From positions 62,001 to 126,000 of the forward strand of contig NC_018012.1 in the NCBI RefSeq assembly GCF_000227745.2: a DNA stretch of 64,000 nucleotides, in the 5' to 3' direction. This document shows positions 1 through 64,000 of the stretch, in pieces. The notes beneath the pieces are model-generated. The model did not search any database. It was not told the origin of the DNA and saw only the letters and a list, made by a program, of their open reading frames with translations. Source of the DNA: Thiocystis violascens DSM 198 (GTDB lineage: Bacteria; Pseudomonadota; Gammaproteobacteria; Chromatiales; Chromatiaceae). Both the position numbers and the translations under genes were made by a program. Positions within the stretch are counted from its first letter, which is position 1; each line of letters begins with the position of its first letter.

Positions 1-332
1 GTGGCATTAAGGGTGCGCAAGGATTATGGAATTCATTGCCACGCGATTATCAAGAATTGGCCGATTTCTACACCGATTTTTGGGAAGCTTATCAATCCGT
101 TTTTCCAGAATTCCGTCATTACGCTGTCGGTAAGGAATCGGGAAAGACAAATCATATCGAACGATACAACTGCACACTCAGGCAACGTATTTCCAGGCTC
201 GTACGAAAAGCACTTTCTTTCTCAAAAAAGCTTGAGAACCATATTGGAGCTATTTGGCATTTTGTCCATCATTATAATAGCACTCTCTCAGTTAAAGCTC
301 ATTCGTGAAATCATATAGAGAAGGGCACTACC
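1..332 (+). mobile_element. IS1-family element, right part only
   Basis: The window opens inside an IS1-family element, so its left end is outside. The reading frame beginning at base 3 encodes the C-terminal part of an InsB-like transposase and stops at 308. Just past the stop, bases 313-332 read on the minus strand as GGTAGTGCCCTTCTCTATAT. The leading GGTRRTGC agrees with known IS1 terminal repeats, so the element is taken to end at 332. Base 333 starts the truncated permease gene. A nearly identical terminus occurs at 55350-55369. The target duplication cannot be tested because the left end is missing. Confidence 0.8.
3..308 (+). CDS. IS1-family transposase (InsB-like), C-terminal part
   Basis: This is the C-terminal catalytic part of a DDE transposase of the IS1 family, cut by the window edge. 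About 100 residues are visible. They include the block HYAVGKESGKTNHIERYN and then LRQRISRLVRKALSFSKK, which match the conserved end of IS1 InsB (VGK..T.KIER.. and R.KRL.RKT..FSK). The frame is open from base 3 through the window edge, so internal start codons (such as TTG at 36) are not real starts. Base composition is clearly AT-richer than the flanking genes, as expected for an acquired element. Confidence 0.85.
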   Translation, partial: GIKGAQGLWNSLPRDYQELADFYTDFWEAYQSVFPEFRHYAVGKESGKTNHIERYNCTLRQRISRLVRKALSFSKKLENHIGAIWHFVHHYNSTLSVKAHS

Positions 333-1300
333 AGGCCGTAATAGAGCACCAGCATGACGGTGGTCAGACCGGCGATGGCCCCGGCCGCGACCAGTCCGGC
401 GGCCCAGGGATAGCCGAGCCGCAGCATCACATCGGCGACCGGGGAGCCGACGTTGAGGCTGGGATAGGCTATGATCGCCGTGAGCAGCCCCGAGACCACG
501 ATATAGATCAGGGTACAGACTCCAAGCGAAACCAGAATCCCGATGGGCAGGTCACGCTGGGGATTGCGCGCTTCCTCGGCGGCGGTCGAGACGGCATCGA
601 AACCAACATAGGCGAAGAAGATCAGGGCCGCGCCGCCCATGACCCCGTTCCAGCCAAAGGGCATGAAGGGACTCCAGTTGGCGGGTTGGACATGGGACGC
701 AGCCACCAGGATAAAAATCGTGATGGCGATCAGCTTGACCACCACCATGATCGCATTGAAGCGCGCGCTCTCGCGCACCCCCAGGCTCAGGAGCGCCGCC
801 AGGATCAACACGATGAGCGCGGCCGGCAGATTCACCAGCCCGCCCTCCAGCGGCCCCTTCGTCAAAAGCTCCGGGAGGGCCAGTCCAACCGCCGCCAGAG
901 CGTTGTTGACATAGCCGGACCAGCCGATGGCGACCGCCGAGGTCGCCACGCCATATTCGAGGATCAGATCCCAGCCGATGATCCAGGCGACGATCTCGCC
1001 GAGTCCCGCGTAGCTATAACCGTAGGCACTCCCGCAACCGCCGACGGAGGCGGCCAGTTCGGCATAGGCCAGGGCACTGAAGGCGCAGGCGATACCAGCG
1101 ACCAGGTAGGACAGGACGATGGCTGGACCCGCCTGGGTTGCCGCCGCGACGCCCGTCAGCACGAAGATGCCGGCCCCGATGATGGCGCCGATCCCGAGCA
1201 GCGTGAGATCCAGGGGACCGAGCACCCGCCGCAGTTCCCCACCGTGCAAGTCGTGACCCGCGTTGATCATCTTGGTTCGCAGTAATTCGGACAACCGCAT
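333..1300 (-). pseudogene. APC-family amino-acid permease, 3' end removed by IS1
   Basis: This encodes an inner-membrane amino-acid/polyamine permease of the APC superfamily. The start is ATG at 1300, preceded by a strong AGGAGG at 5-nt spacing, rather than the upstream in-frame ATG at 1387. The family N-terminus is present (LTLLGIGAIIGAGIFVLTG), followed by about eight hydrophobic segments and the conserved FFAYVGFDAVSTAAEEA stretch. The native frame runs to LVLYYG and then crosses into IS1 DNA, stopping at 311. Only about 325 of the usual 470-490 residues remain, with several C-terminal helices lost. It lies just downstream of trkH on the same strand. Transport activity is unlikely. Confidence 0.85.
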
Positions 1301-1402
1301 GGAACCTCCTGAAAAATCAAATGGACTGGGAGATCGCCACAAGTCGAAGCGACATCGAAAAATTCGTGGGCACGGATTTGCCCGCACCCATCAAGTCCGC
1401 GC

Positions 1403-2857
1403 CTATTTCCGCCAGAACTGTGGCGTAAAGAGGATCAGCAGCGAGAACACTTCCAGTCGCCCGAGCAGCATGGTCACGCTCAAGACCCAGGTTTCGAAAT
1501 CGGTGAGTCCGCCGTAATTCGTCGCCGGTCCGACCACGCCCAGGCCCGGCCCGGCGTTGTTGATGCAGGCAATGACCGCAGTGAAGGCCGAGATAAAATC
1601 CAGCCCGCCGAAGATGAGCAGGAAGGTCATGGCCACGATGCTCATGAAATAGAGAAAGATGAACCCCAGGATGGCCACGACCACGCGGTTGGGAACGGCC
1701 ATCCCGCCCACCGTGACCGGAGCCGCGAGCGCTGGATGCAGCAGCCGGGTCAGTTCGCGAGAGCTTTGGCGGACCAGGATCAGGGTGCGGATCATCTTGA
1801 TGCCGCCACCGGTCGAGCCGGAGCTGGCGGTGATCGCGGAGAGAAAGAGCATCCAGAAGGGGACGAAGGTCGGCCACAGGGCATAGTCCGTGCTGACGAA
1901 GCCGCAGTCGGTCGCGATCGAGACCAGATTGAAGCTGACATGACGCAGCGCCGTCAGGAAATCCTGATAGACCTCGCCCCACCAGAGATAGAAGGCGCAG
2001 CCCAGACTGCTCGCCAGGAGCACGATCACCACCCCGCGTGCCTCGGCGTCGCGCCAGTAAGCCCGTGGACTGCGCTCGCGCCAGACGGTGAAGTGGGTGG
2101 CGAAATTCAGCGCGGCCAGGACCATGAAGCCGATCAGCACCGCCTCGATGGCGGGCGAATCGAAGGCGCCGACGCTGGCGTCGCGGGTCGAGAAGCCGCC
2201 CAGACTGAGGGCTGCGAAGGCGTGACAGATGGCATCGAACCAACTCATGCCGACCAGCCACAAGCCGAGGATACAGGCCAGGGTGAGCACCAGGTAAATG
2301 ACCCACAGCACGGCCGCGGTGTCGGCGATGCGGGCGGTGAGCTTGGCGTCCTTGATGGGGCCGGGCACCTCGGCACGAAACAACTGCATGCCACCGACGC
2401 CGAGCATCGGCAGGATGGCGACCGCCAGCACGATGATGCCCATGCCGCCCAGCCAATTGATCGCATGCCGCCAGAGGTTGATGGAGGGGGCGACGGTATC
2501 GAGCCCGACCATGACGGTCGCGCCCGTGGTGGTCAGGCCGGACATCGTCTCGAAGAAGGCGTCGGTGAAGGAGAGTTGCTCGTGCAGCATCAGCGGCACG
2601 GTGGCGATGGCCGAGATCAGGGTCCAGGACAGGGTGACCAGGATGAAGCCATCGCGCGCCTTCAGCTCCCTCCGGTAACGCCGGGTCGCCAGCGTGAGCG
2701 CGCCGCCCACCGCCACGCAAGCGGCCAGACTGATGACGAAGGTGAGCAGGGTGCCATCGCGATAGAGGATGGCGCAGACGATCGGCAGCAGATAGGTCAC
2801 GCTGAACACCATCAACAGGTGCCCGAGGACATTTAGGACCGAGAGCAGCGCGCGCAT
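1403..2857 (-). CDS. trkH: TrkH potassium uptake channel subunit
   Basis: This is the membrane pore subunit of the Trk potassium uptake system, which works with the cytoplasmic regulator TrkA encoded just upstream. The 484-residue product has the family length and about ten hydrophobic segments. It carries the repeated pore-loop signatures of the Trk/Ktr/HKT superfamily: TTTGATV near residue 112, ALSLGGFST near 217, ATDCGFVSTDY near 313, and NNAGPGLG near 431. Its ATG overlaps the trkA stop as TGATG, which indicates translational coupling. It is the last gene of a four-gene operon with tatA, apbE and trkA. The first residues already form a membrane helix, so no signal peptide is expected. Confidence 0.95.
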   Translation of the reverse strand: MRALLSVLNVLGHLLMVFSVTYLLPIVCAILYRDGTLLTFVISLAACVAVGGALTLATRRYRRELKARDGFILVTLSWTLISAIATVPLMLHEQLSFTDAFFETMSGLTTTGATVMVGLDTVAPSINLWRHAINWLGGMGIIVLAVAILPMLGVGGMQLFRAEVPGPIKDAKLTARIADTAAVLWVIYLVLTLACILGLWLVGMSWFDAICHAFAALSLGGFSTRDASVGAFDSPAIEAVLIGFMVLAALNFATHFTVWRERSPRAYWRDAEARGVVIVLLASSLGCAFYLWWGEVYQDFLTALRHVSFNLVSIATDCGFVSTDYALWPTFVPFWMLFLSAITASSGSTGGGIKMIRTLILVRQSSRELTRLLHPALAAPVTVGGMAVPNRVVVAILGFIFLYFMSIVAMTFLLIFGGLDFISAFTAVIACINNAGPGLGVVGPATNYGGLTDFETWVLSVTMLLGRLEVFSLLILFTPQFWRK

Positions 2858-4266
2858 CAGAAAAAGGTCAGGCCGACCTGGAAATAGCGTTCGACCTTGG
2901 GCACCAGATCCTTGCTCGCCAGAAAGAGGATGACATGATCCTCGGGCTCGATGAGGGTATCGCCATGGGCGATCAGCACCTGACCGAGGCGCAGGCTGGC
3001 ACCTGGGCTATCGCGGCTGATCCCGCGCACGATGGCGCCGATGCTGGCGCCCTGGGGAAGGTCCAGCTCATCGATCCGCCGACCGATGACCTTGGAGGTG
3101 GTGGGGTCGCCATGGACCACGAATTCCAGCGCCTCCGCCGCCCCGCGGCGCAGACTGTGCACCGCCGCCACGTCGCCGCGGCGCACATGCGCGAGCAGCG
3201 AGCCGATGGAGATCTGGGCCGGCGAGATGGCGATGTCGATGCGATCGGCCTGGAGCAGATTCGCGTAGGCGCGCCGATTGATCAGGGCCAGTACGCGGCG
3301 CGCGCCGAGACTCTTGGCCAGCAGGGACGCCAGGATGTTGTTCTCGTCGTCGTTGGTCAGGGCCAGGAAAACGTCCATGTCGTCGATGTTCTCGGCGGCG
3401 AGCAGGGTCTCGTCGGTGGTATCCCCGTGCAAAACCAGCGTATTCGTCAGGGTGGCGCCGAGTTCCCGGGCGCGCGCCTCATCGGCCTCGATCACCTTGA
3501 CCTGATAGCGCTCCTGCGCGACGCCCGCCAGACGGGAGCCGATGTTGCCGCCGCCCGCGATCATGATCCGTCGCGTCGGCTGGTCGCAGCGGCGCAACTC
3601 GCTCATGACCTGACGGATGTTCTGGGTGGCCGCGAGATAAAAGACCTCGTCGCCCGTCTCGATCAGGGTGTCGCCCTCGGGCGCGAGCGGTTGATCCCGA
3701 CGATAGATGGCGGCGATGCGGGCGTCGATCTTTGGCATGTGCCTGCGCAGGTCGGAGACCGGGTGTCCGACCAGCGGACCGCCCGCCACGGCGCGCGTCG
3801 CGACCAGACTGACCAGGCCGTCGGCGAATTTCAGCACCTGCAGCGCCTCGGGAAACTCGATGAGTTTCAGCAGATAGTCGGTGACGATCTGCTCCGGGCA
3901 GATGCTGAAGTCCACCGCGAAATTCTTGCTATCCAGCAGTTCGGGGTGTTCGCTGTAGTCGGCCGAGCGCAGCCGCGCGATCTTGGTCGGGATCTTGAAG
4001 AGGGTGTCGGCGGTGCGGCAGGCGCAGAGATTGGTCTGATCGCTCTGCGTCACGGCGATCAGCAGGTCGGTATCCTCGGCCCCGGCCTGGCGCAGCACGG
4101 AGGGCAGCGCCGCGTTCCCGACCACGGTTCGCAGATCCAGGAGTTCCTGCAATTGGCGCAGACGCCGGATGTCGGTGTCGATGACGGTGATTTCGTTGGC
4201 TTCGGACACCAGGCTTTCGGCCACGGACGCCCCGACCTGGCCGGCGCCCAGGATGATGATCTTCAC
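2857..4266 (-). CDS. trkA: TrkA, NAD-binding regulator of K+ uptake
   Basis: This is a cytoplasmic regulatory ring subunit of the Trk system. It contains two RCK repeats, each with a Rossmann (TrkA-N) domain and a TrkA-C domain. The first nucleotide-binding loop is GAGQVGASVAE at residues 7-17, ending with an acidic residue in VIDTD. The second is GGGNIGSRLA near residue 238. Length (469 aa) matches the family (about 458). The start is GTG at 4266, overlapping the apbE stop as GTGA. The order apbE-trkA-trkH with 1-4 nt overlaps implies one transcript. Adjacent trkA and trkH are common in Proteobacteria; apbE as neighbour is not. Confidence 0.95.
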   Translation of the reverse strand: MKIIILGAGQVGASVAESLVSEANEITVIDTDIRRLRQLQELLDLRTVVGNAALPSVLRQAGAEDTDLLIAVTQSDQTNLCACRTADTLFKIPTKIARLRSADYSEHPELLDSKNFAVDFSICPEQIVTDYLLKLIEFPEALQVLKFADGLVSLVATRAVAGGPLVGHPVSDLRRHMPKIDARIAAIYRRDQPLAPEGDTLIETGDEVFYLAATQNIRQVMSELRRCDQPTRRIMIAGGGNIGSRLAGVAQERYQVKVIEADEARARELGATLTNTLVLHGDTTDETLLAAENIDDMDVFLALTNDDENNILASLLAKSLGARRVLALINRRAYANLLQADRIDIAISPAQISIGSLLAHVRRGDVAAVHSLRRGAAEALEFVVHGDPTTSKVIGRRIDELDLPQGASIGAIVRGISRDSPGASLRLGQVLIAHGDTLIEPEDHVILFLASKDLVPKVERYFQVGLTFF

Positions 4267-5360
4267 GGTTGATGGCTCCGTGCCAGATCGTCCTCGAAGG
4301 CCGGGCTGCCGAAGCCGCGCGGCACGTCCCCATCGCGAACGATGAAGTAGGCCGCCAGCCCTTGGGATGCCGCGAGCGCCGGTCCCCGCGTCTCTCCGAG
4401 GACCATGAACGCGGTCGCCAGCCCGTCGACGACCATCGCACGGTCACCGATCACCGTGGCCGAACCCAGGTTGCGTTCGATCGGCGCACCGGTACTGGGA
4501 TCGATCTCGTGAGAATAGCGTTTGCCGTCCTTCACGAAGAAGTTGCGATAGTCGCCCGAGGTCGAGATGGCGCGGTCGGAGACGGGGACGATGCGATGGA
4601 CGGTGCGTTGGTCTGGTAGCGGTTCCTCGATCGCAATGGCCCAGGGCTGGTTCTTGGCATTGCGTCCCTTGGCGCGAATGGTGCCAGCCACCGCGATCAT
4701 ATAATGGTCTACGCCAGACGCCTCCAGCCCGGCCGATACCCGGTCGGCGCCGACCCCTTCGCCGAGCGCCGAGAGATCGATGTAGAGATCGCCCCGTGCC
4801 TTGCGAACGGCTGGCGGCGCTACGCGCAGTTCCAGCTTGCGCCAGCCGACGCGCGCTTGGGCGGCCTGGATCTCCGCCTCGGTCGGCAGCGCCTCCGGGC
4901 GTGCCTCGGGACCGAAGCCCCAGAGATTGACCAGCGGCCCGATCGTGATGTCGAACGCGCCATCGGTCAGGGCGGCGATGCGCTGGCCTTCGGCGATCAC
5001 CGCGTGGAGGTTGGGCGAGAGAGGAATCCAATCGGTGCTGGGATTGCGGTTGAGGCGGGATAACTCGGAGGTCGGATCATAGGTCGAGAGTTCGGCGATC
5101 ACCTCATTGAGCGCCGATTCGACCTGGCGCTTCAGCGTCTCGGCGTTCATGCCAGCGGGTGGGCGGGCGACCTTGACCGAGTAATAGGTGCCCATCGTGG
5201 GGCCTTCGATCTCGATCAAAGGCGCCGTGCGCTCGCCGCAGCCGGTGAGCAGAAGGGCGAATACGGTGATTGCAGGCAGAATCCAGGATTCGCATCGGCG
5301 GAGACTTTTCATGACTGTACGGAGAATCTTCATCGCCTGAGTCTGTTTCGCCGTGTTCAC
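4263..5360 (-). CDS. apbE: ApbE, FAD:protein FMN transferase (lipoprotein)
   Basis: This is a periplasmic, membrane-anchored flavin transferase. It uses FAD to attach FMN covalently to a threonine of target proteins such as RnfG and RnfD. A lipobox LLTGC ends at Cys41 of the longest reading, after a hydrophobic stretch. Downstream are the family motifs GPTMGTYYSV, YDPTSELSRLN, the GAFDITIGPLVNLWGFG block, and AISTSGDYRNFF. The GTG at 5360 overlaps the tatA stop (GTGA), but the ATG at 5333 or 5312 would give a more typical type II signal peptide, so the start is uncertain. Its likely clients are encoded at 15170-16881 (rnfG, rnfD). Placement in a potassium-transport operon is unusual. Confidence 0.95.
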   Translation of the reverse strand: MNTAKQTQAMKILRTVMKSLRRCESWILPAITVFALLLTGCGERTAPLIEIEGPTMGTYYSVKVARPPAGMNAETLKRQVESALNEVIAELSTYDPTSELSRLNRNPSTDWIPLSPNLHAVIAEGQRIAALTDGAFDITIGPLVNLWGFGPEARPEALPTEAEIQAAQARVGWRKLELRVAPPAVRKARGDLYIDLSALGEGVGADRVSAGLEASGVDHYMIAVAGTIRAKGRNAKNQPWAIAIEEPLPDQRTVHRIVPVSDRAISTSGDYRNFFVKDGKRYSHEIDPSTGAPIERNLGSATVIGDRAMVVDGLATAFMVLGETRGPALAASQGLAAYFIVRDGDVPRGFGSPAFEDDLARSHQP

Positions 5361-5581
5361 GTCGGGCGGTCAGACTGCGTATGAAAATCCTGGGGTTGGT
5401 CTCTCCCCGAGGGGGCCTCATCCGCTCCCGCAGGCCCGCCACTAGAGACGGATCGCCGGAAATCCCGGATGGCCGATCCCAGATCCGAGGCGATGCCCGG
5501 CAACCGTTTGGACCCGAACAGGAGCAGTACCACGACCAGAATCAATAGCAATTCCCAGAAACCGATGCCGGAAAAACCCAT
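5357..5581 (-). CDS. tatA: TatA/E-type twin-arginine translocase subunit
   Basis: A 74-residue TatA-family protein has an N-terminal membrane helix (FWELLLILVVVLLLFG), the FG hinge, then an amphipathic helix (SKRLPGIASDLGSAIRDFRR) and a polar tail. The start is taken at ATG 5581, which puts the membrane helix at the very N-terminus as in all TatA proteins; the longer open frame to 5662 adds an implausible leader. It is the first gene of the overlapping tatA-apbE-trkA-trkH operon. A second tatA sits at 33807-34058 next to tatB. ApbE is itself exported but through a lipoprotein signal without twin arginines, so a Tat link to this operon is not shown. Confidence 0.88.
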   Translation of the reverse strand: MGFSGIGFWELLLILVVVLLLFGSKRLPGIASDLGSAIRDFRRSVSSGGPAGADEAPSGRDQPQDFHTQSDRPT

Positions 5582-5737
5582 GGTAAGGAACCTCATGAGA
5601 GAGAACGAATACAAGTGTTCGCGCGCGTCACTCGAACAGGTTTTGGAGCCATCGACAGGCACCTGCCAGACAATGTGTGCATAATCCTACGGCACGCGCT
5701 CATTTGCCAACACCCAATTGATGAGGAGACGCTCGCG

Positions 5738-5995
5738 ATGAGTTCACCCAGTTCAGCCCCCGGACGTTCGTCGCGGGCACTCGCCATCACGCTGACCCTT
5801 GGAGCGGCAAGCGCGCTTCTGTATTTGCTGCTGTTCCTGTTCGCCGACCGGTTGAACGAGATCGCCACCGCCACGCGCGACGGCGAAAAGCTTTACGCCC
5901 TGATCCCGCTCGCCGTCGCCATGGTCTTCTCCTTCGTACACGGCGCTTTCACCGGGCATTTTTGGGATCTGCTCGGCCTGCGCGCCAAGAAATAA
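5738..5995 (+). CDS. Small two-helix membrane protein
   Basis: An 85-residue protein of unknown function starts at ATG 5738, nine bases after a GGAG ribosome site. It has a short polar N-terminus and two hydrophobic helices. The first is about residues 16-36 (ALAITLTLGAASALLYLLLF) and the second about 54-72, ending in HGAFTGHFWDLLGLRAKK. It lies 15 bp upstream of the TauE/SafE-UspA fusion on the same strand, so the two are probably co-transcribed. It may be an accessory subunit of that permease; this is inferred from position only. Confidence 0.7.
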   Translation: MSSPSSAPGRSSRALAITLTLGAASALLYLLLFLFADRLNEIATATRDGEKLYALIPLAVAMVFSFVHGAFTGHFWDLLGLRAKK

Positions 5996-6010
5996 CGGGG
6001 GATCGCCAGC

Positions 6011-7951
6011 GTGGAAAATATCCAGTTCATCGACCTCAACCTGGTTTCGGTCCTGATCCTGTTTGTGGTCGGGTTCGTCGGCGGCATGGTCAGCGGTTTT
6101 ATCGGCTCCGGTGGCGCCTTCGTACTGACCCCGGCGATGATGAGCATGGGCGTGCCGGGCGTGGTCGCCGTGGCCAGCAACATGGCCCACAAGTTTCCCA
6201 AAGCCCTGGTCGGCGCCCATAAGCGTAACAAATACGGCCAGGTCGACATCAAGCTCGGGCTTGTCATGGGGCTCTTCGCCGAATTCGGCGTGCTGTTCGG
6301 CAAGCACATCATGGTCGGGATCAAGGAGAGCTTCGGCGCCGCCGGGACTAACCTCTATGTCTCGTTCGTCTTCGTGGTGGTGCTCGCGATCGTCGGCGGC
6401 ATGGTCCTGCGCGATGCGATACGGGAACGGCGCGGCGAGCGCATCGGCAGTCAGGCGGAGGGACCGAGCAAGCTGGTCCAGCGGGTGCGTCGGATCGTCA
6501 TCCCCGGCACCATGGTGCATCTGAAAAGCGTCGACGCGCGGGTGTCTTTTCTCGTCATCGCCCCGCTCGGCTTCGCCACCGGACTCCTGGCGGCGACCAT
6601 CGCGGTCGGCGGCTTCATCGGCGTGCCGGCCATGATGTACATCCTCGGGCTGCCGGCCATCATGGCGAGCGCGACCGAACTGGTCGTGGCCTTCGTGATG
6701 GGTCTGGGCGGGAGCCTCTTTTACGCGCTGGAAGGCTACGTGGACATCCGGCTCTCGATGATCATCCTGGCCGGCTCGCTGTTCGGCATCCAGATCGGGG
6801 CCATCGGCACCACCTATGTCAAGGACCATGTCGTCAAGTTCGTGATGGCCGCGATCATGCTGCTGGTGCTGGTCAGCCGCTTTTTCTACATCCCCGGCTA
6901 TCTCTCCGAATTGGGATCGATCCCCGCCCTCGATCCCGCGACCATCGGCTGGCTCGACGGCATCGGCGAGGCGGCATTGGTCTTCGCGCTGCTGTTCGGG
7001 GGCGTCATGATCCTCCAGGCGCTTTATCAGGGGATGCGTGAGCATCGTGCCGCCACCCTTCTGGCGCCAGCGCCGCAGGTTGCCCCGGTGGCCGCCGTGG
7101 CCGGCGGACCGCAACTCTCGCCGCTCGGGCGCTTCGAGCGCTTCCTGGTCGCCAGCGACGGCTCCGATTTCAGCGCCGCCGCGGTACGCGAGGCAATCGG
7201 TCTGGCCCGCCGGTGCGGTGCCGAGCTGCATCTGATGTCGCTGATCGCGACCGGTGTCGAGTACGAAGCGATGGGTACCTCCATCCTCAAGCAGGAAATG
7301 GCAACCGCTCAGGCACACCTGGACGAGATTCGGGGACAGGCGGTGGCGGCCGGGGTGCGCTGCGAGACTCACCTGATCCAGGGCAGCAACGTGCACCAGG
7401 AGATCTGCGATCTGGCCGAGCAGTTGAACGTCGACCTGATCGTCATGGGCCGGCGCGGACGGCGCGGCCTGGCGCGCATGATGCTCGGACATGCCACGGC
7501 GCAGGTCATCGGGTTGGCCCATTGCAGTGTTCTGGTGGTGCCGCGCGCGGCGCATATCGACGCACGTCGTCTCCTGCTCGCCACCGACGGCTCGCGGTTC
7601 GCGGAGGCGGCGGCGATCACCGCCGGCAGTCTCGCCCGTGCCTGTCGCGCGCCGATGACCGTGGTCTCGGTCACGACCGAGAGCCATGGCCCGGAGCGGC
7701 GCGCGCTCGCCGAGCAGGTCGTCGAGCGTGTCCTGGCCCATCTGCGCGGCGAGGGCATTGCCGCCGACGGGCAAGTGCTGCAAGGGGAGCCGTCGGAGCG
7801 CGTGGTCGAATTGGCGCGCGAGCGGGAGGTCGATCTCATCGTCACCGGCAGCCATGGCCGCACGGGGTTGGAACGCGCACTGCTCGGCAGTACCTCCGAG
7901 CGCATCCTGAACGCGACTCCCTGCGCGGTGCTGGTCACCAAGGCCGGTTGA
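6011..7951 (+). CDS. TauE/SafE (TSUP) permease fused to two UspA domains
   Basis: A 646-residue fusion. Residues 1-345 form a TSUP-family permease with about eight membrane segments (for example GFVGGMVSGFIGSGGAFVLT at 21-40). This family exports or imports sulfite, sulfonates or other organosulfur anions; the substrate here is not known. Residues 375-512 and 518-646 are tandem universal-stress-protein domains. The second keeps the ATP-loop pattern G-2x-G-9x-G-S (G613, G616, G626-S627). The first has His instead of Ser/Thr after the last glycine (G480, G483, G493-H494). The start is GTG at 6011 behind GGGGGA. The UspA domains would be cytoplasmic and could gate the permease according to nucleotide or stress state (inference). 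Confidence 0.9.
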   Translation: MENIQFIDLNLVSVLILFVVGFVGGMVSGFIGSGGAFVLTPAMMSMGVPGVVAVASNMAHKFPKALVGAHKRNKYGQVDIKLGLVMGLFAEFGVLFGKHIMVGIKESFGAAGTNLYVSFVFVVVLAIVGGMVLRDAIRERRGERIGSQAEGPSKLVQRVRRIVIPGTMVHLKSVDARVSFLVIAPLGFATGLLAATIAVGGFIGVPAMMYILGLPAIMASATELVVAFVMGLGGSLFYALEGYVDIRLSMIILAGSLFGIQIGAIGTTYVKDHVVKFVMAAIMLLVLVSRFFYIPGYLSELGSIPALDPATIGWLDGIGEAALVFALLFGGVMILQALYQGMREHRAATLLAPAPQVAPVAAVAGGPQLSPLGRFERFLVASDGSDFSAAAVREAIGLARRCGAELHLMSLIATGVEYEAMGTSILKQEMATAQAHLDEIRGQAVAAGVRCETHLIQGSNVHQEICDLAEQLNVDLIVMGRRGRRGLARMMLGHATAQVIGLAHCSVLVVPRAAHIDARRLLLATDGSRFAEAAAITAGSLARACRAPMTVVSVTTESHGPERRALAEQVVERVLAHLRGEGIAADGQVLQGEPSERVVELAREREVDLIVTGSHGRTGLERALLGSTSERILNATPCAVLVTKAG

Positions 7952-8288
7952 TCGTGGGCTCCGTCCCGCTGGAATGAAGTTAAGCCGTTCGTGGTGAGTC
8001 CCGAGCCCGTCGAAGGGTCGAACTGTGAACGACTTAACAGTCAGGTGGCCAGGATTTTCCGTGCGCCTGGTTGTAGCTTGATGGTTTACGCGCTCTGCGT
8101 GAGGCGGAGATCGCCGTTCTCAACGCAACGCTGGAGTGGCGCCATGCTGCTTCGCACTGTTCGTCAAAATCACTGCTCCGACCGCAACGGCATATGTCCG
8201 TGTAGGCTCGCGCTTCCGGCGCTCGCAGAGTTGAGTGGCACGAAGATTGGCGGCAAACCTTGCTGGCGTTGCGTCTCTTGTCCGTGGG
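7952..8288. other. Intergenic stretch, no convincing gene
   Basis: About 340 bp between convergent genes. It contains the palindromic repeat described separately at 7980-8038. The remaining 250 bp has only short frames with no recognisable protein similarity, no RNA gene and no clear terminator. Confidence 0.6.
7980..8038. repeat. REP-like palindromic dispersed repeat
   Basis: The arms TTAAGCCGTTC (7980-7990) and GAACGACTTAA (8028-8038) are inverted copies with one mismatch. They enclose a core reading CCGAGCCCGTCGAAGGGTCG. Cores of the form GAGCC(T/C)GTCGAAGG are common as dispersed intergenic repeats in many proteobacterial genomes (general knowledge). It lies just beyond the stop of the TSUP-UspA gene and may act as a transcript end. 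Confidence 0.5.
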
Positions 8289-8729
8289 CTAGGGGACGCG
8301 CGCGCTAACGACACTCCCCAACTGCGCGATCACTACCCATGACCACGCAGCAGCAACAGCCAAGCAAAGGGCGAAGACTTTCAGCGCACGGCCTCGCCAA
8401 ATTGCGGCGATTCCGGTACTGACGGGGGTGTCACGGATCACTCGCATACCTGGCGGCGGAAACTCTCGCGCATTCAAGACTTTGACGCCAATCGACCAGA
8501 AGAGTGCGGCACCGCCGATGAGCGGCAGGGAAAGGGCCGCCCCGAGTGAGAAAAAGACGAGCTTGACACGGTCTACCAGTTGTTCAGGCGCGGACAGGAG
8601 CCACTCTTTAACGAACGTACCATCGTGCTCGAATGCCGTGATCGACAGTGTGCCGGCAATTGCTCCGACAATGACAACCAGCAAAACGCGCCGTTGGGCC
8701 ACAGGATCAGCTTTACGAATTTCAGCCAT
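8289..8729 (-). CDS. Hypothetical three-helix membrane protein
   Basis: A 146-residue protein of unknown function. It has three hydrophobic segments: about residues 14-31 (VLLVVIVGAIAGTLSI), 56-80 (LVFFSLGAALSLPLIGGAALFW) and 115-138. Its ATG at 8729 overlaps the stop of the preceding ABC1-kinase fragment as TAATG, so the two were translationally coupled when the kinase gene was intact. It may be a partner of that kinase-like protein. No enzymatic motif is visible. Downstream lies the non-coding 8 kb gap region. Confidence 0.6.
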   Translation of the reverse strand: MAEIRKADPVAQRRVLLVVIVGAIAGTLSITAFEHDGTFVKEWLLSAPEQLVDRVKLVFFSLGAALSLPLIGGAALFWSIGVKVLNAREFPPPGMRVIRDTPVSTGIAAIWRGRALKVFALCLAVAAAWSWVVIAQLGSVVSARVP

Positions 8730-8905
8730 TAGTCACTCTGGTAAATGGCCGCGCGGTCGTCCGCCATCGCGGCCCGGATCAGATTGCGATAGCCGGAAAG
8801 GATGGCGGGCGGGACCGGGTGGGTGGAGCCGAAATCCAGCAGCACGACGCGGCCGTTATCGATTTGATAGAGAAAATTGCCAAAGTTCGGTTCGCAATTT
8901 GCTCG
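8729..8905 (-). pseudogene. ABC1/UbiB-type kinase-like gene, C-terminal stump
   Basis: About 58 residues match the end of an ABC1/AarF/UbiB atypical-kinase domain. They contain EPNFGNFLY (equivalent to the conserved DPHPGN) and VVLLDFGSTHPVP, with the metal-binding DFG. Everything before EPNFGN, including the nucleotide loop and KxGQ motif, is missing. The homology stops near 8905, next to an 18-bp dyad and the 3' end of the histidine-kinase gene at 8943. The frame to 8971 therefore overlaps that gene artificially. This looks like a deletion joining two genes; no insertion sequence remains at the joint. Confidence 0.75.
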
Positions 8906-8907
8906 TC

Positions 8908-8925
8908 TATGTAAAGGTTTACATA
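8908..8925. promoter_or_regulatory. Perfect 18-bp dyad, operator-like
   Basis: TATGTAAA and TTTACATA are perfect inverted arms separated by GG. The site is AT-rich in a GC-rich region and sits exactly at the break of the ABC1-kinase fragment. The arm size resembles a repressor operator, but no cognate regulator is encoded beside it. It could be left from a lost insertion. Confidence 0.4.
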
Positions 8926-8942
8926 ACGCGTCAAGCAGCCGA

Positions 8943-11195
8943 TCAGTCGCCGCGATTATCCAACCACTCAATTAGGGTTTCATACAATTTGTCCGGATCC
9001 ACCGGCTTGGCGATGTGCTCATTCATGCCGGCGGCGAGGCAGACCTCACGGTCCTCGTCGAAGGCGTTAGCGGTCATGGCGAGGGTGGGGGTGATCTTGT
9101 TCAGAGATTCGGCACGGATCGCTTGCGCCGCCTCCACGCCGTTGAGAACTGGCATCTGCATATCCATGAGGATCAGGACGTAGCGGTTTTGGCGTGCCAG
9201 TGCGAGGGCCTGTTGGCCATCCTCGGCGATATCCACAACCAGATTCACATCCTCCAGCAAACCACGCAAGACTTCCTGGCTGATCGGCTCGTCCTCGGCG
9301 AACAGCACGCGGGCGCCGGCATATTCGGTTTGCAGGCGCTGCTCCGCCTTGAGGGTTGCAGAAGTCGGCGCTGGCGCGGCGATGGTCTGCGCCCGTTTCC
9401 CGAGGGGGACGACAAACCAGAAGGTGCTGCCCTGGCCCGGGGTGCTAACCACGCCAATTTCGCCGCCCATCAACTCCACAAGCCGCTTGCTGATCGCCAG
9501 CCCGAGTCCGGTGCCTCCGTACTTGCGGGTCATGCTGTTGTCGGCCTGCTCGAAGGATTGGAACAGCCGTGACTGCGCTTCGGCACTGATGCAGATGCCG
9601 GTGTCGCTCACCTCGAAGCGTACCTGCAGCGCTTCGGACGTTTCCCCGACCGACCGGGCGCGTAAAATCACCTCGCCCTGCTGGGTGAACTTGATTGCGT
9701 TGCCAACAAGATTAAAGAGAATCTGGCCTAGTCGCAGTGGATCGCCCTTGAGAGGCTGACGCATGAGATCGGCCGGGAGGTCTGTTGCCAAGCGCAGGCC
9801 TTTCGCTGTGGCTTTGTGGCCAAGTGTGCTGGTGAGATGATCGACGACAGCGGAAATTTGCAGGGGAACGGTCTCCAATACCATGCGCTCGGCTTCGATT
9901 TTGGAGATGTCCAGAATGTCGTTGAGCACGCCGAGCAGGCGCTCGGCGGAGTGCTTGGCCTTGGCGAGCAGATCTCGTCCATTGGGGTCGATCATGCGCC
10001 GCTTGGCGAGTTCAATCATGCCCATCACGCCGTTCATCGGCGTCCTGAGTTCGTGGCTCATGTTGGCGAGGAAGACGCTCTTGGCGCGGTTGGCGGCTTC
10101 GGCGGCAACTTTGGCTTCGGTCAATTCCACGGTGCGCTCCAGCACCTCCTCTTCGAGATGGTCGCGGTGACGCTTGAGTTCCTGCTCGATCTGCTTGCGC
10201 TCCGTGATGTCGCGGGCGAAGCCAACCGTGCCCAGCAACTTGCCGTCGAGTTCCACCGGCGACTTGTAGGTTTCGAACCACTTGCGCACACCGTTGCCGT
10301 CAATGATCTCTTCTTCGACATGTTTCGCCTGCCCCGAGGCGAGCACCGTTCTGTCGTCGGCCCGGTATCCTTCGGCCAGTTCGACCGGGGCGATATCGTA
10401 GTCATTCTTGCCGACGAGATCGTTGGCGCTGCGCGCCCCAAACAGCGTCACGAACTGGCTATTCACGGCGAGGAAGCGGCTTTCGGTGTCCTTGAGCCAA
10501 ACCGCGAAGGGGAAGTTGTCGAGTAGGGCGCGCTGATACCGGTCGCGTTGCTGCAGCGCCAGCTCGGCGTTTTTGCGCTCTGTGATGTCGTCGTAGATGC
10601 CGAGCACCCCAATCACCTGTCCAGATGCATCCCGCAATGGCACCTTTGACGTGCGTAACCAGATGGTTCGGCCGTCCGGCGTGGTCTGGGGCTCCTCGTA
10701 GTTCATGCGCGCCTGTCCCGACTCCATCACCTGCTGATCGTCGGCGCGGTAGAACTCGGCCTGCTCGGCCCAGCCCATGGCAAAGTCATCCCGACCGAGG
10801 AGATCGGCCGGCGTCTGCTGTCCGGCGTCGTGCGCGAAGACCGGGTTGCAGCCGAGATAGCGACACGCGCGATCCTTCCAGAACACGCGGATCGGGGCGT
10901 TATCGATGATGGATTGCAGTAGATTGCGGGATTCCTGCAGCGCTGCACTCGACTCAACGCGTGCCAGCTCACCCAGCAGGTAACTCAGCAAACCAAGGCT
11001 CGGCGGAGCAACGATACAGGCGGTGACGAAACCGGTAAGAACATAATCCCAGGTCACTTCGCCTTTTAAGAACAGGCTCATCACCGACACGATTAAGATC
11101 GCACTCACGACTGTGCCTAACGACACAGATATCCACAGGCGCCACCCGTGCAACCGCAGAAGCAATGAAACTAGACCTTGGTGTTGAGTGCGCAA
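8943..11195 (-). CDS. Hybrid sensor histidine kinase with two PAS domains
   Basis: A 750-residue membrane sensor. Two hydrophobic segments lie near residues 21-43 and 52-75. Two PAS domains follow (about 93-208, ending in DDITERK, and 218-334, ending in ARDITERK), then a coiled coil. The HisKA domain has the phospho-acceptor His381 in FLANMSHELRTPMNG. The HATPase domain contains FNLVGNAIKFT and GTGLGLAIS. A C-terminal receiver domain follows, with acidic pair EDE and phospho-acceptor Asp678 in LMDMQMP. The start is TTG at 11195, supported by AGAGGG eight bases upstream. It is divergent from a diguanylate cyclase gene, with 64 bp between them; a shared signalling role is plausible. No separate response regulator or Hpt is adjacent. 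Confidence 0.92.
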   Translation of the reverse strand: MRTQHQGLVSLLLRLHGWRLWISVSLGTVVSAILIVSVMSLFLKGEVTWDYVLTGFVTACIVAPPSLGLLSYLLGELARVESSAALQESRNLLQSIIDNAPIRVFWKDRACRYLGCNPVFAHDAGQQTPADLLGRDDFAMGWAEQAEFYRADDQQVMESGQARMNYEEPQTTPDGRTIWLRTSKVPLRDASGQVIGVLGIYDDITERKNAELALQQRDRYQRALLDNFPFAVWLKDTESRFLAVNSQFVTLFGARSANDLVGKNDYDIAPVELAEGYRADDRTVLASGQAKHVEEEIIDGNGVRKWFETYKSPVELDGKLLGTVGFARDITERKQIEQELKRHRDHLEEEVLERTVELTEAKVAAEAANRAKSVFLANMSHELRTPMNGVMGMIELAKRRMIDPNGRDLLAKAKHSAERLLGVLNDILDISKIEAERMVLETVPLQISAVVDHLTSTLGHKATAKGLRLATDLPADLMRQPLKGDPLRLGQILFNLVGNAIKFTQQGEVILRARSVGETSEALQVRFEVSDTGICISAEAQSRLFQSFEQADNSMTRKYGGTGLGLAISKRLVELMGGEIGVVSTPGQGSTFWFVVPLGKRAQTIAAPAPTSATLKAEQRLQTEYAGARVLFAEDEPISQEVLRGLLEDVNLVVDIAEDGQQALALARQNRYVLILMDMQMPVLNGVEAAQAIRAESLNKITPTLAMTANAFDEDREVCLAAGMNEHIAKPVDPDKLYETLIEWLDNRGD

Positions 11196-11259
11196 TTTGA
11201 AAACCCTCTTGCTTTCGCTGCATTATCCCAGCATTTGCACTCTGTAGATCGTCACGACC

Positions 11260-12714
11260 ATGCACCTGACCATCCGCCGCAAGTTCTTTCTGAGCCACTT
11301 TTTCGCGGTGCTGCTGGTCTCCGGGAGTATCGGCAGTTATTTCTATCTTAGCGCCGTCTCCAGCCTGACCACCAGCATCCAGCTCCGTCTTGAGAACACC
11401 GCGGCGCTGGTTGGCCAGATCCTGGAGGCGCGCGAACTGGATCGGATCCGCGCACCGGCCGACCGCGAGCGCCCCGAATACCAACGCCATCTGGCCCTGC
11501 TCCGCACACTGGAGCGGACCAACCCGGATATCGCCTTCCTCTATGTCATGCGTCATGACGGGAGCCAGGTCACCTTCGTGCTCGACTCGGACCCGAGCGA
11601 GCGCCAGGCCACCCCCGGTCAGATCTACGCCAGTCATACCCCCTCGCTTCTGCGGGGCTTCCAGCATCCTTCCGTGGACGACCGGCTCTACACGGACGAT
11701 TGGGGGAGCTTCATGTCCGGCTATGCCCCGCTGCGCAATGGCAATGGCGAATATCTGGTCGGACTCGATCTGCGCGCGGAGGAATTCGCGCGCAAGCTGC
11801 AGGACATCCGCATCGCCGGGGGCCTCTCCCTGGTGCTGTCGATCCTCCTGGCCTTCGCCTTCAGCCATGCCCTGTCGGCTCAGATGCTCAGACCCGTGCG
11901 CATGCTGATCGCGCGCTGCCGCCGCATCGCCACGGGCGAACTGGATCGCTTCGTGGAACTGCGCAACGGCGACGAATTGGAGCAGTTGGTGGACGCCTTC
12001 AATGCCATGTTCATGCGCTTGGCCGAAAGCCGCGCCCATGCCGACGGCGCCCGCGCCGCCCTGCAACAGGCCCGTGATCACCTGGAGCAGCGCATCGGCG
12101 AGCGCACCCGCGAGCTGGTCGACCTCAACGCGCGGCTGCTGCGCGAGGTGGCCGAGCGCGCCCGCGCGGAGGAACTCCTCGCGCACAGCGCCCGCTCCGA
12201 TCCGCTGACCGGACTCATGAACCGCCGGGCCATGCTGGAACATCTGGAATACCAGGCGACCCGCTTCGAGCGAAGCCAGACTCCATTCGTTTTGGGGATG
12301 GGTGACCTGGACCACTTCAAAGCGGTCAATGACGCCCACGGACACGACGCCGGTGACCAGGCCCTGGTCCAGACCGCCGCCTGCCTGACCCAGAGCCTTC
12401 GTGCCCAGGATCTGGTGGCGCGCTGGGGCGGGGAGGAATTCCTGATCCTGCTGCCGGAGACCGATCTGGATGGCGGGGCACGGGTCGCTGAAAAGGTCCG
12501 CGAGACCATCGCGGCAACCGCGCTGGACATTGGCCCGACCGGGTTGCGACTCACCATCAGCCTGGGTCTCGCCGCTTACGGTCCGGGACAGACGCTGGGA
12601 CAATGCATCAAGGCGGCGGACGAGGCGCTCTATACGGCGAAGCGCCAGGGACGCAACCGCATCGTGGTGGCGGGATCGGCGGCGGTTGAATCCAAATCAC
12701 GTCCGACATCTTAG
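11260..12714 (+). CDS. Membrane diguanylate cyclase (sensor-HAMP-GGDEF)
   Basis: Makes the second messenger cyclic di-GMP from two GTP. The 484-residue protein has a membrane helix at about 10-32, a periplasmic sensor region of about 155 residues, and a second helix at about 187-208. A HAMP domain, a coiled coil and a GGDEF domain follow. The active site is GGEEF at 390-394, a fully active variant. The inhibitory site RAQD lies five residues before it, so product feedback is expected. The typical DxD position reads GDLDHFK. It is transcribed away from the hybrid histidine kinase gene. An IS5 element lies 110 bp downstream. Confidence 0.92.
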   Translation: MHLTIRRKFFLSHFFAVLLVSGSIGSYFYLSAVSSLTTSIQLRLENTAALVGQILEARELDRIRAPADRERPEYQRHLALLRTLERTNPDIAFLYVMRHDGSQVTFVLDSDPSERQATPGQIYASHTPSLLRGFQHPSVDDRLYTDDWGSFMSGYAPLRNGNGEYLVGLDLRAEEFARKLQDIRIAGGLSLVLSILLAFAFSHALSAQMLRPVRMLIARCRRIATGELDRFVELRNGDELEQLVDAFNAMFMRLAESRAHADGARAALQQARDHLEQRIGERTRELVDLNARLLREVAERARAEELLAHSARSDPLTGLMNRRAMLEHLEYQATRFERSQTPFVLGMGDLDHFKAVNDAHGHDAGDQALVQTAACLTQSLRAQDLVARWGGEEFLILLPETDLDGGARVAEKVRETIAATALDIGPTGLRLTISLGLAAYGPGQTLGQCIKAADEALYTAKRQGRNRIVVAGSAAVESKSRPTS

Positions 12715-12827
12715 ACTGCGACAATTCCAACAATCATCCTGCAAAGAGCAGCCAGTTCAAGGGATACGACACCGCACACCGGCGGAACGCACAACAAGCC
12801 TTTTTCGGGTATCTGCCGGTGGACTGA

Positions 12828-14021
12828 GAGGGTGTAGACAAAAATAATTGAGCTGCTATTTGTATACCAGTCTACAACTGAGCTGGTGTGCGCTGATGTC
12901 GAAAGCTGGTTGTCCCCCCAAGATTCACGAGGCGGAGCAAGCGGTATTGCGTCAAATTGTCACGGATCGCCCGACCTCCACGCTGTCAGAGATTGCCCGG
13001 GAACTCGCGGCACGGACGGGAATCGAGGCTCATGAAGCAACGATTCGCAAGTCCTTGCGGGAGGCGGGCGTCACGCGCCTCCGGGGCGAGAGTGGTCTCG
13101 AGGCGCAAGCGCGCGCAACGCCGCGTCGGTATGGGTATACGGATGCGCATCGTCGCCACGACCCCGACCAAAGCTACCCAAGTTGTCTGACCGATGCGGA
13201 GTGGGACTTGGTCGCCGCTCTCTTTGAGATGCCGGGCGGGCGGGGTCAACCGCCCCGCGTGTCGCGCCGGAGCATCCTGGAGGCGTGTTGCTACGTGGTG
13301 CGCACGGGGTGCGCGTGGCGGATGCTGCCGCACGATTTCGCGCCTTGGCAGAATGTCTACAAGACGTTTCGCCGTTGGAGTGCGGCTGGGAAGTTTGAGC
13401 AGATGCATGATCGACTGCGGGGGCAATGGCGCGAACGCGAGGGGCGTGAGATCGCGCCGACGGCGGCGGTGCTGGATGCGCAATCGACCCGCGGCTCGCC
13501 GCAGGGTGGACCGAGCGGCTTTGATGCGGGCAAGCAGGTCAAGGGGCGCAAGCGCAGCCTGGTGGTCGATACCTTGGGGTTCGTGTTGGCGGTGAGCGTG
13601 GTCGCGGCCAATCTTCAGGACCGCGATGCCGCCTCGGGCGCCGTCGCTGACGCGGCCGCCAAGTACCCCCAGATCAACACGCTGTTTGTCGATAGCGCCT
13701 ACGCCGGTCAATTTGCCCAAACCACCGAGCAGACCCACGCGATCCGCGTGGAAGTCGTGCGCCATCCAGCCAACAAAAGCGTTGGCTCCTGGCACGTGGA
13801 CGGGGCGCCTGACCGAGTGGTGATCGCCAACGCCGACGGCTTCGTTCCGCTGCCGAAGCGCTGGGTTGTCGAGCGCACCCATGCGTGGAATGAGCGTGCC
13901 CGTCGATTGATCATGCATCATGACCGTCTGCCAGCGGTCTCCGAAACCTGGGTTTGGCTGGCGGAGGCGCGCATCCTGCTGCGGCGGTTGACCACAACGG
14001 TTTGATTTTGTCTACACCCTC
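12828..14021 (+). mobile_element. Intact IS5-family (IS1031-like) insertion sequence
   Basis: The element is 1194 bp with perfect 16-bp terminal inverted repeats, GAGGGTGTAGACAAAA at 12828-12843 and its complement at 14006-14021. It is flanked by a direct TGA duplication (12825-12827 and 14022-14024), matching the TNA target pattern of the IS1031 subgroup. One transposase gene fills it. The clean ends indicate a recent insertion. Flanking DNA on both sides looks like degraded coding sequence. Confidence 0.9.
12896..14005 (+). CDS. IS5-family transposase
   Basis: A 369-residue DDE transposase. The N-terminal third (about 1-80) looks like a helix-turn-helix of the Tc1/ISxO type (STLSEIARELAARTG, ATIRKSLREAGVTR). 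It is followed by the DUF4096-like domain (LTDAEWDLVAALF, GCAWRMLPHDFAPWQNVYK) typical of IS5/IS1031. The catalytic domain includes LDAQSTRGSP (first Asp), TLFVDSAYAG (second Asp) and RWVVERTHAW (Glu). The ATG at 12896 is chosen because the family begins near there; an earlier in-frame TTG at 12848 is less likely. The extra N-terminal helix-turn-helix is unusual for the shortest IS5 members. Confidence 0.88.
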   Translation: MSKAGCPPKIHEAEQAVLRQIVTDRPTSTLSEIARELAARTGIEAHEATIRKSLREAGVTRLRGESGLEAQARATPRRYGYTDAHRRHDPDQSYPSCLTDAEWDLVAALFEMPGGRGQPPRVSRRSILEACCYVVRTGCAWRMLPHDFAPWQNVYKTFRRWSAAGKFEQMHDRLRGQWREREGREIAPTAAVLDAQSTRGSPQGGPSGFDAGKQVKGRKRSLVVDTLGFVLAVSVVAANLQDRDAASGAVADAAAKYPQINTLFVDSAYAGQFAQTTEQTHAIRVEVVRHPANKSVGSWHVDGAPDRVVIANADGFVPLPKRWVVERTHAWNERARRLIMHHDRLPAVSETWVWLAEARILLRRLTTTV

Positions 14022-14024
14022 TGA

Positions 14025-14184
14025 GCCGGTTGCTATGGAGCGGCGAGTGCATCGCCGGAGTGGCGGTGGTCGATATGACGAAACCGGCATGGACGTGATG
14101 GCTATCTCTGGCCGCCCAACAGCGATCGGCCGGAAGACCGGCTTGGCAACTGGACAGCGGTGCGTCAGGGATTCTATTTCAGCC
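14025..14184 (+). other. Degraded coding remnant beside the IS5 element
   Basis: No intact gene. One plus-strand frame just before rnfH reads GYLWPPNSDRPEDRLGNWTA followed by VRQGFYFSLNVQ, which has protein-like composition. An adjacent frame before it reads LLWSGECIAGVAVVDMTKPA. They may be one gene broken by frameshifts and by the IS. The family was not recognised. Confidence 0.35.
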
Positions 14185-14487
14185 TCAATGTGCAGAAGTC
14201 TTGGCGGGCGGAGCCGCCGCATCCTCGCCCTTGGCACGCCCCTTTAGGGTCTTGGGGTCCGCGATGAGCGGGCGGTAAATCTCGACGCGATCACCATCCG
14301 CCAGCTTGGTTTCCAGGGCGGAGACCTTGCCGAAGACTCCGACCTTCTGCTGGTCCAGGTCGATCTCGGGACATTGCGCGAGGAGGCCCGAACGCTCGAC
14401 CGCTTCGCGCAGGGTGGCGCCCTCGGGAACCTCGATGTTCAACCAGATCTGGCGCTTGGCCAGGGCATAGACAATGCTGACCTTCAT
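14185..14487 (-). CDS. rnfH: RnfH-family protein (UPF0125)
   Basis: A small (100 aa) ubiquitin-fold protein, last gene of the rnf cluster. The RnfH/UPF0125 pattern is clear: MKVSIVYALAKRQIWLNIEV, then a region with LREAVERSGLL, VGVFGKVSALETKL and DGDRVEIYRPLIADPKTL. The C-terminal 20 residues are Ala/Lys-rich and variable. It lies 11 bp after rnfE and is probably cotranscribed. Its precise role in Rnf assembly is not established in the family. Confidence 0.9.
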   Translation of the reverse strand: MKVSIVYALAKRQIWLNIEVPEGATLREAVERSGLLAQCPEIDLDQQKVGVFGKVSALETKLADGDRVEIYRPLIADPKTLKGRAKGEDAAAPPAKTSAH

Positions 14488-14498
14488 TCGGAATCTCC

Positions 14499-15170
14499 TC
14501 AGACGCTATGGGCGCCGGCCATCTGGATGCCCTTGCCGGCGCGGATGTCGAGCAGGCGCTTGCCCACCACGACTAGCCCGGTGACCAGGAATCCACCCGG
14601 AGGCAGGATCATCATCAGCACGCCCATGTCGGCGGGCATGATGCGCAGCTCCATGAATTTGAAGGCTGGACCCAGCAGCAACGAGGCATCGGCAAACAGG
14701 GTGCCCGACCCCAGGATTTCGCGCCCCGCGCCGATCAGGGTCAGCGCGAGCGTGAACCCCAGCCCCATGAAGATGCCGTCCATCAGCGATGGCAGGATCG
14801 GCTCCTTCGAGGCGAAGGATTCGAGCCGCGCCAGCGGCAGACAGTTGGAGACGATCAGCGGGATGAAGAGTCCCAGCACCTTGTAGAGTTCGTGCATCCA
14901 GGCATTCATGGTCAGATCCACGAAGGTGACGTTGGCCGCCACGATCAGGATGTAGACCGGAATGCGCACCTCGCGGGTGATGTAGTTGCGGAAGGCGGCG
15001 ACCATGAAGTTGGAGGCGGCCATCACCACGGCGGTGGCCAACCCCATCCCCAGCCCGTTGGTGGCGCTGGTGGTCATGGCCATGGTCGGGCACATGCCGA
15101 GCAGCATGGCGAGCACGCCGTTGTTGTCCCACAGACCGTCGCGGACGATCCGGCCATAGTTGGCTGCCAT
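14499..15170 (-). CDS. rnfE: RnfE membrane subunit of Rnf/Rsx complex
   Basis: Integral membrane subunit of the Rnf ferredoxin:NAD+ oxidoreductase (also called Rsx). 223 residues with about six helices. Family motifs include DGLWDNNGVLAMLLGMCP, TSATNGLGMGLAT, PVYILIVAANVTFVDL and IPLIVSNCLPLARLE; the conserved cysteines in GMCP and SNC are iron-sulfur ligands in RnfA/E structures (established knowledge). ATG at 15170 overlaps the rnfG stop as TGATG. The longer frame to 15308 is an artefact of overlap with rnfG. Confidence 0.95.
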   Translation of the reverse strand: MAANYGRIVRDGLWDNNGVLAMLLGMCPTMAMTTSATNGLGMGLATAVVMAASNFMVAAFRNYITREVRIPVYILIVAANVTFVDLTMNAWMHELYKVLGLFIPLIVSNCLPLARLESFASKEPILPSLMDGIFMGLGFTLALTLIGAGREILGSGTLFADASLLLGPAFKFMELRIMPADMGVLMMILPPGGFLVTGLVVVGKRLLDIRAGKGIQMAGAHSV

Positions 15171-15781
15171 CAGTTCATCTCCAGCAGTTGCGCCCGGTGG
15201 GCGTCGAAGAATTCGAGACCGTGACGAATCGCGGTGACGGTGCCACGGGGAGTGATGGTGGCCCCGGTGAACTGGTCGAACTGGCCGCCGTCTTTCTTCA
15301 CCTTCCATTTCTCGGCGGGCGGATTGCCCAGCGAGAGTCCGGCGAACTGGAGAATCCAGTCGCCCTTCTTGATCTCGATCTTGTCGCCCAGTCCAGGGGT
15401 CTCCTTGTGGCTCAGTGCGCGCACCCCTAGAACCCGGCCCTCGGCGTCCACACCGAGCATGAACTTCATGTGGCCGGCGTAGCCCGAGCCGTGGATTTCA
15501 TAGGCGACACCGGTCACCTGGCCGGCCTTGCGGGCACGGTAGACGGTGATGTCGTTGCCCTCGGCGTCCCGCATGGCCAAGTTGTCGATGACCGGGTTGT
15601 TGTCGTGGAGGCTCGCCGGGATCACCTGCCCGAGCGAGTTCTGCCGGTCTTCCATCGCGCGGGCGGCGATGGCGTCGCGGGTTGCCAGCTCGGTGAGCCC
15701 GAGGAAGATGCCAAAACCAAGACAGAAGACGCCGAGAATGGCCGCGTGGGTCAAGGTGCCCTGTTTCATGAGCGGATTCAT
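15170..15781 (-). CDS. rnfG: RnfG, covalent-FMN subunit
   Basis: A 203-residue membrane-anchored periplasmic subunit carrying covalently bound FMN. One N-terminal helix (about 11-30) is followed by the FMN-binding domain. The flavinylation motif FTGATIT is present, with the acceptor expected at Thr175. SHKETPGLGDKIE is the other conserved block. ApbE encoded at 4263-5360 would attach the FMN. Its start and stop overlap rnfD and rnfE by 4 and 1 nt. Confidence 0.95.
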   Translation of the reverse strand: MNPLMKQGTLTHAAILGVFCLGFGIFLGLTELATRDAIAARAMEDRQNSLGQVIPASLHDNNPVIDNLAMRDAEGNDITVYRARKAGQVTGVAYEIHGSGYAGHMKFMLGVDAEGRVLGVRALSHKETPGLGDKIEIKKGDWILQFAGLSLGNPPAEKWKVKKDGGQFDQFTGATITPRGTVTAIRHGLEFFDAHRAQLLEMN

Positions 15782-16881
15782 GCTTTCCCCTTCAGCGGCA
15801 AGGGCTCGCCTTTGCGCGTGCGGCCAAAGAGGCGCGGACGGGTGTATTGGTCGATGATCGGGGTGAGCGAGTTCATCAGCAGCACGGCGAAGGCCATCCC
15901 CTCCGGATAACCGGCGAAGGTGCGGATGACCCAGGTCAGGAGTCCGACACCGATGCCGAAGATCAACTGCCCCTTCTCGGAGACCGGCGAGGTCACATAG
16001 TCGGTGGCGATGAAGAAGGCACCGAGGAAGGTCGCCCCGGAGATGACATGGAAAAGTCCAGGGGCGAAGCGGCCCGGATCCAGCAGGTTGAACAGGGTGC
16101 CCATCAGGAACAGTGTCCCCAGCACCGTGACCGGAATATGCCAGGTGATGATGCGCCGACGCATCAGGAACAAGCCCCCGATGAGGATCAGGATCGCCGA
16201 GGTCTCGCCCAGACTGCCCGGTTTGTAGCCGGTCGCCAGATCCATGAGATCCGGGGTATAGGTCAGATTCGTGCCGCGGCCGTACTCGACGAGCGACTGG
16301 AAGACCGGAATCCCCCGTGACAGTTCAGTCTTGACATAGCCAAGCGCGGTGGCGGCGGTCACGCCGTCCGGCACCTGTCCGCCAAAGGTGATGGCGATGG
16401 AATCGGCCAGACCGGGCGCGCTGGCCGAGAACAGCGGATGGGGCGCGATCCAGGCGGTCATGACGACCGGAAAAGACACCAGCAGCGCGACGCGCGCGAC
16501 CATCGCGGGGTTGAACAGGTTCTGACCCAATCCGCCGAACGCCTGCTTGGCCAGCGGGATGGCGAAGACGGCGCCGAGCACGCCGATCCACCAGGGCGCC
16601 CAGGGCGGCAGGGTCATGGCCAGCAGCCAGCCGGTGAGAATAGCCGAGCCGTCCGTCAGGGTGCGCGTCACCGGCCGCCCGGCGAGCGCCAGACAGATCG
16701 CCTCGGTCACCACGCAGGCGCCGATGGTGACGCCGAACAGCAGGATCGACGGCCAGCCGAACAGATAAAGATTGAAGAGCGTGGCGGGCGACAGGGCCAG
16801 AATCACCGTGAACATGGTCTGCTGGACCGTGTTCGTGCTATGGGCGAATGGCCCGCTTTTCGTGGTCTCCCCGCCAATCAT
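15778..16881 (-). CDS. rnfD: RnfD, membrane flavin subunit
   Basis: A 367-residue integral membrane subunit of the Rnf complex, related to NqrB. It has about nine to ten helices. Conserved blocks are TLTDGSAILTGWLLAMTLPP, GGLGQNLFNPAMVARV and, near the C-terminus, FIATDYVTSP. The motif DGVTAATAL at 172-180 corresponds to the site of the covalent FMN threonine in RnfD (Thr178 expected). It overlaps rnfC and rnfG by 4 nt each, so the three are translationally coupled. Confidence 0.95.
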   Translation of the reverse strand: MIGGETTKSGPFAHSTNTVQQTMFTVILALSPATLFNLYLFGWPSILLFGVTIGACVVTEAICLALAGRPVTRTLTDGSAILTGWLLAMTLPPWAPWWIGVLGAVFAIPLAKQAFGGLGQNLFNPAMVARVALLVSFPVVMTAWIAPHPLFSASAPGLADSIAITFGGQVPDGVTAATALGYVKTELSRGIPVFQSLVEYGRGTNLTYTPDLMDLATGYKPGSLGETSAILILIGGLFLMRRRIITWHIPVTVLGTLFLMGTLFNLLDPGRFAPGLFHVISGATFLGAFFIATDYVTSPVSEKGQLIFGIGVGLLTWVIRTFAGYPEGMAFAVLLMNSLTPIIDQYTRPRLFGRTRKGEPLPLKGKA

Positions 16882-18329
16882 GGCTGGACCTCGTTGGCGG
16901 CGGGTGCGGCCTTGGGCTTGCGGGCGGCCGCGCGCTGGGCGGCGAGTCGCTCCTGACGCGCCGCGTTGGCCTCGACCAGCGTTTTCGTCCGCTCGGTTTT
17001 GCGCTGCTCGCGATCCTGTGCGTTCAGGGCGCCCTTGGCGTAATTAAAATAATGGACCAGCGGAATATGTGAGGGACACACCCAGGAACAACTGCCGCAG
17101 GAGACGCAGTCCGAGAGTCCGAGCTTCGCCGCGCCCTCCAGATCGTCATGGCGGATGTGCGCGGCGAGTTCGACCGGCGTCAGACCGCAGGCGCAGATGT
17201 TGACGCAGGCGCCGCAGCGGATGCAGGGATCGGCGGGGCGCTCGTTGATTTCGGTCGCGGTGAGCGCCAGGATGCCCGAGGTGCCCTTGACCACCGGCAC
17301 CTCCAGATTGGGCAGCGGCGTGCCCATCATCGGGCCGCCCTGAATGATCCGTTCCGGGCGCTGCGCGAAGCCGCCGCAGAAATCGATCAGGTCGGACACC
17401 CGCGCGCCGATGGGCGCTTCGATATTCTTGGGTTCGCGTATCGCCTCGCCGCTCACTGTCACCACGCGGGCGATCAGCGGACGACCCAGACGCACGGCCT
17501 GATGGACGGCACGCGCGGTGGCGACGTTATGCACCACGACGCCCAGATCCGCCGTCAGTTTGCGTGCCGGGGTCTCCAGTCCGGTGATCGCCAGCGTCAG
17601 ATGACGCTCGGAACCCATCGGGTACTTCACGGGCAGGGCGGCGACCTCGATGTTCGGAAAGGCGCTGGCCGCGACCGTGATGGCCGCCAAGGCCTGCGGC
17701 TTGTTCTCTTCGATGCCGACGACGATCCTGGGTGCGCCCAAGGTGTGAGCCATGATGCGGGCACCATCGACGATCGCCTCGGCGTGCTCGCGCATCAACC
17801 GGTCGTCGCAGGTCAGATAGGGCTCGCACTCGGCGCCATTGATCAGCAGGGTGTCGATGCGGTACTGGATGCCCAGGTGCAGCTTGACCGCCGCCGGGAA
17901 GGTCGCGCCACCCATGCCAACGATGCCGGACTCGGCGACACGCTCCTCGATGACCTCGGGGGCGACGGCGAAGGGATCGGCGATGGGCTCGGGCAGCGCC
18001 GCCCACTCATCCCGGCCATCGGGCTCGATGACGATGGTCGGCTGGGGCAGGCCCGACGGATGCGGGGCGGGGATCTCGGTCACCGCGACCACGCGTCCGG
18101 AGGTGGAGGCATGATGATGCGCGGAGATTGGTCCCTGACGGCGCGCGATGACCTGGCCCTTTTTGACCAGGTCGCCTTCGGACACCAGGATCTCGGCGGG
18201 CGCGCCGATGTGCTGTTGCAATGGGATGTAGAGTCGGTTCGGCAGCGGCAGCGCCTCGATGGCGCGCTCGCCGCTCAACTCCTTGCGGTATTCGGGATGG
18301 ATACCACCACGGATCGGGAAAAGCTTCAT
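16878..18329 (-). CDS. rnfC: RnfC, NADH-binding iron-sulfur subunit
   Basis: A peripheral 483-residue subunit that exchanges electrons with NAD(H) through FMN and two [4Fe-4S] clusters. It begins with the family signature GGIHPEYRKELSGE. A glycine-rich stretch follows (GIVGMGGATFPAAVKL), then NGAECEPYLTCDDRLM. Two ferredoxin-like motifs are CIRCGACVNICACG (the usual Pro after the fourth Cys is Ala) and CVSCGSCSWVCPSHIPLV. The last 50 residues are an Ala/Lys/Arg-rich tail, shorter than in enteric RnfC. It is 87 bp from rnfB, the largest gap inside the cluster. Confidence 0.95.
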   Translation of the reverse strand: MKLFPIRGGIHPEYRKELSGERAIEALPLPNRLYIPLQQHIGAPAEILVSEGDLVKKGQVIARRQGPISAHHHASTSGRVVAVTEIPAPHPSGLPQPTIVIEPDGRDEWAALPEPIADPFAVAPEVIEERVAESGIVGMGGATFPAAVKLHLGIQYRIDTLLINGAECEPYLTCDDRLMREHAEAIVDGARIMAHTLGAPRIVVGIEENKPQALAAITVAASAFPNIEVAALPVKYPMGSERHLTLAITGLETPARKLTADLGVVVHNVATARAVHQAVRLGRPLIARVVTVSGEAIREPKNIEAPIGARVSDLIDFCGGFAQRPERIIQGGPMMGTPLPNLEVPVVKGTSGILALTATEINERPADPCIRCGACVNICACGLTPVELAAHIRHDDLEGAAKLGLSDCVSCGSCSWVCPSHIPLVHYFNYAKGALNAQDREQRKTERTKTLVEANAARQERLAAQRAAARKPKAAPAANEVQP

Positions 18330-18416
18330 GTGATCGACGGCTCCAGGGACACCGTGAAAATCGCGCCGCGGGCGCTCGAAATCCCCCCGCCGAGAAGATG
18401 TGCGGGGAGAAGAACC

Positions 18417-18953
18417 TTAGTGCTTATGGGGCGAGGCGGGCTTCGGCCAATGCCAGGCGGCGAGGGTGAGCGGGATCTCGACCATGCGAATCGCATCGGT
18501 GGGGCAGACTTGGGCGCACTTGGAGCAACCGTGACAGACCTCGGCGACGATCGTGTGCATCAGCTTGCTGGCACCGATAATGCCGTCGACCGAACACTCC
18601 TTGACGCAACGGGTACAACCGATACAGAGTTCCTCATCAATGACCGCATACACGGGCACTCGCGGCGCGTGATCGGCCAGATCGACCGTCACGCCCAAGC
18701 GCTTGGCCAATTGTTCCGCGACGGCCTTGCCGCCCGGCGGGCAGAGGGTGACCGCCGCCTCGCCCCTGGCCAGCGCCGCCGCCGCCTGGGCACAGCCCAC
18801 GAAGCCGCATTGCCCGCACTGCGAGCCCGGCAACAACGCCTGAAGCTCAAGCTCCAGCGGGTTTTCCTCGACGGCGAGCAAACGCGCCGCGACACCCAGC
18901 ATGCCACCCAGGGCAACGCCCATCGCCGTCAAACTTCCAACCGCCGTCAACAT
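18417..18953 (-). CDS. rnfB: RnfB, iron-sulfur subunit
   Basis: A 178-residue subunit that accepts or delivers electrons to ferredoxin or flavodoxin. It has an N-terminal membrane anchor (about 1-27) and a four-Cys Fe-S domain (CGQCGFVGC, then C at LCPPGG). Two bacterial-type [4Fe-4S] motifs follow: CIGCTRCVKECSVDGI and CHGCSKCAQVCPTDAI. Length and order match the family. Starts with ATG at 18953, 11 bp after rnfA. Confidence 0.95.
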   Translation of the reverse strand: MLTAVGSLTAMGVALGGMLGVAARLLAVEENPLELELQALLPGSQCGQCGFVGCAQAAAALARGEAAVTLCPPGGKAVAEQLAKRLGVTVDLADHAPRVPVYAVIDEELCIGCTRCVKECSVDGIIGASKLMHTIVAEVCHGCSKCAQVCPTDAIRMVEIPLTLAAWHWPKPASPHKH

Positions 18954-18964
18954 TGCTTCAGCCC

Positions 18965-19546
18965 TCAGGTCGTGCTAATGCCAGAAAAACCCAGGAATGC
19001 CAGCGCGAGGAGGCTGGCGACGATGAATCCGATCGGTGGACCGGCGAACAGACGCGGCACCTCGGCCAGGGCTAGGCGTTCGCGCAGCCCGGCGAAGATG
19101 ACCATGACCAGGCTGTAGCCGAGCGAGGAGGCGAAGGCGAACAGGGTCGCCGCGATAAACGTCATCTTGCCCTCGACCAGTAGTAGCGCGACACCCAGCA
19201 CGGCGCAGTTGGTGGTGATGAGCGGCAGATAGATGCCCAGCATCTGAAACAACGGCGGCGAGACCTTGCGCACCGTCATCTCGGTGAACTGCACGGCGCT
19301 CGCGATCACCAGGATGAAGGTGACGGTACGCAGATAGCCTAGGCCATAGGGCTCCAGCAGATACTGTTCGACCCCCCAGTTGGCCATCGAGGAGACGGTG
19401 ATGACGAAGGTCGTCGCCAACCCCATGCCGATGGCGGTATCGATCCGGGTCGTCACGCCCATAAAGGAGCAGAGACCCAGGAAACGGGCCAGGATCACGT
19501 TGTTGACCAGCGCCGCGCCGACCATGAGAAGAATGTATTCCTGCAT
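18965..19546 (-). CDS. rnfA: RnfA membrane subunit
   Basis: A 193-residue integral membrane subunit, first gene of the rnf cluster. It has six helices and the motifs NNVILARFLGLCSFMG and ITTNCAVLGVALL, each with a conserved cysteine. ATG at 19546 gives the family N-terminus MQEYILLMVGAALVNN; the frame extends upstream to 19621 without meaning. The 200 bp before it hold four copies of a TTAAACCGCGTC motif (19560-19753). Confidence 0.95.
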   Translation of the reverse strand: MQEYILLMVGAALVNNVILARFLGLCSFMGVTTRIDTAIGMGLATTFVITVSSMANWGVEQYLLEPYGLGYLRTVTFILVIASAVQFTEMTVRKVSPPLFQMLGIYLPLITTNCAVLGVALLLVEGKMTFIAATLFAFASSLGYSLVMVIFAGLRERLALAEVPRLFAGPPIGFIVASLLALAFLGFSGISTT

Positions 19547-19559
19547 GTTCCGAACCCCG

Positions 19560-19753
19560 TTAAACCGCGTCCAGCGCGACAGGCATTGTTTTAAGTGACC
19601 CCAAGTTTTGCTAGCCACCAACGACGATCAGTCACACGCGGTTTAAATGATAAAAATTAAAAAAACTTAAACTGCGTCAGCGCCGACGTGCCTGGATTCC
19701 TGCGATGTCGATCCAATCCACAAAGGATGCGGACCCTGCCGGACGCGGTTTAA
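19560..19753. repeat. Four copies of TTAAACCGCGTC in alternating orientation
   Basis: Copies are at 19560-19571 (plus), 19636-19646 (minus, one base shorter), 19667-19678 (plus, TTAAACTGCGTC) and 19742-19753 (minus). They fill the interval between rseC and rnfA, and the last overlaps the rseC stop codon. Pairs can form stem-loops. A weaker relative (TTAAACCGCATCC) occurs at 36029-36041 beyond the cytochrome c' gene. Either dispersed intergenic palindromes or a regulatory array for rnf. Confidence 0.6.
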
Positions 19754-20262
19754 TCGATTCGACAGGTTTCGCCGTCACTGGCGCGGCGGAGAAAGCGCGG
19801 GGCGAGCTGGCCACGGGCACCAAGCCAACCCGCGCCCCAGCGCGCGGCGATCAGGCCGACGCCCAGTCCCGTCAACATCGTCGCCATGGTGATCCCATCG
19901 CTTCCGGCGATCCACTGCGCCATCCCCCCAGCGCCTAGCATGATGACCAGCGGGAGCGCATAGGCGGTTCCCGATGCCTTGAGCAGCGCGCGCGCATCGA
20001 CTCCGACGACTACTCGATCGCCGACGGCGAGGCTTGCCTCATTGACGAGCGGGAAGCGGCGCATTTCCAGCCGACTCGCGGCCGTGCCGATGCCCTTGGC
20101 TCCGCACAGCCCGGATGCCGCGCAGCCGCCGCAAGAGGTGGTTTGTTCGGGTTCAAGCCAGGCCAGCTTACCTTCCACCGCGACGACGCGCGCCAGACCC
20201 TCCACCAGCTCCGGTTGGAACGGGTCCGTCGGATCCTCCGGCGCGGGAACATCGCTCGGCAT
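19750..20262 (-). CDS. rseC: RseC/MucC-family SoxR-reducing protein
   Basis: A 170-residue inner-membrane protein of the RseC/MucC family. The N-terminal cytoplasmic part carries the cysteine cluster TTSCGGCAASGLCGAKG (likely redox-active or Fe-S). Two membrane helices follow at about 100-142. In Escherichia coli RseC acts with the Rsx (Rnf) complex to reduce SoxR and switch off its response. Placement directly upstream of rnfA on the same strand fits that role. The ATG at 20262 follows a GAGGTCC site. Confidence 0.9.
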   Translation of the reverse strand: MPSDVPAPEDPTDPFQPELVEGLARVVAVEGKLAWLEPEQTTSCGGCAASGLCGAKGIGTAASRLEMRRFPLVNEASLAVGDRVVVGVDARALLKASGTAYALPLVIMLGAGGMAQWIAGSDGITMATMLTGLGVGLIAARWGAGWLGARGQLAPRFLRRASDGETCRID

Positions 20263-20680
20263 GATGGTGGACCTCGGTCGGGAATTTACTTAGAAAATCA
20301 GCGCGGCTTGCAATTGCTGCATCGCGTCAAAATACTGTACCCCCAACTCGCGCGGACATGCAATATCCCTGAAATATTCGCACGGCCGATGAAGACCATA
20401 TCGCGGTCGCGCATCGTGGCTTGGGGCAACCTTGGAACTCTCCCGCGACAGCACCCGACAAACCCGGCCGACAGGACGGCAAGGTTTGTCATAAATAACT
20501 GTAATTAATTAAAAAATAATGTTTATTAAGGATGTTTTAGGGCGGACGCCACAGAGGCGGCTAACGGGGCTATTTCGCCATTCGTCGACCATCGAAATGA
20601 TCGATTGTTCGTCTATTAAAAATATCGATCCTCTTCATAAAACGGCAAGATGGTCCAGTCGCGCTTGGACCCCGCAGACA
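20263..20680. other. AT-rich intergenic stretch at the kdpE break
   Basis: About 420 bp between rseC and the kdpE stump. The part 20490-20640 is AT-rich (runs such as TAATTAATTAAAAAATAA) and unlike the neighbours. A short minus-strand frame near 20630-20690 reads SKRDWTILPFYEEDRYF but is unassigned. No terminal repeats of an insertion sequence were found, so the event that removed kdpE is not identified. Confidence 0.5.
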
Positions 20681-20767
20681 GCCTTCCCGCTCCAGCGCCA
20701 GACGCATGAAGCGGCGGATTTTGGGCTCGTCCTCGATGATGAGGATGGCGGGAACCGGTTCGCTCAT
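20681..20767 (-). pseudogene. kdpE: kdpE response-regulator stump
   Basis: Only the first 29 or so codons remain: MSEPVPAILIIEDEPKIRRF and then MRLALEREG, the start of an OmpR-type receiver domain with the acidic pair ED. After EREG the frame enters unrelated AT-rich DNA. The phospho-acceptor Asp and the DNA-binding domain are absent. ATG at 20767 overlaps the kdpD stop as ATGA, the native arrangement. The kinase KdpD therefore has no adjacent partner. Confidence 0.88.
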
Positions 20768-23487
20768 CTCGGAGACGCCTCGACCGGCGACGCCTCATCG
20801 GCTGTCTCGACGACGGGAGGAGTGCCGCGCGGCAGGGAAAAAACGAAACGAGCGCCGCCAGCGGGGCGCCGCTCGGCGCGGATGGTGCCGCCATGGGCTT
20901 CCATGATCGCCCGGCACAGCGCCAACCCCAGGCCAATCCCCGGCGTCGCGCCCGCTGTCTGGCCGCGCTCGAACGTCTGAAAGACCGCCTCTTCTTTTCC
21001 GACCGGCAATCCAGGGCCGTTGTCCTCGACCCAGATCTCGATCCGATCCGGCGTCGCTGGCGCGGCGCCGATGCCGATCCGGCTGCCTGGCGGCGTGTAT
21101 TTGGCGGCGTTTTCCAGGAGATTCACGAGCACTCGCTCTATCAGGACGGCGTCGAACTCAAGCAGCGGAAGATCCCCCGGTAGATCGACACGCACCCGAT
21201 GGCCGGCGATGATCGAATGAACCGCCCCGAGGGCGCTGCCCACCACCTCTTCGAGTGGCTGCCACTGTCGATTGAGTCTGACTGAACCGGACTGCAACCG
21301 CGCCATGTCGAGGAGATTGTTGACCAGCGAACTCATCCGCAGCGCCTCTTCGCGCATCGCGGCGGCAAGTTCGGCCTGCTCGGCGGTCGGCGGCGGTCGG
21401 GTCATCGCGAGCGCATCGGCCAGACCCACCAGCGCGGTGAGCGGGGTGCGCAGGTCGTGCGAGATCGCCGCGAGGAAGGCATTGCGCAGACGCTCGGATT
21501 CCATCTGTAAAGTCGTGGTCTGGGCGACCTCCACGTAGTGAACCCGCTCCAGCGCGATCGCGATGAGCCGCGCGAAGGTATCGAGCAGACGTCGTTGCTC
21601 GGGAACCATGATCTGGCGCGGATCGCGCGGCTCCAGCGCCAGCACGCCACGCACCCGCATCGGCGCCTGGAGCGGGAGATAGAGGAGCGGGCTGCCCGGC
21701 AGGGTATCCGTGCCGCAGCCCGCCTCGGCGCCATGATCGAAGGCCCATTTGCCAATGCCGACATCGACCGGCAATTCGCCCGGCGCGGGCAGGACCAGCG
21801 CGCTGAACCGTTCGCTGTCATTGGCCAGCATGATGACCGAGCGGGCACCGAACTCCGACTCGGCGAAGCGCTGACCGATCTGGGCAATCTGTTCCGGCAA
21901 CAGCGCCCCGGAGAGGTCGCGCGACAGCTCGTAGAGTGCGCGCGCCCGGCGTTCGCGGCGGCTCGCCACCCGCGCCTGATACTTCATGCCCGTGGTGAGC
22001 TGCGCGATCACCAGCCCCACACCCAGCATGACGACGAAGGTGAGCAGGTACTGAATATCGCTGATCGAAAAGGAGAAGCGCGGCGACACATGGAGAAAAT
22101 CGAAGGCGGCGACATTGAGAAAGGACGCCATGACCGAAGGTCCAAGTCCGTAACGCGCCGCGACGACCACGACCGCCAGCAGAAAGAGCATGGCGATATT
22201 GGCCAGATCGAACATCGAGTGCAGCGGAGCCGTCGCGACCGCCGCCGTGGCGCAGATGAGCAGGCTCATCGCATAGGACCGCCAGGGCGCCTTCAGCCGC
22301 TCCAGCCAGGACTCGTCCGTCCGGTCCTGATCGGGCGACGGCGGGCGCGCCTCGTCATGGGCGACCAGCATCACCTCCAGTTCCGGCGCCTGTCCGCCGA
22401 TCCGGTCAGCGAATGAACGGTACCAGGGCCGCCAGCGACGCGGATGATCGCGTCCGAGCAGGATTCGGAACAGGTTGTGGCTGCGCGCATAGCCGATCAC
22501 CACCTCGACCGGGTCGCCGCCGGACAGGGTCGCCGTCTCCGCCCCCAGCTCCTGGGCGAGCTTGAGCCGTTTCAGGATGCACTGACGCTGCGCCCGCGAG
22601 CGACGCTGCAATGAGGGCGTTTCGACGTAGAGCGCATGCCAGGGCACGTCGTCGCGCGCGGCGATCCGGGCGGCGCGGCGAATGATGCGCTCGGCGCTCT
22701 CGCCGGGACCGATGCAGGCCAGGACCGATTCGCGGGTCTGCCACACCGGCGCCACGGATTGATCGCGTCGATAGTCCAGCATCTGACGATCGACCCGGTC
22801 GGCGGTGCGGCGCAGCGCCAGCTCGCGCAGCGCGATCAGGTTGCCCTTGCGGAAGAAATTCTGGATCGCCCGCTCGGCCTGATGGGGCAGATAGACCTTG
22901 CCCTCCTTCAACCGCTGCAACAGCTCATCCGGCGCCAGATCGACCAGCACCACCTCGTCGGCGGCATCGAAGACATGATCCGGCACCGTCTCCCAGACGC
23001 GGATGCCGGTGATACCGCCCACCACGTCGTTGAGTGTCTCCAGGTGCTGGACATTGACCGTCGAATAGACGTCGATCCCGGCCGACAGCAGTTCCTCGAC
23101 ATCCTGCCAGCGTTTGGGATGACGCGAGCCGGTCAGATTGGAATGCGCCAGCTCGTCGATCAGAATCAGCGACGGATGGCGCGCCAGGGCGCCATCAAGA
23201 TCGAACTCCCGCAGCACCCGCCCCCGGTACTCCAACTCCTTGAGCGGCAGCCGTTCCAGCCCCGTCAACAGCGCCTCGGTCTCCCGACGGCCATGGGTCT
23301 CGATGACCCCGACGACGAGATCGACCCCCTGCTCCGCCTGCGCCCGCGCGGCGGACAGCATGGCGTAGGTCTTGCCGACCCCCGCCGAGGCGCCGAAGAA
23401 GACCTTGAGCCGACCGCGCGCGGCGCGCTGCTCATCTTCTTTGATGCGCTCCAGAAGCGCATCGGGATCGGGGCGACCATCGGACAT
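20764..23487 (-). CDS. kdpD: KdpD, sensor kinase for potassium limitation
   Basis: A 907-residue sensor histidine kinase that normally phosphorylates KdpE to switch on kdpFABC. The N-terminal KdpD domain contains the Walker-type loop FFGASAGVGKT at 30-40. A UspA-like domain is expected at about 250-380 from the family architecture. Four closely spaced membrane helices and a GAF-like region follow. The HisKA domain has His677 in AISHDLRTPLTAL, and the HATPase has NLLENAAKYT and GIGLGLAL. ATG 23487 is chosen because it has AGAGGAA upstream and the family N-terminus. The protein looks intact although kdpE is destroyed. Confidence 0.95.
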   Translation of the reverse strand: MSDGRPDPDALLERIKEDEQRAARGRLKVFFGASAGVGKTYAMLSAARAQAEQGVDLVVGVIETHGRRETEALLTGLERLPLKELEYRGRVLREFDLDGALARHPSLILIDELAHSNLTGSRHPKRWQDVEELLSAGIDVYSTVNVQHLETLNDVVGGITGIRVWETVPDHVFDAADEVVLVDLAPDELLQRLKEGKVYLPHQAERAIQNFFRKGNLIALRELALRRTADRVDRQMLDYRRDQSVAPVWQTRESVLACIGPGESAERIIRRAARIAARDDVPWHALYVETPSLQRRSRAQRQCILKRLKLAQELGAETATLSGGDPVEVVIGYARSHNLFRILLGRDHPRRWRPWYRSFADRIGGQAPELEVMLVAHDEARPPSPDQDRTDESWLERLKAPWRSYAMSLLICATAAVATAPLHSMFDLANIAMLFLLAVVVVAARYGLGPSVMASFLNVAAFDFLHVSPRFSFSISDIQYLLTFVVMLGVGLVIAQLTTGMKYQARVASRRERRARALYELSRDLSGALLPEQIAQIGQRFAESEFGARSVIMLANDSERFSALVLPAPGELPVDVGIGKWAFDHGAEAGCGTDTLPGSPLLYLPLQAPMRVRGVLALEPRDPRQIMVPEQRRLLDTFARLIAIALERVHYVEVAQTTTLQMESERLRNAFLAAISHDLRTPLTALVGLADALAMTRPPPTAEQAELAAAMREEALRMSSLVNNLLDMARLQSGSVRLNRQWQPLEEVVGSALGAVHSIIAGHRVRVDLPGDLPLLEFDAVLIERVLVNLLENAAKYTPPGSRIGIGAAPATPDRIEIWVEDNGPGLPVGKEEAVFQTFERGQTAGATPGIGLGLALCRAIMEAHGGTIRAERRPAGGARFVFSLPRGTPPVVETADEASPVEASPR

Positions 23488-23806
23488 GTGGGGTTCCTCT
23501 TGGGCTTGAGCGCAAAGCCAGGGGGATGGTTTGAATGATGAGGGTTGGGCGTTGTATTTCGCTTTGTATTTCAGTTGGTTGACGGCGTTCGGTATCGGGC
23601 GAGACAATAAGCCGAGTCAGGCGGGAGAGTGATGTCTGGCTTCTGATCGGGGTTTGTTCGGAGAGAGAACCGATTCTGCCTAGTGCTTAAAGTTATGTCC
23701 CTCAGCGCTATCGTAAGTCAACAAGTTCTAGTAACCGAAAAATTACTAGTCATTTTCGGTTTCTTCTGATATTGTGCTCTCACATTCACACAATCGGAGC
23801 AACCAC
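23488..23806. other. Intergenic region between kdpD and the HTH gene
   Basis: About 320 bp separating divergent genes. The left part is GC-rich host DNA ahead of kdpD. From about 23640 composition shifts to AT-rich. The dyads at 23729-23761 lie here. In an undisturbed kdp operon kdpC would directly precede kdpD, so the break point of the inserted segment is probably between about 23600 and 23700. Confidence 0.5.
23729..23761. promoter_or_regulatory. Overlapping dyads upstream of the HTH gene
   Basis: Two interlocked inverted repeats: CTAGTAA (23729-23735) with TTACTAG (23743-23749), and AACCGAAAA (23733-23741) with TTTTCGGTT (23753-23761). They end 45 bp before the start of the HTH gene, the position of an autoregulatory operator. 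The site may be bound by that product (inference). Confidence 0.5.
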
Positions 23807-24181
23807 ATGTCAGAAGAACATCCTCTTGTAATTCAATCCAAGGTAAATATTGCCAATACTCTCCGCGCTCTTGCTACCGGCATTGAGCAGGGCACAGTCA
23901 GAAACTATGAAATTAATCAGTCAAGCAATGGAAGCATAACAGTTAAGGCTGATTCTAGTGATGGGAAAGCCCGAGTAATTCAAACCCAAACACAAATGGA
24001 AGGCTACACACACACTTCTACCCAGCATATCGAAAAGCAGAAGCCTGAAGCTCGTAGAAAAACAGTTAAGAAAATGATTAACCAAGGCTTAACTCAAACA
24101 GAAATCGCCGAGAAGACTCTGTACTCTCAAAAAACCATATCAAATGACGTTAAAAAACTTAGAGAAGATGGCGAGCTTTAA
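23807..24181 (+). CDS. Low-GC protein with C-terminal helix-turn-helix
   Basis: A 124-residue protein, not recognised as a named family. The first 70 residues contain a possible beta-rich region (NYEINQSSNGSITVKADSSD). The C-terminal 45 residues form a plausible helix-turn-helix: VKKMINQGLTQTEIAEKTLY followed by SQKTISNDVKKLRE. ATG at 23807 is preferred over an upstream ATG at 23774 because the shorter form begins right after the promoter-like AT stretch. Codon use is AT-rich, unlike the host genes, which suggests acquisition. A double dyad lies directly upstream. It sits alone between kdpD and an IS701 element. Confidence 0.65.
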   Translation: MSEEHPLVIQSKVNIANTLRALATGIEQGTVRNYEINQSSNGSITVKADSSDGKARVIQTQTQMEGYTHTSTQHIEKQKPEARRKTVKKMINQGLTQTEIAEKTLYSQKTISNDVKKLREDGEL

Positions 24182-24230
24182 TCATGACAAAGTGTTGCAC
24201 GGGAGAAAAGGAGGGTAGATTTATTTTTAG

Positions 24231-25750
24231 TTCTACTTTGTTACTTTAATTCAAACGCATTGACTATCCCGTCGCGGTCAGCTTGTAATAACGCTCGATA
24301 TCCTTGCGCCTTTGCTCATGCCTGACCCGCATTTGCTGGATTCTTTTTTCGACCGCATCCGGATCGTTGAGTAGTAAAGCGATGATGAGAAGCCGAAGAT
24401 CACGGCAACTCACCAATGGATAATCGGTTTTGTGCAAAAGACGCTCTTTAACAATAAAGGACAGCGACAACATCACCAGCGCCATATGGTGGTGCCAGGC
24501 ATTCCATTTTCTGACTTGATAATCTGACATTCCTAATTCGCTTTTGGCTTCTTGAAATGCCCGTTCAACCCAATAGCGCTGTGCTTGCATGTAAGCCAGC
24601 CTTTCGATCGGGGTGCTCCGATAATCGACATTACTGAGTGAGTATTTGATCTTGTTGTCCGCGTGATTTCGGCTGATGACCAATACCCGCTCGGTCACGC
24701 GCTCCGACTTGCCATCCCAAACCCACACGGGAGCGGTATGAACGGACAGCGTGATCGGCCCTTTGGCCCCATTGCGAACGGCCATCGTGCGCCATTGGAA
24801 AGGATAAAGATGGTCGGCATACCATCTCACTTGCGTGGGGTCGCGATCAGCTTGAAGTTTGGTTGGCTTTCGTCCTCGCCCAGCGGATTCCGGAACCGAT
24901 AGAATGGGTTTGAGGGGATAGATCATCTGATCGCAATGAACATCAAGCAGAAAATTTAACCCTATGTTATCTAAAGAAACACCAAGCTCTAACCCGTGTC
25001 CGTACAGGCCATCACCGCCCACCCAACCAATGTCTACGCCCGCCGCCAGATCGGATTGAATCATCTCCAGTGCGAGTTCGATCTTCGTTTTAAACTGACG
25101 TGCCTCTTCAGGAATACCCGCTTGGTCACATCGCTTTAAATCAGCGGTCCAGGACGTTGGAAGGAACAACCGCTCATTAATTAACGTGCTCTGTGATTCC
25201 CAAACTAAGCTGGCATAAACGCCCACCTGGCAATTCTCAACCTTACCAATGACACCGGCATATTGCCGCGCGACGCCAACGGAATACTTGCCTTTCTTGA
25301 GATGCGCTGACTCATCAATGATGTAGCCGACATCCCGACCGCGATAATTCGGCTGATTCGCATACAGACTTGAGGTGTCTTGGGCGATCGCACCGATGAG
25401 GTTTCCCGCCGACCACGGTGAATCTGTGATGAACTGTTGGATCCGTTGATAACCATCACCACCGGACACATCAATTTCTTCGTTGATGCGTTCGAGATTC
25501 CGTTTTCCGGCTTCAGTTTTGAGAAGACCCATGATGTAAGCTCGACTCAGTTCATGACCATCAGCTGTTTCGTTTTGAAAAAATTCGTGATAATCCTCCA
25601 GATGAGCGGAGAGGTTACCAACCATGTTTTTTAACATCGCATCGGTTTCGCTACCAATCGCGTTAGCCATGATCTGCCATTTCCAAATAAAATTTTCCCT
25701 GAAAATAATATTTGAAAATCATAAGCTTATGTCAAGCTAACAAAGTAGAA
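24231..25750 (-). mobile_element. Intact IS701-family insertion sequence
   Basis: A 1520-bp element with 13-bp terminal inverted repeats TTCTACTTTGTTA (24231-24243 and complement at 25738-25750). It is flanked by a TTAG duplication (24227-24230 and 25751-25754), matching the YTAR target pattern of IS701. One complete transposase gene is inside. Clean ends point to a recent insertion. It lies inside the segment that separates kdpC from kdpD. Confidence 0.92.
24264..25670 (-). CDS. IS701-family transposase
   Basis: A 468-residue DDE transposase. Characteristic IS701 blocks are FITDSPWSAGNLIGAIAQD, GYIIDESAHLKKGKYSVGVA (first Asp), ARQYAGVIGKVENCQVGVY, WVGGDGLYG (second Asp) and QRYWVERAFQEAKSELGM (Glu). 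It is full length and undamaged, so the element may be active. The start ATG at 25670 lies 80 bp inside the right end. Confidence 0.92.
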   Translation of the reverse strand: MANAIGSETDAMLKNMVGNLSAHLEDYHEFFQNETADGHELSRAYIMGLLKTEAGKRNLERINEEIDVSGGDGYQRIQQFITDSPWSAGNLIGAIAQDTSSLYANQPNYRGRDVGYIIDESAHLKKGKYSVGVARQYAGVIGKVENCQVGVYASLVWESQSTLINERLFLPTSWTADLKRCDQAGIPEEARQFKTKIELALEMIQSDLAAGVDIGWVGGDGLYGHGLELGVSLDNIGLNFLLDVHCDQMIYPLKPILSVPESAGRGRKPTKLQADRDPTQVRWYADHLYPFQWRTMAVRNGAKGPITLSVHTAPVWVWDGKSERVTERVLVISRNHADNKIKYSLSNVDYRSTPIERLAYMQAQRYWVERAFQEAKSELGMSDYQVRKWNAWHHHMALVMLSLSFIVKERLLHKTDYPLVSCRDLRLLIIALLLNDPDAVEKRIQQMRVRHEQRRKDIERYYKLTATG

Positions 25751-25782
25751 TTAGGCCGACCCGAAGATGAAAATCGCTTGAG

Positions 25783-25838
25783 GGCGGTAGATTGGGGTGA
25801 ACGAGAGTGAACCCCAACATCACAACATCAGAACCGCC
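25783..25838. repeat. Dispersed hairpin repeat
   Basis: Nested inverted repeats: GGCGGT (25783-25788) with ACCGCC (25833-25838), and TTGGGGT (25792-25798) with ACCCCAA (25811-25817). The core form TTGGGGTGA...ACCCCAAC resembles small hairpins dispersed between genes in many proteobacteria (general knowledge). It stands directly before a three-gene operon. Confidence 0.5.
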
Positions 25839-25906
25839 TAATAATCAGTTAAAGCAACGCTACACTCAGCGCGAATCAAGGCTTGAGAGAGCCATTTGGA
25901 GCTGAC

Positions 25907-26113
25907 ATGAAGACCGTGACTCTTGAAATCGACGAGCGCACTTATCTGATCGCGTTTCTCAAGCATTTACCTTCCGATCGCTACGTACTGTTTGAGGATG
26001 AGGAACCCTTATCCGAAGCAGAGCGTGAGAACACCAAGCGAATTCGAGCACGACTTCACGCTGGCGATGATAGCGAATTCGAAGACTGGACGAATGTGCG
26101 CAACGATTTCTGA
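25907..26113 (+). CDS. Small antitoxin-like acidic protein
   Basis: A 68-residue acidic protein beginning at ATG 25907 after GGAG. It reads MKTVTLEIDERTYLIAFLKH and ends SEFEDWTNVRNDF. The pattern of an N-terminal strand, a helical middle and an EDW-containing tail resembles small antitoxins of RelE/ParE-type modules. No such toxin follows; the next gene is a DUF4160 half. Its stop overlaps the next start as TGATG. Function is unproved. Confidence 0.55.
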   Translation: MKTVTLEIDERTYLIAFLKHLPSDRYVLFEDEEPLSEAERENTKRIRARLHAGDDSEFEDWTNVRNDF

Positions 26114-26253
26114 TGGCACGCTACCCACTGAAACCTCACAAAGACAAGATGGTCGTCGCCTGGATCGCAATTCACGAAGATGAGCTAATCGCCGATTGGG
26201 AACTTGCTGTCAACGGTAAAAAGCCTTTTCCGATCAGAGGACTCGATCAATGA
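26113..26253 (+). CDS. Short DUF4160-like protein, C-terminal half only
   Basis: A 46-residue reading frame. Its core VVAWIAIHEDELIADWELAV matches the C-terminal half of DUF4160 proteins, which usually have about 85 residues. The N-terminal half with the HxH motif is missing. ATG overlaps the upstream stop (TGATG), and its own stop overlaps the next start (ATGA), so it is expressed in an operon. DUF4160 and DUF2442 genes are often paired and proposed as toxin-antitoxin-like. Whether this short form is functional is doubtful. Confidence 0.65.
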   Translation: MARYPLKPHKDKMVVAWIAIHEDELIADWELAVNGKKPFPIRGLDQ

Positions 26254-26540
26254 GAATCGCTGAAGTCATACCTTTGGAAAATCATATTCTTCTCGTCGCG
26301 TCTGAAGACGGCGCTATGGGTCTCTTTGATATCAAGCCTTATCTGTCAGGGGAGGTCTTCGCGGCCCTCCAGGATCATGATGAATTCACGGCTGTTCACA
26401 ACGGAGGCTATTTTCTTGAGTGGGCATGCGGTGCCGATCTTTCCGCCGATACCATCGAGGCGCATTTGATGCCAGCGCCACCAGAGATCGTCCAGCAATT
26501 TGCTCGGCGCCGACATCCTGTCGCACACTCGGCCAGTTAG
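26250..26540 (+). CDS. DUF2442-domain protein
   Basis: A 96-residue protein of the DUF2442 family. It shows the family pattern: VIPLENHILLVASEDGAMGL followed by FDIKPYLSGEVFAALQD, a hydrophobic EWACGADLSADTIEAH stretch, and a variable tail. DUF2442 proteins resemble the N-terminal domain of NADPH-sensing or LexA-fold regulators and are often coupled to DUF4160 genes, as here. It is the last gene of the trio and ends 50 bp from the convergent kdpC. Confidence 0.8.
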   Translation: MRIAEVIPLENHILLVASEDGAMGLFDIKPYLSGEVFAALQDHDEFTAVHNGGYFLEWACGADLSADTIEAHLMPAPPEIVQQFARRRHPVAHSAS

Positions 26541-26589
26541 CGTACTTTCCCGTGCTTCTCAAGCATCGCTTAACAAGTGGTTAAAGCCA

Positions 26590-27189
26590 CTACTCCGCAC
26601 CACCCTGACGTAATGACAGCCCCTCGGTATCAAGCGCCAGATTGAGCGCGAAGACGTTGACCCTCGGCTCCCCCAAGAATCCGAACTGCCGACCTTCCGT
26701 GTTCCTGGCGACGAGTATGGCAACCCGTTCGACCTCCATCCGCCGCGCGCGGGCGACACGCCCCACCTGATAGGCCGCAGCGGCCGGGCTGATGTGCGGA
26801 TCGAGCCCGCTGCCGGAGGCCGTCACCAGATCGCCCGGAATCGGCCGCTGGTTGTCCGGGTCCGCCGCCTGGAGTGCGGCGATGCGTTCCTTCACGGCCT
26901 CCACCAGCGCCGGATTCAGCGGTCCCAGATTGGAGCCGCCCGAGGCCGCGCCGTTGTAGGGCTGACCCGAGGTGGCGGAAGGCCGGCCCCAGAAATACTT
27001 GGGATCGGTGAATGACTGGCCGATCAGGGCCGAGCCGACCGGTTTGCCGTCGCGGACGATCAGGCTGCCAGATGCGGCGGCGGGGAACAGCACCTGGGCA
27101 ATGCCCGTCACCGCGAGCGGATAGAGAACGCCGGTCAGGGCGGTCAGCAGCAGAAAAAGGCTCACGGCGGGGCGGATGAGTGCGGTCAT
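26590..27189 (-). CDS. kdpC: KdpC, K+-ATPase subunit C
   Basis: A 199-residue subunit of the high-affinity KdpFABC potassium pump. It has one N-terminal membrane helix (about 9-34) and a periplasmic domain. Family motifs are [58 protein letters not shown] and NVFALNLAL. It follows kdpB by 12 bp. Normally kdpD is next; here 3 kb of foreign DNA intervenes. Confidence 0.95.
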
Positions 27190-27201
27190 GATGGTGTCCT
27201 C

Positions 27202-29268
27202 TCAGGCAAGTCCGGTGGCGGCGATGGTCAGGTCGATCAGCTTGATGCCGATGAAGGGCGCGATCAGACCGCCCAGACCATAGATCGCCAGATTGCGGCG
27301 CAGCAGCACGGCGGCGCCCATCGGCTGGTAGGTCACGCCCTTCAGCGCCAGCGGGATCAGGACGATGATGATGAGCGCGTTGAAGATGACCGCCGAGAGG
27401 ATCGCCGAGGTCGGGCTGGCGAGCCCCATGACGTTGAGCGCGCCCAGTTGCGGGTAAGTGGTCACGAAGGCCGCCGGGATGATGGCGAAATATTTGGCGA
27501 TGTCGTTCGAGACGCTGAAGGTGGTCAATGCGCCGCGCGTCATCAGCATCTGCTTGCCGGTCTCGACGACCTCGATCAGCTTGGTCGGATTGGAATCGAG
27601 ATCGACCATGTTGCCGGCCTCCTTCGCGGCCTGAGTCCCCGTGTTCATGGCGACCGCGACATCGGCCTGAGCGAGCGCCGGGGCGTCGTTGGTGCCGTCG
27701 CCGGTCATGGCGACCAGCCGGCCCTCGGCCTGATGCTGGCGGATCAGGGCCAGCTTGGCCTCCGGCGTGGCCTCGGCGAGGAAGTCATCGACCCCCGCCT
27801 CGGCGGCGATGGCGGCGGCGGTGAGCGGGTTATCGCCGGTGATCATGATGGTGCGGATGCCCATGCGGCGCAGCTCGGCGAAACGTTCCTTGATCCCGCC
27901 CTTGACGATGTCCTTCAGCTCGACGACACCCAGCACGCGGCTGCCGTCCGCGACCACCAGCGGCGTGCTGCCACGGCGGGCGACCTCCTCGACGGCGCGG
28001 AGCACCCCCGGCGGAAAACGTCCGCCGAGCGTCTCGATGTGCGCGCGGATGGCATCGACGGCGCCCTTGCGGATCTGACTGCCCGGCAGATCGACCCCGC
28101 TCATGCGGGTGTGGGCGGAGAAGTGGATGAACTGCGCGTTCAGCGCCTGGATGTCGCGCTCGCGCAGGCCGAATCGCTGTTTCGCCAGCACCATGATGCT
28201 GCGGCCCTCCGGCGTCTCATCGGCGAGCGAGGCCAGTTGGGCCGCGCTTGCCAGATCCCGCTCGGGCACGCCCTCGGCGGGCAGGAAGGCGGCGGCCTGA
28301 CGATTGCCCAGGGTGATGGTGCCGGTCTTGTCCAGCAGCAGCACATCGACATCACCAGCGGCCTCGACCGCGCGCCCGGAGGTGGCGATGACATTGGCCT
28401 GCATCATCCGGCTCATGCCGGCCACGCCGATGGCCGAGAGCAGACCGGCAATCGTCGTCGGGATCAGACAGACCAGGAGTGCGATGAGTGTCGTCAGGGC
28501 TACCGGCGTGCCCGCCCCGGCGGCCTGAACGCCGAAGATCGAAAAGGGCAGCAGGGTCACCGTGACCACCAGGAAGATGATGGTGAGCGCGACCAGCAGG
28601 ATGGTCAGCGCGATCTCGTTCGGGGTCTTCCTGCGCCTGGCGTTCTCGACCATCGCGATCATGCGATCAACGAAGGTCTCACCGGGATTGACCGTCACCC
28701 GCACCAGCAGCCAGTCGGACAGCACGCGCGTCCCGCCCGTCACCGCCGAGAAATCGCCCCCGGCCTCGCGAATGACCGGCGCGGACTCGCCCGTGATCGC
28801 GGACTCATCGACCGAGGCGACGCCTTCGATGACCTCGCCGTCGGCGGGGATGGTGTCGTTCGCCTGTACCAGCACCAGATCACCCTTGCGCAGTTCGGTG
28901 GCGGGGACCGACGACCAGTCGGCGTTCGCGTCGGCTGACTTGAGCTTTTTGGCCATTGTCTCGCGCTTCAAGCCGCGCAGCGAGGCGGCCTGCGCCTTGC
29001 TGCGACCTTCGGCCAGCGCCTCGGCGAAGTTGGCGAAGAGCACCGTGAACCACAGCCAGAGGGTGACGGCGAGGATGTATCCGGCCGGGGCCTCGCCGGT
29101 CCCGGTGAGCGCCTGCACCCAAAGCGCGGTGGTCAGGAGGCAGCCGGCATAGACCACGAACATCACCGGATTGCGCCACTGCGCCGCCGGGTTCAGCTTG
29201 CGGAAGGCATCGAGAACGGCCGGCCACAGCAGGGCCGGATCGAACATGGATAGTGTCTTACGGGCCAC
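27202..29268 (-). CDS. kdpB: KdpB, K+-transporting ATPase subunit B
   Basis: The P-type ATPase subunit (688 aa) that hydrolyses ATP to drive potassium import by KdpA. The phosphorylated aspartate is Asp313 in [10 protein letters not shown]. The phosphatase loop SAITGESAP lies at 156-164 and the hinge [20 protein letters not shown] near 500. The start is GTG at 29268 behind AAGGAGAG. The protein is intact and of normal length. Confidence 0.97.
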
Positions 29269-29283
29269 GTGTCTCTCCTTAAA

Positions 29284-31008
29284 TCAATGCGCCGACTGGA
29301 GCATGAGTTGCTCGACCACCGGCCCGAGTGCAAGCGCCGGGACATAGTTGAGTGCGCCGACCAGCACCACGGTGCCGATCAGCAGCATCACGAACAGCGG
29401 ACCATGGGTCGGCATGGTGCCGGCATTGGCGGCGATGCGCTTCTTGGCCGCGAGGTTCCCGGCCAGCGCCAGAACCGACACGATCACAATGAAACGTCCG
29501 AACCACATGGCGATGCCCAGCAGGACGTTGTAGAAGGGCGTGTTGGCCGAGAGTCCGGCGAAGGCGCTGCCGTTATTGTTGGCCGCCGAGGTGAAGGCGT
29601 AGAGGATCTCCGCGAAGCCATGTGCGCCGGGATTGGCGACCCCGGCCACCCCGGCGGGCAGCGTCACGGCCAGCGCGGTGCCGGTCAGGACCAGCAGCGG
29701 CGTCACCAGGATGGCGAGCGAGACCATCTTGATGTCGTGGGCCTCGATCTTCTTGCCCAGATATTCCGGGGTGCGCCCGATCATGAGTCCGGCCAGAAAC
29801 ACGGCCATGACCGCGAACACCAGCATGCCATAGAGCCCGGTGCCAACGCCGCCGAAGACGACCTCGCCGAGCATCATGTTCCAGAGGGTCACGAAGCCGC
29901 CCAGTGGCATGAATGAATCATGCATGGCATTGACCGCCCCGCAGGAGGCGAGCGTGGTAATGGTCGCAAAGAGGCCCGATTCGGCGCTGCCGAAGCGCGT
30001 CTCCTTGCCTTCCAGATTGCCCGCCGAGCCGTCGATACCCAGGCTGGTCAACAGTGGGTTGGACTGCTGCTCGACGCTCATCGCCACCACCGCCATGACG
30101 ACGAAGAGCACCGTCATGGCCGCCAGCACCGCCCAGCCCTGACGGACATCGCCGACGATCCGCCCAAAGGTAAGACAGAGCGCCGCCGGGATCAGGAAGA
30201 TCGAGAGCATCTGGATGATATTGGTCAGGGGCGTCGGGTTCTCGTAGGGGTGCGCCGAGTTGGCGTTGAAGAAGCCGCCACCGTTGGTGCCGAGCATCTT
30301 GATCGCCTCCTGCGAGGCGACTGGACCCGTCGGCAGGGTCTGTGTTTGTGGCGCCGCCGTGGCGGGACCGGACTCCAGCGTCGTCACCTCCTGGTAGCCG
30401 TCGAGCGTCTGAATCGTCCCCTGACTGACCAGAAAGACGGCGTAGACCAGCGCGATCGGCAGCAGCAGATAGAGTGTGACGCGGGTCAGATCGACCCAGG
30501 CATTGCCGATGGTGCTGGCCGAATGCCGGGCGAAACCGCGCATCAGGGCCACGGCGACCGCGATGCCGGTGGCGGCCGAGAGGAAGTTCTGCACCGCGAG
30601 ACCCAGCATCTGGGTGAGATGGCCCATGGTCGATTCGCCCGCATAGCCCTGCCAGTTGGTATTGGTGGCGAAGCTGATGGCGGTGTTGAAGGCCGAATCC
30701 GGGCTGACGTTGGCGAGTTGCTGGGGATTGAGCGGCAGCCAGACTTGCAGCCGTTGCAGGGCATAGACGGCCAGCGCACCGAGCAGGTTGAACAGCAGGA
30801 TGGCCAGCGCGTAGTGCAGCCAACCCATTTCCTTGTTCTGGCGCACCCCGCACAGGCGATACAGCAGCGATTCGAGACCGCCGCCGAGCCGCAGCGCCAG
30901 GATCGGGCGCCCCTCCATCACCGCCGCGATGTAGCTGCCCAGCGGCTTGGCCGCGAGCAGGAGCACGAGCAGGTAAAGCCCAAGAAGCATCCAGGCATGC
31001 GGCGTCAT
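29284..31008 (-). CDS. kdpA: KdpA, K+-binding channel subunit
   Basis: The potassium-translocating subunit (574 aa), related to the TrkH/KtrB pore superfamily. It has about ten helices and selectivity-filter loops such as [53 protein letters not shown] and [16 protein letters not shown] at 31008 overlaps the kdpF stop (ATGA). Confidence 0.97.
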
Positions 31009-31097
31009 GCGAAATCTTCCGGCCTGAGCAGGGCGGCGATCAAGTAGACGAGCAGCGCCACCGCGACGACGGCGCTAACGATGTGCAACCAGCTCAT
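31005..31097 (-). CDS. kdpF: KdpF small subunit
   Basis: A 30-residue single-helix peptide, [20 protein letters not shown] followed by [10 protein letters not shown]. The ALLRPE-F ending is diagnostic for KdpF, which stabilises KdpABC. The start at 31097 is preceded by GGGAGG. It overlaps both the small frame upstream and kdpA downstream by 4 nt. Confidence 0.9.
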
Positions 31098-31186
31098 CGG
31101 GCACCTCCCCATCTGGCGCAACCGTGGGCGAACCCAACCGCCAGAGCGAAGAGCGCGACGATGCCAGCAAGATAGACGAGATCCAC
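31094..31186 (-). CDS. Possible extra small membrane peptide before kdpF
   Basis: A 30-residue frame starts with GTG at 31186, preceded by a perfect GGAGG at 6-nt spacing. It ends in an ATGA overlap with the kdpF start. It encodes one hydrophobic helix (MDLVYLAGIVALFALAVGFA) and a polar end [10 protein letters not shown]. Small unannotated single-helix frames are seen before kdpF in other bacteria (recollection, not checked). It may be a real subunit or a leader that couples translation into kdpF. Confidence 0.6.
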   Translation of the reverse strand: MDLVYLAGIVALFALAVGFAHGCARWGGAR

Positions 31187-31263
31187 GGTTCACCTCCGTC
31201 ACGGGCATGGACTGCCTTTATGCTAGGAGAGCCGGTATCAAAATGTTGAAAAAAACAGGGCAG

Positions 31264-31279
31264 GCGATATAAAAATCGC
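31264..31279 (-). promoter_or_regulatory. T-rich dyad, candidate KdpE-type site
   Basis: On the minus strand the site reads GCGATTTTTATATCGC, with arms GCGAT/ATCGC, followed 14 bp later by a TTTTTTT run. It lies 80-100 bp before the first kdp frame. The E. coli KdpE site is similarly T-rich (TTTTTATA then a T run). With kdpE truncated, regulation through this site would need another regulator. Confidence 0.35.
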
Positions 31280-31366
31280 GACAAAGCAGGACGAGCAACC
31301 TGTCGGACCCAGGCCAAGCGGTTGTTTACGGCCCGACCCGGCGGCGCCGGGCAAGGCCGTTCCCGT

Positions 31367-31792
31367 CTACCGGACCAGTGTCACCGGAATCTTCACCAGA
31401 TGGATCACCTTGGTCGCGACCGATCCCATCAGGAGATTCCCGAGTCCTCCCCGGCCATGCGTCCCCATGACGATGGCGTCGCAGCCCTGCTCGGTGGCGA
31501 AGGTCGCGATGGTCTGCGCGACCGGGCCAATCAGCACCTGGGCGGTGTAGGGGAGTCCCGCCTCGTCGAGCAAGGCGCGCGCGGACTGCAGGTCGCTTTC
31601 GCCCTCGCCCTGCTGGGTCTGCGCGATTTCTTCCTCGGTCAGGAAGCGGCGCACTTCCCATGCCTCGATCGGAGGACGCACATTGAGAAGATAAATTTCC
31701 GCTGGCGCCTTGCAGCGAGCGAGTTGAATCAGGTGGCGGACGGCACGTTCCGCCGATTCCGAACCATCGACCGGTGCCAGAAACTTGATCAT
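31367..31792 (-). CDS. Universal stress protein (UspA family)
   Basis: A 141-residue single-domain UspA-family protein. The ATP-binding loop is complete: GTHGRGGLGNLLMGSVAT (G-2x-G-9x-G-S). The N-terminal strand reads MIKFLAPVDGSESAERAV. ATG at 31792 overlaps the stop of nhaD as ATGA, so it is translated together with the antiporter. It lies upstream of the kdp genes on the same strand, with 180 bp between. A role sensing nucleotide or stress state for ion transport is suggested by location only. Confidence 0.9.
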   Translation of the reverse strand: MIKFLAPVDGSESAERAVRHLIQLARCKAPAEIYLLNVRPPIEAWEVRRFLTEEEIAQTQQGEGESDLQSARALLDEAGLPYTAQVLIGPVAQTIATFATEQGCDAIVMGTHGRGGLGNLLMGSVATKVIHLVKIPVTLVR

Positions 31793-33171
31793 TGCGCTGT
31801 CTCCCGATCCGCGTGCGTTGGATTATCGAGCTGGGGTACGGGTTGTTCGCTGTGCGCGGTGTTCGCGACGGGGGCCGCCGCCAGCGACGCCTCATGCGGT
31901 TGCCAGCCAAGGGTGAACATGAGGGCGGCGAAGCCAATCACATAGGCCACCGCCACATGCCAGCCGTGACGCAGCCAGGAGCCGACCGATTTGGCCTGTG
32001 GGTACATATTCGAGAGCGCCACGCCGGCCGAACTGCCAAACCAGATCATGGAGCCGCCGAAACCGACCGCGTAGGCCAGCATCCCCCAATCGAATCCGCC
32101 CTGCTGGATGGCCAGCGCGGTGAGCGGGATGTTGTCGAAGACGGCGGAGACGAAGCCGAGGGTGAAGGCGGAATACCAGGAGGCCTCCGGCAACTTCTCC
32201 ACGGGCATCATCGAGGCGCAGACGACCAGCGTCAACAAGAAGAGACTGCCCTTGAATGCCTCCGGCAGCAAGCTCCACTCGGGTTTGCGAACGCGCACCA
32301 CGAGCAGGATGGCGACCCAGACCGCGGCGCCAAGAAAGGGGAAGCTGTCCGCCAGTTCCTTGAAGCCGGAATTCACGACGATGTTGGTGGAGACGGCGGC
32401 GATGAGAATCCAGGCGACGATGGCGAGGCGCGTCCAGTCGATCTGGGCTCCCGCCGGGGCATCGCGGACGATCGGTGAGAAGCGATGTTGCTGGAGCGCG
32501 GCGGGGATGCCAAAAATCACCAGGGCCACGCCCGCAGCGACATAAGCGTGGAAGACCTCTGGCGGTGCAATGCCGGAAATCCACATCATGGTTGTCGTGG
32601 TATCGCCAACCACGCTCCCCGAGCCGCCGGCATTGGAGGCCGCGACGATGGCCGCGAGATAGCCGATATGCACCCGCCGCCGGAAGACGGTAAAGGCGAT
32701 GGTGCCGCCGATCAGGGCTGCGGCGATGTTGTCGAGGAAACTCGACAGCACGAAAATCGCGGCCAGCAACGCCAAGCCGCCGAGCCAGCCATCCGGCAGA
32801 TAGCGGGGCAGAATCTGGGGCACTCCGCTGTCCTCGAAATGCCGAGCCAGCAGCGCGAAACCGAGCAGAAGCCCGAGCAGGTTGGTCAGGATGACCCATT
32901 CATGCCCCATGTGACCCGCCAGACCCGCAAGGCCAGCGCCCGCGTGAAAACCCGTGAAGACGAGTTTGTAGGTCGTGATCGCGGCAAGCCCGGTTAGGGC
33001 GACGGTGAGTGTGTGGTGATGAAGGAAGGCGACCCCAAGCAGGGTGAGTGCGAAGAGGATGAATTCGATCGGGATACCGAAGAGCGCGATCTCCTGTGTC
33101 GTCGCGGCACTGGCCGCGACCGGCGCCAGCAGGACGGTCAGGATCAGGGCGATCGTCACGGGCCGGGGCAT
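31789..33171 (-). CDS. nhaD: NhaD-type Na+/H+ antiporter
   Basis: An inner-membrane sodium/proton antiporter of the NhaD/ArsB (ion transporter) superfamily, about 460 residues with ten to twelve helices. Conserved stretches are LSSFLDNIAAALIGGTIAF, ASNAGGSGSVVGDTTTTMMW and VSAVFDNIPLTALAI, with the paired FLDN and FDN motifs of the two repeats. The start at ATG 33171 gives a clear signal-like helix (VTIALILTVLLAPVAASA). A TTG about 60 bases upstream with GAGG before it is a possible longer start. Coupled to uspA downstream. Confidence 0.85.
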   Translation of the reverse strand: MPRPVTIALILTVLLAPVAASAATTQEIALFGIPIEFILFALTLLGVAFLHHHTLTVALTGLAAITTYKLVFTGFHAGAGLAGLAGHMGHEWVILTNLLGLLLGFALLARHFEDSGVPQILPRYLPDGWLGGLALLAAIFVLSSFLDNIAAALIGGTIAFTVFRRRVHIGYLAAIVAASNAGGSGSVVGDTTTTMMWISGIAPPEVFHAYVAAGVALVIFGIPAALQQHRFSPIVRDAPAGAQIDWTRLAIVAWILIAAVSTNIVVNSGFKELADSFPFLGAAVWVAILLVVRVRKPEWSLLPEAFKGSLFLLTLVVCASMMPVEKLPEASWYSAFTLGFVSAVFDNIPLTALAIQQGGFDWGMLAYAVGFGGSMIWFGSSAGVALSNMYPQAKSVGSWLRHGWHVAVAYVIGFAALMFTLGWQPHEASLAAAPVANTAHSEQPVPQLDNPTHADRETAQ

Positions 33172-33452
33172 GCGCCGGGAGAACGAGGATTGGTGGACGC
33201 GGGATGTCCAGGCGGATAGGGGATTCAATCGAGCAACCTCTTTAACGGCATGAATTGTTGTCAATAGGTTTCCCCGCAGTGGTGAGCGGACCATCCTTGA
33301 GTGGATCGTCTTGCACCGCCAGGGTGCTTCCAGGTGCGGGAGTTGCGGAGTGCGAAGCGGTTTAGGTGACTTCCGGGAAAGCGTCTGCCCATGCTCCGTT
33401 CGCCTTTGGTCGCGCGCTTGTCACGCAGTCGAAACGGACAATCGTCGCTGCC

Positions 33453-33776
33453 TTAGCCGCGCGAATGTTGATCGGGCGTGGCCGAGGGATCGGCGGAAGC
33501 CGGCGCGGCTGGGGTAGGCGATGGCGAAGGAGGTTTGGACGAATCCTCCAGAATGGTCTCCAGCGGATTGGCAGCGGCCTGCTGCTTGAGGATTTCAGCG
33601 AGTTCCCCCGCCTTCATTTCACGGTCGATCTCCTGCTTGACCGCGACCAGGCTGCGCCGCGCGCGCGCGAGCCACATGCCGGCGACGCGGGCGACCTTCG
33701 GCAGCCGCTCCGGGCCGACGACGAGGAGCGCGACGACCGCGACCAGAATCAGTTCCGAGAAGCCAACATCGAACAT
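33453..33776 (-). CDS. tatB: TatB, twin-arginine translocase subunit
   Basis: A 107-residue TatB protein, part of the substrate-recognition complex of the Tat export pathway. It starts MFDVGFSELILVAVVALLVV, followed by GPERLPKVARVAGMWLARAR; the Glu in the membrane helix and the GPERLP hinge distinguish TatB from TatA. The tail is Pro/Ala/Ser-rich. It is 30 bp after tatA. The usual next gene, tatC, is not here; nhaD follows 280 bp later. Confidence 0.93.
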   Translation of the reverse strand: MFDVGFSELILVAVVALLVVGPERLPKVARVAGMWLARARRSLVAVKQEIDREMKAGELAEILKQQAAANPLETILEDSSKPPSPSPTPAAPASADPSATPDQHSRG

Positions 33777-33806
33777 GATGAGTCAACCTGCTCTGTCGAT
33801 CGCGGG

Positions 33807-34058
33807 TCAGGTGCGATTCTTGTCCGTGTCCTGATTGGTTTTCGACGTTGAAACCTGCGCACTGGCGACCTGTCCGCTGGTCGGTTGTTCATCGTCGACC
33901 TTGTCATCCTTGTCCGCGTTCGACATCGATTCGCGGAAGCTCCGGATCGCGCCACCGAGATCGGAACCGACATTTTTCAATCGCTTGGTGCCAAACAGCA
34001 ACAGAACGATGACCAGGATAATTAGGAGCTGCCAGATACTGATACCACCGAGTCCCAT
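33807..34058 (-). CDS. tatA: TatA, twin-arginine translocase subunit
   Basis: An 83-residue TatA. The membrane helix and hinge read ISIWQLLIILVIVLLLFGTK, then RLKNVGSDLGGAIRSFRESM. The C-terminal half is acidic and polar. It is paired with tatB. This is the canonical tatA of the window; another copy sits in the apbE-trk operon at 5357-5581. ATG at 34058 follows GGAGAATCCC. Confidence 0.93.
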   Translation of the reverse strand: MGLGGISIWQLLIILVIVLLLFGTKRLKNVGSDLGGAIRSFRESMSNADKDDKVDDEQPTSGQVASAQVSTSKTNQDTDKNRT

Positions 34059-34270
34059 GGGATTCTCCGTCTCGCCACCATCGTGGATGATTTGTTGTCA
34101 GGGGGGACTGGCGCGGAAGAATGGTCCGCGTCAGCCGTTCGGGATTGCCGGTCAGGCCAACCCGTGACAGGCCGCCTGATGAGTCGTCGAATCATAACCG
34201 AACCGACTGCCGCTCGGAAGCGGTGTCCCGATGTTTGGTGTGGCCGACAGGCTGCCTCCGCGCGGCCCGC

Positions 34271-35365
34271 TCAGGTATTGCCCGGACGGCGCGATCCCTG
34301 CCAATGGCGGTAGCTCAGGACGGCGAGCGTGACGAAGGTGAGCGGGAGGACGAAGCCGATCATCACTGTACCGAACAGCGCCTGGGCGCCATGGTCGGTG
34401 GCGTGCAGGAACAGCCAGGCTGTATAGGCCACGTAATAGGCCAGAAACAGCAAGCCCTCCCAGCGCGCGATCACATAGCCGGTGAAAAAGATCGGCAGAC
34501 AGGCGACTGCCACGGCAATCATAATCGGCAGATCGAAGCTCAGCATGCCCGTCGAGACCGGCAGCGCCGTCGGCGCGACCAAGGCGGAAATGCCGAGGAC
34601 GCATAACAGATTGAAGATGTTGCTGCCGACCGCGTTGCCCACCGCGATATCGCGTTGGCCCCGCAGCGCCGCCAGGACCGAGGTGGCGACCTCGGGTAGA
34701 GAGGTGCCGGCGGCGACGATGGTCAGTCCGATGACAAGCTCGCTGACTCCCATCCAGGTCGCGAAGGCGATCGCGCCCTCCACCAGCCAGCGCGAGCCGA
34801 GCACCAGCAGGATCAGCCCGGCGGCGATCAGTCCGAGTTGCACAGCCCAATGCCGGTCCCAGGTCGAATCATCCGGCAGGTCCAGCGGTGAGGCGTTTGC
34901 ATTCGCCAGATCGAACGACTGGGCGCGGCGGCTCTGCCGGATCAAAAACACGCAATAGACCGCCAGCAGGCCGGACAGCAGCGCGCCGTCCAGAAACGAC
35001 AGTGCGCCATCCCACGCCAGGCCCCAGGTCAGCAGCGAGACGCCGATCATCAGCGGCACCTCTTGACGCACGAGCTGCCGATTGACGATCAGGGGGGTGA
35101 TGAGCGCGGAGAGCCCAACGATAAAGAGGATATTGAAAATATTGCTGCCGATCACGTTGCCCAGCGCGATATCCGCCTGTCCGGACCAGGTGGACTGCAC
35201 CGAGACCGCCAGTTCGGGCGAACTGGTGCCGAAGGCCACGACGGTCAGGCCCACCACCAGCGGGGAGATGCCGAAGGAGACGGCAAGGCGGGAGGCGCCA
35301 CGCACCAGCAATTCGGCGCCGAGGATGAGGACAGCCAGGCCAAGCAGAAAGAAAAACAGGATCAT
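34271..35365 (-). CDS. CaCA-family Ca2+/Na+ exchanger
   Basis: A 364-residue inner-membrane cation exchanger of the CaCA family (YrbG type). It carries the two inverted alpha-repeats: AFGTSSPELAVSVQSTWSG then GNVIGSNIFNILFIVG, and AAGTSLPEVATSVLAALRG then GNAVGSNIFNLLCVLG. Eleven helices are expected. ATG at 35365 with GGAA eight bases upstream is preferred over GTG at 35386. It stands 210 bp before tatA. Substrate (Ca2+ or Na+/K+) cannot be told from sequence alone. Confidence 0.9.
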   Translation of the reverse strand: MILFFFLLGLAVLILGAELLVRGASRLAVSFGISPLVVGLTVVAFGTSSPELAVSVQSTWSGQADIALGNVIGSNIFNILFIVGLSALITPLIVNRQLVRQEVPLMIGVSLLTWGLAWDGALSFLDGALLSGLLAVYCVFLIRQSRRAQSFDLANANASPLDLPDDSTWDRHWAVQLGLIAAGLILLVLGSRWLVEGAIAFATWMGVSELVIGLTIVAAGTSLPEVATSVLAALRGQRDIAVGNAVGSNIFNLLCVLGISALVAPTALPVSTGMLSFDLPIMIAVAVACLPIFFTGYVIARWEGLLFLAYYVAYTAWLFLHATDHGAQALFGTVMIGFVLPLTFVTLAVLSYRHWQGSRRPGNT

Positions 35366-35556
35366 CGAGCGGTTCCAGTGCGTCACGATGAGCGGATTCT
35401 AGCCGAGCTTGGGAGAAGGGTCAGCGAAACCGCGCTTGTCCGGAAATCGCCTAACTTGTGAGCAATGTCGTTAGCCCCAATGTAGGCAAGCGCTCTCGCG
35501 CTCCGTCGCGAGAGGGAAACTCTCACCGCGATATTTTTTCAACATGGAGATTGTCT

Positions 35557-36021
35557 ATGAAACGAACGGTAGCCAGCACAACCTTCGGCATCCTTGCCGT
35601 CGCATTCGCCAGTGCCGCGTTCGCTGACCTCAAGCCCGAAGAACAGATCGAGTATCGCCAGGCCGGGTACAGCTTTATGAGCTGGAACATGGGCAAAATC
35701 AAGGCGAATTTGGAGGGCGACTTTAGTTCCGATCAGGTCTCGAAGGCCGCCAATGCCATTGCCGCGATCGCGAACTCGGGGATGGGCGCGCTCTATGGCC
35801 CCGGCACCGATCAAAATATCGGCGAGGTGAAGACTCGGGTGAAGCCAGAATTGTTCCAGAATGGGGAGGATGTCGGCCAACTGGCGCGCGAGTTCATGGA
35901 CGCCGCCGACAACCTGGCCGAGATTGCCGCCGAAGGCGAAAAGAGCGAGGTGCAGGCGGCGTTTGCCGATCTCGGTAGTGCCTGCAAGGCCTGCCATAAG
36001 AAATATCGTGCCGACAACTGA
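35557..36021 (+). CDS. Cytochrome c' precursor
   Basis: A 154-residue periplasmic cytochrome c'. It begins with a Sec signal peptide (MKRTVASTTFGILAVAFASA, cleavage after FA at about residue 23). The mature four-helix protein starts DLKPEEQIEYRQAGYSFM. The haem motif near the C-terminus is CKACHKKYR, typical of high-spin cytochrome c' with a five-coordinate haem. The class binds NO and is common in purple bacteria. The upstream frame to 35458 is not used. A terminator hairpin lies about 110 bp downstream. Confidence 0.95.
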   Translation: MKRTVASTTFGILAVAFASAAFADLKPEEQIEYRQAGYSFMSWNMGKIKANLEGDFSSDQVSKAANAIAAIANSGMGALYGPGTDQNIGEVKTRVKPELFQNGEDVGQLAREFMDAADNLAEIAAEGEKSEVQAAFADLGSACKACHKKYRADN

Positions 36022-36032
36022 TCCGGCCTTAA

Positions 36033-36156
36033 ACCGCATCCATTCCGAGAGGCGTCGTTGCGCGCGATCCGCTAGGCTGGCATGAACGGATTGCCGTCGG
36101 AGCGGATGCGGTCAGGCTGGTTTTGAAGACAGACCGCCTTCGTGGGCGGCCTTTTT
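36033..36156 (+). terminator. Long hairpin and rho-independent terminator
   Basis: Between the convergent cytochrome genes. Arms ACCGCATCCATTCCGA (36033-36048) and TCGGAGCGGATGCGGT (36097-36112) pair with two mismatches across about 50 nt. Then a compact stem CCGCC (36134-36138) / GGCGG (36145-36149) with a TTCGTG loop is followed by CTTTTT. The second is a standard intrinsic terminator for cytochrome c'. Confidence 0.75.
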
Positions 36157-36164
36157 ATGACCGA

Positions 36165-36860
36165 TCACCAGGCCGGTACGGTACTGGCTGGCAGAGGCGG
36201 AGGTGGCGTCAGCAGTCCGCCGTTTGCGATCCAGACGACCACAGCGGTCAGCGCCAAGGCCACGATAAAAGCCAACGGGCCGCCGCCGCCGGCCGACTTA
36301 ACCGCTGGATCCGCGACAGGCTTACGGCCGGTCAGCATCGGTTTGATCAGGTTGTCCTGACGCACGAAGGTATAGAGCAGGACCGCGCAGACATGGAGCC
36401 CGACAAGTCCGCCGATGAACCAGATCGTTTGCCGATGAAGGCTGGTGATCCACTCGCTGGTCGCCGTCGACACCATGGCGTAAAGGGGGCCCTTGAAGGC
36501 AATGTCATCGTTGGCGACTAAGCCGCTCAGGGTCTGAAAGAGTAGGACGCCAAGCAGTGCCAGCACGGAGATGGCCCCCAGCGGATTATGCCCGATCCCA
36601 TGCCACCGGCCACGCAGGTAGGCGAGTATCGTCCCGGGTCCGCGCACGAACTGACTGAAACGGGCATAGGTGGAACCGATCAGACCCCAGATCAGTCGGA
36701 AGGTCAGCAGGCCCAGAATGGCAAGTCCAAGACGGCCGTGCCACACCATCGGATTGCCGCCAGACAGCCCGGTGACGAAGGCCGCCGCCACCAGTACGAA
36801 GAGCAGCCAGTGAACGACGCGGGTCGGCAGATCCCACAGTCGGATAACATGTTTTTGCAT
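36165..36860 (-). CDS. Cytochrome b561-type membrane protein
   Basis: A 231-residue di-haem cytochrome b of the Ni/Fe-hydrogenase/cytochrome b561 type. It starts MQKHVIRLWDLPTRVVHWLL, which holds the family signature W(D/N)xPxRxxHW with a haem-ligand His. Four main helices follow, with further His in GGNPMVWHGRLGLA and in VGLHVCAVLLYT. The C-terminus has a fifth helix and a Pro-rich end. ATG at 36860 is preferred over the 36899 start. Genes for such cytochromes often lie beside cytochrome c' genes; the protein may shuttle electrons to it. Confidence 0.88.
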   Translation of the reverse strand: MQKHVIRLWDLPTRVVHWLLFVLVAAAFVTGLSGGNPMVWHGRLGLAILGLLTFRLIWGLIGSTYARFSQFVRGPGTILAYLRGRWHGIGHNPLGAISVLALLGVLLFQTLSGLVANDDIAFKGPLYAMVSTATSEWITSLHRQTIWFIGGLVGLHVCAVLLYTFVRQDNLIKPMLTGRKPVADPAVKSAGGGGPLAFIVALALTAVVVWIANGGLLTPPPPLPASTVPAW

Positions 36861-36976
36861 CGATTTGCACCAATTGGATGGATTGAACGCGTCCAGCATT
36901 GGATGCGTGATGTGGCTATCGGCCGAGTTTCGGATGAACTACCTGTTGAATCAAGATGCGTGCAAGGGGTGAAGAG

Positions 36977-37678
36977 ATGACAAATGCGGTGGTGCTGCTG
37001 AGCGGCGGGCTGGATTCGACGACGACGCTCGCCATTGCCCGGGCCGAGGGCTTTGTACCCTATGCACTGTCTTTCCGCTACGGTCAGCGCCATGCGATCG
37101 AACTCGATGCGGCCACGCGGGTTGCCAAGTCCATGGGCGTGGCCGAGCATGTGATCGCCGACATCGATCTGCGGCGCTTCGGCGGATCGGCCCTGACCGC
37201 CGACCTGGCTGTCCCGAAAGGGCGCGACCTGGCCGGGATGGGCGAGGGGATTCCGATCACCTATGTCCCCGCGCGCAATACCGTGTTTCTCTCCTTTGCG
37301 CTCGCCTGGGCCGAGGTGTTGGGCGCCAGCGATCTTTTTATCGGGGTGAATGCGCTCGATTATTCTGGCTATCCCGACTGTCGCCCCGAGTATATCGAAG
37401 CCTTCGAGCGCATGGCGAACCTGGCCACCGCCGCTGCGGTGGAAGGCCGTCAACGGCTCAAAATCCATGCGCCACTGATCGAACTCACCAAGGCCGGAAT
37501 CATTCGCAAGGGGATCGAATTGGGCGTCGACTATGCCCTGACCAGCAGTTGTTACGATCCCGGCGAGGCTGGCCGGCCCTGCGGAGAGTGCGATTCCTGT
37601 CTGCTCCGTGCCAAGGGTTTTGCCGAGGCGGGGTTCGCCGATCCGCTGTTACGCCGCGTTCCGATTGATGAACGATGA
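36977..37678 (+). CDS. queC: QueC, preQ0 synthase
   Basis: Converts 7-carboxy-7-deazaguanine to preQ0 with ATP and ammonia, a late step of queuosine precursor synthesis. The 233-residue protein has the PP-loop [15 protein letters not shown] at residues 5-19 and the C-terminal zinc cluster [24 protein letters not shown] at 36977 gives the family N-terminus; the frame opens at 36956. It is followed by queD at 30 bp. Confidence 0.95.
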
Positions 37679-37708
37679 GACGCCGTTTTTTCGCTTTGAG
37701 GTTGTCGC

Positions 37709-38803
37709 ATGACCGAACGTCTTTTCCATGTTGCCGCCGCTCCCTTCGAGGCCGCGCGCCGGGTGGCGATCCTGCCGGAGGGACATCGCGCGCGTCGTCT
37801 GCACGGTCACGGTTTCCTGGCGCGCGTCCGCGCCGATCCGCCGTCCGACTGGGCCGCCTTTCCTGGTGCCGCGACCGGGATGCTGACCGCCGCGCTCCAG
37901 GCATGCGTCGGGGCGCTCGATTATCGCGATCTGAACGAATTCCTGCCAGTCCCGACCGACGAAAACCTCGCGCGCTGGGTGCGCGACCGCCTCGGCGTGC
38001 CGGGAGTCGCGTCGATCGGCATTCAAAGCACCCGCGATCAGGGCGCCGATCTGGATGGCGCGGATCACGCCCATGTCTGGCGCCGTTTCCGTTTCGAGGC
38101 CGCCCATCGCCTGCCGAACGTCCCGCCGGGGCATCAATGCGGGCGCATGCATGGTCATGGTTTCGAGGTCATCCTGCACGCCGATCAAGCGCTGGCGGGT
38201 CGGGACATGGGGAGCGACTTCGATCGGCTCGACACGCTCTGGGCGCCGCTCCAGGCCGAACTCCATCACGCCTGTCTGAATGACATTCCCGGTCTGGAAA
38301 ATCCCACCAGCGAGCTGCTCGCGAGCTGGTTGTGGCAGCGTCTCAAGCCCGAGTTGCCGGCGCTGTCCTGGGTGACCGTTTACGAAACCGCGACCGCCGG
38401 CTGTCACTACGACGGCCGTCATTACCGTATCTGGAAGGAACAGCGTTTCGAGAGCGCGCTCCAGTTCCCCGCGGCCCCCGAAGGCGACTCGCGGCGCCGG
38501 CTGCACGGTCACAGCTATCTGCTGCGGCTGCATCTCACCGCGCCGCTGGACACCGTGCTTGGCTGGACGGTCGACTATGGCGATGTGAAGGCTCTATTCG
38601 CGCCCGTCTACCGGCAACTCGATCACCATCGGCTCGACGCATTGCCGCGTCTTGACGCCGCGGATCCCGGTCGTCTGGCACTTTGGATCCGCGAGGAGTG
38701 CGCGGCCGTGCTCCCCCAACTCGACCGCATCGACCTGCACGAGACGCCAGGATGCGGGGCCAGTCTCTGTTGGGGCGAACTGGGACCGGCATTGCCGACA
38801 TGA
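37709..38803 (+). CDS. queD: Three-domain QueD-like protein
   Basis: A 364-residue protein with three tandem 6-pyruvoyl-tetrahydropterin-synthase-like domains. QueD (usually 120 aa, one domain) makes 6-carboxytetrahydropterin from dihydroneopterin triphosphate. Domain 2 (about 122-240) has all catalytic features: zinc ligands His133, His148, His150, catalytic Cys144 in HQCGRMHGH, LHHACLNDIPGLENPTSE, and Glu226 in VYETATAGC. Domain 1 (1-120) keeps RRLHGH but has Ala for Cys and lacks the first His. Domain 3 (243-364) keeps RLHGHS, LDHH and LHET but has Arg for Cys and Gln for the first His. Domains 1 and 3 are probably non-catalytic. It overlaps queE (ATGA) and follows queC. Confidence 0.92.
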   Translation: MTERLFHVAAAPFEAARRVAILPEGHRARRLHGHGFLARVRADPPSDWAAFPGAATGMLTAALQACVGALDYRDLNEFLPVPTDENLARWVRDRLGVPGVASIGIQSTRDQGADLDGADHAHVWRRFRFEAAHRLPNVPPGHQCGRMHGHGFEVILHADQALAGRDMGSDFDRLDTLWAPLQAELHHACLNDIPGLENPTSELLASWLWQRLKPELPALSWVTVYETATAGCHYDGRHYRIWKEQRFESALQFPAAPEGDSRRRLHGHSYLLRLHLTAPLDTVLGWTVDYGDVKALFAPVYRQLDHHRLDALPRLDAADPGRLALWIREECAAVLPQLDRIDLHETPGCGASLCWGELGPALPT

Positions 38804-39441
38804 GTTATCGGGTCAAGGAGATCTTTTACACCTTGCAAGGGGAGGGCGCCCAGACTGGCCGTCCGGCCGTCTTTTGCCGGTTCGCGGGCTGCAATCTCTG
38901 GTCCGGGCGCGAACCGGATCGCGAGCGGGCTGTCTGCAACTTCTGCGATACCGACTTTCGAGGCACCGATGGGGAGGGCGGCGGACGCTTTCGCGACGCC
39001 AGCGCACTGGCCGACCGGATTCGCGCGGCCTGGCTTGGCGATGATGACGCCGGAGTCAGACCCTATGTCGTCTGTACCGGCGGAGAGCCGCTGTTGCAGC
39101 TCGACGCCCCGCTGATCGCCGCCCTGCATGCGCGCGGTTGCGAGATCGCCGTCGAAACCAACGGAACCTGTCCCGCGCCGTTGGGGCTCGATTGGATCTG
39201 CGTCAGTCCCAAGGCCGGCGCCGAACTCCGGCTGATCGAGGGCGACGAACTCAAACTCGTCTATCCGCAGCCCGAGGCTCCGCCCGAGCGCTTCGAGGGG
39301 CTCGGCTTCCGGTATTTTTTCCTGCAGCCGATGGATGGTCCCCATCTCGCCGTCCATACCGCCCAGGCGATCGACTACTGCAAGGCCCAGCCGCGCTGGC
39401 GGTTGAGCGTGCAGACGCACAAGTTGCTTGGGATTCCCTGA
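38800..39441 (+). CDS. queE: QueE, 7-carboxy-7-deazaguanine synthase
   Basis: Radical-SAM enzyme that turns 6-carboxytetrahydropterin into 7-carboxy-7-deazaguanine. The 213-residue protein begins MSYRVKEIFYTLQGEGAQTG. The cluster-binding cysteines are in CRFAGCNLWSGREPDRERAV and CNFCDTDF, the QueE variant with a 14-residue spacing. GGEPLLQ is the SAM-binding GGEP motif. It starts inside the queD stop (ATGA overlap), so C, D and E are one operon. Confidence 0.95.
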   Translation: MSYRVKEIFYTLQGEGAQTGRPAVFCRFAGCNLWSGREPDRERAVCNFCDTDFRGTDGEGGGRFRDASALADRIRAAWLGDDDAGVRPYVVCTGGEPLLQLDAPLIAALHARGCEIAVETNGTCPAPLGLDWICVSPKAGAELRLIEGDELKLVYPQPEAPPERFEGLGFRYFFLQPMDGPHLAVHTAQAIDYCKAQPRWRLSVQTHKLLGIP

Positions 39442-39470
39442 GCCTGATCGAGGCTGTCGGGCGGACACGA

Positions 39471-39501
39471 AAAAGGGCTTGCGCGTGTGGCGCAAGCCCT
39501 T
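39471..39501 (-). terminator. Intrinsic terminator of the tRNA-Glu gene
   Basis: Perfect 12-bp stem AAGGGCTTGCGC (39473-39484) / GCGCAAGCCCTT (39490-39501) with a 5-nt loop. On the minus strand it is followed by TTTT, 10 bp after the tRNA 3' end. It can also end the plus-strand queE transcript weakly. Confidence 0.85.
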
Positions 39502-39510
39502 GATTTCGAT

Positions 39511-39585
39511 TGGCGCTCCCTAGGGGGTTCGAACCCCTGTTGCCGACGTGAGAGGCCAGCGTCCTAACCGCTAGACGAAGGGAGC
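39511..39585 (-). tRNA. tRNA-Glu (anticodon CUC)
   Basis: A 75-nt tRNA on the minus strand. Acceptor GCTCCCT pairs with AGGGAGC and the encoded CCA follows. The T arm has GGTTCGAACC. The anticodon stem-loop reads GCTGGCCTCTCACGTCGGC with anticodon CTC, and CTCAC is the usual tRNA-Glu loop context. It decodes GAG. A terminator follows and a promoter precedes it. Confidence 0.93.
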
Positions 39586-39619
39586 AGTAATTATGTCTGC
39601 GAGTGCAGCGAAGAATCGC

Positions 39620-39649
39620 ATAATATACGCAGACGCTGCCGTTTCACAA
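39620..39649 (-). promoter_or_regulatory. Sigma-70 promoter of tRNA-Glu
   Basis: On the minus strand TTGTGA (39649-39644) and TATTAT (39625-39620) are spaced by 18 bp. Transcription would begin about 25 bp ahead of the tRNA. The region is locally AT-rich between GC-rich genes. Confidence 0.55.
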
Positions 39650-39768
39650 GCGGCGGTTATTCTCGACCGGCCAACCGGTCATATTTACTCGCTGGGGAAC
39701 ACTGGGATCCATTCCCGCTCTCACGAATTGCCGCCCCGGCGCTTTAAGGAACCGCTTACACGAAGGTC

Positions 39769-41097
39769 ATGCAGGAATCCGACCCCAACACGACGAACGT
39801 GACGAGACCGCTGATCGTGCCTCGTCCGGAACACAGCCTCTCCCGCGCGAACATTAGCGAGAACGCGCTCAAGGTGCTCTATCGGCTCCGGCAGGAGAAT
39901 TTTCAGGCCCATCTGGTCGGCGGCGGCGTGCGCGATCTGCTTCTGGGCCACGAGCCCAAGGATTTCGATATCGCCACCGACGCCACCCCCGAACAGGTGC
40001 GTCAAGTCTTTCGTAACTGCCGCCTGATCGGGCGACGGTTCCGTTTGGCGCATGTCCATTTCGGGCGCGACATCATCGAGGTCGCGACCTTTCGCGGCTG
40101 CGGCGACGATGCCGATCCGCTGGATCGCCGACTCGAAAACGGCATGATCGTGCGCGACAACATTTATGGCTCCATCGCGGAGGATGCGCTACGGCGGGAT
40201 TTCACCATCAACGCGCTCTACTACGATATCGCCGATTTTTCGCTACACGATTATGCCGATGGCCTGGCGGACCTGAAGGCCGGCCGGCTGCGTCTGATCG
40301 GCGATCCCGAGCAGCGCTATCGCGAGGATCCGGCGCGGATGCTGCGCGCCGTGCGCTTCGCCTGCAAGCTCGGCTTTGCCATCGAACCGGCCACCGAGCG
40401 GCCGCTGTACGAACTCGGCTCGCTGCTTGCCGACATCGCCGCCGCGCGTCTGTTCGACGAGCTCATCAAACTGTTTCACTCGGGCTACGGTCTCGACGTC
40501 TTCGAGAAACTGCGTCATTACGGGCTCTTCGGCCAGCTCTTCCCGGACACCGAAGCCTGTCTGGCGCGCGAGGATCACGACTTTCCGATCACCTTCGTCA
40601 GCCGCGGGTTGTCGAACACCGATCAGCGTATTCGGGAGGATAAACCGGTCACCCCCGCGTTTCTGTTCGCGATTCTGCTTTGGGAGCCGGTGCGCCAGCG
40701 GTCCGAGCAGTTACAGGCCGAGGGGATGCCCGCCGTCGAGGCGATTCTGCTGGCATCCAGCGCGGTCTGCCAGCGCCAACAATCGCTGGTTGCGATCCCC
40801 AAGCGCTTCTCGCTGCCCATGCGCGAAATCTGGGCGCTGCAGCCGCGTCTCGAACAGCGCGACGGCAAGCGGCCCTATCGGCTGATCGCCCACCCCCGTT
40901 TCCGGGCCGCCTACGATTTTCTGGTGGTGCGGGCCGCCGCGGGCGAGGCGGATGCCGAGCTGGCCGACTGGTGGACCCGTTTCCAGGATGCGAGCGGTCC
41001 GGAGCGGGCCAAGATGATCGAAGGCGGAGCCAAACGCCGCCGGCCGCGCCGGCGTCGCGGTAAGTCCGCCGCTTCCTCCACGGAAACAGCCGGTTGA
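39769..41097 (+). CDS. pcnB: PcnB, poly(A) polymerase I
   Basis: Adds 3' poly(A) tails to RNA and promotes decay. The 442-residue protein has the nucleotidyltransferase core VGGGVRDLLLGHEPKDFDIA near residues 50-69, with the catalytic DFD, then RRDFTINALYYD. The neck/body domain follows (RYREDPARMLRAVRFACKLGF). The Arg-rich C-terminus (GGAKRRRPRRRRGKS) is typical of PcnB and distinguishes it from CCA-adding enzyme. ATG at 39769 has AAGG five bases upstream. Confidence 0.95.
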   Translation: MQESDPNTTNVTRPLIVPRPEHSLSRANISENALKVLYRLRQENFQAHLVGGGVRDLLLGHEPKDFDIATDATPEQVRQVFRNCRLIGRRFRLAHVHFGRDIIEVATFRGCGDDADPLDRRLENGMIVRDNIYGSIAEDALRRDFTINALYYDIADFSLHDYADGLADLKAGRLRLIGDPEQRYREDPARMLRAVRFACKLGFAIEPATERPLYELGSLLADIAAARLFDELIKLFHSGYGLDVFEKLRHYGLFGQLFPDTEACLAREDHDFPITFVSRGLSNTDQRIREDKPVTPAFLFAILLWEPVRQRSEQLQAEGMPAVEAILLASSAVCQRQQSLVAIPKRFSLPMREIWALQPRLEQRDGKRPYRLIAHPRFRAAYDFLVVRAAAGEADAELADWWTRFQDASGPERAKMIEGGAKRRRPRRRRGKSAASSTETAG

Positions 41098-41517
41098 TTC
41101 CAGAGCGCAGGGGCGAATCCTCTCCGAAACATTCTGGTATTGCAGATCAATGGCGATTGACTACGTGAGAAGCTGACCGACTGGCATGTGGATATCGCCG
41201 CTCAGACTCGGTCTGCCACAAATGGCTCAAGGATCGCAAAGACCACACCCTGTCGGACGAGGATGTCGCGCACTATCGGAAGATCGTCGGCGCCCTGTCC
41301 GAGACCATCCGCCTTTTTGATCGCCCCGCGTTGATCGGACAAGTGGATGCACTCCACCAACGGGTCAGTCGCCTGATTGATTTGTGTCAGGGCCGTGATG
41401 CCGAGTCATACTTAACCGATCCCGTCGCATGCGATGGGAGAACAATGCCGAAAAACTGGTACCGCCGGGCCGCTGTCAGTATTCTTTTCACCCTTCATGA
41501 TGCCTTCGGAGCCGCCA
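41098..41517. other. Degraded stretch between pcnB and panB
   Basis: No intact gene. The middle carries a fragment of a DNA-methyltransferase-like protein (see 41202-41340). The rest has no recognised similarity. The frame continues into panB DNA without a valid join. Confidence 0.5.
41202..41340 (+). pseudogene. C-terminal remnant of a restriction/modification methylase
   Basis: About 45 residues in one frame read VCHKWLKDRKDHTLSDEDVA then HYRKIVGALSETIRLFD. This matches the (V)WxxWLKDRKxRxLSxxDxxHYxxIVxALxETIRxM signature near the end of large N6-adenine methyltransferases of the type ISP/Eco57I kind. No upstream methylase domain remains, so this is a relict. Confidence 0.65.
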
Positions 41518-42321
41518 ATGTCCTCTACGCCGATCTCCGTCACCGCTCTGGCCGCCATGAAGTCGCGGGGCGAGCGGATTGTTGCGTTGACCTGTTATGA
41601 CGCCTGCTTCGCGCGCCTGCTCGACGCGGCGGGTGTGGATCTGCTGCTGGTGGGCGATTCGCTCGGGATGGTTCTGCAGGGCCATGCCACCACGGTACCG
41701 GTGACGGTCGAGCAGATGGCCTACCATACCGCCTGCGTTTCTCGTGGACGCGAGCGGGCGTTGGTGGTGGCCGATCTGCCGTTCCTGTCCTGCGCCACGC
41801 CGGAGCGCGCGCTCGACAATGCGGCGCGTCTGATGCAGGAGGGCGGGGCTCATGTGGTCAAGCTCGAAGGCGGCGCGCCGATGCTGGAGATTGTCCGGCG
41901 GCTCACCGAGCAGGGCGTGCCGGTGTGCGCGCATCTTGGGCTGCTGCCGCAGTCGGTGCATCGGATCGGCGGTTACCGCTTCCAGGGACGCGATCATGCC
42001 TCCTCCGAGGCGATCCGGCACGATGCCCTGGCGATGCAGGACGCGGGCGCCAGTCTGCTGGTGCTGGAGTGCGTCCCGGCGGCGTTGGCCGCCGAGATCG
42101 GCGTGACCCTGACGATTCCCGTCATCGGCATCGGTGCCGGCGCGGGGTGCGACGGTCAGGTGCTGGTACTGCATGACATGCTCGGTCTGCATCCCGGCCG
42201 TCCGCCGAGTTTCAGCCGCGATTTCATGCATGGGCGCGGCTCGATCGCCGAGTCGATCGCCGCCTATGTGGAGTCGGTCCGCGACGGCAGTTTCCCGGCG
42301 GCCGTCGAAACGCCGTATTGA
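41518..42321 (+). CDS. panB: PanB, ketopantoate hydroxymethyltransferase
   Basis: First committed enzyme of pantothenate synthesis: transfers a hydroxymethyl group from methylene-tetrahydrofolate to alpha-ketoisovalerate. 267 residues. Motifs: [33 protein letters not shown] (metal-binding Asp), [30 protein letters not shown] and [23 protein letters not shown] at 41518 follows GGAGCC; the longer frame to 41434 belongs to the remnant. Followed at 16 bp by panC. Confidence 0.96.
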
Positions 42322-42337
42322 AGACTGGGATACGAGA

Positions 42338-43195
42338 ATGGATCGCATCGAGCCACTTGAGAATCTGCGCGCCCGGGTCGCCGGCTGGCGCGCCGCTGGC
42401 GAACGGGTGGCGTTTGTCCCGACCATGGGCAACCTGCATCAAGGTCACCTGACGCTGGCGCGGGAGGCGCGGAGTCGGGCCGAGCGAGTGGTCGTCAGCA
42501 TCTTCGTCAATCCGCTTCAGTTCGGCGCCGGCGAGGATCTGGACGCCTATCCGCGCACATTGGAAGAGGACCGGCGGTTGCTTGACGGGACCGGCTGCGA
42601 TCTGCTTTTCACGCCCACGGCCAGCGTTGTCTATCCGCGCGGTCAGTCCGGTCAAACGCGGGTCGAGGTGCCCGGACTCTCGGACATCCTCTGCGGGGCC
42701 ACCCGGCCCGGACACTTCGTCGGGGTCGCGACGGTCGTCTGTAAACTCTTCAACATGGTACAGCCGGATGTCGCGCTGTTCGGCGAGAAGGATTTCCAAC
42801 AACTGCTGGTGATCCGGCGCATGGTCGAGGATCTAAATCTGCCGGTCGAGATCGTCGGGGTGCCGACGGTGCGCGAGCCGGACGGACTGGCGATGAGCTC
42901 GCGCAATGGCTATCTGTCTCCGGATGAACGCGCGCTTGCGCCCGCGCTGTATCGGTCGCTGACGCAAGCGGGACAGTTGTTGCGTCAGGGGATCGCCGTC
43001 GATGAGGTCGAACGAACGGCGGTCGCGGCGCTGCGGGAGTCGGGTCTGACGCCCGATTATGTGACGGTTCGCCGGGCGGACGATCTTGATCCGGTGACTG
43101 GGGACGATGCGAATGTCGTGGTCCTGGGAGCGGCCTATCTCGGTCGGGCGCGGTTGATCGATAATCTGAGAGTGACGCGGATCGCCGCAGCGTGA
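42338..43195 (+). CDS. panC: PanC, pantothenate synthetase
   Basis: Joins pantoate and beta-alanine with ATP. 285 residues with the HIGH-type motif [38 protein letters not shown], the GEKDFQQL block and KMSSR-like [15 protein letters not shown]. It lies between panB and panD, so all three steps are in one cluster. Confidence 0.96.
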
Positions 43196-43304
43196 TGCTG
43201 CATTGCAGCAAATGCTGCGGTAAACTACTGGCTATCTGCTAATGAAAGCGTCTTCATCGAGTCATGAAGACCCGGCCCGAGCGGCCTTTGAGAGGAATGA
43301 ATAC

Positions 43305-43685
43305 ATGCATTTAACCTTGCTGAAGTGCAAGTTGCATCGCGCCTGCGTGACGCATGCCGAAGTGGATTACGAGGGTTCCTGCGCCATCGACGAGGATCTC
43401 CTTAAGCTATCGGGTATCCGCGAATACGAGCAGATTCAGATCTATAACGTCACCAATGGCGAGCGCTTCACAACCTATGCGATCCGCGCCGAGGCCGGTT
43501 CGCGGGTCATCTCGGTGAATGGCGCCGCGGCTCATAAGGCCGCGCCCGGCGATCGGGTCATCATCTGCGCCTATGCCGGCATGACCGAGGCGGAGGCCGA
43601 GGTCTTCAAACCGGATCTGGTCTATCTCAACGAGCACAATCGGGTGATTCGCACCGGCGATGCGATTCCTGCCCAAGCGGCCTGA
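43305..43685 (+). CDS. panD: PanD, aspartate 1-decarboxylase proenzyme
   Basis: Makes beta-alanine from aspartate. The 126-residue proenzyme self-cleaves between Gly24 and Ser25 (DYEGSCAID) to form the pyruvoyl cofactor. Other conserved parts are [26 protein letters not shown] and [19 protein letters not shown] at 43305 with AGAGGAA upstream is preferred over the 43242 start. The 109-bp gap after panC has the small palindrome TGCTGCATTGCAGCA. Confidence 0.96.
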
Positions 43686-43753
43686 ATCTCTTGGGATCAA
43701 CCAGGCATGCGGTGCGGCATGTGCCGTGTGCCGGCACGCTAAACGTCAAGATG

Positions 43754-44116
43754 TCAGAACGTTAGAATCCTGTCGCTGTCCACGATCCACTGCGCCAACG
43801 CTTGCATGGTCGACTGCTCGGCACCCTCGAAATAGGGATGATTTTTGTAAATGCCGCAGCGCGCCATGCAGGTGCCACAAACCTTGACCGCGACGCCACG
43901 CGCGATCAGCGCCTTGAGCATCTGCGAGAGATCCTGATCGTAACCTTCGGGCGGACGGCAGACCTCACGCGCCAGATCCACCGAATCGTTCATGAGAAAT
44001 AGACGAACCTCCTGTCCGTTCTCGGCCAGGCTGTTGGCGAGGCGCAGTCCGTTCCAGGTGACATCGGTGTTGTCGTAGGGCTCGCGGTTAAACACGATCA
44101 GAATTTTCATGGGCAT
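43754..44116 (-). CDS. DsrE/DsrF-like family protein
   Basis: A cytoplasmic DsrE-family protein of 120 residues (or 118 from the second ATG at 44110). It begins MKILIVFNREPYDNTDVTWN and has the conserved VKVCGTCMARCGIYKN segment with three cysteines, one of them at the position of the DsrE/TusD active Cys. Family members carry sulfur as persulfide. In sulfur-oxidising bacteria such proteins act in sulfur trafficking; the exact partner is unknown here, and no dsr genes are in the window. It overlaps no neighbour. Confidence 0.88.
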   Translation of the reverse strand: MPMKILIVFNREPYDNTDVTWNGLRLANSLAENGQEVRLFLMNDSVDLAREVCRPPEGYDQDLSQMLKALIARGVAVKVCGTCMARCGIYKNHPYFEGAEQSTMQALAQWIVDSDRILTF

Positions 44117-44177
44117 TTGCTCGTGGGGTCGCTTATTAGGGAGTTCCCATTCTAGCGAGTCTCGACGGCGCGGCGCA

Positions 44178-45713
44178 TCAACCCAGCGCCGCGTCGAGCC
44201 GGGTTTGACGCTCCGCGATGGCGTCGGCGTAGAGTTGGAGATATTGCAGCCCGCTGGCCTCCCAGCTCAGATCCTGCGACATCCCCGTGGTTGCCAGTCG
44301 TTGCCAGCCGTTCGGGTCGTCCCGATAGAGGCGCAAGGATTGATGGATCGCGTTCAGCAGTGCTGGTGATTGCGGTTCGTCGAACAGAAAACCGGTGGCG
44401 GTTCCGTTCGCGAGCGTTTCGGGCGTGCTGTGCACGACCGTGTCCGCGAGTCCGCCCGTGCGATGGACGATGGGCGGCGTGCCGTAGCGCAGACTGTAGA
44501 TCTGGTTGAGTCCGCAGGGCTCGAAACGCGAGGGCATGAGAAAGACATCGCAACCGGCCTCGATGCGGTGCGCGCGCGCCTCGTCATAGCCAATGAAGAC
44601 GCCGACCTGGCGCGGGTGCCGGGCGGCGATGTCCAGCAGCGCCTGCTCGGTCCGACGTTCGCCGGCGGCCACCACCATGAACTGGACGCGGGGGTCGCGC
44701 AGCAGTTCCGGTAGGATCGCCAGGATCAGATCCACGCCCTTCTGCTCGACCAGTCGCCCGATATAGCCGAGGACGAAGGCGTCCTCGTTGCGCGGCAGAC
44801 CGAACTCGCGCTGGAGATCGAGTTTGTTCTCCGCCTTCAGGCCGAAGCTGTCCCGATCATAATGATGCGGGATCAGCGGATCCGTCGCCGGATCCCAGGC
44901 CTGATAGTCGATCCCGTTGAGGATGCCGCTGAAGCGGCTGCCGATCTGACGCAACAGTCCATCGAGCCCGCAGCCGAAGCGCGGGGTACGGACTTCCGCC
45001 GCATAGGTCGGGCTGACGGTATTGACCCGGTCGGAGAAGACGATGCCGCCCTTGATGAAGGACAGGCGTTGATGAAACTCCAACCCCGAGAGGCTCCAGA
45101 GCGCGGGCGGCAGCCCGATGCGCTCATAGGTGGCGCGGTCGAACAGGCCCTGGTAGGCCAGATTATGGATGGTGAAGACCGTGGCCGGGCGCTCGGGAAG
45201 ATCCTTCAGGAGGGCCGGGGCCAGGCCGGTCTGCCAGTCGTTGCCGTGCAGCACGTCGGGCCGCCAGCCGAGCGCCGGCAAACCCTGGGCGATCAGCGCG
45301 ACGACGCGGCAGAACAGCAGGAAGCGTTCGGCGTTATCGCCCCAGTCGCGACCGCTGAGATCGGTATAGGGATTGCCTTCCCGGCAGAAATAGTCCGGCG
45401 CGTCGACCAGATAAACCGGGAGGTCATGGTCTGGGTGCAGGCCCTCCAGCAGACGGATCCCGGCGGGATATCCGGGAACCTTGAGTTCGCACCGCGGCTT
45501 CGGGTCGCGCAACTGTCTGACGGCGCGCGGGTAGGCGGGCATGATGAGCCGCGCGTCATGCCCGAGCTGCCGCAAGGCCGCCGGCAGACTGGCCGCGACA
45601 TCGGCGAGCCCGCCGGTCTTGATCAGCGGATGCGCCTCGCTGCTGGCCATCAGGACGCTCAAGCAATCTTGATTGGACGCGGGGGAGGAAGAGGATTTAA
45701 CTGGCTGCTCCAT
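44178..45713 (-). CDS. glgA: GlgA, glycogen synthase
   Basis: Transfers glucose from ADP-glucose to glycogen. The 511-residue protein has the substrate motif HPLIKTGGLADVAASLPAAL near residue 28 and HGNDWQTGL. The GT-B C-terminal domain has GYIGRLVEQKGVDLI and the EPCGLNQIYSLRYG block with the catalytic Glu. ATG at 45713 is chosen over 45761; the first 20 residues are Ser-rich. It is divergent from zwf (112 bp). Confidence 0.94.
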   Translation of the reverse strand: MEQPVKSSSSPASNQDCLSVLMASSEAHPLIKTGGLADVAASLPAALRQLGHDARLIMPAYPRAVRQLRDPKPRCELKVPGYPAGIRLLEGLHPDHDLPVYLVDAPDYFCREGNPYTDLSGRDWGDNAERFLLFCRVVALIAQGLPALGWRPDVLHGNDWQTGLAPALLKDLPERPATVFTIHNLAYQGLFDRATYERIGLPPALWSLSGLEFHQRLSFIKGGIVFSDRVNTVSPTYAAEVRTPRFGCGLDGLLRQIGSRFSGILNGIDYQAWDPATDPLIPHHYDRDSFGLKAENKLDLQREFGLPRNEDAFVLGYIGRLVEQKGVDLILAILPELLRDPRVQFMVVAAGERRTEQALLDIAARHPRQVGVFIGYDEARAHRIEAGCDVFLMPSRFEPCGLNQIYSLRYGTPPIVHRTGGLADTVVHSTPETLANGTATGFLFDEPQSPALLNAIHQSLRLYRDDPNGWQRLATTGMSQDLSWEASGLQYLQLYADAIAERQTRLDAALG

Positions 45714-45825
45714 GGGAGGTCTCTGAATCCTGGCGGGTGTGCTCGTGATGCGCCCGCGCACGGCTTGGCAACTTGATGACAGACTTCACGTTAGCACATT
45801 TCCCCTAGAGCGAGGCAACAGGCCC

Positions 45826-47301
45826 ATGTTGGATCCCTGCACCATTCTCATCTTCGGCGCCACCGGCAATCTGGCGAGTCACAAACTGCTCCCGGCCCTC
45901 TATCACATCGAGGCGGCGGAACGGATGCACCCCGCCAGCCGGATCCTCGGTTTTGGCCGGCGCGACTGGTCCGACGACGACTGGCGCGGGCATATCCAAA
46001 CGATACTTGCCGAATACGGCGCAAAAAAACAGGACGCGAGCGCCATTTCCCGTTTGCTGGCGCGCGCGCATTTCGTCGAAGGCGATCTGGAACAGCCCGA
46101 CGGTTACCGACGACTCGCCGAGCGGCTACAGGGCGCCGAGGGATTTTCCGGAAACCTGATGTCCTACCTGGCGGTGGCGCCCAAATATTATGCGCCGATT
46201 GTCGAACAACTCGCCGCCAACGGTCTTCACGCCCAGGAACGGGGCTGGTCCCGGCTGGTGGTGGAAAAGCCGTTCGGGTTCGATCTGGAGAGCGCCAGCA
46301 TTCTGGATCTCGGGTTGCGTCGCCATTTTACCGAGGATCGGATCTATCGCATCGATCACTATCTCGGCAAAAGCACGGTGCAGAATATACTCGTTTTCCG
46401 CTTCGCGAATCTGCTTCTGGAGCCGCTCTGGAATCGCAATTACATCGATCACGTGCAGATCTCGCACGCCGAGTCGCAGGGGATCGAGGAGCGCGCCGGC
46501 TTTTATGATGGGGTCGGCGCCCTGCGCGACATGATCCAGAGTCATCTGCTGCAGATGCTGACACTGGTCGCGATGGAGCCGCCGCCGAACCTGGACGCCG
46601 AGGCGCTGCGCGACGAAAAGGTCAAGGTGCTGCGCTCCATCCGCCCGATTCCGCGCGAGGCGGTTCACGCGCAGGCGTTCCGCGCCCAGTACGCGCCGGG
46701 TCAGGCCGGCGGCAGCAAACTGGCCGGCTATCGCGAGGAACCCGGCGTGGCGCAGAACAGCACCACCGAGACCTATGCCGCGCTCAAGCTCTATATCGAC
46801 AACTGGCGCTGGCGCAACGTGCCCTTCTATCTGCGCACCGGCAAGCGGCTCGGGCAGACCAATTCGTTGATCGCCATTCGTTTCAAGCACCCGCCGCAGC
46901 AGTTATTCCAGTCCACTGCCATCGAACGGCTCAAACCCAACTGGATCCTGCTCAACATCCAGCCCAACGAATGCATGCGTCTGGAGATCCAGGTCAAACA
47001 GCCGGGGCTCGAAATGCTCGCCCAGACCGAGCGTCTGGACGCCAGCAGTTGTACCCTGCCGCCCGAGCACATCGACGCCTACGAGGCGTTGATCCTGGAC
47101 GTGATCGAGGGCGATCACACCCATTTTCTGCGTTATGACGAGGTGAACTGGGCCTGGCGGGTGGTCGATCCGGTGCTCAAACTCTGGGCCACCGAGCGCG
47201 ATTTCATCCAAACCTATCCGGCCGGTTCCTGGGGGCCGGCCGAGGCCAACCGGCTGTTCGACCGGGACGATCAAGAGTGGCGTAATGGGCTTGACGGGTG
47301 A
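45826..47301 (+). CDS. zwf: Zwf, glucose-6-phosphate dehydrogenase
   Basis: NADP-dependent first enzyme of the oxidative pentose-phosphate and Entner-Doudoroff routes. 491 residues. Nucleotide-binding [19 protein letters not shown] begins at residue 9. The active-site segment is [14 protein letters not shown], and [16 protein letters not shown] precedes it. ATG at 45826 with GAGG ten bases upstream. It forms a sugar-phosphate pair with pgi 280 bp downstream. Confidence 0.95.
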
Positions 47302-47552
47302 GCGCGGATCATCTGGTGCATCTACCGGATGAATTACCAGTCCGCGCCGAGCACCATCTTTGGTCAATCTCACTGGTCGATTCGGCTAAACTCCTCGCCC
47401 AGGATTATGGGCTTGCCGCAATGGACGCGATTCATCTCGCCGTGGCGATTGCCGCGCAAGCCGATGTCTTCATTTCCGGAGAGAGATTGGGTAAACCCCT
47501 ATTCCGGGTTCGGGAGATTGCGACCCAGTCCTTATGGGAGACGAACGCTTGA
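47298..47552 (+). pseudogene. PIN-domain toxin remnant
   Basis: An 84-residue frame starts at GTG 47298, inside the zwf stop (GTGA). It encodes [20 protein letters not shown] and [19 protein letters not shown], which match the C-terminal half of a PIN domain (catalytic Asp in MDAIHLA and the FISGE block). The N-terminal half with the first Asp is absent. No antitoxin is adjacent. It is probably a relict of a VapC-type gene lying between zwf and pgi. Confidence 0.6.
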
Positions 47553-47583
47553 CCCCTTATTTTGCGCGAGGAAATTTATCATC

Positions 47584-49230
47584 ATGTCGCTCGTGAATCA
47601 GACCCCTCAGTGGCAGGCCCTTCAGCAACATTGGGACGCGCTGCAAGCCGCGCGGATCCAGGATCTGTTTGCCGCCGAGCCCAAGCGCGCCGAGTCCATG
47701 CGCCTGTCGGCGGCCGGGCTCCAGCTCGATTACTCGAAAAATCTCGTCACCCAGGAGACCCTGTCCCTGTTGCTGGCGCTGGCCGAGGCGGTGGATCTGA
47801 AGGGCTGGACCCGGCGCATGTTCGACGGCGAGCCGATCAATAACACCGAAGGGCGTGCGGTGTTGCATATCGCGTTGCGCAATCGCTCCAATCGGCCGAT
47901 CCAGGTCAATGGCGAAGACGTGATGCCGCTGGTCAATGGCGTGCTCGGACGTATGGAGCAATTCGTCGACCGCGTCCGTTCCGGCGACTGGCGCGGACAT
48001 ACCGGGCGGCGCATCGCCGACGTGGTCAATATCGGCATTGGCGGTTCCAATCTTGGTCCCAAGATGGTTTGCGCCGCGCTGGCGCCTTATCAGCGCGACG
48101 ATCTGCGGGTGCATTTCGTCTCCAATGTCGACGGCACCCATCTGGTCGAGACCGTGCAGCGACTGGACCCGGAGACCACGCTGTTCATCGTCGCCTCCAA
48201 GACCTTCACCACCCAGGAAACCATGACCAACGCCACCAGCGCGCGCGACTGGCTGCTCGCGGCGCTCGGCGATCCCGCGGCGGTGGCCCATCATTTCGTG
48301 GCTGTCTCCACCAGCGCCGAAAAGGTCGCCGCCTTCGGTATCGATACCGCCAACATGTTCGGCTTCTGGGACTGGGTCGGCGGGCGCTATTCGCTGTGGT
48401 CGGCGATCGGCCTGCCGATCGCGCTGGCGGTCGGTTTCGATCGCTTCGTCGAGTTGCTCGAAGGCGCGCATGCGATGGACGAGCATTTCCGCACCGCGGA
48501 TCTGTCCGAGAACATGCCGGCGCTGCTAGGATTGATCGGAGTCTGGTACGCCAACTTCGCCGGTGCCCGCACCCACGCGGTGCTGCCCTACGATCAGTCG
48601 CTCCGTTACCTGCCGGCCTATCTGCAGCAGGGCGACATGGAGAGCAACGGCAAGGGCGTCACCCGCGAGGGCGTGGCGGTCGATTACAGCACCGGCCCGG
48701 TGGTCTGGGGCGAGGCGGGCACCGACGGTCAGCACGCCTTCTATCAGCTCATCCACCAGGGCACCCAGACGATTCCGGCGGATTTCATCGGCGCCATTCG
48801 CAGCCACAACGAACTCGGCGATCATCATCCCAAGTTCATGGCTAACTTCTTCGCCCAGACCGAGGCGCTGATGCGCGGTCGCACCTTCGAGGAGGCGCTG
48901 GCGGAGCAGCGGGCCGCGGGCCTCCCCGAGGAGCAGGCGCAATGGCTCGCCCATCACCGTACCTTCCCCGGCAATCGGCCGACCAATAGCATCCTGATGG
49001 AGCGTCTGACCCCGCGTACCCTGGGCGCGCTGATCGCCCTGTACGAACACCGCATCTTCACCCAGGGCGTGATCTGGGGCGTCAATTCGTTCGACCAATG
49101 GGGCGTGGAACTTGGCAAACAGTTGGCCAGCGTCATCCTCGACGAGATCCAGTCCGGCAAGGTGACGGCGGATCATGATCCGTCCACGCGCGCGCTGCTG
49201 GAACATTTCATCCGTCAGCGGCGCGGTTGA
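47584..49230 (+). CDS. pgi: Pgi, glucose-6-phosphate isomerase
   Basis: Interconverts glucose-6-phosphate and fructose-6-phosphate. A 548-residue protein of the standard bacterial long form. Motifs: [68 protein letters not shown] and [21 protein letters not shown] at 47584 has GAGGAA twelve bases upstream. A palindromic repeat lies 45 bp downstream. Confidence 0.96.
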
Positions 49231-49274
49231 ATTTAGGCGAATTCCGGAAATGACTTGACCCGGCGTCAAACCCC

Positions 49275-49354
49275 GTAGGAGCCCGCTTGCGGGCGACGGC
49301 TGGGCGCATGGAAGGCATCTTAGCGGGTCAAGTCGCCCGCAAGCGGGTTCCTAC
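49275..49354. repeat. REPIN-like inverted repeat pair
   Basis: Two 23-nt REP-like units face each other: GTAGGAGCCCGCTTGCGGGC (49275 onward) and its complement GCCCGCAAGCGGGTTCCTAC (ending 49354), with one internal mismatch. About 35 nt separate them. Each unit has its own GC-rich palindrome (GCCCGCTTGCGGGC). The sequence resembles the REP of Pseudomonas and many other bacteria. It lies between pgi and the SNF2 gene and may stabilise the pgi mRNA end. Confidence 0.8.
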
Positions 49355-49426
49355 GGTTAGGGGCTTTCCCAACAATCGCCTAAGTTGCTGCCCTCAATCC
49401 AAAGACTCCCACTATTTAAGGTTTTT

Positions 49427-52400
49427 ATGGCCACTGTGATCGAAGCCGCGCAGGAACTCCCCGCCGACGAGCGCCGCATTCTCCAGGTGGTTTCCGTTGT
49501 CCATGAAGCGGTCAACCAGACCAGCTTGCAGACAATCCTGAACCAGCTTGGCTGGCGCGATCAGAAGGGCCAGCCACTCTCCACACTCTTTTCGACCGCG
49601 CGACGTACCCGTCTGCTCGTTCAGCGGATCCTGGTCAAGCAGGGGAATAATTTTTTCTGCGCCCCCGATCTGGCCGAGATGCTCACCCGCGAAACGGTTC
49701 GCGAAGGCACCTTTGATCGCATCGTTGCCGCCGCCGAGACGGTCATGAGCGCCAAGTCGCGCTATCAGTGGGAGACGGTGAGCGAGCGCCGGCAGACGCG
49801 GCGACTGCGCAACGCGCTCTACGCCGGTCGGGAAGCGGATGTCCTGACTCTGCTCGGATTGGATAAGCGCAGCCCGGAGCTGCCCGTGAGCTACCGGGAG
49901 GTCGAGTCGCTGACGCGTATCTGTACCGCCTCGCCCGATCCGGACTGGTTCGAGATGCTCAGCCCTCGGCTGCGCATCCTGGCGCTCGCGCCGGGGATGC
50001 GCGAGGCGAGCCTGACGCTGACTCCGCGACCGGAGATTCAGGCGTTCATGGAGCGTGGTCTGACGCCGTTGGCGACCGAGTATCCCGAAGCGGCCTGCGC
50101 GCTTGCCGAGCAACATCTGTTCAGGGGCTATTTCGACCAGGCCGCGGCCATCCTGGGCAACCGGATCACGCCCGAAACCCTGCCCCTGATCGGCTGGCTG
50201 CATCTGGCGCGCGGGCGTCACGAAGAATCGCTGGAGGTCTTCGATCTGCACCTCGCGACCCTGCGGCGTCAGACCCGCAAGCGCAATCTCGCCGTGCCGG
50301 GGCTGCCCGGCATCATGCACCTGCTCGCGCTGCTGCGTCGGGGCTCGCCGGCGGATCTGGAGCGGGTCCAGGCGCAAGCCGGTCTGGTGCTGCGGTTGCC
50401 AGTCGCCGATCCGAGCGCGCCGGTTTTCCAGATGCTCAGCCAACTGGCCAGCGTGCTCGCCGGACGCCAGCGCCCGCAGGAGGCAAGCTGGCTGCGCGAG
50501 GGCGCGGTGGTCAAACGCCCTTTCGATCTCCTCTTTCTGTGTCTCATGCGTCATTGGCTGGGCGAACGTCCCGGTCTGGAGTTGCTCAAGGCACTTGCGA
50601 CCTACTGCGAGGATGCCGTCGCGGCGGGGATCCACTGGTATGCCTGGGAAGGCATCGAGTTGTTGCGATTGCACGGCCGGCCACTCCAGATTGCCGCGCT
50701 GCCAACGCCACCGGAGTCACTGGTCAGGCTCGCCGGACTGCTCACCCCGAAATCGGCCTGGGAGATCGCCCTGGAGGCACTCAAGGGGGTCGGAGCCACG
50801 GGCGGCGAGGGCAAGACCGCGCCGGGCGGCGAGGCCGGAGCGGATCGCCGGATGTGCTGGCAGCTCGCGCTCTATGGCGGTCAGGGTACCCTGGAGCCGC
50901 GCGAACAGAAGCGGAAAAAGGCCGGCGGCTGGTCGCAGGGCCGCCCGGTCGCGTTGCAGAAGCTGGCAGAGTCGCCCAATGATTACGACTATCTGACCCC
51001 GCAGGATCGACGGATCTGCGGCTGCATCCAGCGCGAGACCGAAACCGGCTGGTACGGCGGCTATGGCCGCACCCATTTCAGCCTGGACTCGGACGCCGCC
51101 CTGCTAGCCGCTGTCGGGCATCCGCTGGTGTTTCGCGCCGGCGCCATGGAGACCCCGCTCGAACTGGTGCGCGGCGGCCCGGCGCTCGAAGTGGTCAAGG
51201 GCGAGGGCGTCATCCTGGTGCGCATCAATCCGGTGCCCCCGGAAGGCTCGAATCTGCTGCTGGTCAGCGAATCCGCCGCGCGCATCCGGCTGATACAGTT
51301 CGACGCCACGCATCGCCGGATCGCGTCCATCCTGGGGGCCGAGGGGCTCAAGGTTCCACCGGACGGCAAGGAGCGGCTGCTCGAAGGTATCGCCGCCATC
51401 GCCCCGCTGCTGACCGTGCATTCGGCAATCGGCGGAACCGAACAGATCGCCGAAACCGTCCCCGCCGATCCGCGTCCTTATCTGCATCTGAATCCGGCCG
51501 AGGCCGGTCTGAATCTGGAACTCCTGATGCAGCCCTTGGGCGAAAAGGGTCCGCGACTGCTTCCGGGTCAGGGCCTGTCGACCCTGTTCGGCGAGTTGGA
51601 CGGGCGCGCGGTGCAGACCGCGCGCGATCTGGTCGGCGAGCGCCGGAACGCGCAAACCGTGCTCGATGCCTGCCCGGCGCTCGCCGACGGAGGCGACTGG
51701 AACTGGTGTCTGGACGATCCCGAAACGGCACTGACCGCGCTGGAACAGTTGCACATGCTAGGCGACGCGGTCGTGCTGCAATGGCCCGAGGGCAAGCGGA
51801 TCGGTCTTTCCAAGGAAGCCACGCTCGCGCGGATGAGCGTGAGTATCGCCAAGGAACGCGATTGGCTGGGGCTGGAGGGCGGACTGACCCTGGACGATGG
51901 CAGCCTGCTCGGGATGCGCAAGCTCCTGGAACTGGTCGCGGACTCCAAAGGCCGTTTCGTGCGCCTGGACGAACGCGAATATCTGGTGCTCAGCGAGTCG
52001 CTACGCCGACGCCTGGACAATCTGCGGGGCCTGACCGATCGCGGACATTTCCACCCGCTGGCCGCCGCCGCCATCGAGGAAAGTCTGGAAGGCATGGCGG
52101 TCAAGTCCAGCAAACACTGGAAGGGTCTGCTGGCGCGGCTGGCCGAGGTGCGCGAACTGGAGCCTGTCATCCCGTCCACGCTGCAAGCTGAATTGCGTGA
52201 CTATCAGGTCGAGGGCTACCGTTGGCTCGCGCGTCTGGCCCATTGGGGCGCCGGCGCCTGTCTGGCCGACGACATGGGACTGGGCAAGACCGTGCAGGCC
52301 CTGGCGATGATCCTCGCGCGTGCCCCGGAAGGGCCGACGTTGGTCCTGGCCCCCATGTCGGTCTGCTCCAACTGGGTCAGCGAGGCTCGCCGGTTCGCGC

Positions 52401-53566
52401 CGACGTTGCAACCCAAACGCTTCGGCGAGGGCGATCGGGAGCGGATGCTCGAATCAGCCGGCCCCTTCGATCTCATCATCTCCACCTACGGACTGCTCCA
52501 GACCGAGGGCGAGCGGCTCGCCGGCGTGAACTGGTCGACCATCGTCGCCGACGAGGCGCAGGCGTTCAAGAACGCCCAGACCAAACGCTCGCAGGCGATC
52601 ATGAAGCTCAACGCCGGCTTTCGGATGATCACCACCGGTACCCCCATTGAAAACCATCTGGGCGAGTTGTGGAACCTCTTCCGGTTCATCAACCCCGGAC
52701 TGCTCGGCTCGCTGGACTCCTTCAACCAGCGCTTCGCCGCGCCCATCGAACAACGTCAGGACAGCGGCGCGCGCCAGCGTCTGCGCCAACTGCTCAAGCC
52801 CTTCATCCTGCGCCGGCTCAAGACCGATGTCCTGAGCGAACTGCCGCCGCGCACCGAAATCACCCTGGAACTGGAGTTCAGCGCGGCGGAAGCGGCGCTT
52901 TACGAAGCACTGCGCCGACAGGCCATCGAACGGCTGAAACTCGGAGACGCCAACCCCGGCCAAAAGCGCATGCAACTGCTGGCCGAGATCATGCGACTGC
53001 GCCGCGCCTGCTGTCATCCCAAGCTGGCGCTGCCCGACAGCGACATCCCGAGCGCCAAGCTCGACGCCTTCGGCGAGATCGTCGACGAACTGCTCGAAAA
53101 CCGTCACAAAGCGCTGGTGTTCAGCCAATTCGTCGACCATCTGCATCTGATCCGCGCCCATCTGGACGCGCGGGGCGTGCGTTATCAATATCTCGACGGC
53201 TCCACCCCGGAGGCCAAGCGCAAGACCGCCGTCGCCGCGTTCCAGGCGGGGGAGGGCGATCTGTTCCTCATCAGCCTGCGCGCCGGCGGTTCCGGGCTCA
53301 ACCTCACCGCCGCCGACTATGTCATCCACATGGATCCCTGGTGGAACCCGGCGGTCGAGGATCAGGCGTCCGATCGCGCTCACCGCATCGGCCAGGAACG
53401 CCCAGTCACCATCTACCGGCTCATCACCAAAGGCACCATCGAGGAAAAGATCATCGCCCTGCACGCCAGCAAGCGCGACCTGGCCGACGGACTGCTGGAA
53501 GGCGCCGGCGACGGCGGGCGCTTGAGCTACGAGGACATGCTGGCCTTGATTCGAGAGCAGGGTTGA
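49427..53566 (+). CDS. Large SNF2-family DEAD/H helicase
   Basis: A 1379-residue SNF2/Rad54-type ATPase. The first 900 residues have no recognised catalytic motif; they include an N-terminal winged-helix-like part and an Ala/Leu-rich, TPR-like helical region. The motor starts at about 920 (YQVEGYRWLARLAHWGAGAC): motif I ADDMGLGKTVQALAM near 947, motif II DEAQAFKN at about 1041-1048, GTPIENHLGELWN, and the C-lobe VFSQFVDHLHLIRAHL, SLRAGGSGLNLTAADYVIHM and QASDRAHRIGQERPV. It probably remodels protein-nucleic-acid complexes. ATG at 49427 is preferred to an earlier in-frame start at 49385. No methylase or nuclease gene is adjacent. Confidence 0.88.
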   Translation: MATVIEAAQELPADERRILQVVSVVHEAVNQTSLQTILNQLGWRDQKGQPLSTLFSTARRTRLLVQRILVKQGNNFFCAPDLAEMLTRETVREGTFDRIVAAAETVMSAKSRYQWETVSERRQTRRLRNALYAGREADVLTLLGLDKRSPELPVSYREVESLTRICTASPDPDWFEMLSPRLRILALAPGMREASLTLTPRPEIQAFMERGLTPLATEYPEAACALAEQHLFRGYFDQAAAILGNRITPETLPLIGWLHLARGRHEESLEVFDLHLATLRRQTRKRNLAVPGLPGIMHLLALLRRGSPADLERVQAQAGLVLRLPVADPSAPVFQMLSQLASVLAGRQRPQEASWLREGAVVKRPFDLLFLCLMRHWLGERPGLELLKALATYCEDAVAAGIHWYAWEGIELLRLHGRPLQIAALPTPPESLVRLAGLLTPKSAWEIALEALKGVGATGGEGKTAPGGEAGADRRMCWQLALYGGQGTLEPREQKRKKAGGWSQGRPVALQKLAESPNDYDYLTPQDRRICGCIQRETETGWYGGYGRTHFSLDSDAALLAAVGHPLVFRAGAMETPLELVRGGPALEVVKGEGVILVRINPVPPEGSNLLLVSESAARIRLIQFDATHRRIASILGAEGLKVPPDGKERLLEGIAAIAPLLTVHSAIGGTEQIAETVPADPRPYLHLNPAEAGLNLELLMQPLGEKGPRLLPGQGLSTLFGELDGRAVQTARDLVGERRNAQTVLDACPALADGGDWNWCLDDPETALTALEQLHMLGDAVVLQWPEGKRIGLSKEATLARMSVSIAKERDWLGLEGGLTLDDGSLLGMRKLLELVADSKGRFVRLDEREYLVLSESLRRRLDNLRGLTDRGHFHPLAAAAIEESLEGMAVKSSKHWKGLLARLAEVRELEPVIPSTLQAELRDYQVEGYRWLARLAHWGAGACLADDMGLGKTVQALAMILARAPEGPTLVLAPMSVCSNWVSEARRFAPTLQPKRFGEGDRERMLESAGPFDLIISTYGLLQTEGERLAGVNWSTIVADEAQAFKNAQTKRSQAIMKLNAGFRMITTGTPIENHLGELWNLFRFINPGLLGSLDSFNQRFAAPIEQRQDSGARQRLRQLLKPFILRRLKTDVLSELPPRTEITLELEFSAAEAALYEALRRQAIERLKLGDANPGQKRMQLLAEIMRLRRACCHPKLALPDSDIPSAKLDAFGEIVDELLENRHKALVFSQFVDHLHLIRAHLDARGVRYQYLDGSTPEAKRKTAVAAFQAGEGDLFLISLRAGGSGLNLTAADYVIHMDPWWNPAVEDQASDRAHRIGQERPVTIYRLITKGTIEEKIIALHASKRDLADGLLEGAGDGGRLSYEDMLALIREQG

Positions 53567-53600
53567 TTCGGGTTCGCGCTCCCGCCTGACACGATTTCTT

Positions 53601-53931
53601 GTGACTCAATCCGCGCGAGCTGGAGCGATTGGTATCGACGAGATTGCATTGAAGAAAGGCCATCGTGATTTTGTGGTCGTAATCAGTGCTTATGTAAACG
53701 CGACGTTGCATGCGCAAACGCGAATTGAAACGCCTACGTCGCACGCTCTCCAAAGCGGCTCTGAATCAGCTCAAGAACGCGCATTGAATCCTGCGTCATC
53801 GCCGCTCCGACCTCAATGCCGATGAGCGTCGTCTTCTCAATCGCTTATTTATCCATTCACCAACACTGAAAGAAGCATACGAAGCCTGCGAAGCGCTCAC
53901 CGCCATTTATGAAAGCCGCCTGTCAAAAGCC
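53601..53931 (+). pseudogene. ISL3-family transposase remnant
   Basis: A decayed part of an ISL3 transposase in two plus-strand frames. The first reads GIDEIALKKGHRDFVVVISA, the conserved first catalytic block. The second reads MRKRELKRLRRTLSKAALNQ, then (after an in-frame TGA) LRHRRSDLNADERRLLNRLF and EALTAIYESRLSKA, the middle helical region. The ends of the element were not found. It begins 35 bp after the SNF2 stop. Confidence 0.8.
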
Positions 53932-54150
53932 TGAATCCGTGAATTTAATGACGAGATCATTCCGTTTTGGGTCATGAACCACGCCGTGCATCATTCTATC
54001 TGTAAGAATCAGGCGAGCGATGTGCCGAATAGGCTTCAATACGCGCCTTTTTCGAGTCCCGATGCCTGGAAAGGCTTTGAATGCGACCGCCAGGCAATAG
54101 AACCCCGCCGCGCCCCGGCGCGGACCATTGCAAGCGGGTGTCTAGGCCAC
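53932..54150. other. Unassigned stretch between two IS remnants
   Basis: About 220 bp with no gene or RNA recognised. It lies between the ISL3 and IS1380 fragments and may be left from either element. Confidence 0.4.
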
Positions 54151-55243
54151 TCATGTGCAGGCCAATCGGGCATAGAGGCGTTGAAAGATGGACACCACCG
54201 GGCAGCCATAGGCCAGGGCGAGCTTCAGACGCCGGCCGGTTCGGATCAGGCGTCCGGCCAGAGACATCAGCTCTTGCATGACGGTGCGCAGACGCCGGCG
54301 CTTGGCGGGATGACGCGGCGGAGCATCGGCGCCGAGCAGACCGTTCTGCCCGATCCAGCGCAGGATGTTGTAGGCCAAGACAGCGCGGGCGAGGACTAGG
54401 GCGTTGGTCGCAAACTTGCCCGAGGGCAGACGCTCGATGTCCAGATCAGTCTTGAATTCACTGTGGAATTGTTCGGAGGTGCCGTGGTCGGCGTACAGGG
54501 CGATGACGGTTTCGGCATCGCACCACGCCAGGCTCGTCCACCAGCCCTCGATCTCGATCTACGGGACCAGCAGATGCTGTCCGCGCTTGTCGATGGTGCG
54601 CTCGATGACGCGCATCGCGCGGCGTAGCGGGTACGTGTGATGGCCGTCCGTGCGCGTCTCGAACACGTCGAACAGGGCGACGCGCTTGCCCGGGCGCGGC
54701 GTGCTCCACTCGGCGTGGGCTAGCCAGCTCTCGGGGCGTTCCTGGCGGGGATTCCACTTGATGAGGTAGTGGACCGGCGCCTTCGCGTCGTTGGCCTCGT
54801 GGTGGGCCTCGATCACGGCGATCTTCTCGAGGGCGTCGTTGCCGCCGTCAAGGCGCACCAGCAGCGGGGCTTGGGTCAAACGGCGTGCCTTCTCGAGGAT
54901 CTGATCGAGGAACGCCGGGGTGCCCTTTTGACCGTGCTGGCTGCCCTCGCGCAGTTCCAGTTCCAGGCACTAGCCTTCCTGTCCGAGATAGGCCGCCATG
55001 GGGGCGTAGCCGTCCATGCCCTTGTAAGTCCGCGAAACCCCTTCCTTCTTCGAGTCGGAGTTGTAGAACGGGGTGACAGCGCCGTCCAAGGGCATCAAGC
55101 CGTTGTCCAGCGGCATGAGCTGAGCGCCGGTTCGGCGCAGAAAGTCGACGGTTGGTCTGATGATGCAGCGCCATGCCAATGAGCCCAAGCCCCGCGTAGG
55201 AGGTGAGATCTGCCTCGGATTCGGTGATGATGGGCCGTCGCAA
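54151..55243 (-). pseudogene. IS1380-family transposase, multiply inactivated
   Basis: A 1.1 kb minus-strand remnant. The N-terminal part is RRPIITESEADLTSYAGLGL in one frame; after a frameshift near 55155 the main frame continues with KKEGVSRTYKGMDGYAPMAA. The main frame then has two in-frame TAG codons (54970-54972 and 54559-54561), between which the transposase core is otherwise intact (LVRLDGGNDALEKIAVIEAH). The conserved C-terminus is YNILRWIGQNGLL and RTGRRLKLALAYGCPVV. Terminal repeats were not identified. It is inactive. Confidence 0.85.
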
Positions 55244-55349
55244 CGTGGCACCTGCCGGGTGAGTTCGAAAACAGGGCTATTTTAAATTTATCTTTTTGTT
55301 ATTTAGAGTTATTTTGTTATTTTCTGCTCATTCAGTTCACCGGCTCAGG

Positions 55350-55369
55350 ATATAGAGAAGGGCACTGCC
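55350..55369 (-). mobile_element. Solitary IS1-type terminus
   Basis: Bases 55350-55366 are identical to the 17-nt IS1 end at 313-329 (ATATAGAGAAGGGCACT). The minus strand reads GGCAGTGCCCTTCTCTATAT, one base off the copy at 313-332. No IS1 transposase is next to it; the 80 bp to the left are AT-rich and unassigned. It is probably a scar of an IS1-family insertion or deletion. Confidence 0.65.
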
Positions 55370-56022
55370 GGATTTTTAAATGATTCGAATGCGCAGTTCG
55401 TCGCCGTGTCGCTCGATCTCCAGCTCAATATCCGTTCGCTAAAAAGATCGGGGTGCGAGACGCAGACCTCCAAGGATCTCCCTTCACCGGCCTGCCCGGA
55501 AGCCCTGTGTGGACGCCTGCCGTGCAATCACCAGCGGACAATCCAACTCCGGATGCGGGATGACCTGCACGGGCAGGCCGAAGACATGCTCGATATTCTC
55601 CGGCTCCAGAAGCACCCGAGGCCGGTCCACGGCGAGCAGACGCCCTGCCTTCATGAGTGCGATGCGGTCGCCGTACTGGGCGGCCTGGTTGAGATCGTGC
55701 AGCACCACCAGGACGCCGATGTGCCGATCGGTCCAGCGGCGCGCGAGGGCGAGCGTGGCGTGCTGGTGGGCCAGGTCGAGGCTGGCGGTGGGCTCGTCGA
55801 GCAGCAGGTAGCGCGGCTCGTCGTCTGGCAACGGCGTCCAGAGTTGCGCCAAAATACGCGCCAGATGGACGCGCTGGCGTTCGCCACCGGAGAGGGTGGT
55901 GTAGCGCCGCTCGGCCAGGTGATCCGCCTCGGTGGCCAGCAACGCCTCGGCGGCGATTCGGGTGTCGCCGGGTCCGGATCCGCCGTGCGGGATGCGCCCC
56001 ATGGCGGCGACCTCCAGCGCGG

Positions 56023-57207
56023 CTCATCACCTATCACATTCTGGCAAACTGCCGCTCAGTCGATGTTGAGGTGATTGAGGATCATGGGAAGCGTCAAACG
56101 ATTGGCTGATGAAGTGGCGTGCGGGCTGCGCGAGGTGCACCCGCGTCTGCGCAAGACGGTGGTGAGCAAGCTGGCGTTGGCGGTCGGGGCGATGATCGAA
56201 GGCCAAACCCCGAACACGGTGGAGTTGGCCAATCTGCTGCCCTTGGACACCGAGCGGCAGGACATGCGCGAGCAATGGCTGAGGCGTTTGCTGAAGAATC
56301 CGCGGTTGGGTCCGGGAATGGTGATTGAGCCCTTTGCACGAGCGGAGTTGGCGAAGGCGGCCAGCCATGGTCAGACGGTGTTGTTGAGCCTGGACCAAAC
56401 CGATTTGGGTGATCGGATGGCGCTGCTGATGGTGGCGTTGCGGGTGGGTGATCGCGCGATACCGCTGGCGTGGCGGGCTGAGGAAGGGGCGGCCAATCTC
56501 GGCTTCGCGGGCCAGCAGGTGGTGTTGGAGCCGCTCCTGGCCTGGCTGCCGTCCGGGGCGCGCGTGCTGCTATCGGCGGACCGGTTCTATCCGTCGGCGG
56601 GCCTGTTCGGGTGGCTCCAAGCCCGGGGCTGGAGCTACCGGCTGCGCCTGAAGAGCAACGTGCTAACGGATACCGGGCAGGGCGATGAGACGACGACGGG
56701 CGCGTTGGCACACGGGGTGACGGAACGTTACTTCACCGGTGTGCGCCTGTTTGCGCAGGGGGTGATCACGAACCTCGGGATCCTGCACGAGGATGGCCAC
56801 CCCGAGCCGTGGATCATTGCCATGGACGCCGCCCCGACACGGGCAAGCGTGCTTGACGACGCTGCTCGCTGGGCCATCGAACCGATGTTCTCCGACGTCA
56901 AGGGCCGGGGCTTCGACTTGGAGGATTCGCAACTCCAGCATGCCGAGCGTTTGGAGCGACTGGTGCTCATCATGGCCTTGGTCATGTACTGGTGTGTTCG
57001 CGCCGGCCGAGACGAGGGGCTGAACGATCCGACACCACTCGAAAAAAAGTCCAGGCGCAGAACGACCCCGCGCATTGGAGCTTCAGGAAACTCTATCGTA
57101 GCCTGGTCTCGTGGTTCACGCGCGGCCTGCGCCGTCTGAAGCGGTGCCTTCAAAACGACCTCCCGTTGCCCGCTTTTCATGCCCGTGAGTAACTGATAGG
57201 TGATGAG
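56023..57207 (+). mobile_element. IS4-family insertion sequence inside hmuV
   Basis: An 1185-bp element with perfect 14-bp terminal inverted repeats CTCATCACCTATCA (56023-56036 and complement 57194-57207). It is flanked by a 9-bp duplication CCAGCGCGG (56014-56022 and 57208-57216). The perfect duplication and uninterrupted hmuV frame on both sides point to a young insertion. Confidence 0.93.
56084..57192 (+). CDS. IS4-family transposase with a -1 frameshift
   Basis: A DDE transposase of the IS4 family. It starts at ATG 56084 and has LSLDQTDLGDRMALLMVALR (first Asp), VLLSADRFYPSAGLFGWLQ (second Asp) and RWAIEPMFSDVKGRGFDLED (Glu with the family YREK-like region). Zero frame runs to 57139. At GAAAAAAAG (57041-57049) a -1 shift would join the C-terminal NDPAHWSFRKLYRSLVSWFT and RGLRRLKRCLQNDLPLPAFH, ending at 57192. 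The heptamer A-AAA-AAG is a classic slippery site, so programmed frameshifting is possible. A simple indel is the alternative. Confidence 0.82.
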
Positions 57208-57486
57208 CCAGCGCGGTGAAGGGGAAGCTCAAGGGATTCTGCTGGGGCAGAATGGCGCGCCGCCGGGCGCAGTCCGCGGCGGACCAGTGTCCGAGCGGAA
57301 TGCCGTTCAGGCGGATCTCGCCGGCGTCCGGCTTGAGTTCGCCGCTCAGACAGCGCAGCAGGGTCGATTTGCCGGCCCCGTTGGCGCCCAGGACAACCAG
57401 CACCTCTCCGGGATGTAGCGTGAGACTAACCCCGTCGATCAGTGCGCGCCCGCCCCGCGTCAGTCGCAGTCCATGCGCGTCCAGGC

Positions 57487-58581
57487 TCATGCCGCCACCC
57501 CCCGCTGACGCATCAGCAGGGCCAGGAAGAAGGGGCCGCCCAGCAGCGCGGTGAGGATGCCGATCGGCAATTCGGCGGGGCTGACCAGGGTGCGCGCCAG
57601 CAGATCCGCGAGCAGCAGCAGACTGCCGCCGAGCAAGGCCGCGCCCGGCAGCAGAAAACGGTGATCCGGTCCCATGGCGAGCCGCAGCAGGTGCGGCACC
57701 ACCAGCCCGACGAAGCCGATCAGACCGCTCACCGCCACGGCCGCGCCCACCGCCAGGGCGGCGAGGGCGACGATGATCCGCTGCATCCGCTGGACCGCGA
57801 TTCCCAAATGACCCGCCTCGGCCTCGCCGAGCAGCAGGGCGTTCAGGGTGCGTGCGAGCAGCGGTAGCGCGAGGAGCGGCAGGGCGATCAGCAGCGCGAC
57901 GGTGCCGACCTGGTTCCAGGTCGCGCCGCCCAGACTGCCCATGCTTCAGAAGGTCAGGTTGCGCAACTGCTGATCGTCGGCCAGATAGGTCAGCAGCCCG
58001 GTGCCGGCACCGCAGAGTGCGTTGATGGCGATTCCGGCGAGCAGCAGGGTCGTGACCGAGGTATGACCCTCGCGACTGGCGAGGCGGTAGACGATCAGGG
58101 TGGTGATCAGTCCGCCGCCGAAGGCCGCGAGCGGTAGGGTGAAGGGGCCGAGCATGGTGGTCAGGAAGGCCAGTCCCTGGCTGCCCAGCACGATGACGCT
58201 GACCGCCGCAAGCGCCGCGCCAGCCGAAACCCCGATGAGCCCCGGATCGGCGAGCGGATTGCGAAAGAGTCCCTGCATGGCCGTCCCGGCCACCGCGAGT
58301 GCGGCGCCGACCAGTAGCCCGAGCAGGGTTCGTGGAAGACGGATGGTCTCGAGGACCGCCGCGTGCTGGGGCGCGATCTCCCCGACCGGCAGGCCGAGAC
58401 GCGCGCCGATCACCCGCAGCACCTCGCCGGGCGGAATGGTGACCGGGCTGATCGCCACCGAGAGCAGCGCGACCGCAAGCATCAGCAGGAGCAGCGCCAG
58501 CAAGGTCCAACGCTGTCTGTGCTCGCGCCGTAGCAGACTGGCGATCGCGATGGGTGCGAGTGCCGCGTCACTCGCCGACAT
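57487..58581 (-). pseudogene. hmuU: hmuU haem permease with in-frame stop
   Basis: FecCD-family membrane permease for haem. The frame starts at ATG 58581 and is a full-length, conserved permease (LRLPRTLLGLLVGAALAVAG, NPLADPGLIGVSAGAAL, VSGLIGFVGLVVPHLLRL). Codon 212 is TGA at 57946-57948 within DQQLRNLTF*SMGSLGGATW, where the family has Trp (TFWSMGSLGG). A single base change (TGG to TGA) explains it. The rest to 57487 stays in frame. Overlaps hmuT and hmuV at its ends. Confidence 0.92.
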
Positions 58582-59466
58582 CGGCCACCTTGGGACGATC
58601 CAGGGTGCCGAGCTTCTCGGCCAGCTCTGTGGCGGCCTCGGCGAGGCGCGGTCCGAAATGGAACAGCAGCCCGCTGTCCAGGGCGATCACCCGCCGCGCC
58701 TGTCCGGCCGGCGTCGCGGCGAGCCCGGCCCGGCCGAGCACGCCGTCGATGCCCTTAAGGTCATCCAGACCGCGCTGGGAGACCAGAATGACATCCGGCG
58801 CCGCTGCGAGCGAGACCTCCGGGCTCAGTGGCTTGTAGCCCTCGACCGCGTCGTGCAGCACGTTCTCGCCCCCGGCGAGCTGGATCAGTGCGTCGACCGG
58901 CGTGCTCTGGCCGGCCGAATGGTCGATGCCCGCGCCGACGACCATGAGAAAGAGGACGCGCGACCGTTTCTCGACCTGGCCGATCCGCCGCGCCAGTTCG
59001 GCCAGCTCCAGCTCGATGCGTCCGATCAGACGCTCGCCCGGCTCGACGGTGTCCAGCGTCGCCGCGACCGCGCGGATTGTCTCGTGCAACCCTTCCGGTG
59101 TCGCCGCGTTCGGAACCTGGCGTACCGTAACGCCTGCGGCGCGAATCTGCTCCAGCACCTCCGGCAGTCCCGCCTCGTCGGTCGCCAGCACCAGATCCGG
59201 TGCCAGACTCAGCAGTCCCTCTGCCGAGATGGCGCGCTTGTAGCCGACGCTCGCCAGCGACTTGGACTCGGGCGGATCGGTGCTGGTGGTATCGACGCCG
59301 ACCAGCCGCGAGCCCGGTCCAGGGCGTAGACGATCTCGGTGATGGCGCCGTCCACCGACACCAGCCGCTCGGCGGCCAGCGCCGCGTCTGTCGCCAGGGA
59401 CAGCGTCAGCATGCCCAGAAGCGCGCGCCAGGGCAGGCGTCGCGTCGCGAGGATCTCAAGACGCAT
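58568..59466 (-). pseudogene. hmuT: hmuT haem-binding protein with frameshift
   Basis: Periplasmic haem-binding protein. ATG at 59466 gives a signal peptide (LLGMLTLSLATDAALA) and the mature start ERLVSVDGAITEIVYALD. A one-base loss near 59313-59316 shifts the frame; the other frame continues GSRLVGVDTTSTDPPESKSL, ASVGYKRAISAEGLLSLAPD and LVLATDEAG to the stop at 58568. Apart from this lesion the sequence is conserved. The start overlaps the end of the monooxygenase gene. Confidence 0.9.
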
Positions 59467-59779
59467 CGTTTCGCTCCTCCAGCAGCACATCGAAACCCTC
59501 GAAAACCGGATGACCGGCGTAGGTTCCCTTGGGCGTCCTGGCCTGCGCATGGGCATTGCGGAATTGCTCGGACTGGGTCCATGCCTCGAAATCCGCGCGG
59601 TTCGCCCAGGTCGTGTGCGAGGCGTAAAGGGTGCATTCGCCATCGTCCGGTCCCTTGATGAGATGAAAGGCGATGAAGCCGTCCAGCTCCGAGAGAGAGG
59701 ACTCGCGCTCGCGCTAGAGGCGCTCGAAATCGGCCTCGAAGCCGTGGTTGATGCGGAAGCGGTTCATGGCGATGAACAT
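59456..59779 (-). pseudogene. Haem-degrading-type monooxygenase with in-frame stop
   Basis: A small ABM/IsdG-like monooxygenase gene (107 codons) within the haem operon. Reads MFIAMNRFRINHGFEADFER L, then TAG at codon 22 (59714-59716), then RERESSLSELDGFIAFHLIK and CTLYASHTTWANRADFEAWT. The family has Trp at this position (FE..W..R), so a TGG to TAG change is likely. No restart with a ribosome site is visible soon after the stop. A role in haem breakdown is inferred from family and context. Confidence 0.85.
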
Positions 59780-59792
59780 GGTGTCTGGCTCC

Positions 59793-60710
59793 TCAGGTCT
59801 GCGGTTCCACTGGTGCGGGAAGTGTCCCGGTTCCGGTGCACGCCTCCGCGATGGCGCGCAGCCCCTCGCGGTAGGTCGGGTAGCGCAACTGGATCTCTAG
59901 GTCGCGCTTGATGCGGTCATTGGAGAGGCGTTTGCACTTGGCGTAGAAGTGCCGCGCGAAGGGCGAGAGTTCGGCCTCGGCGAAGGGCTCCGGCGGCGGG
60001 TCGACGCCGATGAGTGCCGCGGCATAACTCAGTACCTTGTCCGCCGGGGCGGGCTCGTCGTCGGCCACGTTATAGATCCGCCCAGCCCGCGGTCGCTCCA
60101 GCGAGGCCAGCAGGACGGCGACGAGGTCGTCGACATGGATGCGGTTGAAGACCTGCCCAGGTTTGACGATCCGCCGGGCACGGCCGGATTCGAGCGAGTC
60201 GATGGCGCTGCGCCCCTCGGGTTCGTAGATCCCCGGCAGCCGGAAGATGTGCGCGGGCGTTGCCGTCCGCGCCCCGAGATCCAGCCAGGCGCTTTCGGCA
60301 TCCAGGCGGCGCTGGTTTTCCAGGGTGGCCGGGCTCGGCGTGCGCGTCTCGTCGATCCAGTCGTCGCCGCAATCCCCGTAGACGCCGGTGGTGGAGAGAT
60401 AGCCGACCCATTTCAGGGATCCGGCCAGTGCCTCCAGGTGGTTGCCGTGCAGCCGCAGTACCGGGTCGCCGTCCTCTCCGGGCGGGATGGCGTCGAGCAG
60501 ATGCGTCGCCCAGGCCAGGGCGTCCTTGACCTCCGGGCTGGCACGCTCGCCATCGAAAGGAATCGCCCGAATGCCCAGCATGCGGAGTGCCCTGGCCTTC
60601 TCGGCGCTGCGGCAGGTGCCCGCGACCCGCCAGCCGCGCGTGATCGCGGTTCGCGCCAGACGGACACCGGTGTAGCCGAGGCCGAAGCAGAAGAGAGATG
60701 GAGTCGTCAT
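59793..60710 (-). CDS. NAD-dependent epimerase/dehydratase-like protein
   Basis: A 305-residue extended short-chain dehydrogenase fold protein. It has the Rossmann glycine motif CFGLGYTGVRLARTA, VGYLSTTGVYGDCGDDWIDE, the FRLPGIYEPEGRSAIDSL block, and NRIHVDDLVAVLLASLE. The usual YxxxK catalytic pair is not obvious, as in YeeZ-like members. It is intact and sits inside the haem operon between hutX and the monooxygenase. Its substrate is unknown. Confidence 0.85.
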   Translation of the reverse strand: MTTPSLFCFGLGYTGVRLARTAITRGWRVAGTCRSAEKARALRMLGIRAIPFDGERASPEVKDALAWATHLLDAIPPGEDGDPVLRLHGNHLEALAGSLKWVGYLSTTGVYGDCGDDWIDETRTPSPATLENQRRLDAESAWLDLGARTATPAHIFRLPGIYEPEGRSAIDSLESGRARRIVKPGQVFNRIHVDDLVAVLLASLERPRAGRIYNVADDEPAPADKVLSYAAALIGVDPPPEPFAEAELSPFARHFYAKCKRLSNDRIKRDLEIQLRYPTYREGLRAIAEACTGTGTLPAPVEPQT

Positions 60711-60729
60711 GAGTTAGAGTGGCCAGTGC

Positions 60730-61242
60730 TCAGTGGTCAGCGATGAGTCCATCCCGCAACGCCCGAAACCGCTCGACCTGCTCGGGAATGAGCTGGCGCT
60801 GGGCGTCGCGTCTGAGATAGACCTTGAACATGCAATCCCCCAGGCGGTTGTAGAACTGCACCGAGTGGGTGTCGGAACTGAATAGCTTGCGCGAGACGAA
60901 AGCGATCAGGTCGCAGTTGGACGCCTTGAGGTGCCCGTCGATCGGTTTGCCGTGCAGGTTGTAGTAACCCTGACCAAGACTGCCCTCGGGGAGCGGCCCC
61001 CTGACCTCCAGGATGACGTCGCCGGTATTGACCACCAGGGTCAGCTCGCCCCAGGTCGTCATCTCGCGCATCGCCTGCTCGAAGCGGTCGCCGTCGACCG
61101 AGACGGCTTCGGTCTCCGGCAGCAGCGCGAGGACGTCCCGCGTGGTCACGCCATGCGCCTTGGCGAGATCCTCCAGCACGGCCCCAGGGTTGGCATGCAG
61201 CGCGGCGCGGATCGCGTCGATCTGTGTGTTCGTCGGTGTCAT
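60730..61242 (-). CDS. hutX: HutX, cytosolic haem carrier
   Basis: A 170-residue HutX/HuvX-family protein. The core includes TWGELTLVVNTGDVILEVRG, GYYNLHGKPIDGHLKASNCD and the LIAFVSRKLFSSDTHSVQFY block. Members bind haem in the cytoplasm and pass it to HutZ- or HutW-type degradation. It is intact and immediately downstream of the ruined hutW. It appears to be the only undamaged haem-specific gene of the operon. Confidence 0.93.
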   Translation of the reverse strand: MTPTNTQIDAIRAALHANPGAVLEDLAKAHGVTTRDVLALLPETEAVSVDGDRFEQAMREMTTWGELTLVVNTGDVILEVRGPLPEGSLGQGYYNLHGKPIDGHLKASNCDLIAFVSRKLFSSDTHSVQFYNRLGDCMFKVYLRRDAQRQLIPEQVERFRALRDGLIADH

Positions 61243-61245
61243 CGA

Positions 61246-61960
61246 TCAATCCTCGGACATGTGCGGCGGGTCGGTCTGCCGGGCATGACACTCGCGGAGA
61301 GACTGCTCCAGCCAGTCGAGCAGATTCTGGGTCAGCGTCACCTGCCAGAAGCGGCCCGCCAGGGTGAGGTCGAGCCAGCGACCCTCGACGTTGAGCAGTC
61401 CCGCCTGCACCCACTGGGCGATCAGCGGACCGGCGATGCGGTCCAGATCCAGCCCCGTGGCGGCCCCGAGCCGCTCGGCGAGCGCCGACCGGTCCGGCCG
61501 GCCGCGTTCCAGGCTGCTCTTGATAAAGTTGAACAGCCGATGATAGGGCGACTGGCGCATCAACCCCCTGATCGGTGACCGGCCCTGTCGCACGCGGTCG
61601 GCGCACTCCCTCACGTAATAGCCCGCCAGGAAGCCGCCGACCCCCGCGCCGAACGCCAGACAGTTGGCGCCGGCCTTCACCTCCCAGGTTGTAAAGGCTG
61701 CGCTCCCGGGTTCCTTCGCGCCAATGACTGGACGAGAGCGACTCCCAACGCGCCTCCGCCATCAGTTCCGCGCCGCAGGCGTAAATTAGGGGCCGTACGA
61801 CTCCAGCGGCGCCGGATCGAGCGTCCCGGCTTGCGTGGCACTCACCAGCGGCGTTTACGCCATGAGCTTGAGCGCGTAGAGACCCGTCCCATCCAGGCCC
61901 AGGCCGACCGCCGTGCGAGCGTCCTACTTACCAGGCCGCGCGCGCCTTGTCGCGGTCGAG
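61246..61960 (-). pseudogene. hutW: hutW haem-degrading radical-SAM gene, 3' remnant
   Basis: Remains of hutW/chuW, an anaerobic haem-degrading radical-SAM methyltransferase. The C-terminal 144 codons (61680 to 61246) are clear: CLAFGAGVGGFLAGYYVREC. An extra base near 61685 shifts the frame from the preceding RWESLSSSHWREGTRERSLY. Further upstream GLGLDGTGLYALKLM is followed by an in-frame TAA, and more shifts precede. The radical-SAM core with its CxxxCxxC is gone; homology fades near 61960. So the gene has lost its first half and has at least three lesions. Confidence 0.85.
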
Positions 61961-62014
61961 ATCCCGCGCGCGTCCTTTTTGTAATATTGCATTGAAGTCT
62001 GCCAGGCATTCGAA

Positions 62015-62033
62015 GATAATAAGAGCCATTCTT
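62015..62033. promoter_or_regulatory. Fur-box-like site upstream of fur and hutW
   Basis: GATAATAAGAGCCATTCTT at 62015-62033 matches 13 of 19 positions of the Fur consensus (GATAATGATAATCATTATC), with a perfect GATAAT. It lies between the divergent hutW remnant and fur. Either or both could have been iron-regulated. Confidence 0.5.
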
Positions 62034-62162
62034 AATAGAGGGGGTGCCAGCCTGGCATTCTGGCTGGCGGGACGGATGACTCCCCCGCTACGGCGACTGA
62101 GATGAGACGGCGGACCGCGTACCCAAGCCTCCGAGCGAGGCGCCGCGCGTTGGGGAATCGAA

Positions 62163-62726
62163 TTGGCTGATCACATCATCAAACAGGCAGGACTGAGGAT
62201 GACCGCCCCCCGGGCGAAGATCCTCGATATACTCGCGCGCAGCGGCAAGCGGCATATGAGCGCCGACGAGGTCTATCGGGAACTGCAAGGCGACGACGCG
62301 GAGATCGGCCAGGCGACCGTCTACCGTGTCCTCACTCATTTCGTGGAAGCAGGCCTGGTCTCCAGGCAGTCATTCGATGGCGGCCACTGGGTCTTCGAGC
62401 TGAATCGCGGGGAACACCACTACCACCTCATCTGCGATCGGTGCGGACGCATTGTCGAGTTCGCCGACGGACTGATCGCCGGGCGCCAGAGCGACATCGC
62501 CCGCAAGCACGGCTTCGACATCCGCAATCACTCGCTGGTGGCCTATGGCCTTTGCAGGAACTGCCAGCGGAGCCTGGCGCGCGACGCGGCGCCTTTTGAC
62601 GTCCGTCCCGACCCCACGCCTGAACCCGGAGCCCGGCGGATGGCAATCCGCGCGCCCCGCGCGACCGTTGACACGCCGGGCGATCGACCGTTTCTGGATC
62701 CTGGGATCAAGACATCTGCCCGGTAA
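62163..62726 (+). CDS. fur: Fur-family metal regulator with long tail
   Basis: A 187-residue Fur-family repressor, usually about 145 aa. The DNA-binding helix region reads GLRMTAPRAKILDILARSGK and VYRELQGDDAEIGQATVYRV. The metal site has HHYHLICDRCGRIVEF and the second Cys pair in CRNC. The last 45 residues (from LARDAAPFDVRPDPTPEPGA) are Pro/Arg-rich and not part of the Fur fold. The start is TTG at 62163. Adjacent haem genes make a Fur or iron role likely, but Zur and Mur cannot be excluded. Confidence 0.88.
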   Translation: MADHIIKQAGLRMTAPRAKILDILARSGKRHMSADEVYRELQGDDAEIGQATVYRVLTHFVEAGLVSRQSFDGGHWVFELNRGEHHYHLICDRCGRIVEFADGLIAGRQSDIARKHGFDIRNHSLVAYGLCRNCQRSLARDAAPFDVRPDPTPEPGARRMAIRAPRATVDTPGDRPFLDPGIKTSAR

Positions 62727-62908
62727 GCAGGGCGGCCGTGCGGTTTCGGCCATCCCGCGCTCTTCGATCCATTTCCAAGCATTTCGTCACCTGCCGATGG
62801 AGCGCGGCGCGGCTTCGGGAACTGCCCGGAGGCCGCTGGTGACGATGCTATGGAGCGCCGGGCAGTCCCCCTGAACGCGGCAGCGTTCAGCCCGGACAAG
62901 GATCGAGA

Positions 62909-63391
62909 TCAACCGACGGCGTCGGCTTCCTCCCGCGCCGGAATCCTCGGCCCAATGACGGACAGCATCGCTGGCGCGATCCGCTCGATCCAGGCATCCA
63001 GGCGCGATTCCGTCAGATCGAACTGATTGTCCTCGTCCAGTACCAGACCGCAGAAAAAGCCCTGGCCGCGGTCGGACTTGGATGCATCGAAGTCATACCC
63101 CTCGGTCGGCCAGTCCCCCACCACATGCGCGCCGCGCGCTTCCAACTCCTCGCACAGCAGACCCAGGGCATCCGCGAGTTCATGCGGATAGCCCGATTGA
63201 TCGCCCAGCCCGAACAGCGCGCCCGTTTTGCCCCGGACGCCATCCTTGCTCGTTTCGCTCAGGGCGCAAGGATCCGGCATCGCGCACACCCGACGGGCAG
63301 ACGCGACGCGCGGATCCGCCGCGCGGGATATTGAAGAAAACGTCGACGTGACCCTTTCCCTGGCGGAAAGGCGCCGCGTGCGGATGCGGCA
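62909..63391 (-). pseudogene. Long-chain flavodoxin gene with internal damage
   Basis: The C-terminal part (63289 to 62909) is a clear flavodoxin: GKTGALFGLGDQSGYPHELA, GDWPTEGYDFDASKS and LDEDNQFDLTESRLDAWIER. The N-terminal FMN-phosphate loop appears in another frame at 63390-63330 as GHVDVFFNIPRGGSARRV. About 40-60 residues between are missing or scrambled by frameshift. A flavodoxin would be the natural partner of Rnf; this copy is broken. A Fur-box-like site lies upstream (63430). Confidence 0.82.
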
Positions 63392-63429
63392 CTGATGAAG
63401 GCTCGGTTGCGGAGGTCAGCGACAGGAAG

Positions 63430-63448
63430 TATATTGGTAATCATTCCT
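63430..63448. promoter_or_regulatory. Fur-box-like site upstream of the flavodoxin gene
   Basis: The site TATATTGGTAATCATTCCT matches 13 of 19 positions of the Fur consensus, with TAATCATT intact. It is 40 bp from the flavodoxin start (minus) and 155 bp from the plus-strand GspG-like gene. Iron-regulated flavodoxins are common, which fits. Confidence 0.5.
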
Positions 63449-63602
63449 ATTAGCGGCAGGGCTGGCGCGCGACGGAATGCTGTCCGCGTATCAATCGCGG
63501 AAAATGCCCTTGGACGGTCGCCCACGCCCCTCGTCACGGCCATCTCCGGTGCTCCGCGTCATCGATCACGTCTCAACCGGGCCTCATGAACGGAGTTGCA
63601 GG

Positions 63603-63986
63603 ATGAATCATCTGGGTTTGGGCGTCACGATGCTCATCGGGTCCGTCTCGGCCATATCGCTGGACGTGCCGGAGCAATTTCTGACGATCCTTGAGGAAAC
63701 CCTGCTCGCGGCCCAGCAGGCTGTCACGGCGGGCGATCTGCATTCCATGTCCGTGATGCTGGATGCGGGTTATGTGATGGATCGGCGATTGCCGGACGAG
63801 GCGGGATTCGATGCCTGGCTGAACCGGGCCTTCAAGGAGAACAGCATCAAGGATCTGGCCCTGGACCATTGGGGACATCATTATATCTACCAACTCTCGG
63901 AAAACAAACGCACCTACTCCTTACGCAGCGTCGGCCCGGACGGGATCGCCGGCACGGTGGACGACCTGACGATCCATGGTCCCTGA
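63603..63986 (+). CDS. Small protein with GspG-like C-terminal domain
   Basis: A 127-residue protein begins at ATG 63603 behind GGAG. The first 20 residues are mildly hydrophobic (MNHLGLGVTMLIGSVSAISL). The C-terminal half reads LDHWGHHYIYQLSENKRTYS then LRSVGPDGIAGTVDDLTIHG. This resembles the calcium-binding end of major type II pseudopilins (DPWGxPYxY..S.GxDGxxGTxDDI). No prepilin cleavage motif or other secretion genes are visible. It is an orphan with unknown function. Confidence 0.7.
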   Translation: MNHLGLGVTMLIGSVSAISLDVPEQFLTILEETLLAAQQAVTAGDLHSMSVMLDAGYVMDRRLPDEAGFDAWLNRAFKENSIKDLALDHWGHHYIYQLSENKRTYSLRSVGPDGIAGTVDDLTIHGP

Positions 63987-64000
63987 GCGGCGTCCGGCAT

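Follow-up and report, generated by a model that had tools for sequence, protein, structure and literature searches.

We found that the TSUP permease encoded in Thiocystis violascens DSM 198 as one chain with two universal stress protein (Usp) domains belongs to a subfamily in which the permease gene lies, in every locus examined, next to a gene for a small two-helix protein. The constancy of this partner, which exceeds that of the Usp part, is the firmest new result of the analysis. From sequences, structural models and analogy, we consider it fairly probable that the pair forms a two-subunit transporter for sulfur oxyanions, whose regulator is cytoplasmic and responds to nucleotides.

Results

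Locus and gene layout

The window, which is the whole 64,000-nucleotide stretch of DNA analysed, contains the pair at the positions listed in Table 1, with a gap of 15 bp between the end of the small ORF and the start of the permease. The fusion gene lies ~500 kb from dsrA in its own genome; the pair is therefore outside any sulfur operon. By eye, an ApbE-like flavin transferase gene was also seen at 4263-5360 (-) and an apparent Rnf-type electron-transfer cluster at 14185-16881 (-), ~9 kb from the ApbE-like gene.

Table 1 Features of the permease-Usp locus in the window
Feature	Position	Strand	Remarks
TSUP permease-Usp-Usp fusion ORF	6011..7951	+	646 aa, GTG start, zero internal stops
TauE/SafE (PF01925) domain, residues 17-288	6059..6874	+	Pfam match; AlphaFold2 model
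Extra C-terminal transmembrane helix (predicted), residues about 309-341	6935..7033	+	AlphaFold2 model, charge counts
Usp domain 1, residues 375-511	7133..7543	+	degenerate ATP loop 7448-7492 (GRRG-x9-GH)
Usp domain 2, residues 513-646	7547..7948	+	intact ATP loop 7847-7891 (GSHG-x9-GS)
Small two-helix membrane protein (predicted), 85 aa	5738..5995	+	likely start ATG at 5738

Domains, fold and topology of the fusion protein

The permease part matches the TauE profile PF01925 with an E-value of 8.6e-36 and 124 bits, against a curated cut-off of 32.6, and covers profile positions 1-235 of 237, which places it in the TSUP family. The Usp profile PF00582 matches the tail twice (E 2e-53, 181 bits), with its best stretch in domain 1 and the second match at about residues 513-644, and the fold likewise identifies two Usp domains. 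The initial annotation had proposed that the permease runs unbroken into two Usp domains, and the single open frame with one TauE and two Usp matches bears this out.

The AlphaFold2 model of the fusion, built with 42 family sequences (mean pLDDT 82), consists of a two-repeat permease, the extra helix, a disordered linker at residues 352-367 and the tandem Usp tail. The extra helix is also present in the unfused homologues and, in the model, would bring the chain back to the cytoplasm. A profile search of the PDB with the fusion returned Usp relatives alone, with no match to the permease part, and the TSUP permease has no solved relative by sequence in the PDB searched. In the fold searches, essentially all of the matches listed were Usp or Usp-like chains; tandem Usp structures reached Z-scores of up to 29.8 against the tail, and TTHA0350 (3ab8) aligned with a Z-score of 29.6 and an rmsd of 2.2 over 247 residues at 32% identity.

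The topology, a prediction of which the initial annotation had proposed as a check, was read from family-wide averages of charge counts. Net positive charge is found in the loops that follow helices 2, 4 and 7; the segment behind the last helix contains many K/R residues but equally many acidic ones, and the N-terminus and the loops before helix 7 and the last helix are neutral or acidic. By the positive-inside pattern, and if both short helices in the model cross the membrane, the N-terminus would lie outside and the Usp part in the cytoplasm. The permeases of relatives of Beggiatoa and Thiomargarita (L050, L051, L055, L056 and L057) carry ~30-110 extra residues at the N-terminus, fewer in L046 and L052; by eye, this extension is signal-peptide-like and then continues as a small beta-rich segment, and it is missing from the window protein. 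An outside N-terminus agrees with the signal-peptide-like character of the extension.

Spread of the fusion

Homologues were collected from 38 named loci; in a sample of 369 genomes of the class, 15 have one. They fall into two size groups: the longer proteins (~635-675 aa) contain two Usp domains, whereas the shorter ones (~354-369 aa) end after the extra helix. Among the 49 members compared, the window protein included, 31 are fused and 18 unfused. The search for the same fusion in Chromatiaceae and beyond, proposed with the initial annotation, thus gave 31 uninterrupted frames from several lineages: the other 30 loci belong to Chromatiaceae, Magnetococcales, a Solemya symbiont, Beggiatoa relatives and Thioalkalivibrio. 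Because the fusion recurs in many other genomes, with identities of 46-75%, an origin by chance, frameshift or assembly error is excluded.

In the permease tree, the family stands apart from other TSUP proteins and requires seven changes between the fused and unfused states, although some outgroup branches are very long and the fine placement is unsure. The Usp tree is poorly resolved, and one fusion followed by later splits fits it as do several fusions. No Usp fusion was found in the remaining TSUP genes of 27 genomes, judged by the length of their open frames with the four long ones checked; the long ones (L100-L103) contain no Usp domain. Two of these, L100 1666-3627 (-) and L101 396-2249 (+), are second TSUP genes of two related genomes and have ~300 residues before the permease domain.

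The small two-helix partner

The small ORF adjoins the permease in 48 of 48 loci, whether the permease is fused or unfused and with Ammonifex (Bacillota) included. It usually lies a few to ~50 bp upstream of the permease; wider gaps are found in Beggiatoa relatives, L046 and L069, and in L035 a Usp gene sits between the two. When strong matches (E below 1e-20) were counted in the 369-genome class sample, the small-protein profile and the permease occurred in the identical 15 genomes, with neither found alone (Fisher p about 5e-27, a value that ignores shared descent). A reverse search across the phylum, started from the small protein alone, found the permease adjoining in 29 of 29 further loci. 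Taken together, the 48 loci, the 29 of 29 and the 15 of 15 genomes turn the third component that the initial annotation had suspected upstream into a genuine constant partner. In contrast to this subfamily, the sister TSUP loci L096-L099 showed no small partner within the DNA examined there.

The C-terminal end of the protein carries the motif FSxVHGxFTxxFWDxLGxxAK. It falls into no family of Pfam or NCBIfam, and when all 43 small proteins were scanned with Pfam, the matches were scattered and at chance level. AlphaFold2 predicts a helical hairpin (pLDDT 88.5), for which a fold search against the PDB returned nothing significant (best E 1.8). Since the linkage to the permease is invariant, we strongly infer from the sequences that the small protein serves the permease as an obligate membrane subunit or as a factor for its assembly or gating.

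Usp domains and their ATP loops

In the window protein, the loop of domain 2, GSHGRTGLERALLGS (residues 613-627), is canonical, and the pattern G-x2-G-x9-G-[S/T] is kept there in all 31 fusions, with S at the last position (N in one). The loop of domain 1, GRRGRRGLARMMLGH (residues 480-494), reads G-x2-G-x9-G-H and departs from this pattern. In Chromatiaceae and Magnetococcales, the domain 1 loop ends in GH or GQ; in the Solemya/Thioalkalivibrio group, the second Gly is replaced by Asp or Glu; and in most Beggiatoa relatives, the loop is canonical. The initial annotation was thus right that domain 2 is intact and that His replaces Ser in domain 1, but the His is specific to Chromatiaceae and Magnetococcales and does not define the family. 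As judged from the aligned loops, domain 1 has lost its loop in several separate ways, of which His-for-Ser is one lineage-specific form. The asymmetry supports a putative nucleotide-binding half and a second half that would be mainly structural.

Approximately one third of the members lack the Usp fusion. In L034 and L036, a tandem-Usp gene overlaps the stop of the unfused permease, and in L035 the gene order is small protein, Usp-Usp, permease. Directly 3' of the unfused permease of L041, a Thiobacillus MAG, lies a shortened Usp frame of ~75 codons (7056-7300) that has both domain ends and no middle, and a SulP gene follows. For most unfused members, the flanks examined contain no Usp gene. 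Given the size of the unfused fraction and the lack of a flanking Usp gene in most of it, the Usp part is dispensable for basic function.

Hosts and genomic context

As far as seen among the genomes checked, the permease subfamily is confined to dissimilatory sulfur bacteria. Of 18 permease-bearing genomes checked, 17 have dsrA, compared with 17 of 60 genomes without the permease; aprA and soxB are each present in 16 of the 18, and each of the 18 carries one or more of these three genes. For the 15 permease genomes of the class sample, Fisher tests, which ignore shared descent, gave 5e-6 for dsrA and 1e-5 for aprA. The permease is not essential for sulfur oxidation, because many dsrA-positive genomes are without it.

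A gene for a SulP sulfate permease lies downstream of the pair in L039, L041, L054 and L071. In nine loci, among them L032, L033, L035, L040, L044, L047, L048 and L058, genes for related LysR-type regulators are divergent from the small-permease pair, ~0.4-2.4 kb upstream, which makes this LysR protein a candidate regulator of the pair; none was seen beside the pair in the window. TSUP members also carry organosulfonates, and the initial annotation had named sulfite or an organosulfur anion as the exported substrate. An inorganic sulfur oxyanion (sulfite or sulfate) would be favoured over organosulfonates as the substrate, because the hosts are sulfur oxidisers with rDsr/Apr/Sox and because of the four neighbouring SulP genes.

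Discussion

Proposed function

In the model that we propose, the permease would be the inner-membrane route for a small sulfur oxyanion, and the hairpin protein would work together with it as a subunit or an assembly or gating factor. Export appears most likely, with sulfite or sulfate from the cytoplasmic reverse-Dsr/Apr route leaving the cell. The tandem Usp tail would form an asymmetric regulatory pseudo-dimer in the cytoplasm, in which domain 2 may bind an adenine nucleotide while domain 1 would be mainly structural in the lineage of the window protein. Nucleotide occupancy might then tune the transport rate to the energy state, a step suggested by the conservation of the motif and by the existence of other transporters with Usp-type regulators.

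The main rival to export is import. In this alternative, which we regard as rather unlikely, the pair takes up sulfate (or thiosulfate) and the Usp tail throttles uptake when energy is short, in the manner of TeaD, whose gene deletion raises ectoine uptake (PMC2964678). Marietou et al. (PMC5840216) describe a highly conserved TSUP clade B in sulfate reducers, for which import has been suggested; its hosts include Ammonifex degensii, which is without SulP, DASS and CysP carriers. The present family has a member (L053) in Ammonifex thiophilus, the tie to clade B being the shared genus, and a neighbouring SulP family gene is itself of an uptake-type carrier. However, nearly all members are found in sulfur oxidisers, which make sulfate rather than consume it, and A. 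thiophilus has several other TSUP proteins.

The pair could also be a detoxification valve that exports sulfite, with a Usp tail that answers stress and not a nucleotide. Sulfite is exported by TauE in Cupriavidus necator, according to a citation in PMC5840216; a TauE/SafE gene is found among the sulfur genes of Beggiatoa leptomitoformis (PMC11507549), and the ATP loop of domain 1 is spoiled in many lineages. We nevertheless think this improbable, since the ATP loop of domain 2 is complete in every fusion: selection would not otherwise hold this loop, so that an irrelevant nucleotide is unlikely.

The same conserved loop argues against a third alternative, in which the Usp tail does no more than dimerise or anchor the permease and the small protein acts as an insertion chaperone, with no control of flux. 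The unfused third of the family and the shortened Usp remnant of Thiobacillus L041 speak for this reading, but the separate Usp genes that accompany the permease in L034-L036 would be needless for a pure dimeriser, and we give this reading a small chance. Finally, that the fusion is a chance read-through of two really separate proteins is extremely improbable, because split homologues are all that speaks for it and the same uninterrupted frame recurs in all the fused sequences.

Novelty and significance

We found no description of a TSUP or TauE fusion with Usp in the literature, and an earlier mention in the TSUP survey of Shlykov et al. 2012 is possible. The permease and the sensor belong to known families, while their combination, above all with the invariant small partner, is not described in the literature found. 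Tentatively, and at somewhat less than even confidence, the members might constitute an undescribed two-subunit sulfur-oxyanion family made of a TSUP permease, an obligate subunit with two transmembrane helices and a built-in asymmetric Usp energy sensor. If true, the family would be a candidate for the poorly assigned sulfite/sulfate exit route in cytoplasmic sulfur oxidisers.

It is poorly established how sulfite and sulfate leave these organisms, and few substrates have been assigned within the TSUP class. The gene pair offers a concrete target for deletion and assay, and the small protein suggests that TSUP carriers may sometimes work with a partner. In addition, because the two Usp loops have decayed unevenly, nucleotide control is accessible to a direct mutational test.

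Comparison with known systems

The permease core is shared with the TSUP/TauE-SafE family (PF01925; TC 2.A.102), within which the present proteins form a distinct subfamily set apart by the extra C-terminal helix, the constant small partner and the optional Usp tail. Clade B TSUP proteins (Marietou et al. 2018, PMC5840216), compared here by their description, are likewise conserved, tied to dissimilatory sulfur metabolism and represented in Ammonifex, whereas that paper makes no mention of Usp and, in the parts read, of no small partner either. The same text gives CysZ of C. glutamicum, a TSUP member, as carrying sulfate inward.

For the regulatory part, TeaD of Halomonas elongata (3hgm), with which domain 2 aligns at a Z-score of 21.5, is a Usp protein encoded with the transporter TeaABC that modulates its activity; in contrast to the Usp tail, it is a separate single-domain protein and its transporter is a TRAP system. 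The Usp domain of KdpD binds c-di-AMP (PMC8214093), and its structure 7ji4 is among the fold matches of the tail. TTHA0350 of Thermus thermophilus (3ab7/3ab8), the closest solved fold for the tail, is an ATP-bound tandem Usp protein, but it is soluble and has no permease fused. The cation-chloride cotransporters (3g40, 6vwa, KCC/NKCC) are, like the proposed carrier, secondary transporters whose cytoplasmic tail is a tandem of Usp-like domains (Z about 14-17 against the tail of the window protein), while they differ in the fold family of the permease and in their cation/chloride substrate.
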